From positions 1,054,001 to 1,118,000 of the forward strand of contig JAHQRK010000011.1 in NCBI GenBank assembly GCA_019828595.1: a stretch of DNA of 64,000 nucleotides, given 5' to 3'. Below, in pieces: positions 1 to 64,000 of this stretch (the stretch's first letter is position 1; the number at the start of each line of letters is the position of its first letter). Source of the stretch: Aphanomyces cochlioides. Its lineage: Eukaryota; Oomycota; Saprolegniomycetes; Saprolegniales; Verrucalvaceae. The notes under the pieces are model-generated. The model ran no database searches, was not told where the DNA came from, and worked only from the letters and a program-made list of their open reading frames with translations. Made by a program: the position numbers and the translations under genes.

Positions 1-1
1 A

Positions 2-1731
2 TTCGATTTAACTATCCAACATTTAGATGAAGAATTAAAAAAGCAGCAATATTCTTGTAGTCATTGTAAATGTGCTTTAAATAAAGAAAACGTATCAGCT
101 GATAGAATCAACAACAAAATTGGGCATATTGATGGTAATATTACAATGACTTGCATTAGTTGTAATGTTGCTCGTAAAGATATGAATATGGCTAGTTTCA
201 GAAGAATGAAGTTGATTGAATATAATTCTCATCGTTTAGTATATGAGATTGATGAAGAAAACAAGGATATTTTCTACAAGATGAAACAAAACATTGCAGG
301 TGGGCCTTCTATCATATTCAAGAGATTCGCTAAAAGAAATGAAACATATATAAGAAACGGATCTAAGATTTGTAAGAAAGTAATTGGATTCGATGCGAAC
401 GCTTTATATCTTTGGGCTCTTGGAAATGATATGCCTTGTGGTAGATTAACGATGATTGATATTTACGACAATATCATTGAAGATATTAAATCGGATAAGC
501 TGTTTGGATTTCTTGAATGCGATATTGAGACCCCTGATCACCTAAAAGAACACTTTTCAGAAATGTGTCCGATATTTAAAAATGCCTCTATTATTCCAGA
601 GAAGGAGATTATTGGAGATCATATGTACGAATTTAACCAATCTCTTGAAATGAATAGTAGAAGAAAAGAGTCAAGGAAATTGATTTCAAGCTACTTTGGA
701 GTTAAAATTCTAGTCTATACACCGTTGTTAAAATGGTATTTAGAGCATGGTTTAGTCATTACAAAAATGTATTCATTCATTAAGGCTAGTAGATTTCAAC
801 CATTCAAGGAATTTGAAAACGAAGTATCAAACGCTCGAAGAGGAGGAGATCGGGAAGAAAGTGAAAGACAGGAAAAATATAATGATTGGCAATATAAATC
901 GATAAAAGCTGAAACGATGAAACTTATTGGTAATTCCGCTTTTGGACGCAGTGGAATGGATAAATCAAAGCATAAAGAGGTTGAATATCATAGTGATGAT
1001 AGTAATTTAGATAAACTAATTGAATCAAATAGATTTTACGATCTTGTTGAATTAAATGGATCTTATGAGATAACTAAAGTAAAACGCCGCATAAAAATGA
1101 ACAATCCTATTCATCTAAGTATCGCGATTTATCAGCTTGCTAAATTACGTATGCTTGAATTCTATTATGATTGTGTGGATAAATATATTGATCGTAGCGA
1201 CTTTGAGTATTTAGAAATGGACACAGATAGTGCTTACATTGCTTTTAGCGATGAAGAACCATTCAAAAATCTAATCAAGCCAGAGATGAAAGAACATTTC
1301 GAGAATCATAAATTTGATTGGTTTCCGAGAGATGATACAAAAGAAAATGCAGCTTTTGATAAACGTAAACCAGGACTTTTCAAAGAAGAATATCGATGCA
1401 ATGCTATGATTTCTTTGGCCTCGAAGAATTATATTTGCTATCTACCTGATGAAGTCTATTCGAAAAAAGACAAAAAAATGATAACGCCAAAGATTAAACT
1501 CTCAGCTAAAGGATTCAAAAGGGTCGAAACAAAGACTTGCTTCAACCAGAGCGATTTGAAGATATCATCAAAAATAAAATTACTCTGAAAGGTTCTAATA
1601 CAGGATTTCGAATGGATAAGGAAACAAATACGATGATCACATATAAGACATTTAAAAATGCGTGTAGTTATTATTATGATAAACGAAAAGTTCTTGAAGA
1701 TGGCATACAAACAATACCACTAGATATATAG
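2..1731 (+). CDS. Protein-primed family B DNA polymerase, 5' partial, frameshifted near the C-terminus
   Basis: Open from position 2, so the N-terminal exonuclease part lies outside the window. The first 60 codons hold a zinc/HNH-like motif (CSHC ... GHIDGN ... CISCN) resembling the recombination endonuclease VII fold. Then come the polymerase motifs: motif A GFDANALYLWAL (nt 385-420), motif B KLIGNSAFG (nt 919-945) and catalytic motif C DTDS (nt 1219-1230). The frame breaks near 1525-1540 beside a short A run; the family-typical C-terminus with YDKRKVLEDG and a PLDI end continues in another frame to 1731. The role would be viral genome replication with terminal-protein priming. One missing base, either real decay or a sequencing error, explains the break. 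Confidence 0.88.
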
Positions 1732-1751
1732 ACGAATATTTTAAAGCTGTA

Positions 1752-2846
1752 ATGACAGAACGAGATCTAAGATCGAGAGATCGTTTGATTTCAAAATTAT
1801 ATAATGATCCTTCAACTGGGTTCATATCAGCTGATAAGTTATATATTAAAGCCAAAAAAATTAATCCTGAGATAACCCTAAAGCAAATAAAAGAATGGTA
1901 CGCTAAACAGGATATTGTTCAACAACATCAAACTACAAATAAATCAAAAGAATACTTTAAAATCGCAAGTAATAATCCTGATTCTTGGCAAATGGATTTA
2001 ATGTTTTTCGGTTCCAAAACAGTGTTTATCGCCGTGAATATTAATTCAAGAATTGGTTTTGCTAGGGTTTTAGATAATAAAAGAGCTGAAACAATAATAA
2101 AGGCATTAGATAAATTTATTAAAGAGAGTAATGTTCAAATAATCACGAGCGACAATGGGAGCGAGTTTATATCGAATGCAGTAGAGAATTTCTTAAAAAA
2201 GAATCAAATTGAGCATTACAATAATGAGGTAGGTGATCACGCAGTGCTAGGAAAAATCGATCGGTTTATTAGGACTATCAAACAACGATTAATTAAAATT
2301 AACCCGAAAACATTAACACAGAAACTGATAAATTCAGTTATTAGCAACTATAATAACACTTACCACAGCTCTATAGGAAGTACACCAAATGAAAATAAAG
2401 GTCAAATTATCGATTCAGAGTTAAAACACAACGATAATTTGCTTAAAGATATATCGAAGAAATTCGAAATTGGAGATCACGTTAGATATAGATTAGAAAA
2501 AGGGACTTTTGATAAAGAAAAAAAAGCTCAATGGTCTAAAGCTGTCTACGAAATTATTGGGCTAGATGGATACAAATTCGAACTTAGATCAAAAAATAAA
2601 CATATACTTTACAAATCACCAAATGATTTAAAGGTTGTTCAAGCTAAAATCACTGATGCTGAGACTGGAAACAACGATATTTTTGAAGCTAAAGATATCT
2701 TGGATCATAGAAAAGTTAAAAATGGTTTCAAATACCTAGTTAAATGGTCTGATGGTAGCGAATCATGGGAACCTCAGAAAAACCTTAGATTGATCAATAA
2801 AAACAAAAGATCAACGTTAGAGAATATTTATTTTAGTAAAGAGTAA
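1752..2846 (+). CDS. Retroviral-type integrase with C-terminal chromodomain
   Basis: Intact 364-residue ORF 20 bp after the polymerase. An rve (RNase H-like) catalytic core is clear: first Asp in WQMDLMFFG (about residue 79), second Asp in ITSDNGSEF (about 135), and third acidic residue in VLGKIDRFIRTIKQR (about 173). That third residue is Asp where retroviral integrases have Glu; as far as I recall this variant is common in Maverick integrases. The last 55 residues form a chromodomain (FKYLVKWSDGSESWEP). The enzyme would insert the viral genome into host DNA, with the chromodomain possibly steering it to marked chromatin. Confidence 0.92.
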   Translation: MTERDLRSRDRLISKLYNDPSTGFISADKLYIKAKKINPEITLKQIKEWYAKQDIVQQHQTTNKSKEYFKIASNNPDSWQMDLMFFGSKTVFIAVNINSRIGFARVLDNKRAETIIKALDKFIKESNVQIITSDNGSEFISNAVENFLKKNQIEHYNNEVGDHAVLGKIDRFIRTIKQRLIKINPKTLTQKLINSVISNYNNTYHSSIGSTPNENKGQIIDSELKHNDNLLKDISKKFEIGDHVRYRLEKGTFDKEKKAQWSKAVYEIIGLDGYKFELRSKNKHILYKSPNDLKVVQAKITDAETGNNDIFEAKDILDHRKVKNGFKYLVKWSDGSESWEPQKNLRLINKNKRSTLENIYFSKE

Positions 2847-2875
2847 ACTAATATTTTGGTATTTATATAGTAACG

Positions 2876-3469
2876 ATGTTTCCTTCTTACAAATCTCTCA
2901 AAGATAAGCGCGAAAAGCTAAAAGCTTATTACGATCAAATCAAATATGATGAAGAAATTGATAATTTAAAGAAACAAGCATATGCAAATGCTTATTTCAG
3001 CGATCAACAAGGAGTCAATTTAGATAATTCGTATCAATATCCTCAGGCTATGAAATTAGTAAAAATTGCTCCAGAATCAAAATATCAAACAAAATCAGCT
3101 ATTAAGACAGAAGCAGGGGTTCAAGCAAATGTTAAAACAAATAACAAATTTGATCCATTGATAACTCAATATGAAGAGGAAGAATTAGAAGAAAAACCTC
3201 CAGCTCCTAAACCATCTCCAAAATCATCACCATCTACGTTGAAAAAAAAAAACATACAAGCAAGAAAAGACATTATAGATGATTATAAAGATGAAATAAA
3301 AGGTAAAATCTTAATCCCTAAAAAGATAAATCCAATCTTTCAAAATGGATCTAAAGACAATTTGCACTATATTGGGGCGGAAGGTAAAATTTATAAAGCA
3401 TTTGGCGATGAATTAGTGACAATTAATGGTATTCAATCAAAATATGATTGGATTGAAACAAAAAATTAA
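2876..3469 (+). CDS. Polinton hypothetical protein, N-terminal part
   Basis: 197 codons, rich in Lys, Glu and Pro, starting at ATG 2876 just after a TTTATATA box. The middle (about residues 100-125) is a Pro/Ser/Lys linker; no catalytic motif is visible. The frame ends at TAA 3469 and an open frame shifted by one base starts at once, so this is probably the first half of one longer protein whose second half is 3471-4117. I do not recognise a function. Its place between integrase and the small basic protein would suit a virion or DNA-binding protein, but that is inference. Confidence 0.6.
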   Translation: MFPSYKSLKDKREKLKAYYDQIKYDEEIDNLKKQAYANAYFSDQQGVNLDNSYQYPQAMKLVKIAPESKYQTKSAIKTEAGVQANVKTNNKFDPLITQYEEEELEEKPPAPKPSPKSSPSTLKKKNIQARKDIIDDYKDEIKGKILIPKKINPIFQNGSKDNLHYIGAEGKIYKAFGDELVTINGIQSKYDWIETKN

Positions 3470-3470
3470 A

Positions 3471-4117
3471 TTGACAAAGTTCTAGACGAAGAAAAAAATG
3501 CAAACAACGCAGCTAAAGCATTAAAAGGTCTTACAATAAACTCTACTTCTCCTAAATCAGAGATACCAATTAAGAAGGAAGAAGGAACAGGTTTTAGCAA
3601 AATCTTTACTCGGAAACGTAGATTAGTAGGAAGAGGTTTAGTTGGTGCTGGCAATCATAATCTAGAAAAAGACTATCTTTATAAACAAATTGGAGATAAG
3701 TATATCACTCTAAGCGCTTTAGCTGAAGGCTATTTGAGCTTACGATATCCAAGCGCTAATGTTTGTTTTAAAAGATTCAAAATATCGGATGATTTGGTTA
3801 GTATCATTAAAACTCTCGCATTTGATAAAACGGTAGACTATACTGCTTATGCTCAGCTAAATAATTCCGATAAAGAAATATTTTATGATCTATTGAAATT
3901 TTGTAAAATTTTGCAAACGCTTAGAAAACCTCTTTTTGATCCTCGCCAAGGTCTAGATAAATATAAAGCTGAATTTGATAAATTATTAGCTGAATTGAAG
4001 CTTGGAAATGATAATCCAAAAGTCAAATCTGAACTGAAGAAAATGTCAATATATCTTTTTCAAAACAATCAAATTGGAGAAAAAGATTTCAATAAAATTA
4101 TCAGCCAATTAATATAG
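3471..4117 (+). CDS. Polinton hypothetical protein, probable C-terminal half of the preceding gene
   Basis: Open frame of about 215 codons with no ATG near its 5' end, in the frame next to the preceding ORF. It includes RKRRLVGRGLVGAGNH and a compact region (KYITLSALAEGYLSLRYPSA, then ISDDLVSIIKTLAFD) of the kind that recurs in Polinton hypothetical proteins. The lack of an initiator and the immediate junction suggest that a single-base change near 3,465, in an A-rich run, split one gene of about 410 codons. An alternative is translation from a TTG at 3734. Function unknown. Confidence 0.55.
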
Positions 4118-4127
4118 CAAGTATACA

Positions 4128-4316
4128 ATGACAATATTCAATGTAAAAAGACCGCTAAACGACTATAATAAGAAAGCTAAAGAAAATGAACAAAAATTAA
4201 TTCAAACAATGGAAGATTTAGTCATAGAACATCATCATCCTGAGCCAGTTTTTCAGAATTCCAGAAAACCATTTAGTGATTATAAAAAAAAGAAGCCAAC
4301 AACATTTTCGTTGTAA
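4128..4316 (+). CDS. Small Polinton hypothetical protein
   Basis: 62 codons from ATG 4128, 10 bp after the preceding stop, ending at 4316. Lys- and Pro-rich, hydrophilic, with two similar segments (RPLNDYNKKAK and RKPFSDYKKKKP), a short internal repeat of the pattern RP/KP-x-x-DYxKK. No domain recognised. Reality as a gene rests on the tight spacing and the codon use matching its neighbours. Confidence 0.5.
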   Translation: MTIFNVKRPLNDYNKKAKENEQKLIQTMEDLVIEHHHPEPVFQNSRKPFSDYKKKKPTTFSL

Positions 4317-4369
4317 AATGATATATTATTTATTTCCTAATACATAGTATATAATAAAACACATTCATC

Positions 4370-4858
4370 ATGAAACATCCAAGTGGCTACAAAATTGTAA
4401 AAGTTGGTTCAATTTCTAAGAAAAAGCTTCATAAAGCTATGAAAGGAGGAACTATAATGTTGACTAAAGATGAAGTATCAGGTGAAACGCCTGTTTTATT
4501 ACATCCTGAATCCGTACGAAAAATTCAAGCTGCTAAAAAGGCTAACAAAGGGGTTCGTCTGGATATTACTCATGGAGAAATTCAACATGATTTAGCACAT
4601 CACGCCGGAGGATCTATCTGGGACTCGATTAAACAAGGACTTTCTACCGTTTGGTCATACGTAAAACCAGTTGTTAGCGGAATCGGTGATGCTATCGCCT
4701 ATAGCAATCCAGAACTTGCCCCATTGCGTGAAGGCGTAAGAAATATTGTTGGTGTTGGTTTGAAGCCTAAAAAAGGTACCGATGCTGCCAAGGATATGAT
4801 GAAAGCTGTTCGTTCTAAGAGAAAAAGCAAAGTTGGAGCATCATTTCTCCTTGCATAA
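4370..4858 (+). CDS. Small basic virion-type protein (pX/pVI-like)
   Basis: 162 codons. The layout is a basic N-terminus with a GGTIML segment (residues 26-31), a middle with VRLDITHGEIQHD, then HHAGGSIWDSIKQGLSTVW, an amphipathic segment around residues 77-105, and a very basic tail (KAVRSKRKSKVG). Small basic proteins with a Gly-Gly-aromatic amphipathic helix are typical of Polinton/adintovirus virions and resemble adenovirus core or membrane-active proteins. Assignment is by architecture, not by a catalytic motif. A TATA-like AT-rich leader precedes the ATG. Confidence 0.55.
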   Translation: MKHPSGYKIVKVGSISKKKLHKAMKGGTIMLTKDEVSGETPVLLHPESVRKIQAAKKANKGVRLDITHGEIQHDLAHHAGGSIWDSIKQGLSTVWSYVKPVVSGIGDAIAYSNPELAPLREGVRNIVGVGLKPKKGTDAAKDMMKAVRSKRKSKVGASFLLA

Positions 4859-4876
4859 ATATATAAACAAACAAAA

Positions 4877-5062
4877 ATGTTCTTTAACTATCAATTAATC
4901 AAAAAAAGTAAAGAGATGCATGAAGCTCAATTAAAAAGGCATTCGAACTACATTAATAAGGATGAGATTATGTGTCAAACATGCAATATCAAACTAAAAA
5001 AATGGAACAAAAGATGCCATTCTCAATCATTTGCACATTTATTAAATGTTTCATACCTTTAA
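4877..5062 (+). CDS. Small CxxC/His protein, unknown
   Basis: 61 codons from ATG 4877 after a TATATAAA box. A possible zinc-binding group is visible: CQTCNIKLKKWNKRCHSQSF, with Cys-x2-Cys and a later Cys-His and His. It ends 3 bp before the end of the convergent minor capsid gene. No function recognised. Confidence 0.45.
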   Translation: MFFNYQLIKKSKEMHEAQLKRHSNYINKDEIMCQTCNIKLKKWNKRCHSQSFAHLLNVSYL

Positions 5063-5064
5063 CT

Positions 5065-5934
5065 TTAATTAGTTAATTTTTTTCTTATCAATAATTGAAT
5101 AACAATTTGATTATCTTGGAATTTTACAAAACGACCAAACTGATCCGTGATTATAATTTCAATGTATGATTTAGTTTGATCAGGAATATCAATCCAAGCA
5201 AATTGATTAACTTTCACATCGATTGATTGACCAATCGTCGTTCCGCCGGAACTGAACGAAAACAAAATATCAGGAGGTTGACTATAAATATTATTTACCA
5301 AATTACATCGAATTAAATAACAACTCACTGGGTTGATTTGAGGAGTAATATTAGAAAGAATGCTTTGAGATGTTGTCGTTTGAGCTGATGGATAAGTTCC
5401 AACTGAAAAACCAACAATTGAGTTAAAATTAGCAGGAAACACTATTTGAGGAGCATAAGCGGTTGAAGGCAATCCTGTTCCACTTAAAGAATATAATCCA
5501 GAACTTGGTCTAGTATATGATGCAGGTAAGCTTGTAGGGGTGCTTAAAAGATCTACTTGGCAACTATAATAGGTAGAATTAGCTTGCATTTTGATATAGA
5601 AAACATTGTTTCCACTTCCATCGATCAAATATGCTCCAGCGGCAATTAATTTTGATTGAATATAATTATTTAAATCCAAATATGAGTAATATCCATTTGG
5701 TAAAGTTATATTGATTGTAGATGTGGTAGAACCTGTTGGAACAATAATAGAAAAAGTATTATTTCCATATTCAACGTCATTGATATTGAATTGACTGTTA
5801 AACATTTTAACTGATGCTAACGCTACTTCTCTATTTTGAAAATTAGCAGCTCCAGTCGGAATGTCAAATCGAAATGTATTGTTATAACCATTATTTTGGA
5901 CATGTTTCGAGCTTAAAGTAATCAAAGATGCCAT
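5065..5934 (-). CDS. Minor capsid (penton-type) protein
   Basis: 289 residues, starting MASLITLSSKHV on the minus strand. It is rich in beta-strand residues, Ser, Thr and Asn, with the pattern LPNGYYSYLDLNNYIQSKL (about residues 80-98) followed by YYSCQVDLL, which I associate with the single jelly-roll minor capsid proteins of Polinton-like viruses. It lies directly beside the packaging ATPase, as is common in these viruses. It would form the capsid vertices. A TTTATATA box lies about 20 nt before the start. Jelly-roll fold is inferred from pattern only. Confidence 0.75.
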   Translation of the reverse strand: MASLITLSSKHVQNNGYNNTFRFDIPTGAANFQNREVALASVKMFNSQFNINDVEYGNNTFSIIVPTGSTTSTINITLPNGYYSYLDLNNYIQSKLIAAGAYLIDGSGNNVFYIKMQANSTYYSCQVDLLSTPTSLPASYTRPSSGLYSLSGTGLPSTAYAPQIVFPANFNSIVGFSVGTYPSAQTTTSQSILSNITPQINPVSCYLIRCNLVNNIYSQPPDILFSFSSGGTTIGQSIDVKVNQFAWIDIPDQTKSYIEIIITDQFGRFVKFQDNQIVIQLLIRKKLTN

Positions 5935-5974
5935 AATTGCTCTAATAAATTACGTATATAAATGCTGAGATATA

Positions 5975-6649
5975 TTATTCCATCCCATTATGTAATATTT
6001 TTTTCCAATTATATCGTACTGTTTGATCAATAGTATTTAGTAAAATCATTTGACCTTTCTGTTTCAAAATCATTTGATAATAACCCCATAGCTGATCAAC
6101 AGTAACTCCTGCTATAGGCATATCTTTAAGTATCATTCGTAAATCTGTTTTCGATGGTGTTCTTAGCAAAAACAAAATTTCTGAATTCAAACGAACCATT
6201 TTCGGACAACCTTTGAAAAAGGCGTGAGCTAAAAATAACGTTGTCAAACCTTTATGCCTTCCGCGAATAAAGAAAGGAACGACATGTTTTTCACACCATT
6301 TTTGATCATTACTCCAATCGTCAAAAATTACAAGTTGCAATCCGTCTTTCTGAATATCATCAACACTTGGAACAGTTTCCTCATCGTAAATAGTGCAAAA
6401 GGTATCCAATTTGTCTTTTAAATATCTGTACAGAGGCTGATCAGGCTGTCTAGCAATTAAATGCAAATGTGAATATACATTTGGTGATTTTTTTACAAAA
6501 TCAAAAATTAAATTGCTTTTTCCGCTTCCACTTGCTCCTAGAACAATTCCTCTAAAAAGTTTTGGTAAATTTGTTTGTTTGTTAAACCCTGAATTATCCG
6601 ATTGATAAGCTTTTGGAAGAGCAGCTCCCCAATTAGGAATTGTTTCCAT
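5975..6649 (-). CDS. Genome-packaging ATPase, FtsK/HerA (A32) type
   Basis: 224 residues. Walker A is GASGSGKSNLIFDF (about residues 38-51); Walker B is LQLVIFDDW (about residues 105-113). The downstream RGRHKGLTTLFLAHAFF segment is the sensor/arginine region seen in A32-like packaging ATPases. This enzyme would pump the viral genome into the capsid. Transcribed with the minor capsid gene from the minus strand, 40 bp upstream of it; its start is 36 bp from the divergent fibre gene, so the two share one promoter region. Confidence 0.92.
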   Translation of the reverse strand: METIPNWGAALPKAYQSDNSGFNKQTNLPKLFRGIVLGASGSGKSNLIFDFVKKSPNVYSHLHLIARQPDQPLYRYLKDKLDTFCTIYDEETVPSVDDIQKDGLQLVIFDDWSNDQKWCEKHVVPFFIRGRHKGLTTLFLAHAFFKGCPKMVRLNSEILFLLRTPSKTDLRMILKDMPIAGVTVDQLWGYYQMILKQKGQMILLNTIDQTVRYNWKKILHNGME

Positions 6650-6685
6650 CTTTTTTATTAGGTATTATATATTAGATCAAAAAGA
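6650..6685. promoter_or_regulatory. Divergent promoter between packaging ATPase and fibre gene
   Basis: Only 36 bp separate two divergent start codons. The stretch is almost pure A/T and contains GGTATTATATATTAG, a TATA-like core readable on either strand. Such short shared AT boxes occur before most genes of this element. Confidence 0.5.
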
Positions 6686-8902
6686 ATGTCTAATTCTGTT
6701 TATAATCCAAATAATTATTATGATCCATCGTCTGGATTGACACAGAATGCTGCTGACCAACTATACTTATCAAAATCTGACATTCGTTTACCTCAAATAA
6801 CATCAATTTCAGCTGGAGCTGCTTCAGCTAGTAAAGCTTTAGTTCTTGATGCAAGTAAAAACATATCAGGTATAAATAGTTTTTCAGCAAGCAGCATTAC
6901 GCCAAATATAACAGATTCAGCTAATGGATCAATATCGACTCCGTTTGCCGTTACGCATACATTATCTTCAGGTAGTCCTACTAATAATGGATTTGGAATT
7001 GCTATGACTTTTAACGGCCCAAATCAAATAAACAATATAATTAGTTATGGCAGAATTTACTCAACTTGTCAATTACAAACGTCAGGCCTTCATCAAGGTT
7101 CTTTGACTCTATCAAGTGTTTTTGCTGGAAATTTTGTGGATGTAATGACAATATCAACTTTGACTAGTACTAATAATAATTCAGTCGCTATTGCAGGTAA
7201 TAATAGTATTTTAAGCGTGACAAATGTTAGTTCTACTAATTTAACAGGAACTCTACAAACTGCTTCTCAACCAAATATAAATTCATTAGGATCTTCAAAT
7301 TTATCTATTGCTGGAACAACAAGTTTTACAAATACAAGCTCTTCCAATATATCGACTTCAAACTCAGTTCAGTTTGCGGGTGGCGCGTATATTGGAAAAA
7401 ATTTATTATTGAATGGTTGGCACTCAAATAACGCTCAATTCACAGGATCAAACCATATATCTTCAGCATCAGGTGGAGTGTCATTATACGATAATCCAAT
7501 TTATTTCAGAGGACAAGCTGGAAACGATAGTAACCATGGAATAATGTACAGCGGAAATGGAAATTCATCTTGGAATAGTAATAATGGTTGGGGAAACAGC
7601 TCTACATATTCCGTAGATGGACCAGTGCTCTGGGGTAATCAAGGAGTCATTTTAGGAAATTTAAATAGCAATGGAACTGAAACAATTTGTGCAACGTTTT
7701 CAGGAACAACAACGCTTCTAAATGGTAAATTAAACGTTAATACGCCAACAACAACTAATAGTCAAGTCAATATTCAATCTTTTGGTTCAGCTTTAGCTTT
7801 CACATATGATGCTAATCATTATACAAATTTCAATAGCCAATCTGATGGGACATTTAGTTTTACTCTTAATTCATTACAATCCACACCAACATATTTGCAA
7901 TATTATTTTGGATCACCAAATTACTGGACTTTACCAGCATTTTCATTAGCTGGTGGTTCGCCGAGATTTAGACTTGATCTAGGGGCTGGAAATGGTGGAG
8001 GACCTTCTGATATTCAAATCTGTTTATATAATCCTTCCAATATTACGCCAACAAGCGGCTGGGGCTTCAACAACAGCGCTCTTCAGCATATATCATCTGG
8101 ATCAAATGGACATAGATTTTATAGTTCGTATTCATTATCTGGGACAGGTGCTCAAACAGGCCTTGGAACGTTGATTGGTCAAATTGATCAATTTGGGAAT
8201 ATCAAAGCCCAGGCGGGTTTTCGATGTGTTGGATGCAATCCGTTAGGATATTCGGGAGGAGGAGCTGAAATCGAATATATTAACTCAACAGCTCATTTCT
8301 TTGGTTATAATCGAACAACGCTTTTGCAAACGGCTGTTCAACTTGGGGATGGGGTTTATGTTACTGCCCTTGGAGCTACTGGTATTGGGACACAAAACAC
8401 CAGTCAATATCCTTTGGAAGTAGGCTATAGCTCGCAAACAATTACAGGTAGCTATGGTTATCTTAACTCGTCTGGTAATGTTGGTTCATTAACTAATTCG
8501 GGATCGCAAAATTTCTCAGCAAAATTCAATGGACGCATAAACGTTGCTTTAGAAATTGACGTCAGTTCGGATAGACGTATTAAAGATGATATTAGAAATA
8601 TCAGTGAAGAAGAAGCAACAAATTTTGTCAAAAAAATTAGTCCTGTTTTCTATAAATTGAAAGCTGATAATTCTGAATCCTATGGATATATTGCTCAAGA
8701 TATGCTAAAAGCTGGTGTAGATAGATTGATTCAAACACATCGTCAAGAAATAGATGAAACTATTGATGATGATGGTTTTGTGAGCCCTAAAGATGTCATA
8801 TTTACGATTGCTTATCAGAAGATCTGTTGCTTGTTGCATAAATATATACTTTTGCAAGATGATAGAATTTCATCTCTTGAAAAAAAATTAGAAGAGCTCT
8901 AA
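6686..8902 (+). CDS. Fibre-like protein with C-terminal S74 intramolecular chaperone domain
   Basis: 738 residues. The first 600 are low-complexity, Ser/Thr/Asn/Gly-rich and beta-repeat-like with little charge, as in viral fibres and tail spikes. The C-terminus (about 625-738) is a peptidase S74 domain: SSDRRIKDDIRNISEEEA gives the catalytic Ser-Asp start, followed by YGYIAQDMLKAGV and a terminal coiled coil (DDRISSLEKKLEEL). Known S74 domains help a trimeric spike fold and then cut themselves off at the Ser. This would be the host-attachment fibre. The gene converges on the major capsid gene across a hairpin-rich spacer. Confidence 0.85.
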   Translation: MSNSVYNPNNYYDPSSGLTQNAADQLYLSKSDIRLPQITSISAGAASASKALVLDASKNISGINSFSASSITPNITDSANGSISTPFAVTHTLSSGSPTNNGFGIAMTFNGPNQINNIISYGRIYSTCQLQTSGLHQGSLTLSSVFAGNFVDVMTISTLTSTNNNSVAIAGNNSILSVTNVSSTNLTGTLQTASQPNINSLGSSNLSIAGTTSFTNTSSSNISTSNSVQFAGGAYIGKNLLLNGWHSNNAQFTGSNHISSASGGVSLYDNPIYFRGQAGNDSNHGIMYSGNGNSSWNSNNGWGNSSTYSVDGPVLWGNQGVILGNLNSNGTETICATFSGTTTLLNGKLNVNTPTTTNSQVNIQSFGSALAFTYDANHYTNFNSQSDGTFSFTLNSLQSTPTYLQYYFGSPNYWTLPAFSLAGGSPRFRLDLGAGNGGGPSDIQICLYNPSNITPTSGWGFNNSALQHISSGSNGHRFYSSYSLSGTGAQTGLGTLIGQIDQFGNIKAQAGFRCVGCNPLGYSGGGAEIEYINSTAHFFGYNRTTLLQTAVQLGDGVYVTALGATGIGTQNTSQYPLEVGYSSQTITGSYGYLNSSGNVGSLTNSGSQNFSAKFNGRINVALEIDVSSDRRIKDDIRNISEEEATNFVKKISPVFYKLKADNSESYGYIAQDMLKAGVDRLIQTHRQEIDETIDDDGFVSPKDVIFTIAYQKICCLLHKYILLQDDRISSLEKKLEEL

Positions 8903-8925
8903 GAGCATCTGATTAGGTAAGTTAT

Positions 8926-9148
8926 CTGTAGGCAGAGCCGCAAGATAAACTTGCGCCTCTACAAGTCTGAAGGACTTGGGGGCGCGAGCCACCGAGTCCA
9001 AGGACTCCCCAGCTTGCTGGGCCATAGTATTAAATAGATTTTTTTGTTCACTTTGGTGTAGATGCAAGCTATTTGCTTGTGGAAAGCAACCGAAGGTTGC
9101 GGACAATCTCTGATGTCGTTTATGCCTACAGCAAAGAGCTCGCTCTTT
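8926..9148. repeat. Array of seven short hairpins between convergent viral genes
   Basis: Perfect inverted repeats with tiny loops lie one after another: 8939-8955 (CGCAAG/CTTGCG), 8962-8978 (CAAGTC/GACTTG), 8994-9007 (GAGTCC/GGACTC), 9008-9021 (CCCAGC/GCTGGG), 9065-9079 (CAAGC/GCTTG), 9086-9100 (GCAACC/GGTTGC) and 9133-9148 (AAAGAGC/GCTCTTT). An outer pair (CTGTAGGCA at 8926-8934, TGCCTACAG at 9123-9131) encloses most of them. The last hairpin touches the major capsid stop codon. The spacer has more G/C than the genes around it. A likely role is transcript 3'-end formation for both convergent genes; that is inference. Confidence 0.75.
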
Positions 9149-10948
9149 TTAACTTAACATTTCAACTTCTCCTGTTAAACGGTTAAGATTGAATTCACGT
9201 TCGTAGACGACTAAAGCAAGTAGATTTGCGCCTTGCGAGCAACCGTTGATACCAGAAATGGTTACGGCTTGTGGAACGTCTTTTTGAGTGATTCGAGAGC
9301 AGTCAGCAACAAGAACTCGATTCACAGTGCTCCAAGTTTGGAAATCGATCAAACCATTAGCAATTTCGTGGGTTAGTCCACCATTAATTGCGTGTAATTT
9401 AGAGAATTCATCATAGAAAGATTGGTAATCATAGGTTACAGTTTCATTGAAAACTGTTTCAGATCCGATTTGAACTTGGAAGTGGCGAATACTACTTCCT
9501 GGTTGACAAGTGTAAGGAGCTGAATCAAAGGGACTTGCAAATTGCTCTACATTAGTAGCAGTTACATAATGTCCTGATGATGTTTCGCTAAATGGAATCA
9601 ATGCAATATATTTAATATTCTTCCAAGAACCAGATAAAGTCAAATTGATTGGAACATTCATTTGACCATCAATTGCTCCAAGACCAGCTCGTCCTTGAAA
9701 ATATTGAGCATAACAGTCTAAGAAACGAATAGTCTTGATTGGTCTTTGTACAATTTCAGTTGGGCGTGCTAGATCATAAAATGGAACATTGAGGCGAGCA
9801 GTTGTGTATGGGACAATGCTTCCTGTTTGTGCAACAGTGCATAGACTATTTTGAACTGGACCGAATGCTACTCGAAACGTAGCTGCTTTCGAAGCTGCGA
9901 GAATACCAGTCATGGGGTTATAAGCATTACCTGAAGCTACCATAATTGGGCACGTTCTACCGCTTGTAAGTACTGAAGATTTTAATTTCATTGTGTAGTT
10001 TGGTGGAGAAGCTGCATCGGTAGCTGCATCTATATCAACATATCCAGAGTTGATTTTAAGACGTAATTTGAGCTGAGGGTTACCCGTTAATTCTAATTCA
10101 TTGAAGATAGGATGGAGATCGATCAAACGGATTTTCAACATGTGAACCCAATGTCCTGCATATGCCCCTGCTGCAACTGTTCCAGTATTATTAAGAGCAA
10201 AAGCACCACGAGCATTTTGCTGTGCGATTGTTGAACTAACGCTTGCGCGTTGGGTTAGCCAATTAAAGGCGTTGATACCTCCATTAACACTACCTGTAGT
10301 TGGATCAATTGTCGCTACACTTTGAGGATTAGAATAAATACGAGAGATAAATCCATTGTTTTCTGCTAAAGGTGCCTCCTGAAGTGTCAAACCAGTAGTA
10401 GCTGCTGGATTGCAGACCGTATTGTAAAAACCATCTCCCCCTGCTGAAGCTGCTGGTGTTCCAGAGGATCCACCATAATTCATCGAGTACCAACTATCTG
10501 GAAAATGAAGCGCATCGGCCCCATGTTTTAGCTGGTCGCTAGCGCTCCATCCTGTTTGATGGCGCAAATTATTCCAAAACAATTTGTAATCTGCTTCAGT
10601 AACTATATCAGTTCCATTTAAAGTAACAGTGAGCGAGTCAACTACGTTCCAAACGCCAGCCTTCATGCCAACACAATATCGATTAATTGCTTTAGCAAAT
10701 GCATCGGAACCTAAATTTTTCATAGTCACTACGTATGGTAAAGTAATGTAAGCATCTTTCAAAGAAGCAAAACCTTTAGAACCTTGAAGTTGAGAAGCGG
10801 CGTCGATTGTGATAATACCTGACGAATAACTACCTTGATTGTTATCCGGAACATATGCCATTTTCTTACCTCGAGAGACTTCTACAGGAGCATCTTCTCT
10901 TTTGGAAGCATCAAGTAAATATTGATCAGCCAGTTGGTAGTCAGCCAT
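9149..10948 (-). CDS. Major capsid protein, double jelly-roll type
   Basis: 599 residues, intact, starting MADYQLADQYLLDASKRED. Length, composition and order of segments fit Polinton/Polinton-like virus major capsid proteins: an N-terminal region with YITLPYVVTMKN (about residues 88-99), WNVVDSLTVTLNG, a long middle, then KIRLIDLHPIFNELELTGNP (about 271-290) and a C-terminal half with YDYQSFYDEFSKLHAI. These proteins trimerise into pseudo-hexameric capsomers. It is transcribed toward the fibre gene, and its start is 71 bp from the divergent protease gene. Confidence 0.85.
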   Translation of the reverse strand: MADYQLADQYLLDASKREDAPVEVSRGKKMAYVPDNNQGSYSSGIITIDAASQLQGSKGFASLKDAYITLPYVVTMKNLGSDAFAKAINRYCVGMKAGVWNVVDSLTVTLNGTDIVTEADYKLFWNNLRHQTGWSASDQLKHGADALHFPDSWYSMNYGGSSGTPAASAGGDGFYNTVCNPAATTGLTLQEAPLAENNGFISRIYSNPQSVATIDPTTGSVNGGINAFNWLTQRASVSSTIAQQNARGAFALNNTGTVAAGAYAGHWVHMLKIRLIDLHPIFNELELTGNPQLKLRLKINSGYVDIDAATDAASPPNYTMKLKSSVLTSGRTCPIMVASGNAYNPMTGILAASKAATFRVAFGPVQNSLCTVAQTGSIVPYTTARLNVPFYDLARPTEIVQRPIKTIRFLDCYAQYFQGRAGLGAIDGQMNVPINLTLSGSWKNIKYIALIPFSETSSGHYVTATNVEQFASPFDSAPYTCQPGSSIRHFQVQIGSETVFNETVTYDYQSFYDEFSKLHAINGGLTHEIANGLIDFQTWSTVNRVLVADCSRITQKDVPQAVTISGINGCSQGANLLALVVYEREFNLNRLTGEVEMLS

Positions 10949-11019
10949 GATTGTTTATATTATTTTATAGACTTATATATACTTCTATTGAGACAAAAAA
11001 TAGAAAAAAATATTAATGA
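10949..11019. promoter_or_regulatory. Divergent promoter between major capsid and protease genes
   Basis: 71 bp of nearly pure A/T between two divergent start codons. It contains TTATATATACTT and TTTATATTATTTTATAG, giving TATA-like boxes toward both genes, and an A-rich leader (GACAAAAAATAGAAAAAAAT) before the protease ATG. Confidence 0.5.
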
Positions 11020-11397
11020 ATGGATCTAATAAAAGGAATTACCTCTGATCACGAATTAATTGAATTAGCTAATTTATTAGATATTGAATTGGATGGAATA
11101 TTTACTCTTGATGAAATAAAGAAACCATTACCAAAAAACGGAAATTATATTATTTTGTTAGAAAATGGTGATGGAATTGGACATTGGGTAGGTATTTTCC
11201 ATGATCAGTATTTTGACAGCGCAGGTGAACCAGCTCCTCTTATTTTAGGTATAAAAAAATACAACCATAAGCAGTATCAAAGTGCTTATAGAGAGTATTG
11301 TGGCATTTGGTGTTTATTATTCCTATATTCTAAACAAAATCACAGTCCTGATCTACTCGAAGGATTTCATGATCTGAATGATAAAACGTTTGAGTAA
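11020..11397 (+). CDS. Adenain-like (C5/Ulp1-type) maturation cysteine protease
   Basis: 125 residues. The catalytic pattern is readable in order: His in GIGHWVGIF (about residue 54), Asp in QYFDSAGEP (about 66), Gln in YNHKQYQS (about 86) and Cys in EYCGIWCLLF (about 97). This order matches adenovirus protease and Polinton PRO genes. It would cut capsid precursor proteins during virion maturation. The protein is short but includes every catalytic residue. It ends 5 bp before the convergent ExoX-C-like gene. Confidence 0.87.
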   Translation: MDLIKGITSDHELIELANLLDIELDGIFTLDEIKKPLPKNGNYIILLENGDGIGHWVGIFHDQYFDSAGEPAPLILGIKKYNHKQYQSAYREYCGIWCLLFLYSKQNHSPDLLEGFHDLNDKTFE

Positions 11398-11402
11398 GTA
11401 GA

Positions 11403-11729
11403 TTAAACCTCTTTTGGTTGGTTTTTTAGGTTAATTAGTTCATCGTATAGTTTTAAACACTTTTCTTTAACGTATTGATTAGTTAATAACCAATCAATGT
11501 ATTGAGAATCGATTTGATTGATATGTTGTATAGATTTGCCTTTATATTTGCCCCATGTCATTGTATAGCTAAGATCAGCATCTTTGAATTTATCTTGTAG
11601 GAACTGTTTGATTTCTGGACGAGAACTAAGGATCATCTCCTGAGTTAGCAACCATTTACAATATGATTGATTAATATCAAAAACTTCTTGAATAGTTTTT
11701 GATTTATATCGTCCGAAATTTAATTCCAT
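11403..11729 (-). CDS. Small protein of two ExoX-C-like repeats
   Basis: 108 residues made of two copies of one motif: NFGRYKSKTIQEVFDINQSY-CKWLL at residues 4-28 and TWGKYKGKSIQHINQIDSQY-IDWLL at about 58-82. The pattern (aromatic-GKYKGK-x-I ... Y-x-x-WLL) is that of the C-terminal module found with exonuclease X and in stand-alone viral proteins, thought to bind nucleic acid. No nuclease domain is attached. It is the last recognisable gene of the viral element on this side. Confidence 0.6.
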   Translation of the reverse strand: MELNFGRYKSKTIQEVFDINQSYCKWLLTQEMILSSRPEIKQFLQDKFKDADLSYTMTWGKYKGKSIQHINQIDSQYIDWLLTNQYVKEKCLKLYDELINLKNQPKEV

Positions 11730-11882
11730 GGTTACTAAATACTATACACCATATACTACGTAGTGGTTTTTTTAAATTAATTATACGAAATTTTATAGTA
11801 GCGATTAAATTTTCTATATTATTATTTTATACAGGTATATTATTTTTCAAAGTGGTTTAACGACGAACGTCCATTTCCGAAT
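11730..11882. other. Right edge of the viral element and junction to host DNA
   Basis: AT-rich sequence with no ORF. The word AGTGGTTT occurs at about 11,761 and again at about 11,851, but I cannot show that it is a terminal repeat. From about 11,865 composition becomes host-like and the Crinkler start codon follows at 11883. The exact end of the element needs the other terminal repeat, which is outside the window. Confidence 0.4.
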
Positions 11883-13103
11883 ATGCTGACTTTGTTCTGC
11901 GTCGTTGTTGGTGAAGGGAGACCTTTCTCCATCGAGATTGAAGCTGAAAAGACCGTCGATCATCTCAAGAAGAAGATCAAAGAAGAAATCAAGTATGATG
12001 GTCGTGCAGATGCTCTTCAGCTTTATCTGGCTTTGAAGGGTGGTTTACAGTTAAAGGATGGTGCTTGGCTGTCTGACGAAGACCCTGATTTGGAAGGCCT
12101 TTCTCAACCCGCTGATGGAAACACAGTGTTTCCAAAGTATGTCAATGAAGAAAGACAGATGAAGGGAACCAAGAAGCTTTCCAGGTTCTTTTCTGGTGGA
12201 GAGTACCCCGAATTTTGCAGCGACGAAAAAATTCATGTGGTGGTTACGGAGCAAGAGGCTCTCGGCGTGGCACCAACTACAACACATCGTCATCCCGAAC
12301 GTCTCAAACGATGGGCTGCGATCAATGCAATCATACGTCAGAAGAATCAACAGGCAAATCAGAAGACCACCGATGAAGACGCCAATACAAACAAAAAACG
12401 AAAAAAACGCGATGTTAACAAGACTGTCGGCTATTCGAGTCTTTGTTGGGAAGATATCAAATCAATTTACAACTTCGAAGATTCTTATGACCTTCAACCT
12501 AACGTTAGCGATATTCCTGATGCTGACATCCAGCTGCTCCTCGCTCGTATTCATGATTTGCGGGATCTCTATGGACAAGTCACGGATGGGAAAGAAGCCA
12601 AGAGATTGTTCTTTATTGCCCCGATCCTTGAGACAGTCAGTCGTCTGATCAAGGACGTCCGCATTTTAGTCGAAGAAGACGTGGCTGGGAAGAACGTGCT
12701 CCTGAATGGTCGATTCGAATTCGTGCTCAAGCGTGGCAAGAAGAGAATTTCACTTGTCGAAGCAAAGCGTGAAGATATGCAACAAGGACTGGTTCAGAGT
12801 GTGACGGGGCTCGAAGCTCTTGCTGATGTTGAAAATCTATCTGTGACATATGGCATCGTGACTAATTTTCTCATGTGGACGTTCGTGATCAGTGAAGACA
12901 CGAAGGCCCGAAAGCATGAGTATTCTCTCCGTACCGTCGAAACCATACCTTCGTTTGAAGGATTGAAAGAACTCGTCGGAATAATTTACGCGATGCTGAT
13001 GCCTTCCATAGAGAAAAAAGTCTGTATTGTGGAGGCGAAGAAGGATGATTTGTTGCAAGGGATGGCTCAAGATTTGTTGGCATGTGAAGTGCAGTCTGAG
13101 TAA
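11883..13103 (+). CDS. Crinkler (CRN)-type effector with PD-(D/E)xK-like nuclease domain
   Basis: 406 residues. The N-terminus is a ubiquitin-like CRN translocation domain: MLTLFCVVVGEGRPFSIEIE, then LQLYLALKGG (LYLA at 47-50, the LFLAK equivalent) and KIHVVVTEQ (about 116-124), equivalent to the HVLVxxP boundary. A linker rich in Lys and Arg follows (NKKRKKRD, possible nuclear signal). The C-terminal part, about residues 278-385, has FEFVLKRGKKRISLVEAK and DMQQGL, the E-x-K core of restriction-nuclease-like CRN domains. CRN proteins act inside other cells, usually in the nucleus. The start codon lies only about 15 bp from the viral AT-rich edge, leaving almost no host promoter. Residues 380 onward begin a second, broken module. 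Confidence 0.85.
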   Translation: MLTLFCVVVGEGRPFSIEIEAEKTVDHLKKKIKEEIKYDGRADALQLYLALKGGLQLKDGAWLSDEDPDLEGLSQPADGNTVFPKYVNEERQMKGTKKLSRFFSGGEYPEFCSDEKIHVVVTEQEALGVAPTTTHRHPERLKRWAAINAIIRQKNQQANQKTTDEDANTNKKRKKRDVNKTVGYSSLCWEDIKSIYNFEDSYDLQPNVSDIPDADIQLLLARIHDLRDLYGQVTDGKEAKRLFFIAPILETVSRLIKDVRILVEEDVAGKNVLLNGRFEFVLKRGKKRISLVEAKREDMQQGLVQSVTGLEALADVENLSVTYGIVTNFLMWTFVISEDTKARKHEYSLRTVETIPSFEGLKELVGIIYAMLMPSIEKKVCIVEAKKDDLLQGMAQDLLACEVQSE

Positions 13104-13273
13104 TGTACGTTTATGGTATCGTCACCAATTATGTTGAATGGAACTTTTAGCGAAACATGAATGACAGAATTGAATTGGAGGGGTGTGCCTTGAATGTTGG
13201 ACCTACTGGCCCTTCTTTGGAAACTCTTGACAAGATTTGTGGAAAGATTTATGCCATGCTTTCGGATGAGTAA
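13015..13273 (+). pseudogene. Second, disrupted copy of the CRN nuclease module
   Basis: The effector frame runs into KKVCIVEAKKDDLLQGMAQD, a second copy of the KKRISLVEAKREDMQQGLVQ motif, then stops at 13101. Reading other frames gives YVYGIVTNYVEWNF (nt about 13,106-13,147; first copy TYGIVTNFLMWTF) and, from 13157, a stretch ending KICGKIYAMLSDE with stop 13271-13273 (first copy ELVGIIYAMLM). So a tandem duplicate of the nuclease half exists, broken by at least one frameshift and a short loss. Confidence 0.65.
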
Positions 13274-13621
13274 GCAGTACGTTGCTGTTTTTTATTAAGT
13301 CAATTTGAGTATTTCTTCGCATATGAGTCCTAAGAGAATACAAGAAATCACCTTCAGGGGTTTGTTTGTGACATCAATTTTGATAGCTTCGCATATGAGT
13401 CATTCGATCGTTTATTAGGCCCCTTCCATGTGTCGAGAATGATTCAACTAATGTCGTGGTTTCATCGTAATCAACTTGTTTGGGTGAATGCTATCATCTG
13501 ATGAAAAGGATGGAAAACCTTGATATAGCATCATCAGACTCAGAATCAGCATACAGATGGGACGATTGGTGGTGGTGAGAACTTTTGAAAAAAAATTGCC
13601 GGTCTGTGGCACTAAGTATTA
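13274..13621. other. Intergenic, no gene seen
   Basis: Host-like composition. The phrase TTCGCATATGAGTC occurs twice (about 13,316 and 13,387). No ORF with recognisable content. Confidence 0.4.
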
Positions 13622-14186
13622 CTACTGAGGTTGCTCAATACATAGATTGTGCAAATCTACAATACTATCAATCAGCATCAAGATTCGAGTCATATCGCTC
13701 TTGCATGCTAATCTATTTCGGATGGAGCACAAAAATGGAAATCGTGCCTTCAAGAGTCCAACACAGTGTTCGGCACGGATTCGAATTCTGGATAAACGTT
13801 GATTGAAGCATGCATACTCGGGAGGCAAGTTTGAACTTGGAGCACATTTATACGCTGGAATAAGGTTTCGACTGGGTGAAAACGCGGAGTCGCCAAGAAT
13901 GTATTCCTTATTCGCAAAGTATGATGCTGGGTCCAGAGCTGGCTTTGAACATTTCCATACTCGATTGTCATGTGATGAACCAGGCCAACCAGCATTAATA
14001 TACCGAATTAAGCATGTGTCGTCGCAAATAAACACCGCATGATGAATTCCTCGAAAAGTAGTCTTCACCAAAGTTAATAGGTTTCACTTCGAATGGAAAC
14101 AATGTGCCATCAATGAAGCCAACACAATTCGGGAAGCCAGATTCCTTCGGCATACTGACGCCTGTGTGGTGTGTTGATCCAGTCAA
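13622..14186 (-). pseudogene. PIF/Harbinger-like DDE transposase remnant
   Basis: Two overlapping minus-strand frames together give a DDE_Tnp_4-type nuclease: NCVGFIDGTLFPFEV (first Asp), then after a frame change RYINAGWPGSSHDNRVW, EYILGDSAFSPSRNLIPAY (second Asp) and RIRAEHCVGLLKARFPFL (Glu). The frame change lies near 14,045-14,070. N-terminal DNA-binding part and the partner Myb-like protein of active Harbinger elements are not visible. No terminal repeats recognised. A dead fragment. Confidence 0.7.
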
Positions 14187-14647
14187 ATTCTACTGGAAGG
14201 ACATCTGAAAAGGGGTGTCAGATCCAGTGTGCCGTGATTGGACGAAAAGTGATATCTAAAATTTCAACTGAAACTGATGTTGATGTCGGTTCATTTTCAA
14301 ATTTTTCTGTGATAAATTTTTCGTTTTTTCTGAAAAAGTGCCTGAGGCATAGGCATAAAATGTTGTGTTTCCGAAAACTCTCTAATAAGAGAGTTTTCGG
14401 ACGCGTTTTTCAGTGTCAAGCATTCACGGGCATTGATTCATCATCAATGAGGTAATCCGGAAACATCGACAGACGGCAAAGCTGTTAATTATCCGGAAAT
14501 TCGACAAATTGACCAATCAGAGTACTGGATTTATCGTAAATGACGATTCCCGACCAGCCTCTTACGATAGTGTACAACCCCGAGAATTGAAACTTGTCCA
14601 TGTGTATTAATACTGTAATCTCTTGTTTCCCGGGGAAATCCACTAAC
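14187..14647. other. Intergenic with a strong hairpin
   Basis: No gene seen. At 14371-14400 there is a perfect inverted repeat with 13-bp arms (CCGAAAACTCTCT) and a 4-nt loop. Two TCCGGAA words lie nearby (about 14,455 and 14,493). The hairpin may be a transposon end or transcription terminator-like structure; unproven. Confidence 0.45.
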
Positions 14648-16243
14648 TTACTTCTTGCGGGTCACGCGTGCCAAGGTGTCACCCATAGGGGGAACGACCA
14701 AGGCGGTAAAGTCTTGCTTGGGGAAATTCTTGTCGAGCACATCGACATTGAATTGACGGAAGAAAATGCTCAAAATGATCTTGACTTGGATGTAAGCGTA
14801 TTGTTGACCCATGCAGCCGTGCATGCCACCACCAAAGCTCACGTTCGTGTAAGGCAATTTGTCTTCTTCATTGCGTCCATCCAAAAAGCGCATGGGGTCG
14901 TACGAGTCAGGGTTGCCCCAGTAGTCATCCAAGCGGTTGGCTGCGGCAGGCGACGCAAACACAATGTGGCCTTCTGGGATCGTGTAATCACCGCATTGCT
15001 ACATGTCCACGTGAGATGGCACAATTGAGAATGCTTCTCTTACAATGTCCTTCATGACCTTGCGCATCAACAAGATCAACGGAGGCGTCAAGCGCAAAGT
15101 TTCCTTGATACAAGCGTGCAAGACAGGCATGTTGTTGAGGTTTTCAAACGTCAAGTTGTCGTTGCCAGCATCGCCGAGCACTTGCTTTTGCTCTTCAAGA
15201 ATTTTGTCACTAGGAAGACAAAATGAGCGACAATTTCGAGAGTGAGTTCGTACATCATGCCAGGTTGCAACAAGACCAATTCGATCACGGCCCACGTCAA
15301 AGTGAGAGAACTCGTGTGTTGACCAGCAAAAAGCAAAGCAACCAGCAAACCGACGACGTGTTGGTCAGGGATGTTGACGCCAGGCGTGTCCTTGTACTCG
15401 GAGTTCATAAATGTGTCGAGGATATCATCGCACTAGGACAATGTCAAAATTCCACACAACATCATGGAGAAAACGTACTCGCTTGCCAGAATCACGACGA
15501 GCCTTGATCACAGCAGAGAACAGCTCGTCCATCTTGGCGCGGGCAGCGTCACGGCGTTTGTGTGCAGGGGTGGGAGCGTAGGGGAAGAAAAAGCTGAAAG
15601 CAGTGGTGCCTCCATCCAAGTCATTGTACAACGAGCTGACTTCCTTGAACAAATGCTCACGCACTTCATCACCAAGCAAAGCGCGACTGGCGGTCAAGAT
15701 GGCCAATTCAGCGAACGTTTTCTTCAAGTTGACCGTCGACTCGTCGGGGAACGCTTTGAAATACAACTCGGTTTCGCTGCGAATCTTGTCGACGTAAGTT
15801 CGGAGACGCGACGTACGCAAACCGTTCGCCATAAATTGCATTTGTTGCGCGCGGCGCTTCGGTGTAGCATCGTAGACAAGTCCAGGACCGAAGACTGGGG
15901 TCATGAGTTTGTAGACTTCGGATTGACTCAAGTAGTCATCGTTGGGCTTGAAGAACGCTTCATGTGCCAAGGGTCCAATGAGGAACGTCAAGTCTTGACC
16001 GAACATCTTGGCCGTGAAGCAATGACCTTTCAGTTTGTATCCGTCCAAGATCATTTGAATCGGGTTGGCCGCAAACGATGGGAACGATCCGACGAATGGA
16101 ATCCAGTATGGCAAGACGGGGGGCAACTTGACGCCAGCAGGGTGTTTCTTGGGCGACGTCACGTAGACGAGGACCAGGAAGGCGACGAGAAAGCCCACGA
16201 GGAGCTGGGAGTGCTCGGCGAAGAGTTCAGTCAAGCTCAACAT
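14648..16243 (-). CDS. CYP51: Sterol 14-alpha-demethylase, cytochrome P450 CYP51
   Basis: Four exons on the minus strand: 16243-15479, 15432-15254, 15209-15044, 14998-14648, giving about 486 residues. An N-terminal membrane anchor (LVGFLVAFLVLVYV, residues 15-28) precedes the P450 domain. CYP51-type I-helix signature LLFAGQHTSSLTLTW, K-helix KETLRLTPP and haem loop FGGGMHGCMGQQYA (Cys ligand) are all present. It removes the 14-alpha methyl group of lanosterol-type sterols at the endoplasmic reticulum. Introns of 44-46 nt have GT-AG ends and join frames cleanly. Presence of CYP51 supports a saprolegnian host, since Peronosporales cannot make sterols. This family is the target of azole fungicides. 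Confidence 0.92.
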
Positions 16244-17210
16244 GGTGACTAAATGAGGAATGGCGTCTCAATCAGAATCGCTTCACTGGTGCGTGCAATC
16301 AATTTGTTTATCGTCCGCCGCGACTTGTGATTGGCTCCGACAGATTTTGGCATAAATACGCTAAACTTTGCATGTTTTTATCTGGGGAACTTCACGATGT
16401 TGGAGTGTCGAGTCAGTTGTAGACTTGCATTGGCCCACTCCTTCGTCGACGCCGTTGTCATCATTGTAGGCATCCAGCGCATGATAGCTACACGTATTAC
16501 CAGCTACAAGGCCAGCAATATTGTCTAAAGGCTGCGGCCACTTGCAATACACTTTGCCGACTATTACAAACGAAGTACTAAAGTGCAAAGTACTATTTAT
16601 AGCTTTCATTCAACTTGGCAACGTCATAAACACAATGGCTCGTCTACATCGCAGCATTGATATCGCATCGGCATTGATATCGGTCCACATTGCAGCGGGG
16701 AATCAACATCTCGACTGCAATGTGGCAATATTTACCCACGGCAGATTTAAAGTCAACTACGTTGGGATGAAATTGACAATGTGAGGGGGGGGTTATACTG
16801 TGTAGTCTATGGGCAGTATATGGTTTGCAATGCTAATCTTTTAAACAAGCAACAGTTGACAAAGCAAATCCAACAGCGTGGCCTAATGCAATGTGTTTGT
16901 CTTTGTGTCAGCACTTTAAGACCACAATGAAGCTTCAAATTTTATTGGATAAAATTATATAAATATCATTTTATAAGTCAATAGAACTACTCTAATTTAA
17001 TAATTTTAGCCAATGAAATGTATCTGACGCTTTCCAGTTCGGAAGGAAATCTCTCGTTACTGAAGTAACTCTATCGTCTCCGCAGCTGTCTGGTAGATCA
17101 CTTTGCTATGCTGAAAGCTCTCGGCTGATTGTTCATTCAGAGGTTTCCAAGTTACCGTGACCACCTTGGGATTGTCAAGAACTCAAGTTCGGATCGGCCA
17201 TGGAAACATA
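16244..17210. other. Intergenic, no supported gene
   Basis: A minus-strand ORF of 82 codons (16361-16609) contains KVYCKWPQPLDNIAGLV and reads like part of a protein, but I do not recognise it and see no partner exon. Ankyrin-like words appear in broken form near 16,650-16,750. Near 16,940-17,010 the sequence is AT-rich. Probably decayed gene or transposon pieces. Confidence 0.4.
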
Positions 17211-17237
17211 CGGATAATTGGATTTTATCCGGATTTT
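17211..17237 (+). promoter_or_regulatory. ATCCGGAT promoter block before the COA3-like gene
   Basis: A 7-bp inverted pair CGGATAA/TTATCCG, followed by GATTTT, about 65-90 nt before the start codon. Nearly the same 27-nt block stands before ATP12 at 27191-27216. Confidence 0.55.
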
Positions 17238-17301
17238 GAAATCCCTGGCAACAAAAATCCACGCACAACATCCTTCGGTTCACTTCGCTGCGTCGTCCAC
17301 G

Positions 17302-17533
17302 ATGAACTCGGTGCTCAAGAAGAACTTGATCTTGGCTGGCAGCCTCAGCACGTTTGCGATCTCAGTGTTCTCGTACACGGTCTTTCAAATGTCAAAGGTA
17401 CTTGAGAAAACTTCCGTCTGCAAGCTGATATTTTGCCCTCCAGGACGACTTTGAAGGCTTGGACACTGTCAAGGTCAATGTGCACGAAAGTGGAATCAAA
17501 GCAACTGTCGTCAAGCCAACTGATGCTAGGTAA
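17302..17533 (+). CDS. COA3: COA3-like cytochrome c oxidase assembly protein
   Basis: Two exons, 17302-17397 and 17444-17533, separated by a 46-nt GT-AG intron, encode about 61 residues. One membrane span (LILAGSLSTFAISVFSYTVF, residues 8-27) is followed by QMSKDDFEGLD, the layout of COA3/CCDC56: basic residues, single helix, then a short acidic tail facing the intermembrane space. COA3 helps COX1 synthesis and insertion in the inner mitochondrial membrane. The protein is shorter than human COA3 (106 residues) and lacks its long N-terminal part, as in many lower eukaryotes. Call rests on architecture and the residues around the helix. Confidence 0.65.
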
Positions 17534-19786
<2,253 letters not shown>

Positions 19787-19859
19787 GCTGTCGCCACTTG
19801 TTAATATCGAGATTGATTCATTCCACTTGAGTTATGCCTCCAAGAAAAGTTGTGTATCG

Positions 19860-20370
19860 CTAGACTACAGAGGTTTCCTGCACAAACGAGGTGCTTGAGT
19901 TACAATCGGCGCGAGGAGATTCCACCACGGCTTGACTGGGTTGAGCGGCTTGCCGGTTGAGTTGAAAGAGCTGCCACGTGTAGATAACCAAGCCAAGCCA
20001 AATTTGAGCAAACCCGATGGCCTTGAAGGTCTCGAATGGCTCTTGGTAGATGACGGCGCCTGTGATGATGTTGAGTGTTGGCCCGATGAACTGAAGGAGT
20101 CCCATGACAGTCATGGGAATGCATTTGATAGCCGTCGAGAAGAGTAACTGAGGTGTGATTGTGAGCACACCGAGCCCAACCATGAGGAAGTCGTAGCCAA
20201 CTGAGAGGTTCGCAAAGGCGGTCAGTCCACGAATGTGCTGCGTGACCAAGTAAGCAATGCAGGGCAACGAAAGAAGCGTCATCTCGATTGTGATGCCTTG
20301 AACTGGTTGCAGAGGAGCTTTCTGCTGGAGGAGAGCATAAAAGCCGAAGTCAAACGCCAAGACCAAAGCC
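19860..20370 (-). pseudogene. EamA/RarD-like transporter, C-terminal half, cut off by a retrotransposon
   Basis: Minus-strand frame reading ALVLAFDFGFYALLQQKAPL, then EMTLLSLPCIAYLV, LLFSTAIKCIPMTVMGLLQFIGPTLNIITGA and a final membrane segment, ending at 19860. This is the second five-helix half of a RarD-type EamA permease. The missing N-terminal half lies at 26132-26575; a 5.76-kb chromovirus sits between, and the two ends meet exactly at its 5-bp target duplication. RarD proteins are mainly bacterial, so the gene may descend from transfer; only a tree could show it. Confidence 0.85.
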
Positions 20371-20622
20371 TGTTGCGAATTTGCCATTCGCAGGAGCCTT
20401 GGAGAGCGTCCAAGAAACAATCCAAGACTCCGGTCAATTTAACTCTACATGTGCAGTGATTGGCTAATTATAGAATAGCCAGTAGGGTAGGGTTAAGCCC
20501 TTGGGGGGATCAGCCCCCCGAGGGAATTCACTTTGTGATTTGCCTGTGACCACAGCGTCGTGGTTAGCCTTTTGTGTGCGCGAGACGGGACTTCACAAGG
20601 TCCATCAGGTGGAGACTCAACA
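20371..20622 (+). repeat. 5' LTR of the chromovirus
   Basis: 252 bp, TGTTG...CAACA. Differs from the 3' LTR by two substitutions (GAGAGCG/GAGACCG and CCATCAGG/CCGTCAGG) and one G in a short run. Contains a G6/C6 hairpin at 20503-20519 and the word TAGGGTAGGGTTAAG. Confidence 0.93.
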
Positions 20623-20660
20623 AAGAATTCTTTAGTAGCTAGTTGCTACTTGCCGTGAAC

Positions 20661-23600
20661 ATGGAAGAAACGTCGCCGTTCCCAAATGCTTTGGCGCGGG
20701 TGACGAGGACCCGGTCGATGGAGACCGTCGTGTCAGTTCCGATGCCACACGTCGTGGCTGGGGGTCAAGAGCACCCCCTGCCCCCTCAGGGGCAATCCGA
20801 GTTGGATGAACTCCGGATGCAGAACGTCGAGCGTGCTGCGGCGTCGTCAAGTCAATTCAACAAGATGACGTACGAGCAGCTGGCGCAGTTTCATGCGCAG
20901 CAAGAGGCGATGGCCTCGCGCTTGGAACAAGAATCCGCCCGGCAGGCGGTGATGGCGGCCGAGATCGAGAAGAGCCGCCGTGAACAAGAAGAATCTCGTG
21001 CGATTCTATTGCAGCAGCAACAACAGCTGCAGCGCCAACAAGAAGAACTGAAGTTGGCTATGGCTCAGGAAGCCAAGGTGACTGGAGATCACCAATCGTT
21101 GTTACAACAAGCCTCAGAAGCGATGAGGCAACAACATTCCAAGGTGAAAGAGCTGGACAAGAAAGTCCGCCGCGATAGTGAGCGATGGGGGTTATTTGCC
21201 GCTGCAGCCAATCAGCAAACCTCGACGCAAGCGGCGCCGACGGCTATTGGCTGTCCGGAGACCCTTATGGTTGTGCAGCAAGTGCAGCTGGCCCCGATGT
21301 ACAAGGGCAGCACCAAACGTGAGCGCCGCGAGTTCATGGATGAGTACTTGGCGTACTCGAGACGCGTGGAGGCGCTCAACCGAGGTGTCGGTGGAATTCT
21401 ATTCCTGATGCCGCTTGCGGCGTGTATCGATCAGAAGATCGTTCCTCGTGTGTATGAGCACGATTTCGGAAAGCCGTTCGAAGAAATCACGGAAGACGAA
21501 TGGCGTGACTACTTTCTTAGCGCTCGTGAAGTGCAAGAACTCGACATCGAGTGGGTCACGAAGGCTATGGCGTCCTTGAAGATGGACACGAGAATTCGTG
21601 ACGCGGAATCTCGCGTCGGCCGATTGCTGGCCGATTTCTACGAAAAGCTGGAGCAGCTGGACGTAGCGCACCTGCCAAGCCAGGAGCCGAAACAGTCGGT
21701 CAAGATATTGACGGCTGCGATCCGACCGGCAGCGTTGAAAGCAACGGTAGAGCGGCAACTCGCTCGTGAGGCCAACAAGGTGTACAAGTCAAGTATGCCC
21801 GCGTTCGGCCGGTGGTTGACTCAACTACTGGACAACTTCATGTTGTTCGAGTCGCAGATGGCGACGGCTGAAAAGAAGCCTGAAGAAAAGCCTGCGAGGC
21901 GCCAGTATGGCGAGAAATTTCGGCCTCAACAGCAGCCGCAACAGCGGAAGCCTGAGGGCCAAGCGAAGGGCCAAGGGCCAGCCGCCAAGCACGTGCACTT
22001 TGCGAGAGGGTGTTTGAAATGCGGCAGCGACAACCACAAGGTGGCGCAGTGTCCCAAGTGTGCGCCGGGAGAAGCCCAGCGTCTGTTGGAACAGAGGGCC
22101 AAGCGTCCTCCTGTAGCGGCTAACACGCCCGCCGCCGCTCCAAGCGGCAAGCCCAAAGGCAAGAAGAACGTCGTCGGAGCGACAATCGACGTGAGTGAGT
22201 CGAAGTTGAAAGCTCTACAAGAACCGCGCACTGTGCCATGCACGGTGAACGGCGTTGATGCGCTGGCGCTGCTGGACAGTGGCGCCGACCAGTCAGTGGT
22301 CTCGCCGGCGCTGATAGCTCGGCTGAGGGATGCTGGTGCTCTGCTTGCGCCTGTATGCAAGCTGGAGTCCGCTCTGGAGTTGGGCGGATTCATGGAAGAC
22401 ATGAAGCTCTCGGTGGACCGAGAAGTCAAGCTGAAGCTGACGTTCGACACTGCCGAAGGTCGTCTGGTTTTGACAAACCTCAAGTGCTGGGTGGCCGCAG
22501 CGCCTCTGCACAACGGCCTCGGTGACGTTATTGTGAGTCGAGCGGTGATGGCTCGACTGGGATATTCCCCACGTTCCTTACTGGAAACCGCGCGCCGTGC
22601 GCAGAAGGTCTACGACCTCGGCCATCTGGGTGGCCAAGACACATGTCTTATGGCGGCGATCAAGATCTTGGAAGACAAGAAGAAGCCGCCGGTAGCGCCT
22701 GAAGAAGTGGCGCTAAACGTCGACGAAGAACTCTCATGCTTTCCGCAAGTCGGTGTGGACTGGTCGATCGACGATGACCAGGCGGCAGTGCGCGCTAAGG
22801 TCAAGGAGAAGGTCGGCTATGCCGTCGAGCTGTGGAAGCTGCTCATGAAGTACGAAGACGTGTTTCGACTCAAGTTGGGTCGAGATCCGCCTGTCAAGGT
22901 GGAGCCTTTACGGGTTACGCTGAAGGCTGACGCGAAGCCTGTCCGCTGCAAAGCTAGACGCTACTCGAAAGAGCAGCGGGAGTTCATGGCTAAACATGTG
23001 GAAGAACTCCAAGCGGCTGGATTATGCTACCGCAATCCGCGGTCGAAGTGGTGCTCGGCGCCGCTTATCGTCAAGAAACCCGAGGCGAATGAATTTCGCA
23101 TGACCGTGGACGTCCGTCCAGTCAACGCTCAAACGGAGCGGATCCTCTGGCCGATACCGATGCTGGAGGTGATCCTCGACCATCTCTGTGGAGCCCAAGT
23201 CTTTTTCACGTTGGACTTTTTCAAGGGCTACTGGCATTTACACTGCATCCTGACTCCCAGGAGATGTTCTCGTTCCTTACGGACATCGGCGTGTACACGC
23301 CTACCCGGGTGCTCATGGGTGGCACGGACAGTGTGGCCTATTGCCAGTCGTCTGTCCAAGAAATGTTTGCGGATGAGCTATACCGCTGCCTACTGATATG
23401 GCTCGACGATTTACTCGGCTACAGCAAGACCAAGGAAGGTTTGCTGGCTGCGCTCGAGCGCGTACTCAAGATCTGCGAGTTTCGCGGGCTCAAGCTGAAT
23501 CCGAAGAAGTGTCGGTTCTATCAAACCGAAGCGCGCTGGTGCGGGCGCATCGTCTCAGGCGATGGGGTCAAGCACGACCCCGAGCGAATCAAGCCGCTCC

Positions 23601-25790
23601 AAGATTTGAAGGTGCCTGTGACTGGACAAGACCTCCAGCAATTCATCTGTGCGATGAACTGGATGCGTATGCCCATACCACGTTACAACGCGGTGGTCAA
23701 GCCTCTGACCGACCTCATGGAAAAGGCCTATGCGTTGGCGGGTGGCCGAACGCGTCAAAAAGTGGCGAAAATTAGGCTCTCTGAAGCCGGCTGGAATGCC
23801 AGCCATGTGGACTGCCTTACGTCGTGCAAGAAAGTCCTTGGGCAAGCTGTGACATTGGCTCACCCAAAGAGCGACAAGCTTGTCTGCGTGTTTGCAGACG
23901 CCAGTGATCTGCACTGGGGTGGGGTGGTTACCCAAATTCCGCCAGAGCAAGCGGATCGTGAGCTCGATGCTCAGGAACATGAGCCTTTGATGTTCCTGAG
24001 CGGCACGTTTTCTGGTGCCGCCCAACGATGGGCAATCGTGGAGAAAGAAGCTTTCTCAATAGTCGAGTGTCTGAAGCGCGCCGATTATTTACTCCACAAG
24101 CCTGGAGGGTTTGCTTTGTTTACCGATCATGCAAACCTCAAGTCTATCTTCAATCCCACAAGTGTGAACTCGGCTATCCCGAAGTATACAGCCGCCAAGC
24201 TCGACCGATGGGCTTTACTCCTCATGGGGTATGATTACACAATCTACGATATCGCTGGTGAAGCCAACGTGTGGGCGGATTTACTATCCCGCTGGGGAAC
24301 GAACTCCCCGACGATCTGTCCGATCGTCCATGTGCCGCTGAAGATTTCGCCGCTTCGCAACGAAGAATTCGTGTGGCCAAGTATGGCAGAGATTGTGGAT
24401 GCACAGCTACGTGCAGTCGGACAAGAGGCTGTTCCCGACGTCGAGCTTGTCGACAGCCATGTGCTTGTGGCTGGAGAACAATTGCCTGTGCTCAAGACGG
24501 CGTCTGACGCCGTATGGATTCCCTTGTCCGAAAGTGAACTTCAAATGCGACTGTGTGTCGTAGCCCACTTTGGTATGGGCGGCCATCGTGGCGTCAATGG
24601 TACAAGACAAATGTTGTCTGACCATTTTGGTGGCCCCACATGGGCGAAGATGTGGCCTTTTTCGTTGGCCGCTGCTTACACTGTGCAGCGACGGGCGGTC
24701 ATGTGCTCCGTCCGTTTGGCATGGCTCCACATGCCACGAAGCCCAATGAAATCTTGCATTGGGATTTCCTATACATGGAAAATGGCTACCTGCTTGTAGC
24801 CAAAGACGACTTTTCCCAGTTCAAGTGGTTCTGGGAGACCGATGTCGCCAACGCCCAAGTTGTTGCGCGTTGCCTACTTCAGTGGTTTGGTGTTTTTGGT
24901 GTGTGCTACCACTGGGTGACCGACCAGGGGTCACACTTCAAGAATGAAGTGATTGCCGAGCTCCAGCACATGCTAGGAGCTCACCACCACTTTACGACAG
25001 CCCGCTGTCCTTGGGCCAACGGCACAGTCGAGAGTGCCATGAAAATTACTCTCAAGATATTTCGCGCGTTACTGTCAGAGTGGCTTATGCAGCCAGAACA
25101 GTGGCGGCAAATTGTGCCAATTGTGATGTTGGTATTGAACCAAACTCCCTCCGAAACCACCGGAGGCATTGCGCCTATAACGGCGATGACGGGGTCTAAA
25201 CCGATGTCCCCTTTGGATTTAATTCCTATCCCTGGCTCAGCTAAAGTTGTGACATTGCAAGAGTTGTGGGATTGCCGATTACAAGAATTGGCTGCTCTAC
25301 AGAATGCTGTGGAGAAAATGCACCAAGACGTATTGGATGCGTAGTCCTCGAAGCGGAAGAGAGGACGGGCCGCAAGAACCCAGAAGAAAGGTGTGAAAAT
25401 GGCTGACTTTGATGTTGGCGATTACGTCCTTTACATGGATGTCTGGGGCGTTAGCCCATCGAAGCTCAGTGTGACCTGGCGCGGTCCTGCGCAAGTGGTC
25501 AAAGCCACGTCTTGCTGGATCTTTGAGATCCAAAATTTGATCACGGGGATTGTGCGTGAAGCACACGCTAGTCGGCTGAAGTTCTACGCCGACGAGTCCC
25601 TCAATGTCGACGAGGAACTCTTGAGCCATGTGGCTCACAACGCGGATGGTCACGTGGTCGACCAACTGGTCGATTGCCGCTTCAATCCGAAGACGGCCGC
25701 CTTCGAAATCTTGGTAATGGCGCGGTCTTCAAGAAATCGAGAACTCTTGGGAGCCAGCAATCAACCTGCTTGAGGATATCCCAGCGCTAC
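20661..25790 (+). pseudogene. Gag-pol polyprotein of the chromovirus, several lesions
   Basis: Starts at ATG 20661. Gag is Gln-rich and coiled-coil-like, then has a CCHC knuckle (CLKCGSDNHKVAQC, nt about 22,015). Protease core is LLDSGADQSVV (nt about 22,270). Reverse transcriptase begins near 22,920 and has WLDDLL in place of the usual YxDD-type core; RNase H shows VFADASDLHWG; integrase shows the HHCC region and then Asp (HWDFLYM), Asp (VTDQGSHF) and Glu (NGTVESAM). A chromodomain (ENSWEPAINLLEDIP) ends it near 25,790. Frame breaks near 23,240, 24,650 and 25,715 and an in-frame TAG at 25342 make this copy unable to encode the whole polyprotein. Confidence 0.9.
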
Positions 25791-25878
25791 TGAAGCGCTA
25801 CGTGCACGAGCACGTCGACAACGACATTGTGTCGGCCATGGCAGCCGCCTTGGGCCTTGAGCAATCCTTGGGGGGGAT

Positions 25879-26131
25879 TGTTGCGAATTTGCCATTCGCA
25901 GGAGCCTTGGAGACCGTCCAAGAAACAATCCAAGACTCCGGTCAATTTAACTCTACATGTGCAGTGATTGGCTAATTATAGAATAGCCAGTAGGGTAGGG
26001 TTAAGCCCTTGGGGGGATCAGCCCCCCGAGGGGAATTCACTTTGTGATTTGCCTGTGACCACAGCGTCGTGGTTAGCCTTTTGTGTGCGCGAGACGGGAC
26101 TTCACAAGGTCCGTCAGGTGGAGACTCAACA
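25879..26131 (+). repeat. 3' LTR of the chromovirus
   Basis: 253 bp, same ends as the 5' LTR and about 99% identical to it. It is followed directly by the target duplication AAGCC and then the transporter reading frame. Confidence 0.93.
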
Positions 26132-26575
26132 AAGCCACCCATGGTAGTTTGCCGTAGACAAACGTGATGGTCAAAATGCCCGACACTGCGAGGGCTACAG
26201 CCACCCATTGCCAGCAGGAAAGACGCTCCCGCAAGCAGAGTACACCGAGCAGAACGCTCACGAGGGGGCTCGTGAAATACCCAAGGCTCAACTCGACGAT
26301 AAATCCAGCATTTGCAGCCCAGATGCTCACAAAGAGGTTGACACCAAGGAGTGTCGCCGTCACAAAGTAGAATGGCAATGTCGACCACTTGAAATCGTCT
26401 TGGCACTTCCAGACACCACGAGGACGGCAGTCGCGATGGGCTGAGCCCACACAATGCGGTGGCAAAGGAGTTGCATCGGAGGCACTTGTTTGAGCTGCTT
26501 CCAGTAAATGGCACTGAGGCCCCAGAGGATGTAAGCCACTGCGCCAAAGATAATGCCTTTGCGGTAAGTGTTCAT
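26132..26575 (-). pseudogene. EamA/RarD-like transporter, N-terminal half
   Basis: Reads from ATG 26575: MNTYRKGIIFGAVAYILWGL, SAIYWKQLKQVPPMQLLCHR-IVWAQP, then IWAANAGFIVELSLGYFTSP, LVSVLLGVLCLRERLSCWQW and LPWVAL just before the retrotransposon. This is the N-terminal EamA repeat of RarD (typical motif HRIVWS; ASLGYFINPL). Besides the insertion, a one-base frame change lies near 26,405-26,420, within the loop after the second helix, with no room for an intron. The gene was probably a plasma- or organelle-membrane metabolite permease; it is dead in this copy. Confidence 0.85.
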
Positions 26576-27190
26576 TCCGGCGAAGAAACCAAGTGGCAGA
26601 CAGGGAACATGCCATGGGCCTTCAAGCAACTTCAACCTCGTCAAGTTCATAGAACAGCACAGGCTTCAACCAAACGGTGGAAAGATAGAAAGCTGGAAGA
26701 AACGTGTGCCCCTTGTCGATACACTGTCAACAAAGTTAACGTGACACTATCTGCGCCTCAAGTCAACCTCTGCGGACTTTGTCAACAAGACGTTAGCCCC
26801 TTTTGACCTCGGTTTTTCATGGGGATCATGATATTACGTGCAATTTTGGTTCATGTTAATATGGTCAGGCTAAACAAGCTCGCTGCGCTTCCAATTACAG
26901 CAATTGTCTTTCTAATGAGCGTGATGAATACCACCGCAGGGCAAATGTGCCTGGTTTGTGCGCCAATAAAGTGGACGGCAAATGACTGCATGACTTTCAC
27001 GTCAACAGTCCGTGACTACGGAGGTGCAATGTGGTCCAGCTTAGCTAAGTCACATCTGGGATGACGCACTTTCAGAGAGATAGTGCATCTATTCAATCGA
27101 GACGTAGATCTTCCTCGTCAAAGTCGAGCCTTGTCAACTTGGTGCGACTAGTCTTTCCGTTTGCTGATTTCTCTCATGAATACAACATTT
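26576..27190. other. Intergenic, no gene seen
   Basis: Region between the divergent transporter start and ATP12. A plus-strand ORF at 26819-27064 has a Cys-rich middle (GQMCLVCAPIKWTANDCMTF) after a hydrophobic segment and could be a small secreted protein, but there is no further support. Confidence 0.35.
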
Positions 27191-27216
27191 CGGATAATGA
27201 TTTTTATCCGGATTTT
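27191..27216 (+). promoter_or_regulatory. ATCCGGAT promoter block before ATP12
   Basis: Inverted pair CGGATAA/TTATCCG with a 6-nt loop, then GATTTT, 31-56 nt before the start codon; a near copy of the block before the COA3-like gene. Confidence 0.55.
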
Positions 27217-27246
27217 CAATGATCATTTTGGTGGCATTCAGTGGCA

Positions 27247-28301
27247 ATGATGCAGCGGGTTTCGTCTTCGCTGCGATCCGTGGCTGGCGCTGCGGCTATC
27301 GCGCCGCAGAATGTATTGGCAGCAAGCTTCAGTCAGGCTGCTGCACCCAAGCCTCGTGGTGGCACCAGTTCTGGCTCGGGTGCGAAGATTGCCGGTCGCT
27401 CGCGATTTTACAAGGTTGTCAGCATTGAACCTGAAGGCGAAGGTTATTGCGTTACGCTGGACGGCAAGAGGGTCCGCACGCCTGCGCGATCGCTCCTTCA
27501 ATTGCCAACCAAGTCTTTGGCAGCAGCTGTCGCCATGGAATGGGACGCGCAGCGAGAAACGATCCAGCCATCCACGATGCCAATGATGGCGCTTGCGTCG
27601 ACTGCATTGGATCATTGGGACTTTGACTTCATCCATCAAGAATTGATGAAGTACCTGCAAACGGACACGATTTGCTTCCCCGTCGAGAGCCAGCATCAGG
27701 AAAAACTCGCCGCTCGACAGGAAAAGAAGTGGGCTCCCCTTCGCAAGTGGTTTGAAACGGAATTTGGCGGCGAATTGGACGTCAACCACGGGTCGATCTC
27801 CAAGCTCCAACACGATGCACAGGCCGTGGAAAAAGTCCGCGAGTTCTTGAAGTCGGTACGTTCGCCCCGCTTCTCTTCCATGGTCTTACTGCTATCAATT
27901 CTAGATGAATCACTTCGAACTCATGGCGTTCCGTCTCATTGTCCGTGAATGCAAGGTAGATCTTTCGTTGGATTTGCGATCTTTGACTTGGAGAACGTAG
28001 TCGATGGTCGTGGCGTTGGCCTTGATGAAACGTCACATTACAGCCAAGGAGGTTCACTCAACTCCATCGAATTCCACTGACACGCTCTCCGCGTAGGCGA
28101 TTGAATTGGGCCGTTTGGAGGAAGAATTCCAGGTAGAGAGATACCTCGCATGTGCTCATTCACCTCTCACCGCCATGTTGTTAGATTGAGCGTTGGGGAT
28201 TAGTCGAAGGCGGCCACGATTTGGACCGTGCAAATTGCTCCGTGAGCGTGCACAGCGCGTCGTTTTTCCTGTGGCTCTTGACCGAGCGTTCAAAGCAGTA
28301 G
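27247..28301 (+). CDS. ATPAF2: ATP12/ATPAF2, mitochondrial F1-ATPase assembly factor
   Basis: Five exons: 27247-27855, 27905-27955, 28001-28051, 28097-28132, 28185-28301, all junctions GT-AG and in phase 0, about 287 residues. The N-terminus MMQRVSSSLRSVAGAAA is a mitochondrial presequence rich in Arg and Ser. The ATP12 domain follows: YCVTLDGKRVRTPAR, LAAAVAMEWDAQ, MPMMALASTALDH, YLQTDTICF, and at the end AIELGRLEEEFQIERWGLVE-GGHDLD. ATP12 binds the F1 alpha subunit until it pairs with beta. Exons of 51, 51 and 36 nt with introns of 45-52 nt show how finely genes are split here. Confidence 0.93.
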
Positions 28302-29402
28302 AGATCGCACGCTCGTAAGCTCCAACACACTCTTGATTCTCTTTTAACGATCGACGTCGTGGAAGAGAAGTCGTCCAATTTGATCTGATATGCAACGAGA
28401 TCGAGTCGTTTCTTGAAGTTGCGATCATTCGAGAGAGATCTCGCCGCATCAGGTTGCTCACGTCCCGCCATGTTACTTATCTTGGCACGTCTACTATATC
28501 CCATCTATTTCATCCATGCTGGGGGTCCTAGCATCAAAGCTCGTCATGGTCCTGGAAGGAAAACTCTGCGTCCACGAGCCGAGTGCTCATGTCGGGTCTA
28601 GGCGAGGAGTTTCCGAGCGAGTCGCGTGGCAAGTTGGCTATTTTGGTGGCTGCTTTGCGGGAGAACTTGAAGTAGCATGAGATTGCTCGCACTTCTTGCG
28701 GGCCGTTGCGGGCGAACGTGATCAAGCGAGGAGTTGGAGCAGCGGGAAGCCCACGTGCCTCCTCAAAGATCCAACTTTTTCCATTTTTTTCGAGTCTTTT
28801 CCCCTCATCCATGACCATGTTGGTTAAACTCACCGTGGACGGACGACAAGATGGTCTGCGCCGCCGTGTGAAAAGTCCGCTTCAAATCTCCAACTCTTTG
28901 GCGATTCGAGCGAGCATTCTCATCCAGACTTCATCGACGAGCTGTGAATCGTCCCTCTCAGTTGAGATCGTCGTCGTCTGGTCTGCATTCTCTCGTGTTC
29001 GGCACACCACATCCACCCAACACACCTCGCCATGACCTGGTTCCGCGCGTTTAAACGTCATTTTTGACGTTTCTTGTAACGTCGCACTGTAACTTTTGGT
29101 CATCAAGCAGTACTGTATCGATAATCGGTATAGTGAAGCCCTGTCATTGAAAGAGAAGTCGAGTGACATGAAAAGTGAGTTGGTATCCGGATAAAGCAAC
29201 GAAAGCCACCCACAATGATGCATGGGGTCCATATTGAGGTATGTTGATAAGTTCTGTCACTTGACTGATATAGAACTTCGAAATTCGTTTATCCGGATAC
29301 GGAACCACGACTTCGTCGAAGTAGAGCAACAAATGGAGCCTCTCGCGCAGCTGTTTCGCCCTTCCTGCGACGATTTTTCAACTGGCGCTGCCGACGACAG
29401 AG
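28302..29402. other. Intergenic, promoter region of bZIP-PAS gene
   Basis: Minus-strand ORFs at 28504-28181 and 28833-28534 look partly protein-like but overlap ATP12 or lack partners; I do not call them. Two TATCCGGATA palindromes lie at 29184-29193 and 29290-29299, before the bZIP-PAS start. Confidence 0.4.
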
Positions 29403-30938
29403 ATGGCTTCGATGGACAACCAGTTCTTCGACGATGTGATGGATTCAGATGACCTGACGCTCATCGACGGTGCGATTCCGTTCATTGCGAATATGTCGCA
29501 TCTGAATATCCATCAACAACCGCCGATGCACCCGAATTCAGCCTTGCCGCCGATGCATCGGAAGGGACCAGCTCCAATGGGAGGGGGCATGCCCATGGGA
29601 CAATTCATGCAAAATCAGCTCCGACAAGGTCAAGCAGGAGGCATGGATGTCGACATGATGAATCAAAACAACTCAGCGCAAGCCAACTCACTCTTTCAAG
29701 CCTATGCCTCCCAGTTTGGAGCGAAACCCAATACTTCCCAGATGACACTGGACAATCAACACGATGACAACTCGATTGAAGCGTACGCCGCACTCATGGG
29801 AGTCAAGTTGGAAAGCCCGCGGTCGATGCAAAAGCAACAGAACGCGCAGTATTCACAGAACGATGTGTCGAGAGCACAGATGAACGCGCAGTACTTCGAA
29901 TCGCTCATCCAGCAGCAGTCGATGCCGCCACACAATGGACATCACAACATGACGTCCATGACGCTCCCAGCAGGAATTGGAAGCGGATTTCAAATGAATC
30001 GACAGGTTCCAGTCATGGACAACGCTGCCCGAGCGCCGCGTGTCGACTCAACGCCGTTTGAATCCAATCACACGACTGCAGATGCGCTCATTGACGCCGT
30101 CCGCGTCAAGTCCGAGAAGCCACTCCACTTCACGCATGGAAGCGTTGTGGGTTCCCAAACTCTGTCGCCCGAGATGCTCTTGGCGATGACCCAAAACAAC
30201 CGACAGAATTCTGCCGACGTCACCTCGCACTCGTTTGGCAGCAATACGTGGAACGCTTGTAATCTTGCCCATCCTCGACTCGTGTATGACTCTGTGACGT
30301 AGCGGACATTGATTTCGAGAAGGAATCGTTGATCTCCAAGGCCGACAAGAGTCGCGAGCGGAATCGTGACCATTCTCGCAAGTCTCGTCTGCGTAAGAAG
30401 GCCTTTGTGGAATGCCTGAAGACTGAGGTATGCCGAGCCCCCTCATGGGACGCACGATGCCAACAACATGTCTAGGTCAAGCAGCTCCAGCTCTTCAAGG
30501 ATCTCTGCGAACAAAACCCCGACTTGATAGCCATGGTCTCGTTGGATCAAGAGCGAAAAGTCACCTTCTTGACCGCCAGCTACAATCGGGTGCTTGGCTA
30601 CCACGAGAAGAAGCTCATGCATGATGAAATTAGCTTTTTTGACCTCGTCCATCCGGTACTTGCGAATTCCTTCGTCTATCCTGATGAAACTACCTCTTCT
30701 AGGACGATGTAGCCAAAGTCCGAAGCGAGCTGAATCGAATCGCCAAGTACCAAGATATGTGGGGCGGTGAGAATCTCGATGGTCTTCCACCTTGTTCACC
30801 ATGGAAATAGTCTCGTACAATGTCAAGCACTCCAAGGGCACATACTGGAAAGGCGACATGAGTGCGCGCATGTGCGACCAAGGCATTGTCATCACGACGC
30901 GAGTGCAGCGACCGGCTGAAGCATCCAACAAAGCTTAA
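29403..30938 (+). CDS. bZIP transcription factor with PAS domain
   Basis: Five exons: 29403-30258, 30303-30427, 30476-30655, 30703-30766, 30811-30938; about 450 residues. The first 280 residues are Met/Gln/Asn-rich and disordered, typical of activation regions. The basic region reads RERNRDHSRKSRLRKKAFVE, with the invariant Asn and Arg, but His-Ser where most bZIPs have Ala-Ala. A short leucine-type zipper leads into a PAS fold (DLIAMVSLDQERKVTFLTAS, FDLVHP ... GTYWKGDMSARM). bZIP-PAS fusions are an oomycete speciality. PAS domains sense ligands or pair with partners; the ligand here is unknown. Confidence 0.85.
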
Positions 30939-30994
30939 GGACGCCTGTATTTTGTTAATTGGACCCGATGGTATTTTTGTGCGTTGATAGGGGA

Positions 30995-32673
30995 TTAGTC
31001 GCGGGGCAAGAGCGAGTCGTCTGATAGGAGTCGACTCCAATGAGCTAGAACCAAGTCATGCGTCGTCTTCAGAATCGTTTGCTCGACTTGAACAGCCCGA
31101 AGGATGTCGCGTGTGTCCGATGCAATTTTTGGATCAGCCAACGCAGCGTCGACTTGGGCTGGTGAACGAGCATATTGGCCAAGCAATGCCTTAATAGACT
31201 GGACGAGTGCGCGGCAGACAGCATGTTCATTGCGTATCCTAAGGGGGAGATAAGTTCCATGCTTGCAAAATTTCTGCATACGAGACGACTTGGCTCTCCA
31301 GGACGCGCTTGTATGATTCCAATTCGTTGTTGGTCAATACCTACAATGTTCTACGGTCAAATGTTGCCTCTTCGTCAGGATAACCTTGGCACGAATGGAT
31401 TGCAACATGCTGGGGGCGAGGGCCGACGCACCGTAAGCTGGTGCATAGCCCATGTCCATCGTCATGTTCATCATGTGCAGGATTTCGTTCTTGAAAACCA
31501 ATAGAGGATCTGAACTTTCGACTTGGAGGCCGATATGTACTACGTCAAGTGGCGACGGGGCTTTTGGTGCAAATCCATGGTTGAGCATGTACAATGCCAT
31601 GGAATTAGCACCGAGACTCAATTGGATCTACCATGGCTCAGGCTTATAGTGGGCTAAAAGCGTACCTCATCGCCGACAGCCAGAGGCGCAGTGGCCACAA
31701 GAGAGAGGTAGCCATCCTCAACCGTAATGTGGTTCTCGCAGTCGTCGCATGGACTCAGAGTGCTCACAATTGGGACAAGCACAGCATCGAACGGGTCGTT
31801 GCTCGTGTTGTTGCCTTCTTTGGGAATCAAAATCGAATGCGCCCTATTGATGTCAACAGTTATGCTGACATCGGCTTGCTCGATTACCACACAGCCACCA
31901 TGGCCCATTGGAAATTTTTCAACGTGAACTGCGCAGGGGTGAAGAAGGGAGGATCGACAACGTTGGACGTGAGAGGGGATTCTAGGGCGGCAAAAAAATC
32001 TGCGATCGCTTGGCGACGAGTTTCCGTGAGTCGGCCTATATGCGATCCTTCCATCAACTCTGTGTTTTCCTATGGACAATTTAGAGGGAACTGACGAGGC
32101 GAACTGACGTCTGATGCGAATAAAGTACTGTGCAACTTGGAGGGAAGGTACGCAACAAAGTCGTGCCAATGTGAATCGACTCCTTTGAACTTCTCCTCGA
32201 GTAAATGAAGGGCGAGAACAACAGCAGGAGGGAGGTGATCGTTTGCTTCGACAAGCATATTGATGCGACCAGTCTTAGCTGTCTCAATCGACATAACATC
32301 ATCCATCGAAATGCTCACAATTTCTTCGCCTTTGGCAATCGGTACCGCAGCTGCGTACTTTCTCCCGCGTCCAGGGACGAGACCAGAGACCTCCACTTTC
32401 TAAACGAAGCAATCAGAACTAGACAGCACATCGGGTTCGTACATGCGTATGAGCAGAGTGAACAACATCTTCAGCAAGGAGTTGGACTTCTTTACCAAGC
32501 AGATTGTCTTGGAGCAGCTCAACGTTGACAGCTCTCTCTTGTTTTTCCGCGCGTGAGTCCAAGATAAGTCCATGGCCGGGTTGTCTCTTCATCGCATCAT
32601 AGCGGGGAACTCCATCCCCCGCGAGGGCATAGCTGGCGAAGAAGAGCAGCGCGACTTTGTGGAAGGAGAGCAT
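30995..32673 (-). CDS. SET-domain protein of the SETD3/Rubisco-LSMT type with signal-like N-terminus
   Basis: Seven exons on the minus strand: 32673-32443, 32399-32109, 32069-31888, 31843-31666, 31627-31385, 31340-31282, 31238-30995; about 475 residues. The start MLSFHKVALLFFASYALAGD looks like a cleavable signal peptide. The SET part opens VSGLVPGRGRKYAAAVPIAK and GEEIVSISMDDVM, continues DFVAYLP, and has LGANSMALYMLNHGF, the YGxxxNxxLLLxYGF-type motif. The usual NHxC-type core before it is not clear (LVPIVSTLSPCDDCENH). The C-terminus (NEHAVCRALVQSIKALLGQY) is the Rubisco-LSMT substrate-binding helix set. It would be a protein lysine or histidine methyltransferase, perhaps in the secretory path. 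Confidence 0.75.
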
Positions 32674-32718
32674 CTTGTCGACAGTCGAAAGATCTCAAAA
32701 TGAAGAGTCACCAAGGTC

Positions 32719-32730
32719 ATCCGGATAAAA
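32719..32730 (-). promoter_or_regulatory. ATCCGGAT motif before the SET gene
   Basis: On the gene strand it reads TTTTATCCGGAT, 46-57 nt before the start codon, the same wording and orientation as before ATP12. Confidence 0.5.
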
Positions 32731-32859
32731 ATGATAACATTATTAATATGAAAAAGAGAAAAATTTCATCGTTAATTTTAATTAACGATAAATTAAAATT
32801 TACTGTAAATTAAGTGGGAATACTTGAGAGGCGGGGGGATAGCGTATAATACACGCTAT

Positions 32860-32901
32860 CCATTTTTTCTATATTAACGTAAACGACCAGTTTTCCAGCA
32901 C
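32860..32901 (+). repeat. Left inverted repeat of the pogo-type element
   Basis: Pairs with 34805-34843 over about 38 of 42 positions, the main difference being a 3-nt gap (CTATATTAACG versus CTATAACG). Confidence 0.75.
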
Positions 32902-32996
32902 CGACCAGTTTTTCAGCACGATTCAAAACCTTCTTATTTTTATAGTCCTTCAATATTAATTGTAATAAATATTGAGAGGAAACGTCAGTCCCCATC

Positions 32997-34524
32997 ATGT
33001 GTCGTTGCTCACTTCCTCACAAACAAGATGTGGCGAGAATGCGAAAGGGCTACAGCAACAACGATGTCCAGGCTGCAATCATGGACTTGGAAGCTGGTTC
33101 TCTCAATGCAAGGGATGCGTCGAAAAAGCACGGCGTGCCTTATAGCACGTTGACAGAGAAGTTTCGCAAGCACAAGGCGAATGATACGACTGAGCCGTCA
33201 AAGCGTGGTCCACCTCCCATCCTTACAAGAGATGGTGAGGATTTGGTTGCCTGGGCCGTCGCAATGCAATCGGACGGTTATCCAGTTGGGCGACAATACA
33301 TCATAACAAAGGGCAATGAAATGGCTGTTGATCTAGGTCTCAAACAGGAGCTTGGAGATGGATGCTACACACGATTCATCAATCGATATCCCCAATTGAG
33401 TAATCGCATGTCGCAAGTGATTTCCCGTGCTCAAAATGCAGTGACCGCGTCAAGCATTGATATCCTTTTCGACACGATGTCGGAAGCCATGGCAACCCAT
33501 AGATTTTTGTCATGCCAAATATTTAACATGGATTAAACGAGCTTCAACTCAAGACGAAAATCAAACAAGGTGATTGCATTACGAGGAACCAAAAATATTT
33601 GGAGTCATGCCGACACAACAAACTATCATATGTCGATTGCAGCTTGTGGCAGCGCCAGTGGCAATATTTTACCCCCATGTTTATGTTCCCTGGTGCTTCC
33701 GTCAGTACTGATTTGTCTCTGGCTCCGCATGTCTCCGGTTCGACGATAACGACTTCGCCACGGGCTTCATGACAACGACGATATTCCTCAAGTAGTTGCA
33801 ATTCTTCCATGAAAATGTCTCCAACGAAATACCCCGTCCATTGCTTTTGATATTTGATGGGCTTTCGTCCCACTTGGCTATTGATGTTGTGAAATTGGCG
33901 AGTGACTTGCAAATTATTTTGCTCTGCCTGCCCTGAAATGCGACGCACCTCTTGCAGCCGTTTGATGTTTGTGTTTTTGGACCATTTAAACGTTCAATAC
34001 GCAACCACATCTTTCAAGCTATCATTAGAAGAGGTAAACATTGTTATCGTGTTACATTTATGTGTGTGGTAGGCTCGTATGGATGCATTTCCAAGCATGA
34101 AGCTATTGAGTTTGCATTACTAGCATGGGAAAAGCACGTGGTGGGGGCGAATGTTGTCTCGGGATTTCATGTATCCGGGCTTTATCCGTTGTCGAAGGAG
34201 CAAATGATGGCTCGTTTGGCCTTGTTCAATGGCGGCGGGCTTCCAAACAACTACGTGCACCCAAATTGGATTGCGCGGAAAGAAAACATCCAACAAGAAA
34301 TTCTGACGTTGCCTCCGAAGCCAAACGGACCTCAACGAAAGCGGAAAACTGTCGATGTCGGTGGAAGAATATTGACCTTGGCTCTTTTGGATGAGCAAGC
34401 CAAAATTGATTCCAGCAAGAAAACGAACCGCCCAACAAAGCAACGACGACTGCGTGTTCGCCACAACTGCATTGTCGACACCAACCAAAAGAGAACAGAT
34501 GATGTTGAGTTTTTCGTCCTGTAG
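32997..34524 (+). pseudogene. Pogo/Tigger-type transposase, broken
   Basis: The first 179 codons carry a psq-type helix-turn-helix (NARDASKKHGVPYSTLTEKFRK) and a CENP-B-like second DNA-binding part. At 33534 a TAA stands where the catalytic D-E of the DDE domain is expected (IFNMD then stop). Text continues in frame (NKVIALRGTKNIWSHADTTN), breaks again near 33,680, and the end is open from 33952: FDVCVFGPFKRSIRNH and VVSGFHVSGLYPLSKEQMM, a normal pogo C-terminus. So at least one stop and one or two frameshifts. Confidence 0.8.
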
Positions 34525-34804
34525 GTACAGTGTACTGATAATTTCTACATAAAAAATATACTTTCAGAATTTATATCTCCTGTGAGAAGTGATAATTGTT
34601 GTTTTTAAAATATTCCATACAAATTCCAAGTAATATAATGTGCTGAAGAAGTGATCGTCGGAAGATTGGCAATATCTACCCTAATAACTTGTCAAATTTT
34701 GTTCAAAGCCCTGATATAGAATTGTACGGATCGATGGCATCCATCCTGTCGAAGTCCAGTCAAGATGAGAGCAATGGGCGACGAGATATCGACTGAAGAA
34801 TTTT

Positions 34805-34843
34805 GTGCTGGAGAACTGGTCGTTTACGTTATAGAAAAAATGG
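34805..34843 (-). repeat. Right inverted repeat of the pogo-type element
   Basis: Reverse complement of the left repeat at 32860-32901. Confidence 0.75.
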
Positions 34844-35584
34844 AGCACCAAATTTTCGACTTTTTCATTTCGCCATATTGACCTCTGTAGTTTCGAGGGT
34901 TGATTGAGCATTAAAAAAGAGAGCTAATTCTGTCTTCTACGTCCGATATGCCTTCGGGACGCTCGAGAAATGAAGTCTCAAAGTCGGCGATTTCGACCCT
35001 TTTCGATCACATATATGCAAATTTTCTTCTCCAAAGTCCTATTTAGACAAAATGTCCTTAATGACGGTAGAATGATGGTAGTCAGTAAGGAAAAATCCTT
35101 GAATAAAGACTGTGACGACAGCGAGAGTAGGACAGAAGAAATGTGGGTCTGAAGCTTAGTACCCTAAAGTGTCGTTGGACAAAGTACTACTTTAGATTAT
35201 ACTGAATACTTGTATGTTTCAGATGTTTTGTTGACACCATGGTTCATTTCAATTACTGGATAAAAACATGAGAAATGACAAAAAGGAGACTTTTTGCTCA
35301 ACGCAAAATCTTGAAAACTACATCGGAATGAGTCCTAGCTGAAACTTGGATCGCTCGTAGCTCGTTCATCTCGATAGCTATGACGATAATTCCTCGTTCT
35401 ATGTGCTTAGATTTGTCTGTTCTATATGTCTTGATAGTTGCAGACCTCGTCTTGGCCCAGGAGAAAAGTTGGTAGTTCGAAAATTTGCCAAAATTACCCC
35501 TTGTCTGAAGAATTCTCTGTTAATTCTAGGAAATACTTTGAAGTAGGGAATTTCCGGATAAATGACAAGAAGATATCTTTCACG
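34844..35584. other. Intergenic, no gene seen
   Basis: No ORF with protein-like content. A TTCCGGATAAAT word lies at 35552-35563, 22 nt before the JmjC start. Confidence 0.4.
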
Positions 35585-37989
35585 ATGACAGAGAGACGAC
35601 GTCGGCCTTGGTTGGCTCAATGGATGCTCCTGGGGACGATACAGCTCGCGTGCAGCTATGCGGATGGCCAAAAACCATGGCTAGTACAAACATTTATTCA
35701 TCTCCATGGAAGTGATGGAGTTGGACGTGAAGAAGAGCTTCGAGTGCCATGCTGTACTGACATTGAGATGGAGGGACAGTCGTTTTGCAAAGCCTGTGAT
35801 TTGTTGCCTGGCGACTGTAATCGCTTCAAGGGATTTCTCGTACAACTGCATGACGGTATGCTATCGTTCAGCAATTGAGAAGCTCAACCTCGATTTAGAG
35901 GACCAAAATTGCAATTGTTCAGCCGGGTCACTTGAAGATATGCCAGAATACTTGACTCGTCTTCCGTTCGATGTGCGACATAAAGATCCCTCTCTTCCAC
36001 AACGATATTTCCAGGTAGTTAACATAATTCCTATATCAGACCTCTCGAGCAAGTCATGCGCAGTTGAAAGTCTTTGAAGGCGATGTGGCCTCGCTCGATG
36101 ACAAAATATACAACGTCTGCAGTGAAGTACGAGACCCATGACGAAAATCTCTGACGAAAAAGTGCGCAGTTCGATTTGGACGGCGAGAGCTGCTCCATGT
36201 TTGCAAAAAAGTACACTAACAAGGTATCCACTATCAATGCTTAACAACGTAATGTCTATTAGGTTCTCCAAGCAGAGGTCCAGCATGCAACCAACCAGTT
36301 GCTAAAGCTCTCGCCTCATACTCTCCGACCACTTAGAGCTCTGTTGAATAGTACAAACATGGGAGAATTTGAAGTTCTTCTAAGTTTTTCTAGTTATTGA
36401 GCATTTGAAAGCCACTGTTGACTACGAGCAAGAGAGATATCGCGTGGCGGCAAATGTAAGTGAACAAAATGAGGAAATCTTCATTCGATGCGTATCTCCT
36501 AGGCTGTGACTTCACTACGAAGAGAGCTCAAGCAAGAACAGTACCGGCACGAGCAATCGAAAATTCATTGTCCTCTAAATCGTCACAATGAGGTTCTCCA
36601 TTGTGAGTCTCCTTTCCATGTTGAGTCATAACTTATTGTGGACGCTCTAGACGGTGCCGCAACTTGTCTATCACCCTCCTCACAGAATCAAACAAAGACA
36701 GCCGAGCCTGTCAAGAACGCCCCAAAGCCCATTCCACGATTTGACATGCGGAGACTAAAGTCAATTGTTCGATTGCCATGAGACCTCATCAAGCGTAGGT
36801 ACCATGAATATCTGGAGTTGGTCAACAAGTCGATGCCTTTCATCTTGACACATGCAAAATTACTTCCAGGGTCTCCTGGAGTGCCTCCATGGTCGGTGGC
36901 CGAGCTGAAAACTGCTTGTGGGGATCGATCGACTGTGCTGAAGTCGAAAAGTGCATACGACAACAGTCTTTGGGCAGGTCCTTCGCGGTGACTGCATCTT
37001 GGGCTCAACTCGCGGTAGGTATTCAAGCTACAACTCGCGCACCTCTCTCGGCATTTCTGGATGATATTACCAATCGATCGCATGAACCATGGTAGTTCCT
37101 CACCATAGTCGTTCGTTCCTTCGTTATTCAGACATGTTAGGCCCCACAGCCTATCAAGCCTCTACTTGCATGACGTTAGCTTGGCAGCATTTTGTCCCAA
37201 ACTCCTCGAGTCGCTCGTGGTTGGTGAACTATCTGCTGGTAGTCAAGTAATTTCAAGTAGATTCTGAAGTATTTCGCTGTGGATGCTTTACAGCGTGTTT
37301 GCACCAAGAACTCAGCATACTGGCCTAGTTTATTCATCGGGAATAATCACACAACGTCAGGTTCCTTGCCCCTTGCTTTTTTCTCTGGCTGAAAGATCGT
37401 AGGTTTGCATGTAGATTGGGGCTCCACAGCAGCCTGGATGGGACTCTTGCAAGGGCAAAAGCGGTGGCGCATTGCTCAGCCGTCCGAGCGACCATTTCTA
37501 TACGAAAGATTTCAAGACGGTAGCCCTGCCAAGTTTGACGTTGATCTGTTTGATCCAGACTTGGAAGCACATCCACTGATGCAGCATGCTCAAATTTATG
37601 AGGGTGTGCTGGAGGCAGGGGAGGTCATCTTTATCCCGGCCGACTCGGCGCACCAAGTCGTCAACCTTGACATGGTATAAAGTATTATCACCTAGTCTTC
37701 AACTTTGATGTCATAGACGATAGCTGTCGCGATGAACTATGTCGATGGTGGAAACATTGACGCCCACCGAGAGTTTGTTCGCCATCAATTGATGTAGGCA
37801 TCTTGATTTAGCGAATTGACGTCATGGTGGCTTAGGGAAACGGAGAATGCGGTGGTGTCCAAGCATCTCCAGCGTGCTCTGGACTCTTTGACCGAAATAT
37901 CACTTCTACAAGACGTCGAGCCGATATCGTTGCCATTCACGCTCTTCAAGCAACTGCAATTCAATTGCTCTAGGCTTTTGTTTGTCTGA
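35585..37989 (+). CDS. JmjC/cupin-8 domain protein with signal-like N-terminus
   Basis: Fifteen exons can be joined with GT-AG introns of 39-67 nt: 35585-35855, 35899-36014, 36064-36126, 36170-36223, 36263-36350, 36394-36455, 36503-36602, 36651-36759, 36799-36977, 37019-37091, 37159-37246, 37294-37360, 37403-37674, 37717-37793, 37836-37989; about 590 residues. The junction at 37091/37159 is the least certain. The start is basic then hydrophobic (WLAQWMLLGTIQLACSYADG). A helical middle leads to the cupin: KSMPFILTHAKLLPGSPGVP, WPSLFIGNNHTTSG, then LHVDWGSTAAWMGLLQGQKR with iron ligands His and Asp, and the third ligand in SAHQVVN. Family members are Fe(II)/2-oxoglutarate hydroxylases or demethylases; substrate unknown. 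Confidence 0.8.
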
Positions 37990-38160
37990 AAACAATCTCC
38001 CATCATGCTTCACCTAGACTTGTATCTCAAGATTTGGAAGGGCTACGCTTCAACAGGTGCGAGGAGTTGCAAGTTGAGCATGCCAGTCGATGGATTCTGA
38101 GGTTCTCGGCACAGCATGAACACATACTTAGACACACAGTCTTGGATTATACGTTGGACA

Positions 38161-40559
38161 TTAAGTCAGCATGTTTCGCCTGACTTTGTAAATGCGAACG
38201 ATCCACGACTCCGACGTAAAGACTTCTTCAAAGTGCGTGAGCTTGATAGGTTCTGTTCGAATACGACTGCCGCGGTTCAAATCGTAGCCTTTGACTTTTG
38301 ACGACGGATCTGAGACGAACTCGTCGAATTGGTAGTAGCTCAATTTGTACAGCAGACACGCCTTCATGGCATCCGTCGCGGATTGACCAGCGTCAACGTA
38401 GCCATTTACTTGGAACCGAGTCAAGTCGACCACGTCGGGATACACGCCTTGAGCAATTCGAAGAAACCATGCGAATTTATCCAAGTCATCTCCCTAGCCG
38501 ACAATTTTGACTATCATCCAGGCAAAATAGACGTACCCCATAGCCACTCGCGCCACCAAACAGCAAGAACACATAGTCGACATTCAAACTGTCCAAAATG
38601 GGCACCGCCTCTGCTTCTGTCGAGCCAAAGACGCGCCCGACCGTCGCAATATGTGTATTGTTCCAAGTATTGTTGTCAACCAAGACGGTTCGGTTCGCGT
38701 AGGAAGACAACTGGTAGCCATAATCCCACCAAGAGAGAATACGTGCATCCTCGGCAGAGTTATGACGGAGCCATCCAAAGGCTTCACGAAAGTCATCTTC
38801 GACGGTCACTTGCCAAGTGGTTCGATTCATTCGCTCGTGGACTAGCGACGTGCTCGAATATGCCTTGCGTGCAATCGACGACGAGTGCAAAAGTTGCCAA
38901 AGGAGTAGTGCAGAACATGCAATAGCTGCAGCTCGAATAGCCCCGGGGGTTTTACGGCTTGGGGATTGAATGGGCTTGAAGGCAATGGTGCTCACCAGGA
39001 GATCAATGGATTGGCCCATGATATCATCACCTTCGCCTTCAAAAATCCTGTCTTCACCTCGTGCAATCAATTGTGCTCGATGCAGAGCCTTCGCCTCCTT
39101 GTCTTGTTTCACTTCTTCGTCTTCTCCAGGAAAGCCCGTCATGTCAGTCATCGACTCGTGCTTATCGCGGTCCACGTAGAAGAACAGCACATCCAGAAGA
39201 TTTGAAATCCCAATGGCCGCCACAATGCAAGCAGCTGGGGCCAAAGTAAGCACGAGACGGTTCATGACACCGGCAAAGTACCATGAAAAAGTCGCGTAAA
39301 TCATGATGAACATGGTGGAGGCGGTGATTTGTTCTTGCTCAAACAAGAAGTACGTGCCAAGAGGGGCAAGGACAAGCGATGGACCAAACGCCATGTAGAA
39401 CACCGCCCACGATGATGGCTGATGTTCGCTCACTGACGCGATGATGGGAATATACTTGGAGGCATAGGTTGGATCGAGCAAAGTTAAGCTACGGCCAGTC
39501 CACTGAAGTTTGCCGGTCAATTGAAGCAGGAGCACGGAAACGGCGAGGAAGCTGACGATCCCAAGACCAATTCGTTGAACCAACACACGAAGCTGCTGAA
39601 TGTGCTTGCCCAAAAGCCCAAGCATCCATTTGCCGAAGGCGAAAACTATAAGAAGATGAGCAAGGTTAATGGAAAAATGTACCTTGCAAGCCGCAGAAAA
39701 CACCGTGAGACCCAACGGTTTCAGCCTTTTGGATCACATTGAAGCCGACAAATGGCACTTGCATCGCAAACAGCGTTGCAAGGATATAAAACGTGCAGTA
39801 GGCGACGTACAATTGCGGCGTGTATCGACCGGTGAGCACCAACACCAGAACGTGAATTGGAATAACATTGATGAGGAAGACGTAGCCACCCCAAGATAGA
39901 ACCATGCCAAAATACGCGAGAGCTGTGGCCACAGCGTCAACCATGCTGCCTGAATCGACGGATCGAACCCAAAGGTAAAATACGAGCACGAGGAGGAAGA
40001 TTGCCACGCCTTCGTTGTCATAAGAGCCGCCAACAGAACGAGAAATATACGCGGGGACAATACTCATAAAAAACGAAGCTATGAGAGCCGTGCGCTGACG
40101 CTGGGTTACATGAAAGGTCAAAGCGTACGTTGAAATCGCGGTGGCAGCGGCAAAAGCGGGAGCAAAGAAGACGCAAATGTTCAGGATCGACACTGGGAAC
40201 CCAATGGCATGAAGGATTCGATACGCCGACGCAGAAATGAGCATGAGACCTGGGTACAGCGTCCCACCAACCACGCGTCCAAGGGGATACCATGCGCGAT
40301 CATCAAACCAATTCAAAAAGTCCGAGAACGAGTTCGTCGCGAGAAACTTGGTCGTGCGGAAATTGAACTGCGGGTCAAATTCATGAATCACACTGCCCCA
40401 TTTAGCGACAGCGAAGAGCCGAATCGCGACTGAGAGGACACAAATACCACCAAGGAGGACGCTTGAATATAGAGAGATCATAATCTTGTCCTTTCTCGCC
40501 GTCACTGGAGGCTCCAACACCGGCGCTGAGGTTGCGGTCACCATCGTCGCGGTCTCCAA
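38161..40559 (-). CDS. STT3: STT3, catalytic subunit of oligosaccharyltransferase
   Basis: Three exons on the minus strand: 40559-39683, 39645-38537, 38493-38161 (introns 37 and 43 nt); about 772 residues. Thirteen or so membrane helices follow a short cytosolic start. Catalytic features are readable: the D-x-D-like VIHEFDPQFNFRTTKFL loop, the SVSEHQPSSW segment of the external loop, and WWDYG (about residue 598), which binds the acceptor Asn-X-Ser/Thr. STT3 moves the lipid-linked glycan to nascent proteins in the endoplasmic reticulum lumen. Length is normal for a eukaryotic STT3. A double TATCCGGATA lies 17-34 nt before the start. Confidence 0.96.
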
Positions 40560-40575
40560 AGTGGTTTTGGCTGTC

Positions 40576-40593
40576 TATCCGGATATCCGGATA
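40576..40593 (-). promoter_or_regulatory. Double TATCCGGATA motif before STT3
   Basis: Two overlapping copies of the palindrome TATCCGGATA share the middle TA, just upstream of the STT3 start. Confidence 0.55.
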
Positions 40594-40599
40594 AACTTA

Positions 40600-41515
40600 T
40601 TACCAAAACTCAACAGAGACATCGCAAGTCCATGGCTTTCAATCCGAAGAGCGCTAAGGGACACATGGACGTGGGAGAGCGATTGATGTTCTGCACGATT
40701 GCCAGCGTAGTCGCCTCATTGGTCTCCGCGCAGGCTAGATGTTCAGAGAGGATTTCTTGACGACCCTTGACCCTGTTTGCAAACAGGGACTCGCGACCCC
40801 ATCTGGGTTGCTCCTGGGTTGCTCCTGGATGGATGGGAACGTTCAGTTTGGTTGCAGAAAGACCATTTGAATCGTCACGACCTATGTTGCTGTTTGTACC
40901 GTGTTGATGCGCCAGGATTGTAAGGGGGCGACAACTTTGTGATGAACCAACCCCCTCTTTGTGCGTTGAGTACCCCAGATTCCGATAATTCTTTTGCCGC
41001 AAGTTGCGGCAAAAGAATTGACAGAGTGCATCGACCAATGCACTGAACGAGACGCTTGCCATTCATGTGTGTCGCTTGCATCGTGGATGGATAAACCCAG
41101 CGCGTCATCCACGTCACAGTTGCTCTCGAGACAAATCCAGTGTGAGTTGCGAACTTATTTCAGAGAAGCAATCTTTCTCTCGAGTGAGATAATGAGATGG
41201 CCTGGCTTCCAAGGGCCGGACACCGTATCTTGCGTCGCGAGATCATGAACCCACGGACGAGAAAGCCATGGGTCCGTCGGTTGTCATGTCGTCGCGCAGT
41301 AAATTATTTCCGCGATCAAACAAATACTTCATTAAAATTAAATTAAATTAAAAAAATATACTTAGTAGTACAAAAAATTCGAAGTACTGTAGGTTCTTTA
41401 ATTTTGTGTTTTTTTTTGCGATTTACGGCTCCGTGGTGATTACGGACAAAATAATTTTTCTTTTCTCTGTGAAGTTGCGAGACCGTGCCGCTTCCCATAC
41501 AACCCGACAGACAGG
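40600..41515. other. Intergenic with several palindromes
   Basis: No gene seen. It holds an 18-bp perfect palindrome at 40771-40788 (CCCTGTTTGCAAACAGGG), a tandem pair of GGGTTGCTCCT at 40806-40827 and a large inverted repeat at 40987-41019. About 41,330-41,420 is AT-rich. Confidence 0.5.
40987..41019. repeat. 33-nt inverted repeat, 16-bp perfect arms
   Basis: Left arm AATTCTTTTGCCGCAA, one central G, right arm its exact reverse complement. In DNA it would extrude as a cruciform; in RNA it would fold back tightly. Confidence 0.9.
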
Positions 41516-43728
41516 ATGACACCAACCAAGTTTGTCTGGGCGGCGCTTTGTCTCTGCGTAGCTACAGGATATGGCGCGCAAACAACGCAATCATGTGGAT
41601 TTAATATCGTCCTTGCAAATAACTCTGGAGACTATGCGAACCAATGGTGCGTCCAGTGCACAGATAAGACAGACACGAATGAGACCTACAAGTGCGCGCC
41701 AGTCAAGAACTCGATGATTATTCGAGTGCATGAAAGCGCACAGTTCATTAGCGACACGACAGACCCCAACATACTCAATTGGACAGCGAATTTTGCCATT
41801 CTCGATAACTTGGGCGACAACACCACCAACGCCGTCCAGTCCATGTATGAGGTTGACCATGAACTGCTAAATTGATGGTTTTGACACAGGCGAGTGGAAG
41901 ACACAGTTAAGGGGCATGGACTCAAGATCGACTTCAAGAACTTCACAAGACTCCAGGGCCTAAATTCATTGTACGCTGTCGCTTGTTGAAGTGAGGATTC
42001 ATTCCGTGACTAGATATCTGGAGGGCGTGAACGTCGTCGATTTATCTCCCTTGGTGACGCTGAGAAACTTGTATGCCGTACTGGTTTAGCCGCCATTTGA
42101 CCTGTTCCCTATTGTAGATCCATCTCGAAGAGCACGCTTCCATCATCAATCAAGTGGGATAAACCAGCAAAGCTCCAATCTCTCTCACTGAAATCCTGCA
42201 ACTTCACAGATGACATGGCTCGATCCCTCGATCCTCAGTGGTTTGCTTCCCTCTCGAACATGTTGTGCCTGTTCTATACGAGCTTTGTCCTCACTGAGTT
42301 GTTCTAGAGATCTGTCCGGCAACAGCCTACGCAACATCACCAGCCTAGCTGCCCTAGCCGGAATCGCATCTATCCAAAGCATGTACGTCGAATAGCTCGC
42401 CTGCTGAGCTTACTTGTGTCGGCTCTAGCAATATCCAAGGCAATCCTATCGACGCATCGACTTATTCCCAACTACCAAGCTCGGTCGCATCCAAGTTTTT
42501 AAGGGACACAACACAATCTCCATCCCCAACAGAAGTCGCCCCATCTCCGTCATCGACGGAGGCACCGAGTGCACCTTCGAGTCAAAGCAGCACCACCAAG
42601 ACTTGGCCGATTATAGTTGGTATTGTTGTAGGAGTTGTCCTTATCGGAGGTGTTGCGATGCTATTCCTCCGTCGCCGACACCGCCTGAAGGAACAAGGAG
42701 CCACTCTTCCATCACATAGTACAAGTGGTGTTGATGAAGAAGGTTTGACTGCGGTGTACAATCTGAACCCGCTGACAACACCTCGCAATGCATCAGCGTC
42801 GCCCGAAGTCCCTGATCACACAATTCTCCCTCTCGAAAGGAATCGCGGGTACGAAATTGTTGAGCGTGGGGAAGTCCGTGGCATCAAACTGAACAATGGA
42901 TTGGTCCGAGGCGAATTCCGCGATCGCAAAGTTCTCGTCACCAAGTTCGAGCTCACAATTATGCCCGAAGAGGAAACCAAAGACAACGTCGCGACTAGTT
43001 TCCAAGGGAAGCACTTCGCCCAGGTGCTAGCTCGAGCAGCGACATTGAGTCATCCTAACATACTTCCTGCCGTCGCTGCTTCCAAAGCTTCAAGCGCGTC
43101 GCTTTATGCCATTTTTGATACCCCTGCTGATGCTACCCCCGTGTCGCCATTGACTGCATTGCTCCATCAACCCAACATTGATCTCACATGGTCTCAGCAA
43201 CTCGATATGTGTCTCGACATAGCCAATGCGATCGATTACTTGCACAGTTTGGAGTCATCACTTCCAAGTTTCATCCTGACCAGCAGCATTGTGGTTGTAT
43301 CAGAGACTGGTGAACGATCGACATGCTATCTCCACGTCGGCTCTTGGCTTCTTCCCACTACCTTGCCCACTCAACAATTTGGCACAAATAAATTGGCATG
43401 GACAGCACCAGAGATGCTGGTCGAGGACGGGCGACCGCGGGATGAAAAGGCAGCGCGCATGTTTTCACTTGGCGTTTTGTTTGGCGACATTGCGACCCGA
43501 CGACGACCGTACGTTGCTGATTGGCACGCAAAAGGACCAGTCCAAGCTGATATTGCACTTGCTCAAAAGCTGCAGACATCTCGTGATGCAATTGTGCCGC
43601 ATGATCTGGACAACATTGCGTCAATCGAGTTCAAGAATGTCATCGCGCAATGCCTTGAACGTGATCCAAGAGCTCGACCCACAGCCAAGGACGTCGTTGT
43701 TATGCTGACCCAGTGTCGCTATACGTAA
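41516..43728 (+). CDS. LRR receptor pseudokinase 1
   Basis: Six exons: 41516-41844, 41890-41970, 42014-42070, 42118-42261, 42308-42382, 42429-43728; about 661 residues. Signal peptide (MTPTKFVWAALCLCVATGYG), a Cys-containing and glycosylatable outer region, then leucine-rich repeats (NVVDLSPLVTLRNL; IDLSGNSLRNITSLAALAG), a Ser/Pro stalk, membrane span about residues 286-308 (IIVGIVVGVVLIGGVAMLFL) and a tyrosine-kinase-like fold about 350-655. VLVTKFE keeps the Lys, but the HRD loop (HSLESSLPSFILTS) and DFG (HVGSW) are replaced; WTAPEM and the end motif CLERDPRARPTAKDV are kept. So signalling must be scaffold-like. All introns inside the LRR part are phase 2. Confidence 0.83.
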
Positions 43729-44294
43729 AATATATGAATCATATATCGCGCTAATTGACTCATGGAGCTTCAGAGACCAAAAATGCAGTCGAACAAGTCC
43801 CTCCATGACTTGAGGTCTCGACCGCCACTTTGGCGCGTCGATTCGGCATCGGACGTTACATTTCTCATCTGCATACAAATTTCAAGTACAAGAAATCACA
43901 AGTTGAAGTGATCTTTCTTTTACAATTCGATTTTAATATTGGATTTTGTATGCCTTTCTTTCGTGCCGACATGACTTCAATTTTGGAAAAGACACACGAG
44001 GAAGACTCGTCCCATCAAGAAGGTATATGCATGCTTGCTGCTCCAGGGAACGACTGAAGGGCCCACGATAGGACTTAGAAGACCAGAAGAAACGCCACCT
44101 CCCTCGAATGCATCGTTCAACCAGCAAGAAAGATCCTCGTTTGTGAAAGCTAAAGCCATGAAAAATGACGTATCGTCGTAGGAGGATTCAATCGAAGTCT
44201 CCTCGTGGGAAGGGGCGGTCGATTCAACAACCTTGCAAAAAACAATGCGATAAAAGTCGCAGCTCCAAGACCCATCAACACGCCTAGCTTAAAG
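43729..44294. other. Intergenic, unresolved 5' end of next gene
   Basis: Short open pieces with disordered-protein character (e.g. RPEETPPPSNASFNQQERSS near 44,070-44,130) may be upstream exons of the next gene. I could not join them with consistent phase. Confidence 0.3.
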
Positions 44295-45455
44295 ATGGAA
44301 AGTCGTACTCAAGAAGAGATTGCCACACCAGTGAATAGAAGTCGAATGTGCTGGTCCAAGCCCCCATCTGCAGCAACAGGAACTCCAGCAACGAATCGTC
44401 AGGCAGCTACACCAGCTCAAGAGCCCACGCCTGTTGTGGAAGCTACCCCAACCGAATCGCCTAGCGAATCGCCGCTACTGAAACACGACGGCGATGGCAA
44501 TGAATCACATGCAGCTTCTGCTGCGGAAAATTCAATTAGCAAAACCCAAGTGACTACGGACAGAAGGAATATCGACGAAAAAATGCAAGACTACACTGAC
44601 CCATTTCTTTCCAAGACTGGAAAGTGGGGTGACGATGCCATTGAGGATGATCTTCAACGAAACCAGAACGCCCAGCAACTTGCAGTGGAAATGACTACGA
44701 GCCAAAAGAGTCACGAGCCTTACGATTCATTCTCGAGCTCTGTATGGTCAGCTAGCTCGTGGTCGAGTCGAACAGCGTATTCTCGGCGAGAACTTGACCG
44801 AGATCTACGTCCGAATTCACATGTAGTTTCCTGCCAAAACTACATGTGGGCGAAAGACCATTGTTCAAGCAATGACACATTAGTTTCTCCATGGAATACA
44901 TCACCATTGCCAGCGCCAATCCAGCCAATTCGAATCCTCAAGCGTGACCAAGATCGTAAATCAGCTACACACGAGCCACAAGAAAAAAGTACACCAACAT
45001 TGCCCGCACAAGGCATTCCAATTGACCCAACTGAACCTGCTGGCAATGAAGCAAAACAAACAAAGACCACAGAAATAAGTTGTGATGAAAAAGAAAAGAC
45101 AAAAGGCAATGAAACACAGTCAAGAACACTTCCTGAAAAGAATCACATCGAAAAATCAAAGAAAGGAGCCTCGTCTCGCAATCACCGTGCTCCTTCCAAC
45201 AATACCTCAGCACACACACGCAAGGACAAGACGTCCAAGAATCGAGTGACAATGGTCTACCGTCCAAAGAAACAATCTCCAGCCACAACAACAGAAGAAA
45301 CACCATTTACTCCAAGTCCGGTCCAAAAGGGCGAAAATCCACAACAAACACAACAAGCTGCAGACATCTTGGCCAAGGACAACTCGCATTTGCGATTGCA
45401 AACTTCAGTGGCCACGCCCTTTGAAGAGAAGCGACGTCACATTGCAAGTGCTTAG
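44295..45455 (+). CDS. Disordered Ser/Thr/Lys-rich protein, unknown
   Basis: Open frame from about 44,169; the first ATG in frame is 44295, giving 386 residues to stop 45455. Composition is dominated by Thr, Ser, Pro, Lys, Gln and Glu with no hydrophobic core. A somewhat conserved-looking island is FLSKTGKWGDDAIEDDLQRN and, further on, SPWNTSPLPAPIQPIRILKR. The C-terminal third is strongly basic (SRNHRAPSNNTSAHTRKDK). It may bind RNA or be a scaffold; I do not recognise a family. Upstream exons are likely, so the true start is uncertain. Confidence 0.55.
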   Translation: MESRTQEEIATPVNRSRMCWSKPPSAATGTPATNRQAATPAQEPTPVVEATPTESPSESPLLKHDGDGNESHAASAAENSISKTQVTTDRRNIDEKMQDYTDPFLSKTGKWGDDAIEDDLQRNQNAQQLAVEMTTSQKSHEPYDSFSSSVWSASSWSSRTAYSRRELDRDLRPNSHVVSCQNYMWAKDHCSSNDTLVSPWNTSPLPAPIQPIRILKRDQDRKSATHEPQEKSTPTLPAQGIPIDPTEPAGNEAKQTKTTEISCDEKEKTKGNETQSRTLPEKNHIEKSKKGASSRNHRAPSNNTSAHTRKDKTSKNRVTMVYRPKKQSPATTTEETPFTPSPVQKGENPQQTQQAADILAKDNSHLRLQTSVATPFEEKRRHIASA

Positions 45456-46489
45456 TGCCTCTTTGAAATCTTCTGTTTGCATTACGATGAAGCGACCAGC
45501 TAGCTAATGTCTCAAGACCATGTCAATTGTTACGTCCTTGCAGCCCAATTATTCGAGTGAGTTACTTGCTAGTAGAACTAAGCATGTAACCCAGTCCACA
45601 GTCGATGTTCTTACCGCTGTGCTGGTTTCACTGTAGTGCCTCCTTGCAACAGAATTGCTTGCGGTGTAAGTTACGTCAATTAACTGTAAGTGTCAGTTAG
45701 GCCAAGCCAACAACAATCAATCAATTCAAACGGTTTATGTAGAAATCGAATGAGTAAATTTATCAAATTATACAGTTTATAGTAGTTGAATAACGCAATC
45801 AGACAGCATGTGCAACTGGAACAACCTCATTGATGACCTTCATGCGGACGACAGATTGCAGCGACATTTGCATACTTCAACGTGGTTGCTGGAAACGCGG
45901 TGAGCTTCGTCACCTTCTCAAGCTATAAACGTTCGTCAGTTAGTACATCGTGCTGCGCGCACAGTCTGCAGTGTGCCTGTCGTACAATGTACTTGGGCAG
46001 CTGATCCTTTATCATCTCTGGTCGAAATTCGAAGCAAATGCTGTTTGGTGTGAAACAGTTGCTTGACGTCGCATCTCCGGAGACTGCCCAATCATGACCT
46101 ATGATCCCGTTAAGACTGCCCCATGTCGTTCGTCTCAGTGCCTTGGTCGCTCATTCTTCCATCAATATAGCCTCAACTGCATGCTTTCCGCTCTCTTGTT
46201 GCTTCTAGGCAGCCGGGCGACATGTTGCGTCAACCTCCTGCTCCGCCCAACTTCGAACTACGTTTTCGTCAAAAATTAGCAGAATCCTAGTTCAACGTTT
46301 CACATTGCATTCGAATGAAATTCGGCTAATTTTAGTGAAAATCGGACTGAAATTCGGCGAAAACGGGCTTTCTCACCTTAAAAAGTACAATAATCAGGAT
46401 GCCGCAGCTTGTAATACTCGAGCCAGAAATGGCTCAGTCTTGACGGTCAGCGTTGTTGGCGAGCGTAACATTTTGAGGACTGCTGGAGC
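45456..46489. other. Intergenic, no gene seen
   Basis: No convincing ORF. Near 46,300-46,370 the phrase AAATTCGGC recurs with spacing (AAATTCGGCTAA, AAATTCGGCGAA). Confidence 0.4.
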
Positions 46490-48701
46490 ATGAAGTGGTG
46501 GAGACCGCTGTCGTTGACCGCCTCTTTGGAGGTGCTCTTTGTACAGGCTGATGACTGCGTCGTTCCGCAAGAAAATACACTCACGTCGTCCTGCTATGGA
46601 CTCTGTCAGACGTCGACCGCAACGAGCTGCATTCTACTTGGCCCCGACGATGCAAAGAATGGATGCTCGAACCAGATTCCAGATACATGCAAAGAGAACG
46701 TGAGCGGCTCTTGCGTAGTCTCGTGTCTGCCCCAGCCGCCAAACACAAGCTGGACCTTTCTTATTGGAGTACCAAATCGTCAAGACGCGAACGTTGGACG
46801 GATTCAAGCTCTGAACGATTTGGACATTGCACCATCCATCACGAGCATGTTCGTCTATCGATTGCATGCCTCGTCTTATTGTGCTCCTAGCTTTATTAGA
46901 CCGCGAGATGACATAGACAAACCGAAAGACGAGCTCCATTTATCGCCGACCAGCTTCCGCAACGCATCGAGCGTGACTTCAATGTACGTATCCGGTCGAT
47001 TGTAGTCCCAAGACGACTCACTTCTCCCGCAGAAACATTGAACGGATCATTGTCAAGAACATTGGCTCGATTAGCATCCTCTCGTCTCTCACCGACTTGT
47101 ACGTATTGAGCAGGTTGTGTAAACTGAACCCCCACAGGAGCCTGAGTAACGTTGCGTTGAGCGATGTCGGCGAATTCAATATACCCAATCCCCCAGAGTC
47201 ATTGGAAACTCTGTACGCGTGTCTTTCTGCATTCATCGTGCTCACAGCTTCGTTTCCAGGGATCTCTCTCTCAATCAACTGACTGAAATCCCCTCTTTCA
47301 TCTACAACAACGGAAACCTTCAAAAACTTAACGTCTCGGGCAACCCTCTATCAAATATCCATGTCACCAGTACACAACTGCGCTTCCTGAAGAACCTGAC
47401 CTCGTTCGCCGCCAAAAATGTTGTTGTGACGCAAGCCTGTAACCCCGGTTACACCAATACAACTTGGAATCGCTACGCGTTTTGCGTCAAACGTACCCAT
47501 CTATCGATCTTATCATTCATTAACGTCATGTGCCGTAGCCGACGATAGCGATCTGACTGAGCCTGAAAGTGGCAGTGCATCAGGTGCACCATCTCCTACT
47601 CCGGCACCAACCAAAGCTACCTCGAACAAGACCTTTTTGGCCTTTGTCGGCCTTGGGACTGCCGTCGGCCTTGGCATTTTTATCTACATGGCCATTTTCT
47701 TTCGGTCACCACGACGCAAAAGTGCCGCACCATCGATTGCCGCGACGCCTGCTCGTGTTTCTCGGACGTCATCTGCCGGCGAGATGTCGGTGCTTCACGT
47801 CATGGGCGGTTCCCTCACGGACAAAAAGTACTACCCAGTACAAACTGTCCGCATCCCTGAAAGTGAGCTCGTGGGCACTCCCCGCGATTCGTCGTCGAGA
47901 TCGACTTGGACGATGGCATCTTTCCGCTCCTTATTTACTGAAATTGTCTACCCTGAGCTTGTCGTCACCGACGAACCGATCCTGGTGAAGCACGACAAGT
48001 TTGACATTGTCGCAGGCAAGTACAAGGGCAAGAAGGTGCTTGTGCATCGCCTCCAGCCCATGGCACATGACAAATCGTTCCTTTTCCTCTCACTCCTCTC
48101 AACGCTTCGTCATCCGCGACTTCTCTCAGTTGTCGGTGTCTCCTGGTGCGCTTTAGACGAAAAGACTGGTGGCATTCAAGTGGATGTTGCTTGCGAATCG
48201 GTTGACAGTGGCCTCCTCCAGACGTACCTCAAAGCTACAAGAGCACTTGACACTTGGGCACATGGCCGTCTCCAGCTTGTCCATGACATTACCCTTGGCC
48301 TGATGCATATCCATGAGCACAGTCTTCTCTACGGCGGTGTGACCACGTGCTCTCTTCTCATTGACTCTACCCTTGGATGCAAGTATCACACGATTGCGCT
48401 GGCGTACAAGATTCCGTTTCCATCGCGGTCGACGCTCCATGTCGCCCCTGAGGTTGCAGCTGGCGAAGAATTCACAGAGGCTGCCGACATGTATTCATTG
48501 GGCGTGCTTCTTGCTCAGGTTGATGTCGGCGGCGGTGAAGACTGGACAACTCGTGAGGATGTTCTGTTCTCTCCAAACTGCCCAGACATCGTGCTACAAC
48601 TTGCCAAAGCATGTCTGGATCCCAACCCAAGACAGAGACCTAGTGCGAGCTTTGCGTATGCCATGATTTGCAAGGAGGCGGGAACGATCAATGTCTTATG
48701 A
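46490..48701 (+). CDS. LRR receptor pseudokinase 2
   Basis: Six exons: 46490-46848, 46900-46983 (or from 46891), 47033-47098, 47138-47212, 47260-47492, 47539-48701; about 659 residues. Signal-like start (MKWWRPLSLTASLEVLFVQA), a Cys-rich outer region, leucine-rich repeats (LSLSNVALSDVGEFNIP; LDLSLNQLTEIPSFIYNN), a Ser/Pro stalk, membrane span about 304-327 and a kinase-like domain. Here the catalytic Lys is Arg (VLVHRLQ), the HRD loop is EHSLLYGGVTTCSLL and there is no DFG, but HVAPEV, DMYSLGVLL and CLDPNPRQRPSASF remain. Exon plan and phases match receptor 1 five kilobases upstream, so they are paralogues. Confidence 0.83.
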
Positions 48702-49049
48702 AAGGGATCATCTTGCTGCTAGTTTAGTGTTTATAACCCAGTATATATATATCGCCCGACAAGGAGTGGCGTCAAGTACTCCGTTCTGTACACATCCTCC
48801 TGAAGTACCAAGCTTCAGGGATACGGTGGAGTTCATCGTCATGCCAATGACGAGATGTGAGAGGCCTGTTCTGCTGTAATTCGAGCTGTTTTCCTTGACT
48901 GGTAGGATGTGGTGGCTGAGGATAAGAATGCAGTGACAAGACCATTGGATTTGATTTTACTTGCACGAGGCAACTCTAGCAAGCTGTGTAGCCCAGTGGT
49001 GTTGTAATTCACGCCACAATTGAGTTCCCGAAGCTACCGTTCGCGAGAT
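48702..49049. other. Intergenic, 3' ends of receptor 2 and eL38
   Basis: No gene seen in 348 bp between convergent genes. Confidence 0.45.
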
Positions 49050-49371
49050 TTAGATGTCCTTGCGTTGAAGACCAGGGGGGAGCGATTGGGTCAACTTGTC
49101 GGCCTTTTCGGTATCGGTCACGCACAAGGTGTACAAGTACTAGACAAACAACATGTCGGTTCTCTCGTCCATCGTCTGCATGAATAGTTAGTTACCTTGG
49201 AGCAACGGATCTTGAACTTGACGACCTTGTCGGTCTTCTTGATCTTGACCGATCGGGCATCCTTTCGGCGCGCCTTTTGGAGGAAATCACGGATGTCGGT
49301 AATTTGCTTAGGCTATAGAGACAAACACAACCATGATTCCTCATGCTCAACGACATCCATCAACCTACCAT
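49050..49371 (-). CDS. RPL38: 60S ribosomal protein eL38
   Basis: Three exons on the minus strand: the ATG alone (49371-49369), 49312-49196 and 49139-49050, with two 56-nt introns; 69 residues. It reads [40 protein letters not shown] and [10 protein letters not shown], which matches eL38 over its whole length. The protein sits on the large ribosomal subunit. The first intron directly after the start codon is a frequent arrangement in ribosomal protein genes. It is too split to appear as a long ORF. Confidence 0.95.
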
Positions 49372-51233
<1,862 letters not shown>

Positions 51234-51385
51234 GCTCGTCATTATTTTCTGCTGAATTGATAATTGCATCCTTTGTTCCACCATCTCGTCCTTCTGACCC
51301 CAATAAGATTTGCATGGTATGAAAATCCATGGATGTTTTTATTACGTCCTGCGTGGACGGGTGCAACGCTATCATGGCTGCTGTC

Positions 51386-52161
51386 CTAGTGACCAGCGCA
51401 ACACCACTTGAGTTGGCGGCTATCAGGCATGCATTTCGTTGACACATTGGCCCATTTGCATTGACAAGCGTAGGCGCATGTTCCTACGGCAAGCGAGTAA
51501 AGCCACGAGTCTCCATGACTGACTCACCTGTCTCTTTGGACATCTTGACGCGGAGACGCTGTTCATTTGGCACATTCTCCCGAAAGAACATATAATCGAC
51601 CGAGTCGTTCCATTTCCTAGTCATGATCGCCATCAGTAAACCACAGTAGATGCTAATGCCGCACTGGTTTTCAAACTGCACGACTGTGAAGTCGCATTCG
51701 TTGCATCGAAGGTTGCTGCATGCCCTACTCGACGTCATGCTTGTAGCTCGCTGCTAGTTCCAACGTACTGCGCATTGACTGAGCTGCTGTTCACGCCGTG
51801 GTTCATCTGGGTGCCGCCCAAGTAGACACTGACGCATCTGAAGGCAAGCCATCATTACCTCGAATTCTGCTTGGTCGTACCGTTTTGTTGCCATTTTCGA
51901 CGTCATCGAGGCTGCAGTTGCCTTGGATGACGTGGTGGTGACGGCAGGACTTTTCTGTGTGGCTTGCTTGGCTGTCGTCGATGAAGCTGACGTGATGGAG
52001 CTGCTGTCCACGAGATCGAGAAGCTCGTCAATGTCCGACTTGGCTTTCGTCATGGACGCCACTGATGTTGGTTTTGTGTAATCAATTTGATTGTTGGCTT
52101 TGCGCAACGGTTTGTCCTGGACTGCGGACTCGACTTCATTCATGAGCTCTTCGAAGTCCAT
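51386..52161 (-). CDS. CFAP418: CFAP418 (C8orf37-like) cilium protein
   Basis: Five exons on the minus strand: 52161-51881, 51837-51769, 51724-51665, 51616-51528, 51483-51386; about 198 residues (human 207). It opens MDFEELMNEVESAV and DELLDLVDSS, matching the acidic N-terminus of the family. The conserved C-terminal domain (RMP-like) reads CVSVYLGGTQMNHGVNSSS, ACSNLRCNECDFTVVQF, WNDSVDYMFFREN and GTCAYACQCKW, with the family's paired Cys. The family acts in cilia and photoreceptors, consistent with a zoospore-forming host. The MDFEEL start is preferred over an in-frame upstream extension that overlaps the NMT 3' end. Confidence 0.88.
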
Positions 52162-52282
52162 GATCTTTCTCTCAAACAGGAATGCCCTGAGGAGCTGCAG
52201 GGAGAATATATTTAGCTTAAGCTGCTGCAAGTCAACTGGAGTTGGTTTCAAGCGAGGAAACCGACTCGATAAAGAAAGACTT

Positions 52283-53602
52283 CTACTGCAAGACGAGGCC
52301 AACCTTGTTGTGTGGCATGCGCGGGCAGCGCCAGTTGTACAAATAGTACTGCAACTCCCCGCTGCCAACGCCGAACTTGAGTTCGTCAAGGAATTCGTTG
52401 TTTTCCATCAAGTTGAGGGCATTAAAGACATCCATGTCGTCGCGCTTGGCCATGATCAAACAGTTTTGCATCAAGTCAACGAGCGGCATCGTTGTCGCGA
52501 CGTTGTAAAACGAGTAGGCGGCGAAAAGAGTCTTGTGCGTTTTGTTGCCGATGATAGTGGAGGGAAGATGGTAGAAACTGCAAAAGTCCGTCACTTTGTG
52601 CGTCGTAGGGTCTTCCACCACGTAGGTGTTCACGACGCCAGGACGAGGCAACAACCAATGAGCCACTTCGTGTTCGTTCATGTCAGCCTTGAGGTCGAAC
52701 TTCTTTTGGTATCGACGAAGAAGGCCTGTGACGCAAGAAATGTGCTTGGGCTGCATGGGGGAAAAGTTGGCCAACGTTGGCTCTTCTGGCAACTTGTACA
52801 TCTTGATCGTGCGAGTCATGGTCATGTTTGGCGCAAGATGGGAGAAACCCACTTCAATGCACTTCTTGGGGTTGAGATTGCGATGGTAGTAGCGGCACGT
52901 CGAGACGGGCATAGGCAAGACAACACCAGCAGTGTACACAGCTTGCCAGATGTTCTTTAGATTGACACGGCGGGTGATTTCCTTGATGAGGACAGGAGCC
53001 AGACGCTTGGTACGAAGCTTCTTGTGCACGCAGAGATAGTTGATTTCCGCCATTGGCATCGTGTGGTCGTAAATCTTGATCTTGGACGGAATGCCAGAAA
53101 TGAAAGCCATGAGCTTGCCAGTCTTTTCGTTGCGAACGCCGACGTGCCATTCTTTGTGAAAGCCAGGAGCCGTGAGAACCCACTTGAGGAAGTCGATGGA
53201 ATAGTCGAAGCGGAACATGTTGTCGTCATCTTCAACGTAGTTCTGATAGAGGAGGTCGTAAAGCTCCTTGGCTTCACCTTCGTCGGTCATATCCAGGTCG
53301 CACCATGCAAAACCAGCCGGCAATTTGAGTGGCGTTTGGCGAACATCCTGGACAGTCTTTGGTTCATCAATTGGAGCATGGTCGACTGGATTTTCTGTGA
53401 TGCTTGGGACAGGCTGCGTCTTCCAAAACTTGTAATCCGACTCGGTTTTCTTTGGTTTCGGCGCTGTGACCAAGTTGAGTTGCTTGAGCACTCGGAGAAA
53501 CTCTTCTTGCTCTTCTACAGTCACCAACTCGAGCGATTTGTCGCCTTCTTTGCGCTCGAGTTCAACTTCTTCAACATGATCTTCTTCCTTCCTGGATGCC
53601 AT
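52283..53602 (-). CDS. NMT: Glycylpeptide N-myristoyltransferase 1
   Basis: Intronless, 439 residues from ATG 53602 (an in-frame ATG 18 codons upstream is less likely). It has the NMT plan: acidic/basic N-terminus, YKFWKTQPVP, the signature EINYLCVHKKLRTKRLAPVL, VNTYVVEDP, TDFCSFYHLPS and FGVGSGELQYYLYNWRC. It ends KVGLVLQ, the usual C-terminus whose free carboxylate acts as the base in catalysis. The enzyme moves myristate from CoA to N-terminal Gly of proteins in the cytosol. A paralogue in opposite orientation lies 3 kb away. Confidence 0.96.
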   Translation of the reverse strand: MASRKEEDHVEEVELERKEGDKSLELVTVEEQEEFLRVLKQLNLVTAPKPKKTESDYKFWKTQPVPSITENPVDHAPIDEPKTVQDVRQTPLKLPAGFAWCDLDMTDEGEAKELYDLLYQNYVEDDDNMFRFDYSIDFLKWVLTAPGFHKEWHVGVRNEKTGKLMAFISGIPSKIKIYDHTMPMAEINYLCVHKKLRTKRLAPVLIKEITRRVNLKNIWQAVYTAGVVLPMPVSTCRYYHRNLNPKKCIEVGFSHLAPNMTMTRTIKMYKLPEEPTLANFSPMQPKHISCVTGLLRRYQKKFDLKADMNEHEVAHWLLPRPGVVNTYVVEDPTTHKVTDFCSFYHLPSTIIGNKTHKTLFAAYSFYNVATTMPLVDLMQNCLIMAKRDDMDVFNALNLMENNEFLDELKFGVGSGELQYYLYNWRCPRMPHNKVGLVLQ

Positions 53603-53809
53603 GGCTCCTTTTTGAATCCTGTGGTCGAGTGCACTGAAAGGACAAGGACTTGTCAAATTCTAATTGGTCAAAAATTCAGCACTTTGTCCAATCAAACTCA
53701 TGAATTTGGGGGTGTAGGGTTATGTGTAGGGGTTTAAGGGTTGGACTGAAGGGGTTTAGCGGTTCAATTTCCAAAACCCCTGCATCCCTAAAACTGACAC
53801 CCTTCGGCC
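53603..53809. other. Divergent spacer with telomere-like words
   Basis: 207 bp between NMT 1 and the saccharopine dehydrogenase-like gene. Around 53,706-53,760 the words TAGGGTT, TAGGGGTTTAAGGGTT and GGGGTTTAG follow each other, resembling degenerate TTTAGGG repeats. Confidence 0.4.
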
Positions 53810-55281
53810 ATGACGCAAGATCGGAGCGGCGTGGCGTGCTTTGGCTCTGGCCGTGTGGCGTTTCCTCTCGTAGAACTGGTGACGCGTGATCCAAATACGC
53901 ATCTGACGCTCTTGTCCGACGATGCAGCGCAATTGGCGACGTTTACGGATCGAATCCGCCACCTACAGCGAACAAACTTGTCAACACATGTCATGCCCGT
54001 GGAAGACAAGAAAGAATCGTTGGCACAGGTCACACAGTGGATTCAGCAAGCCTCCCTTGCGTGCGTCGTTGCTCTCGTACCTGAAGAAGCTCAGTATACG
54101 CTGGCCCAAGCATGTATTGCAACGAGAACGCCTCTAGTGACTGCAAGCTACGTCTCACCACGCATCCGAGAGCTCGACCAGAAGGCCAAAGATGCTGGCA
54201 TTCGTCTTTTGTTTGAATGCGGACTCGACCCTGGCATTGTACACTCCTCTTCTTTGTTGGTACCATCATGAGTCTGGCTAGGATCACATGGGTGCTATGG
54301 CAATGATCGACGCAATCAAAGCCAGTGGACCTTGTACCTTTCGGCGCTTCGCTTCGGTTTGCGGTGGACTTCCTGCGCCTGAAGCCGCTGACAACCCGAT
54401 CGGATACAAATTTACATGGTCTCCCAGCGGTACTGTCGTGGCAAAGTCGTTCTTCTTGACGCTCTTCAGGCGCATTGCGAGTTCTCCAACGACCTGCTCA
54501 GTACAAAGAAGGAGGCAAAATCGTGTTCATTCCAGGCAACAAGCTCCTCGGACATGCGGCGGACGTTGGCGTTATTCCTGCTCTAGCGTTGGAACAACTT
54601 CCGAATGGAAACGCATTGCCTTATGCTGAATTGTACGGCATGCCCCACGTTCCATCGATCTTCCGAGGCACATTTCGCTATCGCGGCTTCAGTGCCATCA
54701 TGAAGGAATGCGTCGCCTTGGGTCTCGCCGACGACACAGCCATCCCTAGTGGAACAACCACGTGGTTGCAGCTCCTCGCTCATGCCAAGACAGCGAAGAA
54801 GACCATCTTGTCGTCAGCGACGGAAGACTTCTTCAACTGGCTCGGAGATGCATCGATCCAAGGCGCAAAGACGCACTTGCAGGCCTTCGGACGCATTCTG
54901 GAAGAGAAACTTGTGCTGCAACCTGATGAACGCGACTTGGTCGTCATGGTCCATCTCATTGAAATTGAACGCCCAAATGGCTCGACGGAAGTCCACACAG
55001 CATCGCTCCTCGGATACGCTTCAGCATGCCATGAAGCCTGGAGTCTGACGGCTAGAATCCGCTAGGTACGGCGACAAGGACTTGACATTTATGTCTCGGT
55101 CGGTCGGTCTTGCCGCTGGCATTGTGGTGCAGCTAGTCCTTCGCGGCGACATCAGTCGACGGGCATTTTGGCGCCGACGACGCCCGACATCTACAAGCCA
55201 GCTCTTGCTGCATTGGAAGCCGAAGGCATTGTATTCAAGGAAAGAGTCACGAAGCAACCACCGCCGCTTGCTAAGCTTTAA
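53810..55281 (+). CDS. Saccharopine dehydrogenase-like protein, apparently damaged
   Basis: Exons 53810-54238 and 54282-54429 join a third from 54470 with clean GT-AG introns. It opens with a nucleotide-binding fold (GVACFGSGRVAFPLVELVTR) and continues LFECGLDPGIDHMGAMAMID, VCGGLPAPEAADNPIGYKFTW and AQYKEGGKIVFIPGNKLL, as in LYS9 and the C-terminal half of AASS. The enzyme interconverts saccharopine with glutamate and aminoadipate semialdehyde, here probably in lysine breakdown. Two problems follow: near 55,013-55,072 the junction to YGDKDLTFMSRSVG lacks a normal donor, and near 55,150 a one-base frame change precedes LAPTTPDIYKPALAALEAEG. It is either a recent pseudogene or has sequence errors. 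Confidence 0.75.
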
Positions 55282-55960
55282 CGATGGCGTCGCTGCGTGG
55301 AGGAAGCGTTTGATTTGTCTCAATCGAATGAATCCAAGTCACAACGATCGTCTGCACGATGTACGATAGCTAGAACACACTACATGGCGTCAGGAGAGAC
55401 ATCTACAGCTCCAAAAACGACGAAATCGTTTGACTAAGGGTTGCCGATTGTTTGGCGAAGGCCGCCAAGGGCATGCAGCATCGCAAGAAGATCAAACCAA
55501 CGTTTGGGGTCAGCGAAACGACAGAGGAGAATACACAGGCCTTCTAGCCCTGGGTGTTCGTTGAAGCGTAGGAAATTGCAGGCAAAGTGCAAGACGTCAG
55601 CCGCATTGCGTCGGCAGCGGAGCCTCAGGGGCAAGCGAAAACTCAAACTCGATCGCAGGATTGCCCGTCGGACATATGCTGCTGCTGTCCTGAGGAAGTG
55701 GCCAAAGGAGACGATCATTTGACTGTCAATCAAGAGATGTCACGTGATTGTAGCAATACCTTCTTTGCCGACTCGCCAAATGATCACAGCAGCACATTTC
55801 CGACTTGGACTTTGTGCGAAATCGAAGACAAACGTCTCTAGTATCGTCGCTGTTGCTGGTGGAGAAGATGCCCAGTCGTGACCTCCGACGAATTCCTCTC
55901 CTCTGCGTGTTGACACGCGTTGAAGCTCATGGAGAGAGCAAATGGTGTATTAGAATGGAG
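55282..55960. other. Gap with one uncertain minus-strand ORF
   Basis: A 99-codon minus-strand ORF (55733-55434) reads HFACNFLRFNEHPGLEGLCI and LLAMLHALGGLRQTIGNP, and an upstream piece ending RQR can be joined through a 38-nt intron-like gap near 55,730-55,770. It looks more protein-like than its Arg-rich shadow on the other strand, but I do not recognise it. Confidence 0.35.
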
Positions 55961-56233
55961 CTATGTGTTCGTCGCGCCGCCTTTAGGTCCTCGAATGCGC
56001 TGGCGCATGTCCAATTGCCCACGTTTGCACTCGAAATATGCAACTCGGTATTCCTACGAGATGTCCACGATAAGAATGTCGAGCTGGACGATGATGAGAC
56101 TTACATGGCATTCATGGCGAAATTCTTCCAACTGCAAGCATTGTTTGAGTGTCTTGGTGCCGTCGCTCATGCATTCCTTCTCAACCATGCAGTCGCGCAA
56201 CGCCTCGGCCATGTCGCGGCATGACTTTCCCAT
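55961..56233 (-). CDS. COA5: PET191/COA5, cytochrome c oxidase assembly factor
   Basis: Two exons on the minus strand, 56233-56105 and 56053-55961, with a 51-nt GT-AG intron; 73 residues. It reads MGKSCRDMAEALRDCMVEKE, then CMSDGTKTLKQCLQ, and after the junction VAYFECKRGQLDMRQRIRG, which is the PET191 family from end to end: twin Cys-x9-Cys-type pairs and the CKRGxLDMRxRxRG signature. It acts in the mitochondrial intermembrane space in assembly of complex IV. It is the third mitochondrial assembly factor of this window. Confidence 0.92.
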
Positions 56234-56504
56234 CGTGGAATTCGATTTACTTCCAATCACAAAACGGCGATCTCAACAACGGATGGATGAGCTTCCATCG
56301 ATCTCAATCTCCATTCTTCATGCGTTTCCATCAAGACATCAAGTTTCTTCATGACTTCCTCACCTCCGTGCTTGGTTCTACGCATGCGGTATCATGCGTT
56401 GTCTCGTCTTGCTTGTTTCTTGCTCGATTTTCGAACAAAGACAGCTCCTCATGGAAGATTTGGTTGCCATCGCAGTCAAGTTCTGTTCATTGTGCAACTG
56501 AGAG

Positions 56505-57791
56505 ATGCCCACCACTGCGAAGAGAGTAGAAGCTAAGGCAGCGGGGGCTTCAAACCAAGACACGGAAGACTTCCTTGCCGTCCTGCAGAAACTGAACCTA
56601 TCTCCACCGAAAGCTTCGGCTCCTGAAGCATCAGCCTTCAAGTTTTGGCGCACCCAAGCCGTCGTGGGGCTTCACGAGCCTCCTCCAAATGACCATGGTC
56701 ACTTCTGGATCCCAGTTCCTGCGTCGGAAATCCGTGGCGATCCTCTCAAACTACCTGACGGCTATATGTGGTGCCACTTGGATTTGACCAACTCGTCAGA
56801 TGCCCAGGACTTGTACACGCTTTTGAGCGCCCATTATTGTGAGGACAACGGCGGCCGCTTCCGTCTGGATTACTCGATCGACTTCCTCACATGGGCATTG
56901 ACATCTCCAGGTCATTTTCCAGCGTGGCATGTCGGTGTGCGTCATGTTGCAACGCAGAAACTCATGGCCTTCATCGGTGGCACGCCAAAACTCATCCGGG
57001 CCCATCACGACATCGCGCCAACTTGTGAAATCAACTTTCTCTGCATTCACAAGAAACTGCGCAACAAGCGTCTCGCGCCAGTCCTCATTAAGGAAGTCTC
57101 CCGTCGCGTCAAGCTTGAAAATGTCTGGCGCGCCGTCTACACTGGGGCTTCGTTGCTTCCTACGCCAGTCGCCACGACGCAATGCTACCACCGACCTCTC
57201 AATACCAAGAAATGTATCGACGTTGGTTTTGCACACTGTCCACCGAATACGCCATTGACGCACATGATCAAGTCTTTAAAACTCCCCGAGACGCCGCAGA
57301 TTCTTGGCTTCCAGCCTCTACAGGCAGAGCATGTTCCTCAAGTCACTGCTCTTCTTCGCGCTCATCACGCTAGCTTGGATCTGGCAATGGAGTGGACCGA
57401 AGCGGACGTTGCCCACTGGCTTCTGCCACGATCTGGCGTCGTCGACAGTTTCGTCGTTGTCGATCCATCAACAAATCAAGTCACGGACTTTTGCAGCTAC
57501 TACCATCTGCCCATGTCGGTACTGAACCATCCCGAGCACAAGACATTCTGCACTGCGTATTCCTTCTATCACGTTGCAACTTCCGTGCCGCTCGTGGATC
57601 TCCTCGTGGATCTCATGGTCATGGCCAAAAATCACGACATGGACATCTTCAGCGCCGTTGATATCATGGACATTCATGGCGTCCTCGAGCCTCTTCAATT
57701 TGTCGCGGGGTCGGGCCACTTGTATTATTACTTGTTCAACTGGCGCTGTCCGCCCATGACGGTCGACAGAGTTGGCTTGGTCTTTCATTGA
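56505..57791 (+). CDS. NMT: Glycylpeptide N-myristoyltransferase 2, divergent paralogue
   Basis: Intronless, 428 residues. It follows NMT 1 throughout: FKFWRTQAVVG, EINFLCIHKKLRNKRLAPVL, GVVDSFVVVDP, TDFCSYYHLP and FVAGSGHLYYYLFNWRCP. The C-terminus is VGLVFH rather than the VGLVLQ of copy 1; because NMT uses its terminal carboxylate as a catalytic base, a change of the end residue could alter rate or specificity, though a carboxylate is still there. The N-terminus is short and less charged, which may change ribosome targeting. Oriented opposite to copy 1, with two genes in between. Confidence 0.94.
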   Translation: MPTTAKRVEAKAAGASNQDTEDFLAVLQKLNLSPPKASAPEASAFKFWRTQAVVGLHEPPPNDHGHFWIPVPASEIRGDPLKLPDGYMWCHLDLTNSSDAQDLYTLLSAHYCEDNGGRFRLDYSIDFLTWALTSPGHFPAWHVGVRHVATQKLMAFIGGTPKLIRAHHDIAPTCEINFLCIHKKLRNKRLAPVLIKEVSRRVKLENVWRAVYTGASLLPTPVATTQCYHRPLNTKKCIDVGFAHCPPNTPLTHMIKSLKLPETPQILGFQPLQAEHVPQVTALLRAHHASLDLAMEWTEADVAHWLLPRSGVVDSFVVVDPSTNQVTDFCSYYHLPMSVLNHPEHKTFCTAYSFYHVATSVPLVDLLVDLMVMAKNHDMDIFSAVDIMDIHGVLEPLQFVAGSGHLYYYLFNWRCPPMTVDRVGLVFH

Positions 57792-57838
57792 CAGTTTCAT
57801 ACTTGTAACCGATGCCCGGATAATGGAGCTAATAATAG

Positions 57839-60494
57839 ATGTTCCCGGAAACCAAATCTGGGTTGATGAAACTTCATCCTCGGTTTGACCGAGACTTGAC
57901 TTTGATGAGCCGCAACATTGCTTTCTCGAGACCCGCGACGTACAATCCAAGCTTGGTGCGCAAGGCTTCAGGTTTGGGAGACGACGCAGATGACGAAGTA
58001 AGGCGCCAGCAGAAGCTCAAGGAGGAGCTCGGGCTTGGAGACGACGACGACAACGACGACGAGTCTGAATCTACTGCGGTTGACACGCGACGGAAAACGA
58101 CCGACGTCAACGGAGACTGGAAACGACGATGCGAAGAAGCAATGGCCAAGCTCAAAGTCGCCATGGAGAATGAGGAGAAAGTGCAAAGTTCGCTCAACAA
58201 TCTTCAGCTCTTGAGCAAGTCGCAAACGGCCATCCTCAAGTCGACATTTGACAAGAAACTCCGCTCGAAAGAGCTCATGGTCGCCGATTTACTTCAAGTC
58301 ATTGCCGACCATGAATCCAAGCTCAAGAAGAGCGGAATTCCATTCGATGCGTTTGAAGCTTCTGCCGCAGAGAGAACAACCGAGTCGACGGATGATGGAG
58401 CAAACGACGCTGTAGCACCCCTCAAAGCACAAATTGATTCATTGACGGCAGAGAATGCTCAGCTGCGCACTAAATTGGCAGCGTCAGCAACGTCTTCAGT
58501 GGCTACTTCGCCGCCAGTCGCGACAAATCCAGCGCCGTCGAGCGACGACAAGCAAACGCTAAAGAAGATTGCAACGTTAGAGCATGAAAAGCAGAGTTTG
58601 TTGCAACTGCTCAAAGATGCACAGATGAAGCTTAATGCCCAAAAGGCGTCAGCAACGATGGAAACTCCTCCGCCAGCACCAGCAGTCGACACAGCCGCGA
58701 CAAAGGAGTTGGAGAAAAAGGTATAGTATCTCACTGGACGTCACTTGACTGGGGTTTTAGTGTGCCAAGTTGGAAGCAGATTTGAAAAAGGCCATGCAAA
58801 AGGTAACACGATCGCTCGGAATTTTAGCCAACTCGGCGACTAGATTGAAGCGTCCGAGAAAGAACTTGCGACGCTCAAGTCGGCCAACACATCATCCGGT
58901 GATAAAATCAAGCTGGCTGAAGCTGAGACGCAGTTGGCGGCTGTTAATGCCAAGATGGCCGAGATGGAAGCAACGGCGCAAGCCAAACAGGATAAGCTCA
59001 AACAGGCTGCTGAAGCCGACCTGGCCAAACTCAAGGAGCAGGCAAAGAGGTCAATTCTCGACTTGCAAAAACGACTTGAGGCTAATAACAAAGTCAACAA
59101 TGAGATGAAAGCTCGATTGACCAAAGCCAAGTCGGAAGTTGCCAAACAAAAGACAGAGCTAAAGACGCTTCGAGGGGAAGTCGCCACACTTGTGGCTGCG
59201 CTGTCAACAGGGACAAAGGACTTGGCCACCAAGATTGAAATGAGAGTGCGAGCTCAGACGGAGGCGTTGGCTGGCGTCGTTGAAAATTACAAACGCGAGA
59301 TGAAAGAGCGCAAGCGACTCTTCAATCTTGTCCAGGAACTCCAAGGCAATATTCGAGTCTTGTGTCGCTTCCGCCCCATTTCCAAATCGGAGACTGCCAA
59401 TGGCAGTAAAGTTGTCGCCAAGTTTAATGGTCATGAAGAAGTGTCGCTTGTGGGAGATAAAGGAAAGAGCAAGACGTACGAGTTTGAACACGTCTTTGAC
59501 ATGTCGTCGACGCAAGAGCAAGTCTTTGCCCAAGTTAAGGTACGATTTGATGATATGCAGTGATAATGATTCCAACTTGATCTTGTAGCCATTGATCACG
59601 TCGGTGCTGGATGGCTTCAACGTGTGCATCTTCGCATACGGCCAAACTGGTTCGGGCAAGACATTCACCATGTCAGGATCTGCCGAGAATCCTGGCATCA
59701 ATCCACGAGCACTCAACGAATTGTTTGGCCTCAAGAATGCCCGTTCGCGTGAATTCAACGACGACATCACTGTCAGCATCATGGAAATCTACAATGAAGT
59801 CATTCGTGATCTTCTCGCCGAGAACGCAGCCAACACGTACACTGTCTTTGTGCCAACCTCCTCTGGATGTGGAGTTGTGTAGGAATCTGTCGGTGCGTCA
59901 AGGCACGAATGGCAACTTTGTCCAAGGATTGACCATGGTTCCTGTAAAGGAAGTCAACGATGTGTTCAATTTGATTACCAAAGGCAACCAAAATCGCTCG
60001 ACCCATGCGACCGACATGAACGAACACAGTAGTCGAAGTCACTCCATTCTGTCCATCTATGTCAAGAGCACAAATTTGGCCACGAACACAGTTGCCAATG
60101 GCAAAGTACTGATAATTGTCCTCTCAAACAATCACTAATGTCATTTTTGTAGCTGCACTTGGTCGACTTGGCCGGGTCTGAACGGCTCTCCAAGACTGGT
60201 GCAGAAGGCCAGAGACTCAAAGAGGCTCAAAACATCAACCAGTCTCTCTCGACGCTAGGAAATGTCATCCAGGCCCGTGCAAACAAGCAGAAACACGTGC
60301 CATACCGTGATTCGTCACTCACATATCTTCTCCAAGACTCGCTTGGTGGTGATTCCAAGACTCTCATGGTTGCGTGCTCGTCTCCTGTTGACTACAACGC
60401 CGAAGAGTCCTTTTGCACGCTCAACTTTGCCTCACGCGCGCGTTGCGTTGAAATGGGCAAAGCCACCAAGCACGTGACAAAAAGCAAGGACTAA
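57839..60494 (+). CDS. Kinesin-14 (C-terminal motor kinesin)
   Basis: Six exons: 57839-58720, 58761-58802, 58844-59539, 59589-59836, 59883-60105, 60153-60494; about 810 residues. The N-terminal third is acidic and disordered, followed by coiled coil to about residue 470 (Ala/Lys/Glu-rich, [20 protein letters not shown]). The neck and motor start at [20 protein letters not shown], the kinesin-14 arrangement with the motor last. P-loop [13 protein letters not shown] (about 556-568), switch [11 protein letters not shown] and switch II DLAGSER are intact. Kinesin-14s walk to microtubule minus ends and act in spindles. The start at 57839 follows a CCGGATAAT word by 15 nt. Confidence 0.93.
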
Positions 60495-60547
60495 TTGACC
60501 TTCGTTGATTGCATATCTAAAGAATTAAGTGTCATTTGTCAAACTTA

Positions 60548-63500
60548 CTAATGTCTCCTTCGCTTAGTTCGAAATCCCACTACTTCGTCATCACTGCCTT
60601 CGATGAATTTGCGCTTTGGTGACGACTCGTCATTCTGAACCTCGTCATTCTCATCTGCTTCGTCAGTTTCTCGCTCTGCTAACCTTGACAAGCGTTCTGT
60701 CGAGGCCTCGCTCGAGCTCGGTTCTCCGAGCTCATCGTCGTTGACGCTTTCTTGACTTGCTCTGGTGGATCGAGTTGAACGAGAATATCGACTTTGTGTT
60801 TTGCTTGCAGATCCACTGTCGTCGTCGTCGTCATTCCCAAGGACAGAATCTCGCTTCGCCCGTCCTTGCTTTTTGGATGTTGAAGGCCTCACAAAATTTT
60901 CAGGCGGGGGAGTTCCTGGGGCTGTGCTGGGTTCGTCTTCATCGTCTGACAAATTGCGTGATCGGCGGGCAGGACCTCGGCTTAATTCTTTGAAGTCGGA
61001 CCTTTCCTCACCAGCAGTCGTGCCAATTTGCGTACTCTGAGAGTTGTCGGTGGGTTCTTGGTGAGGGGCTTGTTTTCCTCGATTGAAGAAAGCCTCAAAT
61101 TCTGACACGGCATCGTCAAAATCTTGACCATCCACCGAAGATCGAAGTTTTTCAAAATGCCCACGCAACGATTTAGTGCCGATTTTATCCAGCCGATGCA
61201 AGTATGGCTTCATCGCGAGAAGGAAAGATCCGTTCGCAGGTGCTTCAAAAGCATAACGAAGACCTTCTGCCATAAATTTGAGGAAACTTCCACGTAGCGA
61301 AGCAGGAAACTTGACCCCCAGAGTTTGGTTCAATACCTTGGCCAAATTGATGGCCAAGTCGGGACTCTCTTCAAACGTTTGTTGAAGTGTCATCATTTGA
61401 ATTTCGAGATATTTGACAACTGAAAAACTGCACAAGCGCTTGCCGAACGCTTTAATAATAGGTTGAAATGATGGACTTGTCATTTGTTGGAGGACTGCTG
61501 CTCCTTGCGTCTTGTTCTCGGGATTGCACATGGAGGTGCTGGCTAATGCAGCTAGCAGATTTTCCTTGTCTTCGTCCCTTGTTTCTATATTTTCCATGGT
61601 ACGTTCATAATACGATTGCGACAGCATGACCAAATTCTTGTGGGGGCGGAAGGCCAAAATGTTAAATGGTTCGATGGCTTCTTCAAATCGTTGAATACAA
61701 AGGCATCGTAAATCGCCCAGCACGAGGAATGCAGTCTTTTGCAATACGTTCACGTATTCAACTTGCTCATTCGTCAACTCAAGCTCAGGAATTTCGAGAA
61801 CTTGATCTTTAGAAGTCCGACGAGTAACACGTTCACTCAAGTGAATGCACAGAAGTTGAAGCAACAAGCTTTCAATGTTTTCTCGTTTGTTGACAATTTC
61901 ATCCACAATGTCCGATGACACTTCGGATTGTGGAGATTCCTTCATTGCAGCAAACATCGGTCCACATGACCAAAGGAAGTCTTTGAATAAAATTTGAATT
62001 GCGTGGCGGACGCAGGATGAGGACAGTTGGACTCCACTAAGATCCAAAGTGCAACGCCCACGAACGAAACTTGAGAGCAAACCAGCAAGATCAACTCTTT
62101 CAGAGCCTTCTTCCTTTATGTTGATAAATCCACTGAGAAAATGCAATCGAGTCAACCATGCTTGAAGAGCAAACTCATTATCTTTGGATTTGGCGGCTTT
62201 TTCTTGCTCCAACATCGTTTGACACTGGTCAAGGCATTCTCGAAATATTTCTGTCTCAAGCACACTGACTTCTCTTGTCAAAGCTGTGTTGGTTGATTCC
62301 ATCATGTGGTCAATACAACAAGAAAGTTCTTGAATGAAGCGTTCGTCAGAATGTGTCAAATATGCATGCTTCAGACGAGCCAATAGATCTTCAACATGTT
62401 TTTTGTGTTGATTCATAATCGTGGCATTCCAATTCAACGTGGAGACCAGCTGAAGAAGCAAACATAGTTTTTCAGGCTCCGATTGGAACCGGAGCATCAA
62501 TGGCGGAATTTCCCGACAAAAGAAAATTGTCATAGGTTCCTACAACTGGGTAAATAAAACAAAATACGCATGACACTCACTGCATCGTCTTTTCTTCGTC
62601 GTTTCTTGACCTGTTGAGTATCTGCGCCATTTTCAGTCGTCACAATTTGCTTAATAACTCCAGTCAACAAACGAATTAATATGGTCTAGACATGACTTCA
62701 GATATTGACGTGAACTATGTACTACCTGTTGTTCGTTAGAAAGAGCGGGCTCATGAGTATCAGATCCCAGAAGCATTGTCAACAAGCGCCAATCTTGGAG
62801 GACCTCTACGAAAAAAAACGTGAAAACTGGAAGAATATCATAACTTACGGCAATCTTCATTCTGCCAAAATGCAGAAACTAAAAGATCTACACTTTCAAT
62901 GTCTCCTCCCATGTACTCTTCAGCAAATTCGATTAGGGCCACAGCTTGAGTCACCAACTGCTTTTCTGTCATATCTTGATCACTCACTCCAAAAGCATCG
63001 TATTGCAAGCAAACAAATTCAGCTGCTGCACGCCGGATGTTCAAATCCCCAGCATAAAAGACCAAACGCTCGACAACACTCAAATCGCTTTGATCGTCCA
63101 GTAAATTAAGTCTAGCATTCAAACATCAGTTGTGCGGTTATTGTGCAAGTACACTTACCGATCGATCTTTGCAATTAATTCCACAATACTCAGGACCACT
63201 CCATCATCAACGTCATCGCACATTTCTAAGTAACGTCGCAGGAACCTCGAGGTAAAGAGTTCCAAATTCTCAGCATTTTCCTCGTGCTTTGTTGGTGCAT
63301 GAGATTTGGAGTCACATAAAGAAATCGTACCTCATATAGGTCTTGTAAAGCATCCGCGACAGCATGCCGCACTTTGGCCGACTTGTCGTTCAGCATCCAT
63401 CCCAAATACTTCAGATAATTATCGACCAAAAAGTCCTCTCTTAGAGCTCCGATCCATTTACCGAGGATTTCGACTGTAAGCACTCGCAACTCAGGCATAG

Positions 63501-64000
63501 TGTCGCGATATCGGTGAAAAACGATCCCATTGAACAATGACGAGATGTAAGTCATTGTGTTAGCCAATTGCTCGTCGTACGTATCCTTGAGTTCCATTAA
63601 CCGAGCCAATTTTGGGTTCTTCGATTTTGACTTTGATGTGATCTTCTTATTTGACTCTGGTGTTGCAGCAGCACATTGACGATTTATAGGAACAAGTTGG
63701 TCGCGGAGTTGGTGAGCACGATCGACCAGTGCACACCCAATTTCATAGGCAGCAAAAGTTGCAGTGTGGCGTATGGCGCGAACTTCTGAGCTATTACACG
63801 CATTATATATACGTACAGCAGAGAAAAACTTACCTCGACAACGAAGTTAGCCAGTCTATGCATTTTTCCACAATATTAGTGGTATGAATGAGTTCGCTAT
63901 CCCAACATTCATCAATGAAGGATCGCCAAAATTCAGCAAAGTTGTCTTTGAATTTGCGAAGCACCTATGAAAGGGCAAGCTGAAATCTTGCAGTTGGACA
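60548..64000 (-). CDS. SCC3: Cohesin subunit STAG/SCC3, N-terminus outside the window
   Basis: Multi-exon minus-strand gene; the last exon is 62539-60548 and earlier ones reach the window edge. Readable parts in order: WRSFIDECWDSELIHTTNIV (STAG domain), VFHRYRDTMPELRVLTVEIL, YLKYLGWMLNDKSAKVRHAV (the SCD region conserved in all STAG proteins), FTSRFLRRYLEMCDD, then a long helical repeat region, and an acidic/Ser-rich tail from about 61,050 ending RTKRRRH. STAG binds the kleisin RAD21 and holds cohesin on chromatin. Convergent with kinesin-14, 53 bp apart. Internal exon borders between 62,540 and 64,000 were not all fixed. Confidence 0.92.

What the first reader, a model, noticed from the sequence alone, without database searches (positions are those of the whole stretch)
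1..11870. Endogenous Polinton-like virus with a complete capsid gene set in an oomycete genome
All morphogenesis genes (major and minor capsid, ATPase, protease, fibre) are open in one 11.9-kb stretch, while polymerase and one unknown gene each show one frame break. That pattern suggests a recent insertion or a provirus able to make particles. Polinton-type viruses of oomycetes are little described as far as I know.
Basis: partly seen in the sequence, partly recalled or inferred. Interest (0 to 1): 0.78.

Follow-up and report, generated by a model that had tools for sequence, protein, structure and literature searches.

The report
Oomycete Polinton virus carrying Crinkler gene
A dormant capsid-coding virus in the genome of a water mould, one of nine sister copies, carries inside its ends a gene of the Crinkler effector family, and this cargo gene is shuffled and swapped between otherwise closely similar virus copies.

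Summary
It is a 17,382-bp Polinton: 266-bp terminal inverted repeats (250/266 identical), a perfect 6-bp target duplication, integrase, packaging ATPase and a double-jelly-roll capsid protein, inserted in a Harbinger-type transposase gene. It extends 3.8 kb left of the window and 1.76 kb past the stated right edge. That missed right end holds a Crinkler (CRN, PF20147) effector gene inside the repeats. The host is Aphanomyces cochlioides. Nine copies exist, each with its own 6-bp duplication; 9 of 9 have a CRN header in the same slot, with at least three different continuations. A second Polinton family (61% identical capsid protein, unrelated repeats, 19 repeat-bounded elements) carries a CRN-type NTPase-nuclease gene in that slot. 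Capsid genes are nearly identical between most copies while the cargo is divergent and recombined (family 2: median silent divergence 0.097 against 0.004). Oomycete Polintons are known, and Polinton repeats beside CRN genes were noted in Phytophthora sojae. A conserved, hypervariable CRN cassette inside capsid-coding Polintons I did not find in the open-licence literature searched. What the cargo does is inferred, not shown.

The parts
1..1588 (+). Middle/C-terminal piece of a family-B-like DNA polymerase (broken in this copy; the gene begins left of the window), with an HNH-like stretch at its start
   Evidence: Open frame; motifs FDANALYLW, KLIGNSAFG and MDTDS in order (motif meaning recalled); no Pfam match; HNH/endonuclease VII match
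1752..2846 (+). Integrase (rve) with C-terminal chromodomain
   Evidence: PF00665 9.7e-13, PF00385 4.9e-7, both over the cut-off
2876..3469 (+). Unknown open frame
   Evidence: no family
3734..4117 (+). Unknown open frame
   Evidence: no family over cut-off
4370..4858 (+). Small protein of the morphogenesis block, function unknown
   Evidence: no Pfam family
5065..5934 (-). Candidate minor capsid protein (by position only)
   Evidence: no family over cut-off
5975..6649 (-). Packaging ATPase (A32/FtsK type)
   Evidence: PF04665 1.1e-7, over cut-off
6686..8902 (+). Fibre-like protein with S74 intramolecular chaperone
   Evidence: PF13884 1.1e-9, over cut-off
9149..10948 (-). Double jelly-roll major capsid protein
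   Evidence: AlphaFold model pLDDT 82; best Foldseek hits mavirus MCP 6g45 E 4e-12 and Sputnik 3j26; 140 homologues at E <= 0.001, candidates capped
11020..11397 (+). Candidate adenain/Ulp1-type cysteine protease
   Evidence: H-D-C pattern by eye (recalled); no Pfam match
11403..11729 (-). Protein with two ExoX-like C-terminal repeats
   Evidence: PF20600 1.1e-18, two stretches
11883..13103 (+). Cargo: Crinkler (CRN) effector gene, ubiquitin-like header plus predicted PD-(D/E)XK nuclease
   Evidence: PF20147 1.8e-21; model pLDDT 83 with ubiquitin-like and weak MGME1/Cas4 matches; header in the same slot in 9 of 9 copies
13104..13285 (+). Leftover of a second CRN nuclease module after the stop codon
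   Evidence: Read by eye against CRN rows
13361..13626 (.). Right terminal inverted repeat; its partner is C3:1050245-1050510, left of the window
   Evidence: 250/266 identical
13627..13632 (.). 6-bp target-site duplication GAGGTT
   Evidence: Same six bases outside the left repeat, L002:5939-5944
13633..14071 (-). Interrupted gene at the insertion site: Harbinger-type (DDE_Tnp_4) transposase; its C-terminal tail lies beyond the left repeat
   Evidence: PF13359 2.7e-22; joined flanks read through in one frame; relative uninterrupted across the junction at C78:2538908, 72%

Best explanation
The feature is an integrated Polinton virus of Aphanomyces cochlioides that carries a CRN-type effector gene as a standing accessory cassette between its capsid-side genes and its right terminal repeat. 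Shown: repeats, target duplications, capsid protein fold, integrase, a CRN header in the same slot of nine of nine sister copies, a different CRN-type gene in the same slot of a second Polinton family, and recombination in the cargo against near-uniform capsid genes. Inferred: the virus inserts by its integrase, replicates by its own polymerase, and moves the cassette as part of its genome; cassettes are exchanged by homologous recombination between co-resident viruses and perhaps with host CRN genes. Inferred, and less sure (about 0.4): the CRN protein is a nuclear nuclease working for the virus inside the oomycete cell, against rival viruses or mobile DNA, which would explain why variety is kept. 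The main alternatives are that it serves the host as an ordinary plant-directed effector or is passively carried.
For: CRN lies inside matched repeats with a 6-bp duplication. 9 of 9 family-1 elements have a PF20147 header in the slot, 0.30 expected if 150 headers fell at random. 22 of 33 family-2 capsid places have a CRN-type gene in the slot (the 33 sorted by me); 19 elements are bounded by paired repeats and 10 of 10 tested have perfect 6-bp duplications. All 12 family-2 cargo exons tested (of 20 full-length) have no stop; median dN/dS 0.54. Median dS over 66 pairs: cargo 0.097, capsid gene 0.0038; family 1: CRN dS 0.015-0.19, capsid 0-0.024. PHI-type test 0 of 500 permutations in both families, Rmin 12 and 7. 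C3 versus C18, window 7,651-12,448: at least 0.996 identical per 300-bp block through fibre part, capsid and protease, 0.865 at the CRN header, then 1.000 and 0.986. Cargo GC3 0.44-0.47 against 0.19-0.26 for the other viral genes measured. Phytophthora oleae capsid protein V7S43_015460 and CRN V7S43_015462 sit on one 361,767-bp contig.
Against: Most CRN headers are not in these elements: of 150 scored, by eye from the coordinates, 9 lie in family-1 elements, 1 in a family-2 slot and 1 beside a divergent capsid remnant. 11 of 33 family-2 capsid places, 9 of them broken or in pieces, have no cargo match, and the 77% family (C45) shows no CRN in 5 kb beyond the slot. The family-2 cargo lacks the PF20147 header; its CRN kinship rests on weak matches and one named relative. 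The left end of family 1 also varies (79-99.9% identity), and two family-2 elements have capsid genes 0.06-0.17 apart from the rest at silent sites, so cargo is not the only variable part. Viral-contig scans with the capsid protein, its alignment, the CRN alignment and the ATPase found nothing; the family-2 cargo was not scanned. No expression, secretion or activity data. dN/dS near 0.5 also fits weak constraint.
Confidence: 0.78

Rival explanations
1. Passive capture: an ancestor of each family trapped a host CRN gene near its end; the gene hitch-hikes and has no role for the virus. Its diversity is host CRN diversity brought in by gene conversion with the host's many CRN genes.
For: The genome holds at least 150 CRN headers, most outside these elements, as possible donors; cargo composition is nearer the host's; the window CRN has a leftover of a second CRN module behind it.
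Against: Two families with unrelated repeats and unlike polymerases both hold CRN-type genes in the same slot; 12 of 12 tested cargo frames are open and median dN/dS is 0.54; the closest near-full-length CRN outside the elements that one search lists (102 of 175 candidates scored) is 60% identical.
Confidence: 0.3
2. The capsid backbone, not the cargo, is special: gene conversion between copies has homogenised the backbone while cargo and ends kept their older divergence.
For: Left ends and repeats also differ between copies while capsid genes are alike; repeats within one element differ by up to 9%, more than the capsid genes of different copies.
Against: In family 2 the 662 bp just beyond the cargo, repeat included, are 97-100% identical in 18 of the 19 other copies, 87% in one, so conversion would have to skip little but the cargo; different duplications show separate insertions.
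Confidence: 0.2
3. The CRN gene was inserted into the finished provirus later and independently, as ordinary CRN expansion in repeat-rich DNA.
For: CRN genes in Phytophthora sojae often have Polinton repeats within 2 kb (63 duplicated CRN genes, PMC3726527 passage).
Against: CRN header in the same slot in nine independent insertions, each with its own duplication outside the repeats.
Confidence: 0.02
4. Plain Polinton transposon or contaminant chimera.
For: Polymerase broken in this copy.
Against: Clean insertion into a transposase gene with a relative uninterrupted across the junction; 2.6-Mb contig; many copies in one genome.
Confidence: 0.02

Closest known systems
Gossevirus-group Polinton-like viruses / Polintons of oomycetes (PMC7805220, PMC10120064)
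   Same: Host group, integrated form with terminal repeats and duplications, pPolB plus RVE in some, cysteine protease in many, double-jelly-roll capsid protein without BLAST similarity to virophages (passages; section 7 of PMC7805220)
   Different: The words crinkl, CRN, effector and NTPase do not occur in the main text of PMC7805220; crinkl, effector and cargo do not occur in that of PMC10120064. Supplements not seen. Group membership by sequence could not be tested here
CRN (Crinkler) / CR (Crinkler-RHS) effectors (PMC5289972, one section read; Zhang et al. 2016 itself not held)
   Same: PF20147 header, ubiquitin-like fold, nuclease-type C-terminus, modular exchange of C-termini
   Different: Here the gene is part of a capsid-coding integrated virus, inside its repeats
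Polinton repeats beside duplicated CRN genes in Phytophthora sojae (PMC3726527, passages)
   Same: Polinton-CRN neighbourhood in another oomycete
   Different: There: masked repeats within 2-kb flanks, read as an aid to duplication. Here: the gene's place inside repeat-bounded elements
Phage morons and polymorphic toxin cassettes (recalled)
   Same: Works like: accessory gene near one genome end, host-like composition, swapped between close relatives
   Different: Eukaryotic virus, effector of another family; analogy only

Membership tests
Polinton/Maverick (defining features recalled) | Terminal inverted repeats of 100 bp or more beginning 5'-AG | tested here: met
   266 bp, AGTAGT ends; nine paired copies
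Polinton/Maverick (defining features recalled) | 6-bp target-site duplication | tested here: met
   9 of 9 family 1; 10 of 10 tested of 19 family 2
Polinton/Maverick (defining features recalled) | Retroviral-type integrase | tested here: met
   PF00665 over cut-off
Polinton/Maverick (defining features recalled) | Protein-primed family-B polymerase | tested here: inconclusive
   Window piece shows motifs A-B-C in order but no Pfam match at E 10; family 2 matches PF03175 over cut-off
Polinton/Maverick (defining features recalled) | Packaging ATPase | tested here: met
   PF04665
Polinton/Maverick (defining features recalled) | Double jelly-roll major capsid protein | tested here: met
   Foldseek to mavirus MCP E 4e-12, TM 0.44 by query length, whole-chain rmsd 11.6
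Polinton/Maverick (defining features recalled) | Cysteine protease and minor capsid protein | tested here: inconclusive
   No family match; names rest on position and pattern
Gossevirus group | MCP of clusters 57-61 (PMC10120064) / PC_0014 (PMC7805220) | not testable with these tools
   Reference sequences not on hand; named homologues listed are from oomycetes, and oomycete MCPs are said to be restricted to this group
CRN effector (family-1 cargo) | PF20147 header over cut-off | tested here: met
   Window 77 bits, cut-off 24.6; 9 of 9 copies
CRN effector (family-1 cargo) | Translocation into plant cells, effector activity | not testable with these tools
   No expression or assay data
CRN/CR effector (family-2 cargo) | PF20147 header | tested here: not met
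   No PF20147 in exon 2 of C17; three CRN headers gave no tblastn match in L053, which holds the exon-1 region. Hence called CRN-type, not CRN
CRN/CR effector (family-2 cargo) | P-loop NTPase plus REase-type nuclease | tested here: inconclusive
   GTPG/GIGKS Walker A split by an intron, and a D...FQ(I/M)T pattern, by eye in A3 (meaning recalled); relative named Crinkler (CRN) family in Thraustotheca

The most novel reading that the evidence does not exclude
Capsid-coding Polinton viruses are the vehicles on which CRN effectors are diversified and passed between oomycetes: a viral pan-cassette, selected because the nuclease helps the virus against rivals, from which the pathogens' effector arsenals have been restocked.
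Probability: 0.35. Interest if true: 0.9.

Novelty: new variant of a known kind. Interest (0 to 1): 0.72.

Why it matters
CRN effectors are scattered over distant eukaryotes and reshuffle their C-termini, and the vehicle and driver are open (helitrons and horizontal transfer have been proposed; PMC5289972). An effector gene kept as a swappable cassette inside an integrating virus gives a concrete vehicle and a place where new combinations arise, and makes transfer testable by sequencing.

Tried and rejected
Viral contigs (IMG/VR) gave no relative for the capsid protein alone, its alignment, the CRN alignment or the ATPase: a negative at that tool's sensitivity. PDB sequence searches gave nothing for the capsid protein and only chance-like hits for its profile; the fold search settled it. 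Repeat divergence as an insertion clock was rejected: left repeats of C3 and C2 are 99.6% alike while their right repeats are 91.7% alike, so left-right difference is inherited. GC jump as element edge was rejected. 'The cargo protein simply evolves fast' was rejected because silent sites differ too. For C20 the CRN sits in the slot but no family-2 repeat was found in the 5.4 kb fetched, so I do not call it inside repeats. C10's CRN is broken, with header and later part in different frames.

Counts: I merged split matches by hand into 38 capsid places, leaving out the nine family-1 places; 33 of the 38 are family 2 by identity. One search used 12 of 20 full-length cargo copies and 10 of 19 elements for duplications. 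One search used 7 of 9 CRN copies (C78 and C10 dropped as not alignable over most of the slot) and 7 capsid copies (C7 and C10 dropped as broken). One search aligned the window CRN with 39 of the 120 listed homologues (157 found); the window capsid protein with 34 of the 120 listed (140 found); the cargo with 28 of 53.
Full report
What was claimed and what is there. The window is C3:1054001-1118000 of a 76.2-Mb, 94-contig genome. Protein records whose longest contigs are 781,934 and 2,604,000 bp name Aphanomyces cochlioides, and these are the lengths of contigs C25 and C3. Integrase, ATPase, S74 fibre and ExoX-like proteins are over Pfam cut-offs. The major capsid protein has no Pfam or PDB sequence match, but its model (pLDDT 82) finds mavirus, Sputnik, faustovirus and PRD1 capsid proteins.

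Edges. Extending left gave a 266-bp inverted repeat, L002:5945-6210, matching window 13361-13626 at 250 of 266. Both are flanked outside by GAGGTT. The element is therefore C3:1050245-1067626, 17,382 bp. Joining only the outer flanks gives one Harbinger-type transposase frame across the site, and a relative on C78 is uninterrupted across the junction at 72% identity.

The cargo. Between 11,870 and the repeat lies a 406-aa frame with a Crinkler header (PF20147, 77 bits). Its model has a ubiquitin-like header and a domain with weak matches to MGME1 and Cas4, PD-(D/E)XK nucleases; the two best hits of that search are mitoribosomal proteins with low TM, so the fold call is modest. The alignment of 40 sequences shows conserved FEFVL and V(E/Q)AK motifs, VEAK in the window copy, as expected of such a nuclease (motif meaning recalled). 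The genome has at least 150 CRN headers over the cut-off.

Nine copies. The repeat finds 18 places forming nine pairs. Each pair has a perfect 6-bp duplication, all different (9 of 9). Each has a PF20147 header beside the same repeat (9 of 9). Seven carry the same nuclease type; C78 has a 422-aa CRN that shares the header start and then differs, and C10 has a header followed by yet another, broken continuation. Capsid genes are 99.2-100% identical in DNA among eight copies, while the cargo end of the seven alike copies ranges from 89 to 99%.

A second family. Capsid matches at about 61% form a larger set. A 280-bp repeat, unrelated to the first, bounds 19 elements of 17.2-17.5 kb, and 10 of 10 tested have perfect 6-bp duplications. 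Their polymerase matches PF03175, which finds none of the family-1 copies; a piece of the window polymerase gave no significant alignment to a 1.6-kb piece of one family-2 polymerase (best E 0.43). So the two families share capsid genes and slot but not ends or, it seems, polymerase. In 22 of 33 family-2 capsid places the slot holds a CRN-type gene: 21 an NTPase-nuclease without PF20147 header (20 full-length, one in fragments), and one (C20) a canonical 604-aa CRN. An upstream exon was read in two copies, and an A. euteiches protein that reads across the junction supports the intron (P0241). A divergent capsid remnant on C31 also has a broken CRN nearby. Nine of the 11 places without cargo are broken or in pieces, but two are not.

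Hypervariable cassette. In 12 family-2 elements, median silent divergence is 0.097 in the cargo and 0.0038 in the capsid gene; all 12 cargo exons are open, and median dN/dS is 0.54. Two elements (C17, C45a) have capsid genes 0.06-0.17 away from the rest at silent sites but ordinary cargo, so the histories disagree. In family 1 three copies have no silent capsid difference in 599 codons but differ by 0.07-0.09 in CRN. In the stretch compared (window 7,651-12,448), C3 and C18 differ mainly in the CRN header block (0.865). Site patterns show recombination in both families (0 of 500 permutations). The 662 bp beyond the family-2 cargo are 97-100% alike in 18 of 19 other copies, 87% in one. Against the simple picture: the polymerase-side end of family 1 varies too.

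How it most likely works. Integration by the element's integrase and replication by its polymerase follow from established Polinton biology (recalled). Cassette exchange by homologous recombination is shown as pattern, not as process. For function I favour a nuclear nuclease that the virus uses inside the oomycete cell against rival DNA, because variety is kept at one locus in two unlike viruses, and because a review reports the view that CR proteins first served inter-organism conflict and defence against invasive DNA (PMC5289972). This is about 0.4 likely; service to the host as a plant-directed effector, or passive carriage, are the alternatives. Cargo GC3 of 0.44-0.47 lies between the viral genes (0.19-0.26) and the one host gene measured (0.63), which suggests a host origin of unknown age.

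Other oomycetes. CRN relatives in A. euteiches are 87-88% identical over 93% of the length (up to 98% over part), and one in Phytophthora cactorum, another order, is 82% over 61%. That is suggestive of transfer but untested, with no gene tree. In P. oleae a capsid protein and a CRN have locus tags two apart on one contig. Seven of the 120 listed capsid homologues have longest contigs of 16-17.2 kb, the size of a whole element; their other genes could not be read here.

Known and new. Oomycete Polintons with capsid genes are known, and Polinton repeats near CRN genes were counted in P. sojae. Searches crinkler+polinton, crinkler/virus/maverick (two of three; 20 of 704 listed), crinkler+virophage, crinkler+endogenous vir, oomycete+polinton+effector genes, and polinton-like virus+cargo gene+effector listed no paper whose title, abstract start or the passages I opened (PMC3726527, PMC8204020) place CRN inside such elements. 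I saw listings and passages, not whole texts, and the library holds open-licence papers only, so this is no proof. I rate it a new variant of a known kind.

Noticed in passing
window 2-230: HNH/endonuclease VII-like stretch embedded in the polymerase gene (phrog_1035 4.9e-8), perhaps a selfish insert.
   Followed up: no
G000 C25:685-776 kb, C28, C88, C90: Dense repeated arrays of CRN headers, possibly subtelomeric; possible donors of cassette pieces.
   Followed up: no
G000 C56:1776069-1779423: The only dUTPase match reported lies beside CRN-like fragments; a viral neighbourhood is possible.
   Followed up: no
L002:6210-7710: Polymerase-side first gene region is a second variable end between family-1 copies, 79-99.9% identity.
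   Followed up: partly
G000 C45:1623574-1625349: Capsid gene 77% identical to the window's, slot without CRN but with two unknown frames.
   Followed up: partly
L002:1-3604: Two tandem copies of a host gene with a proline/threonine-rich linker.
   Followed up: no
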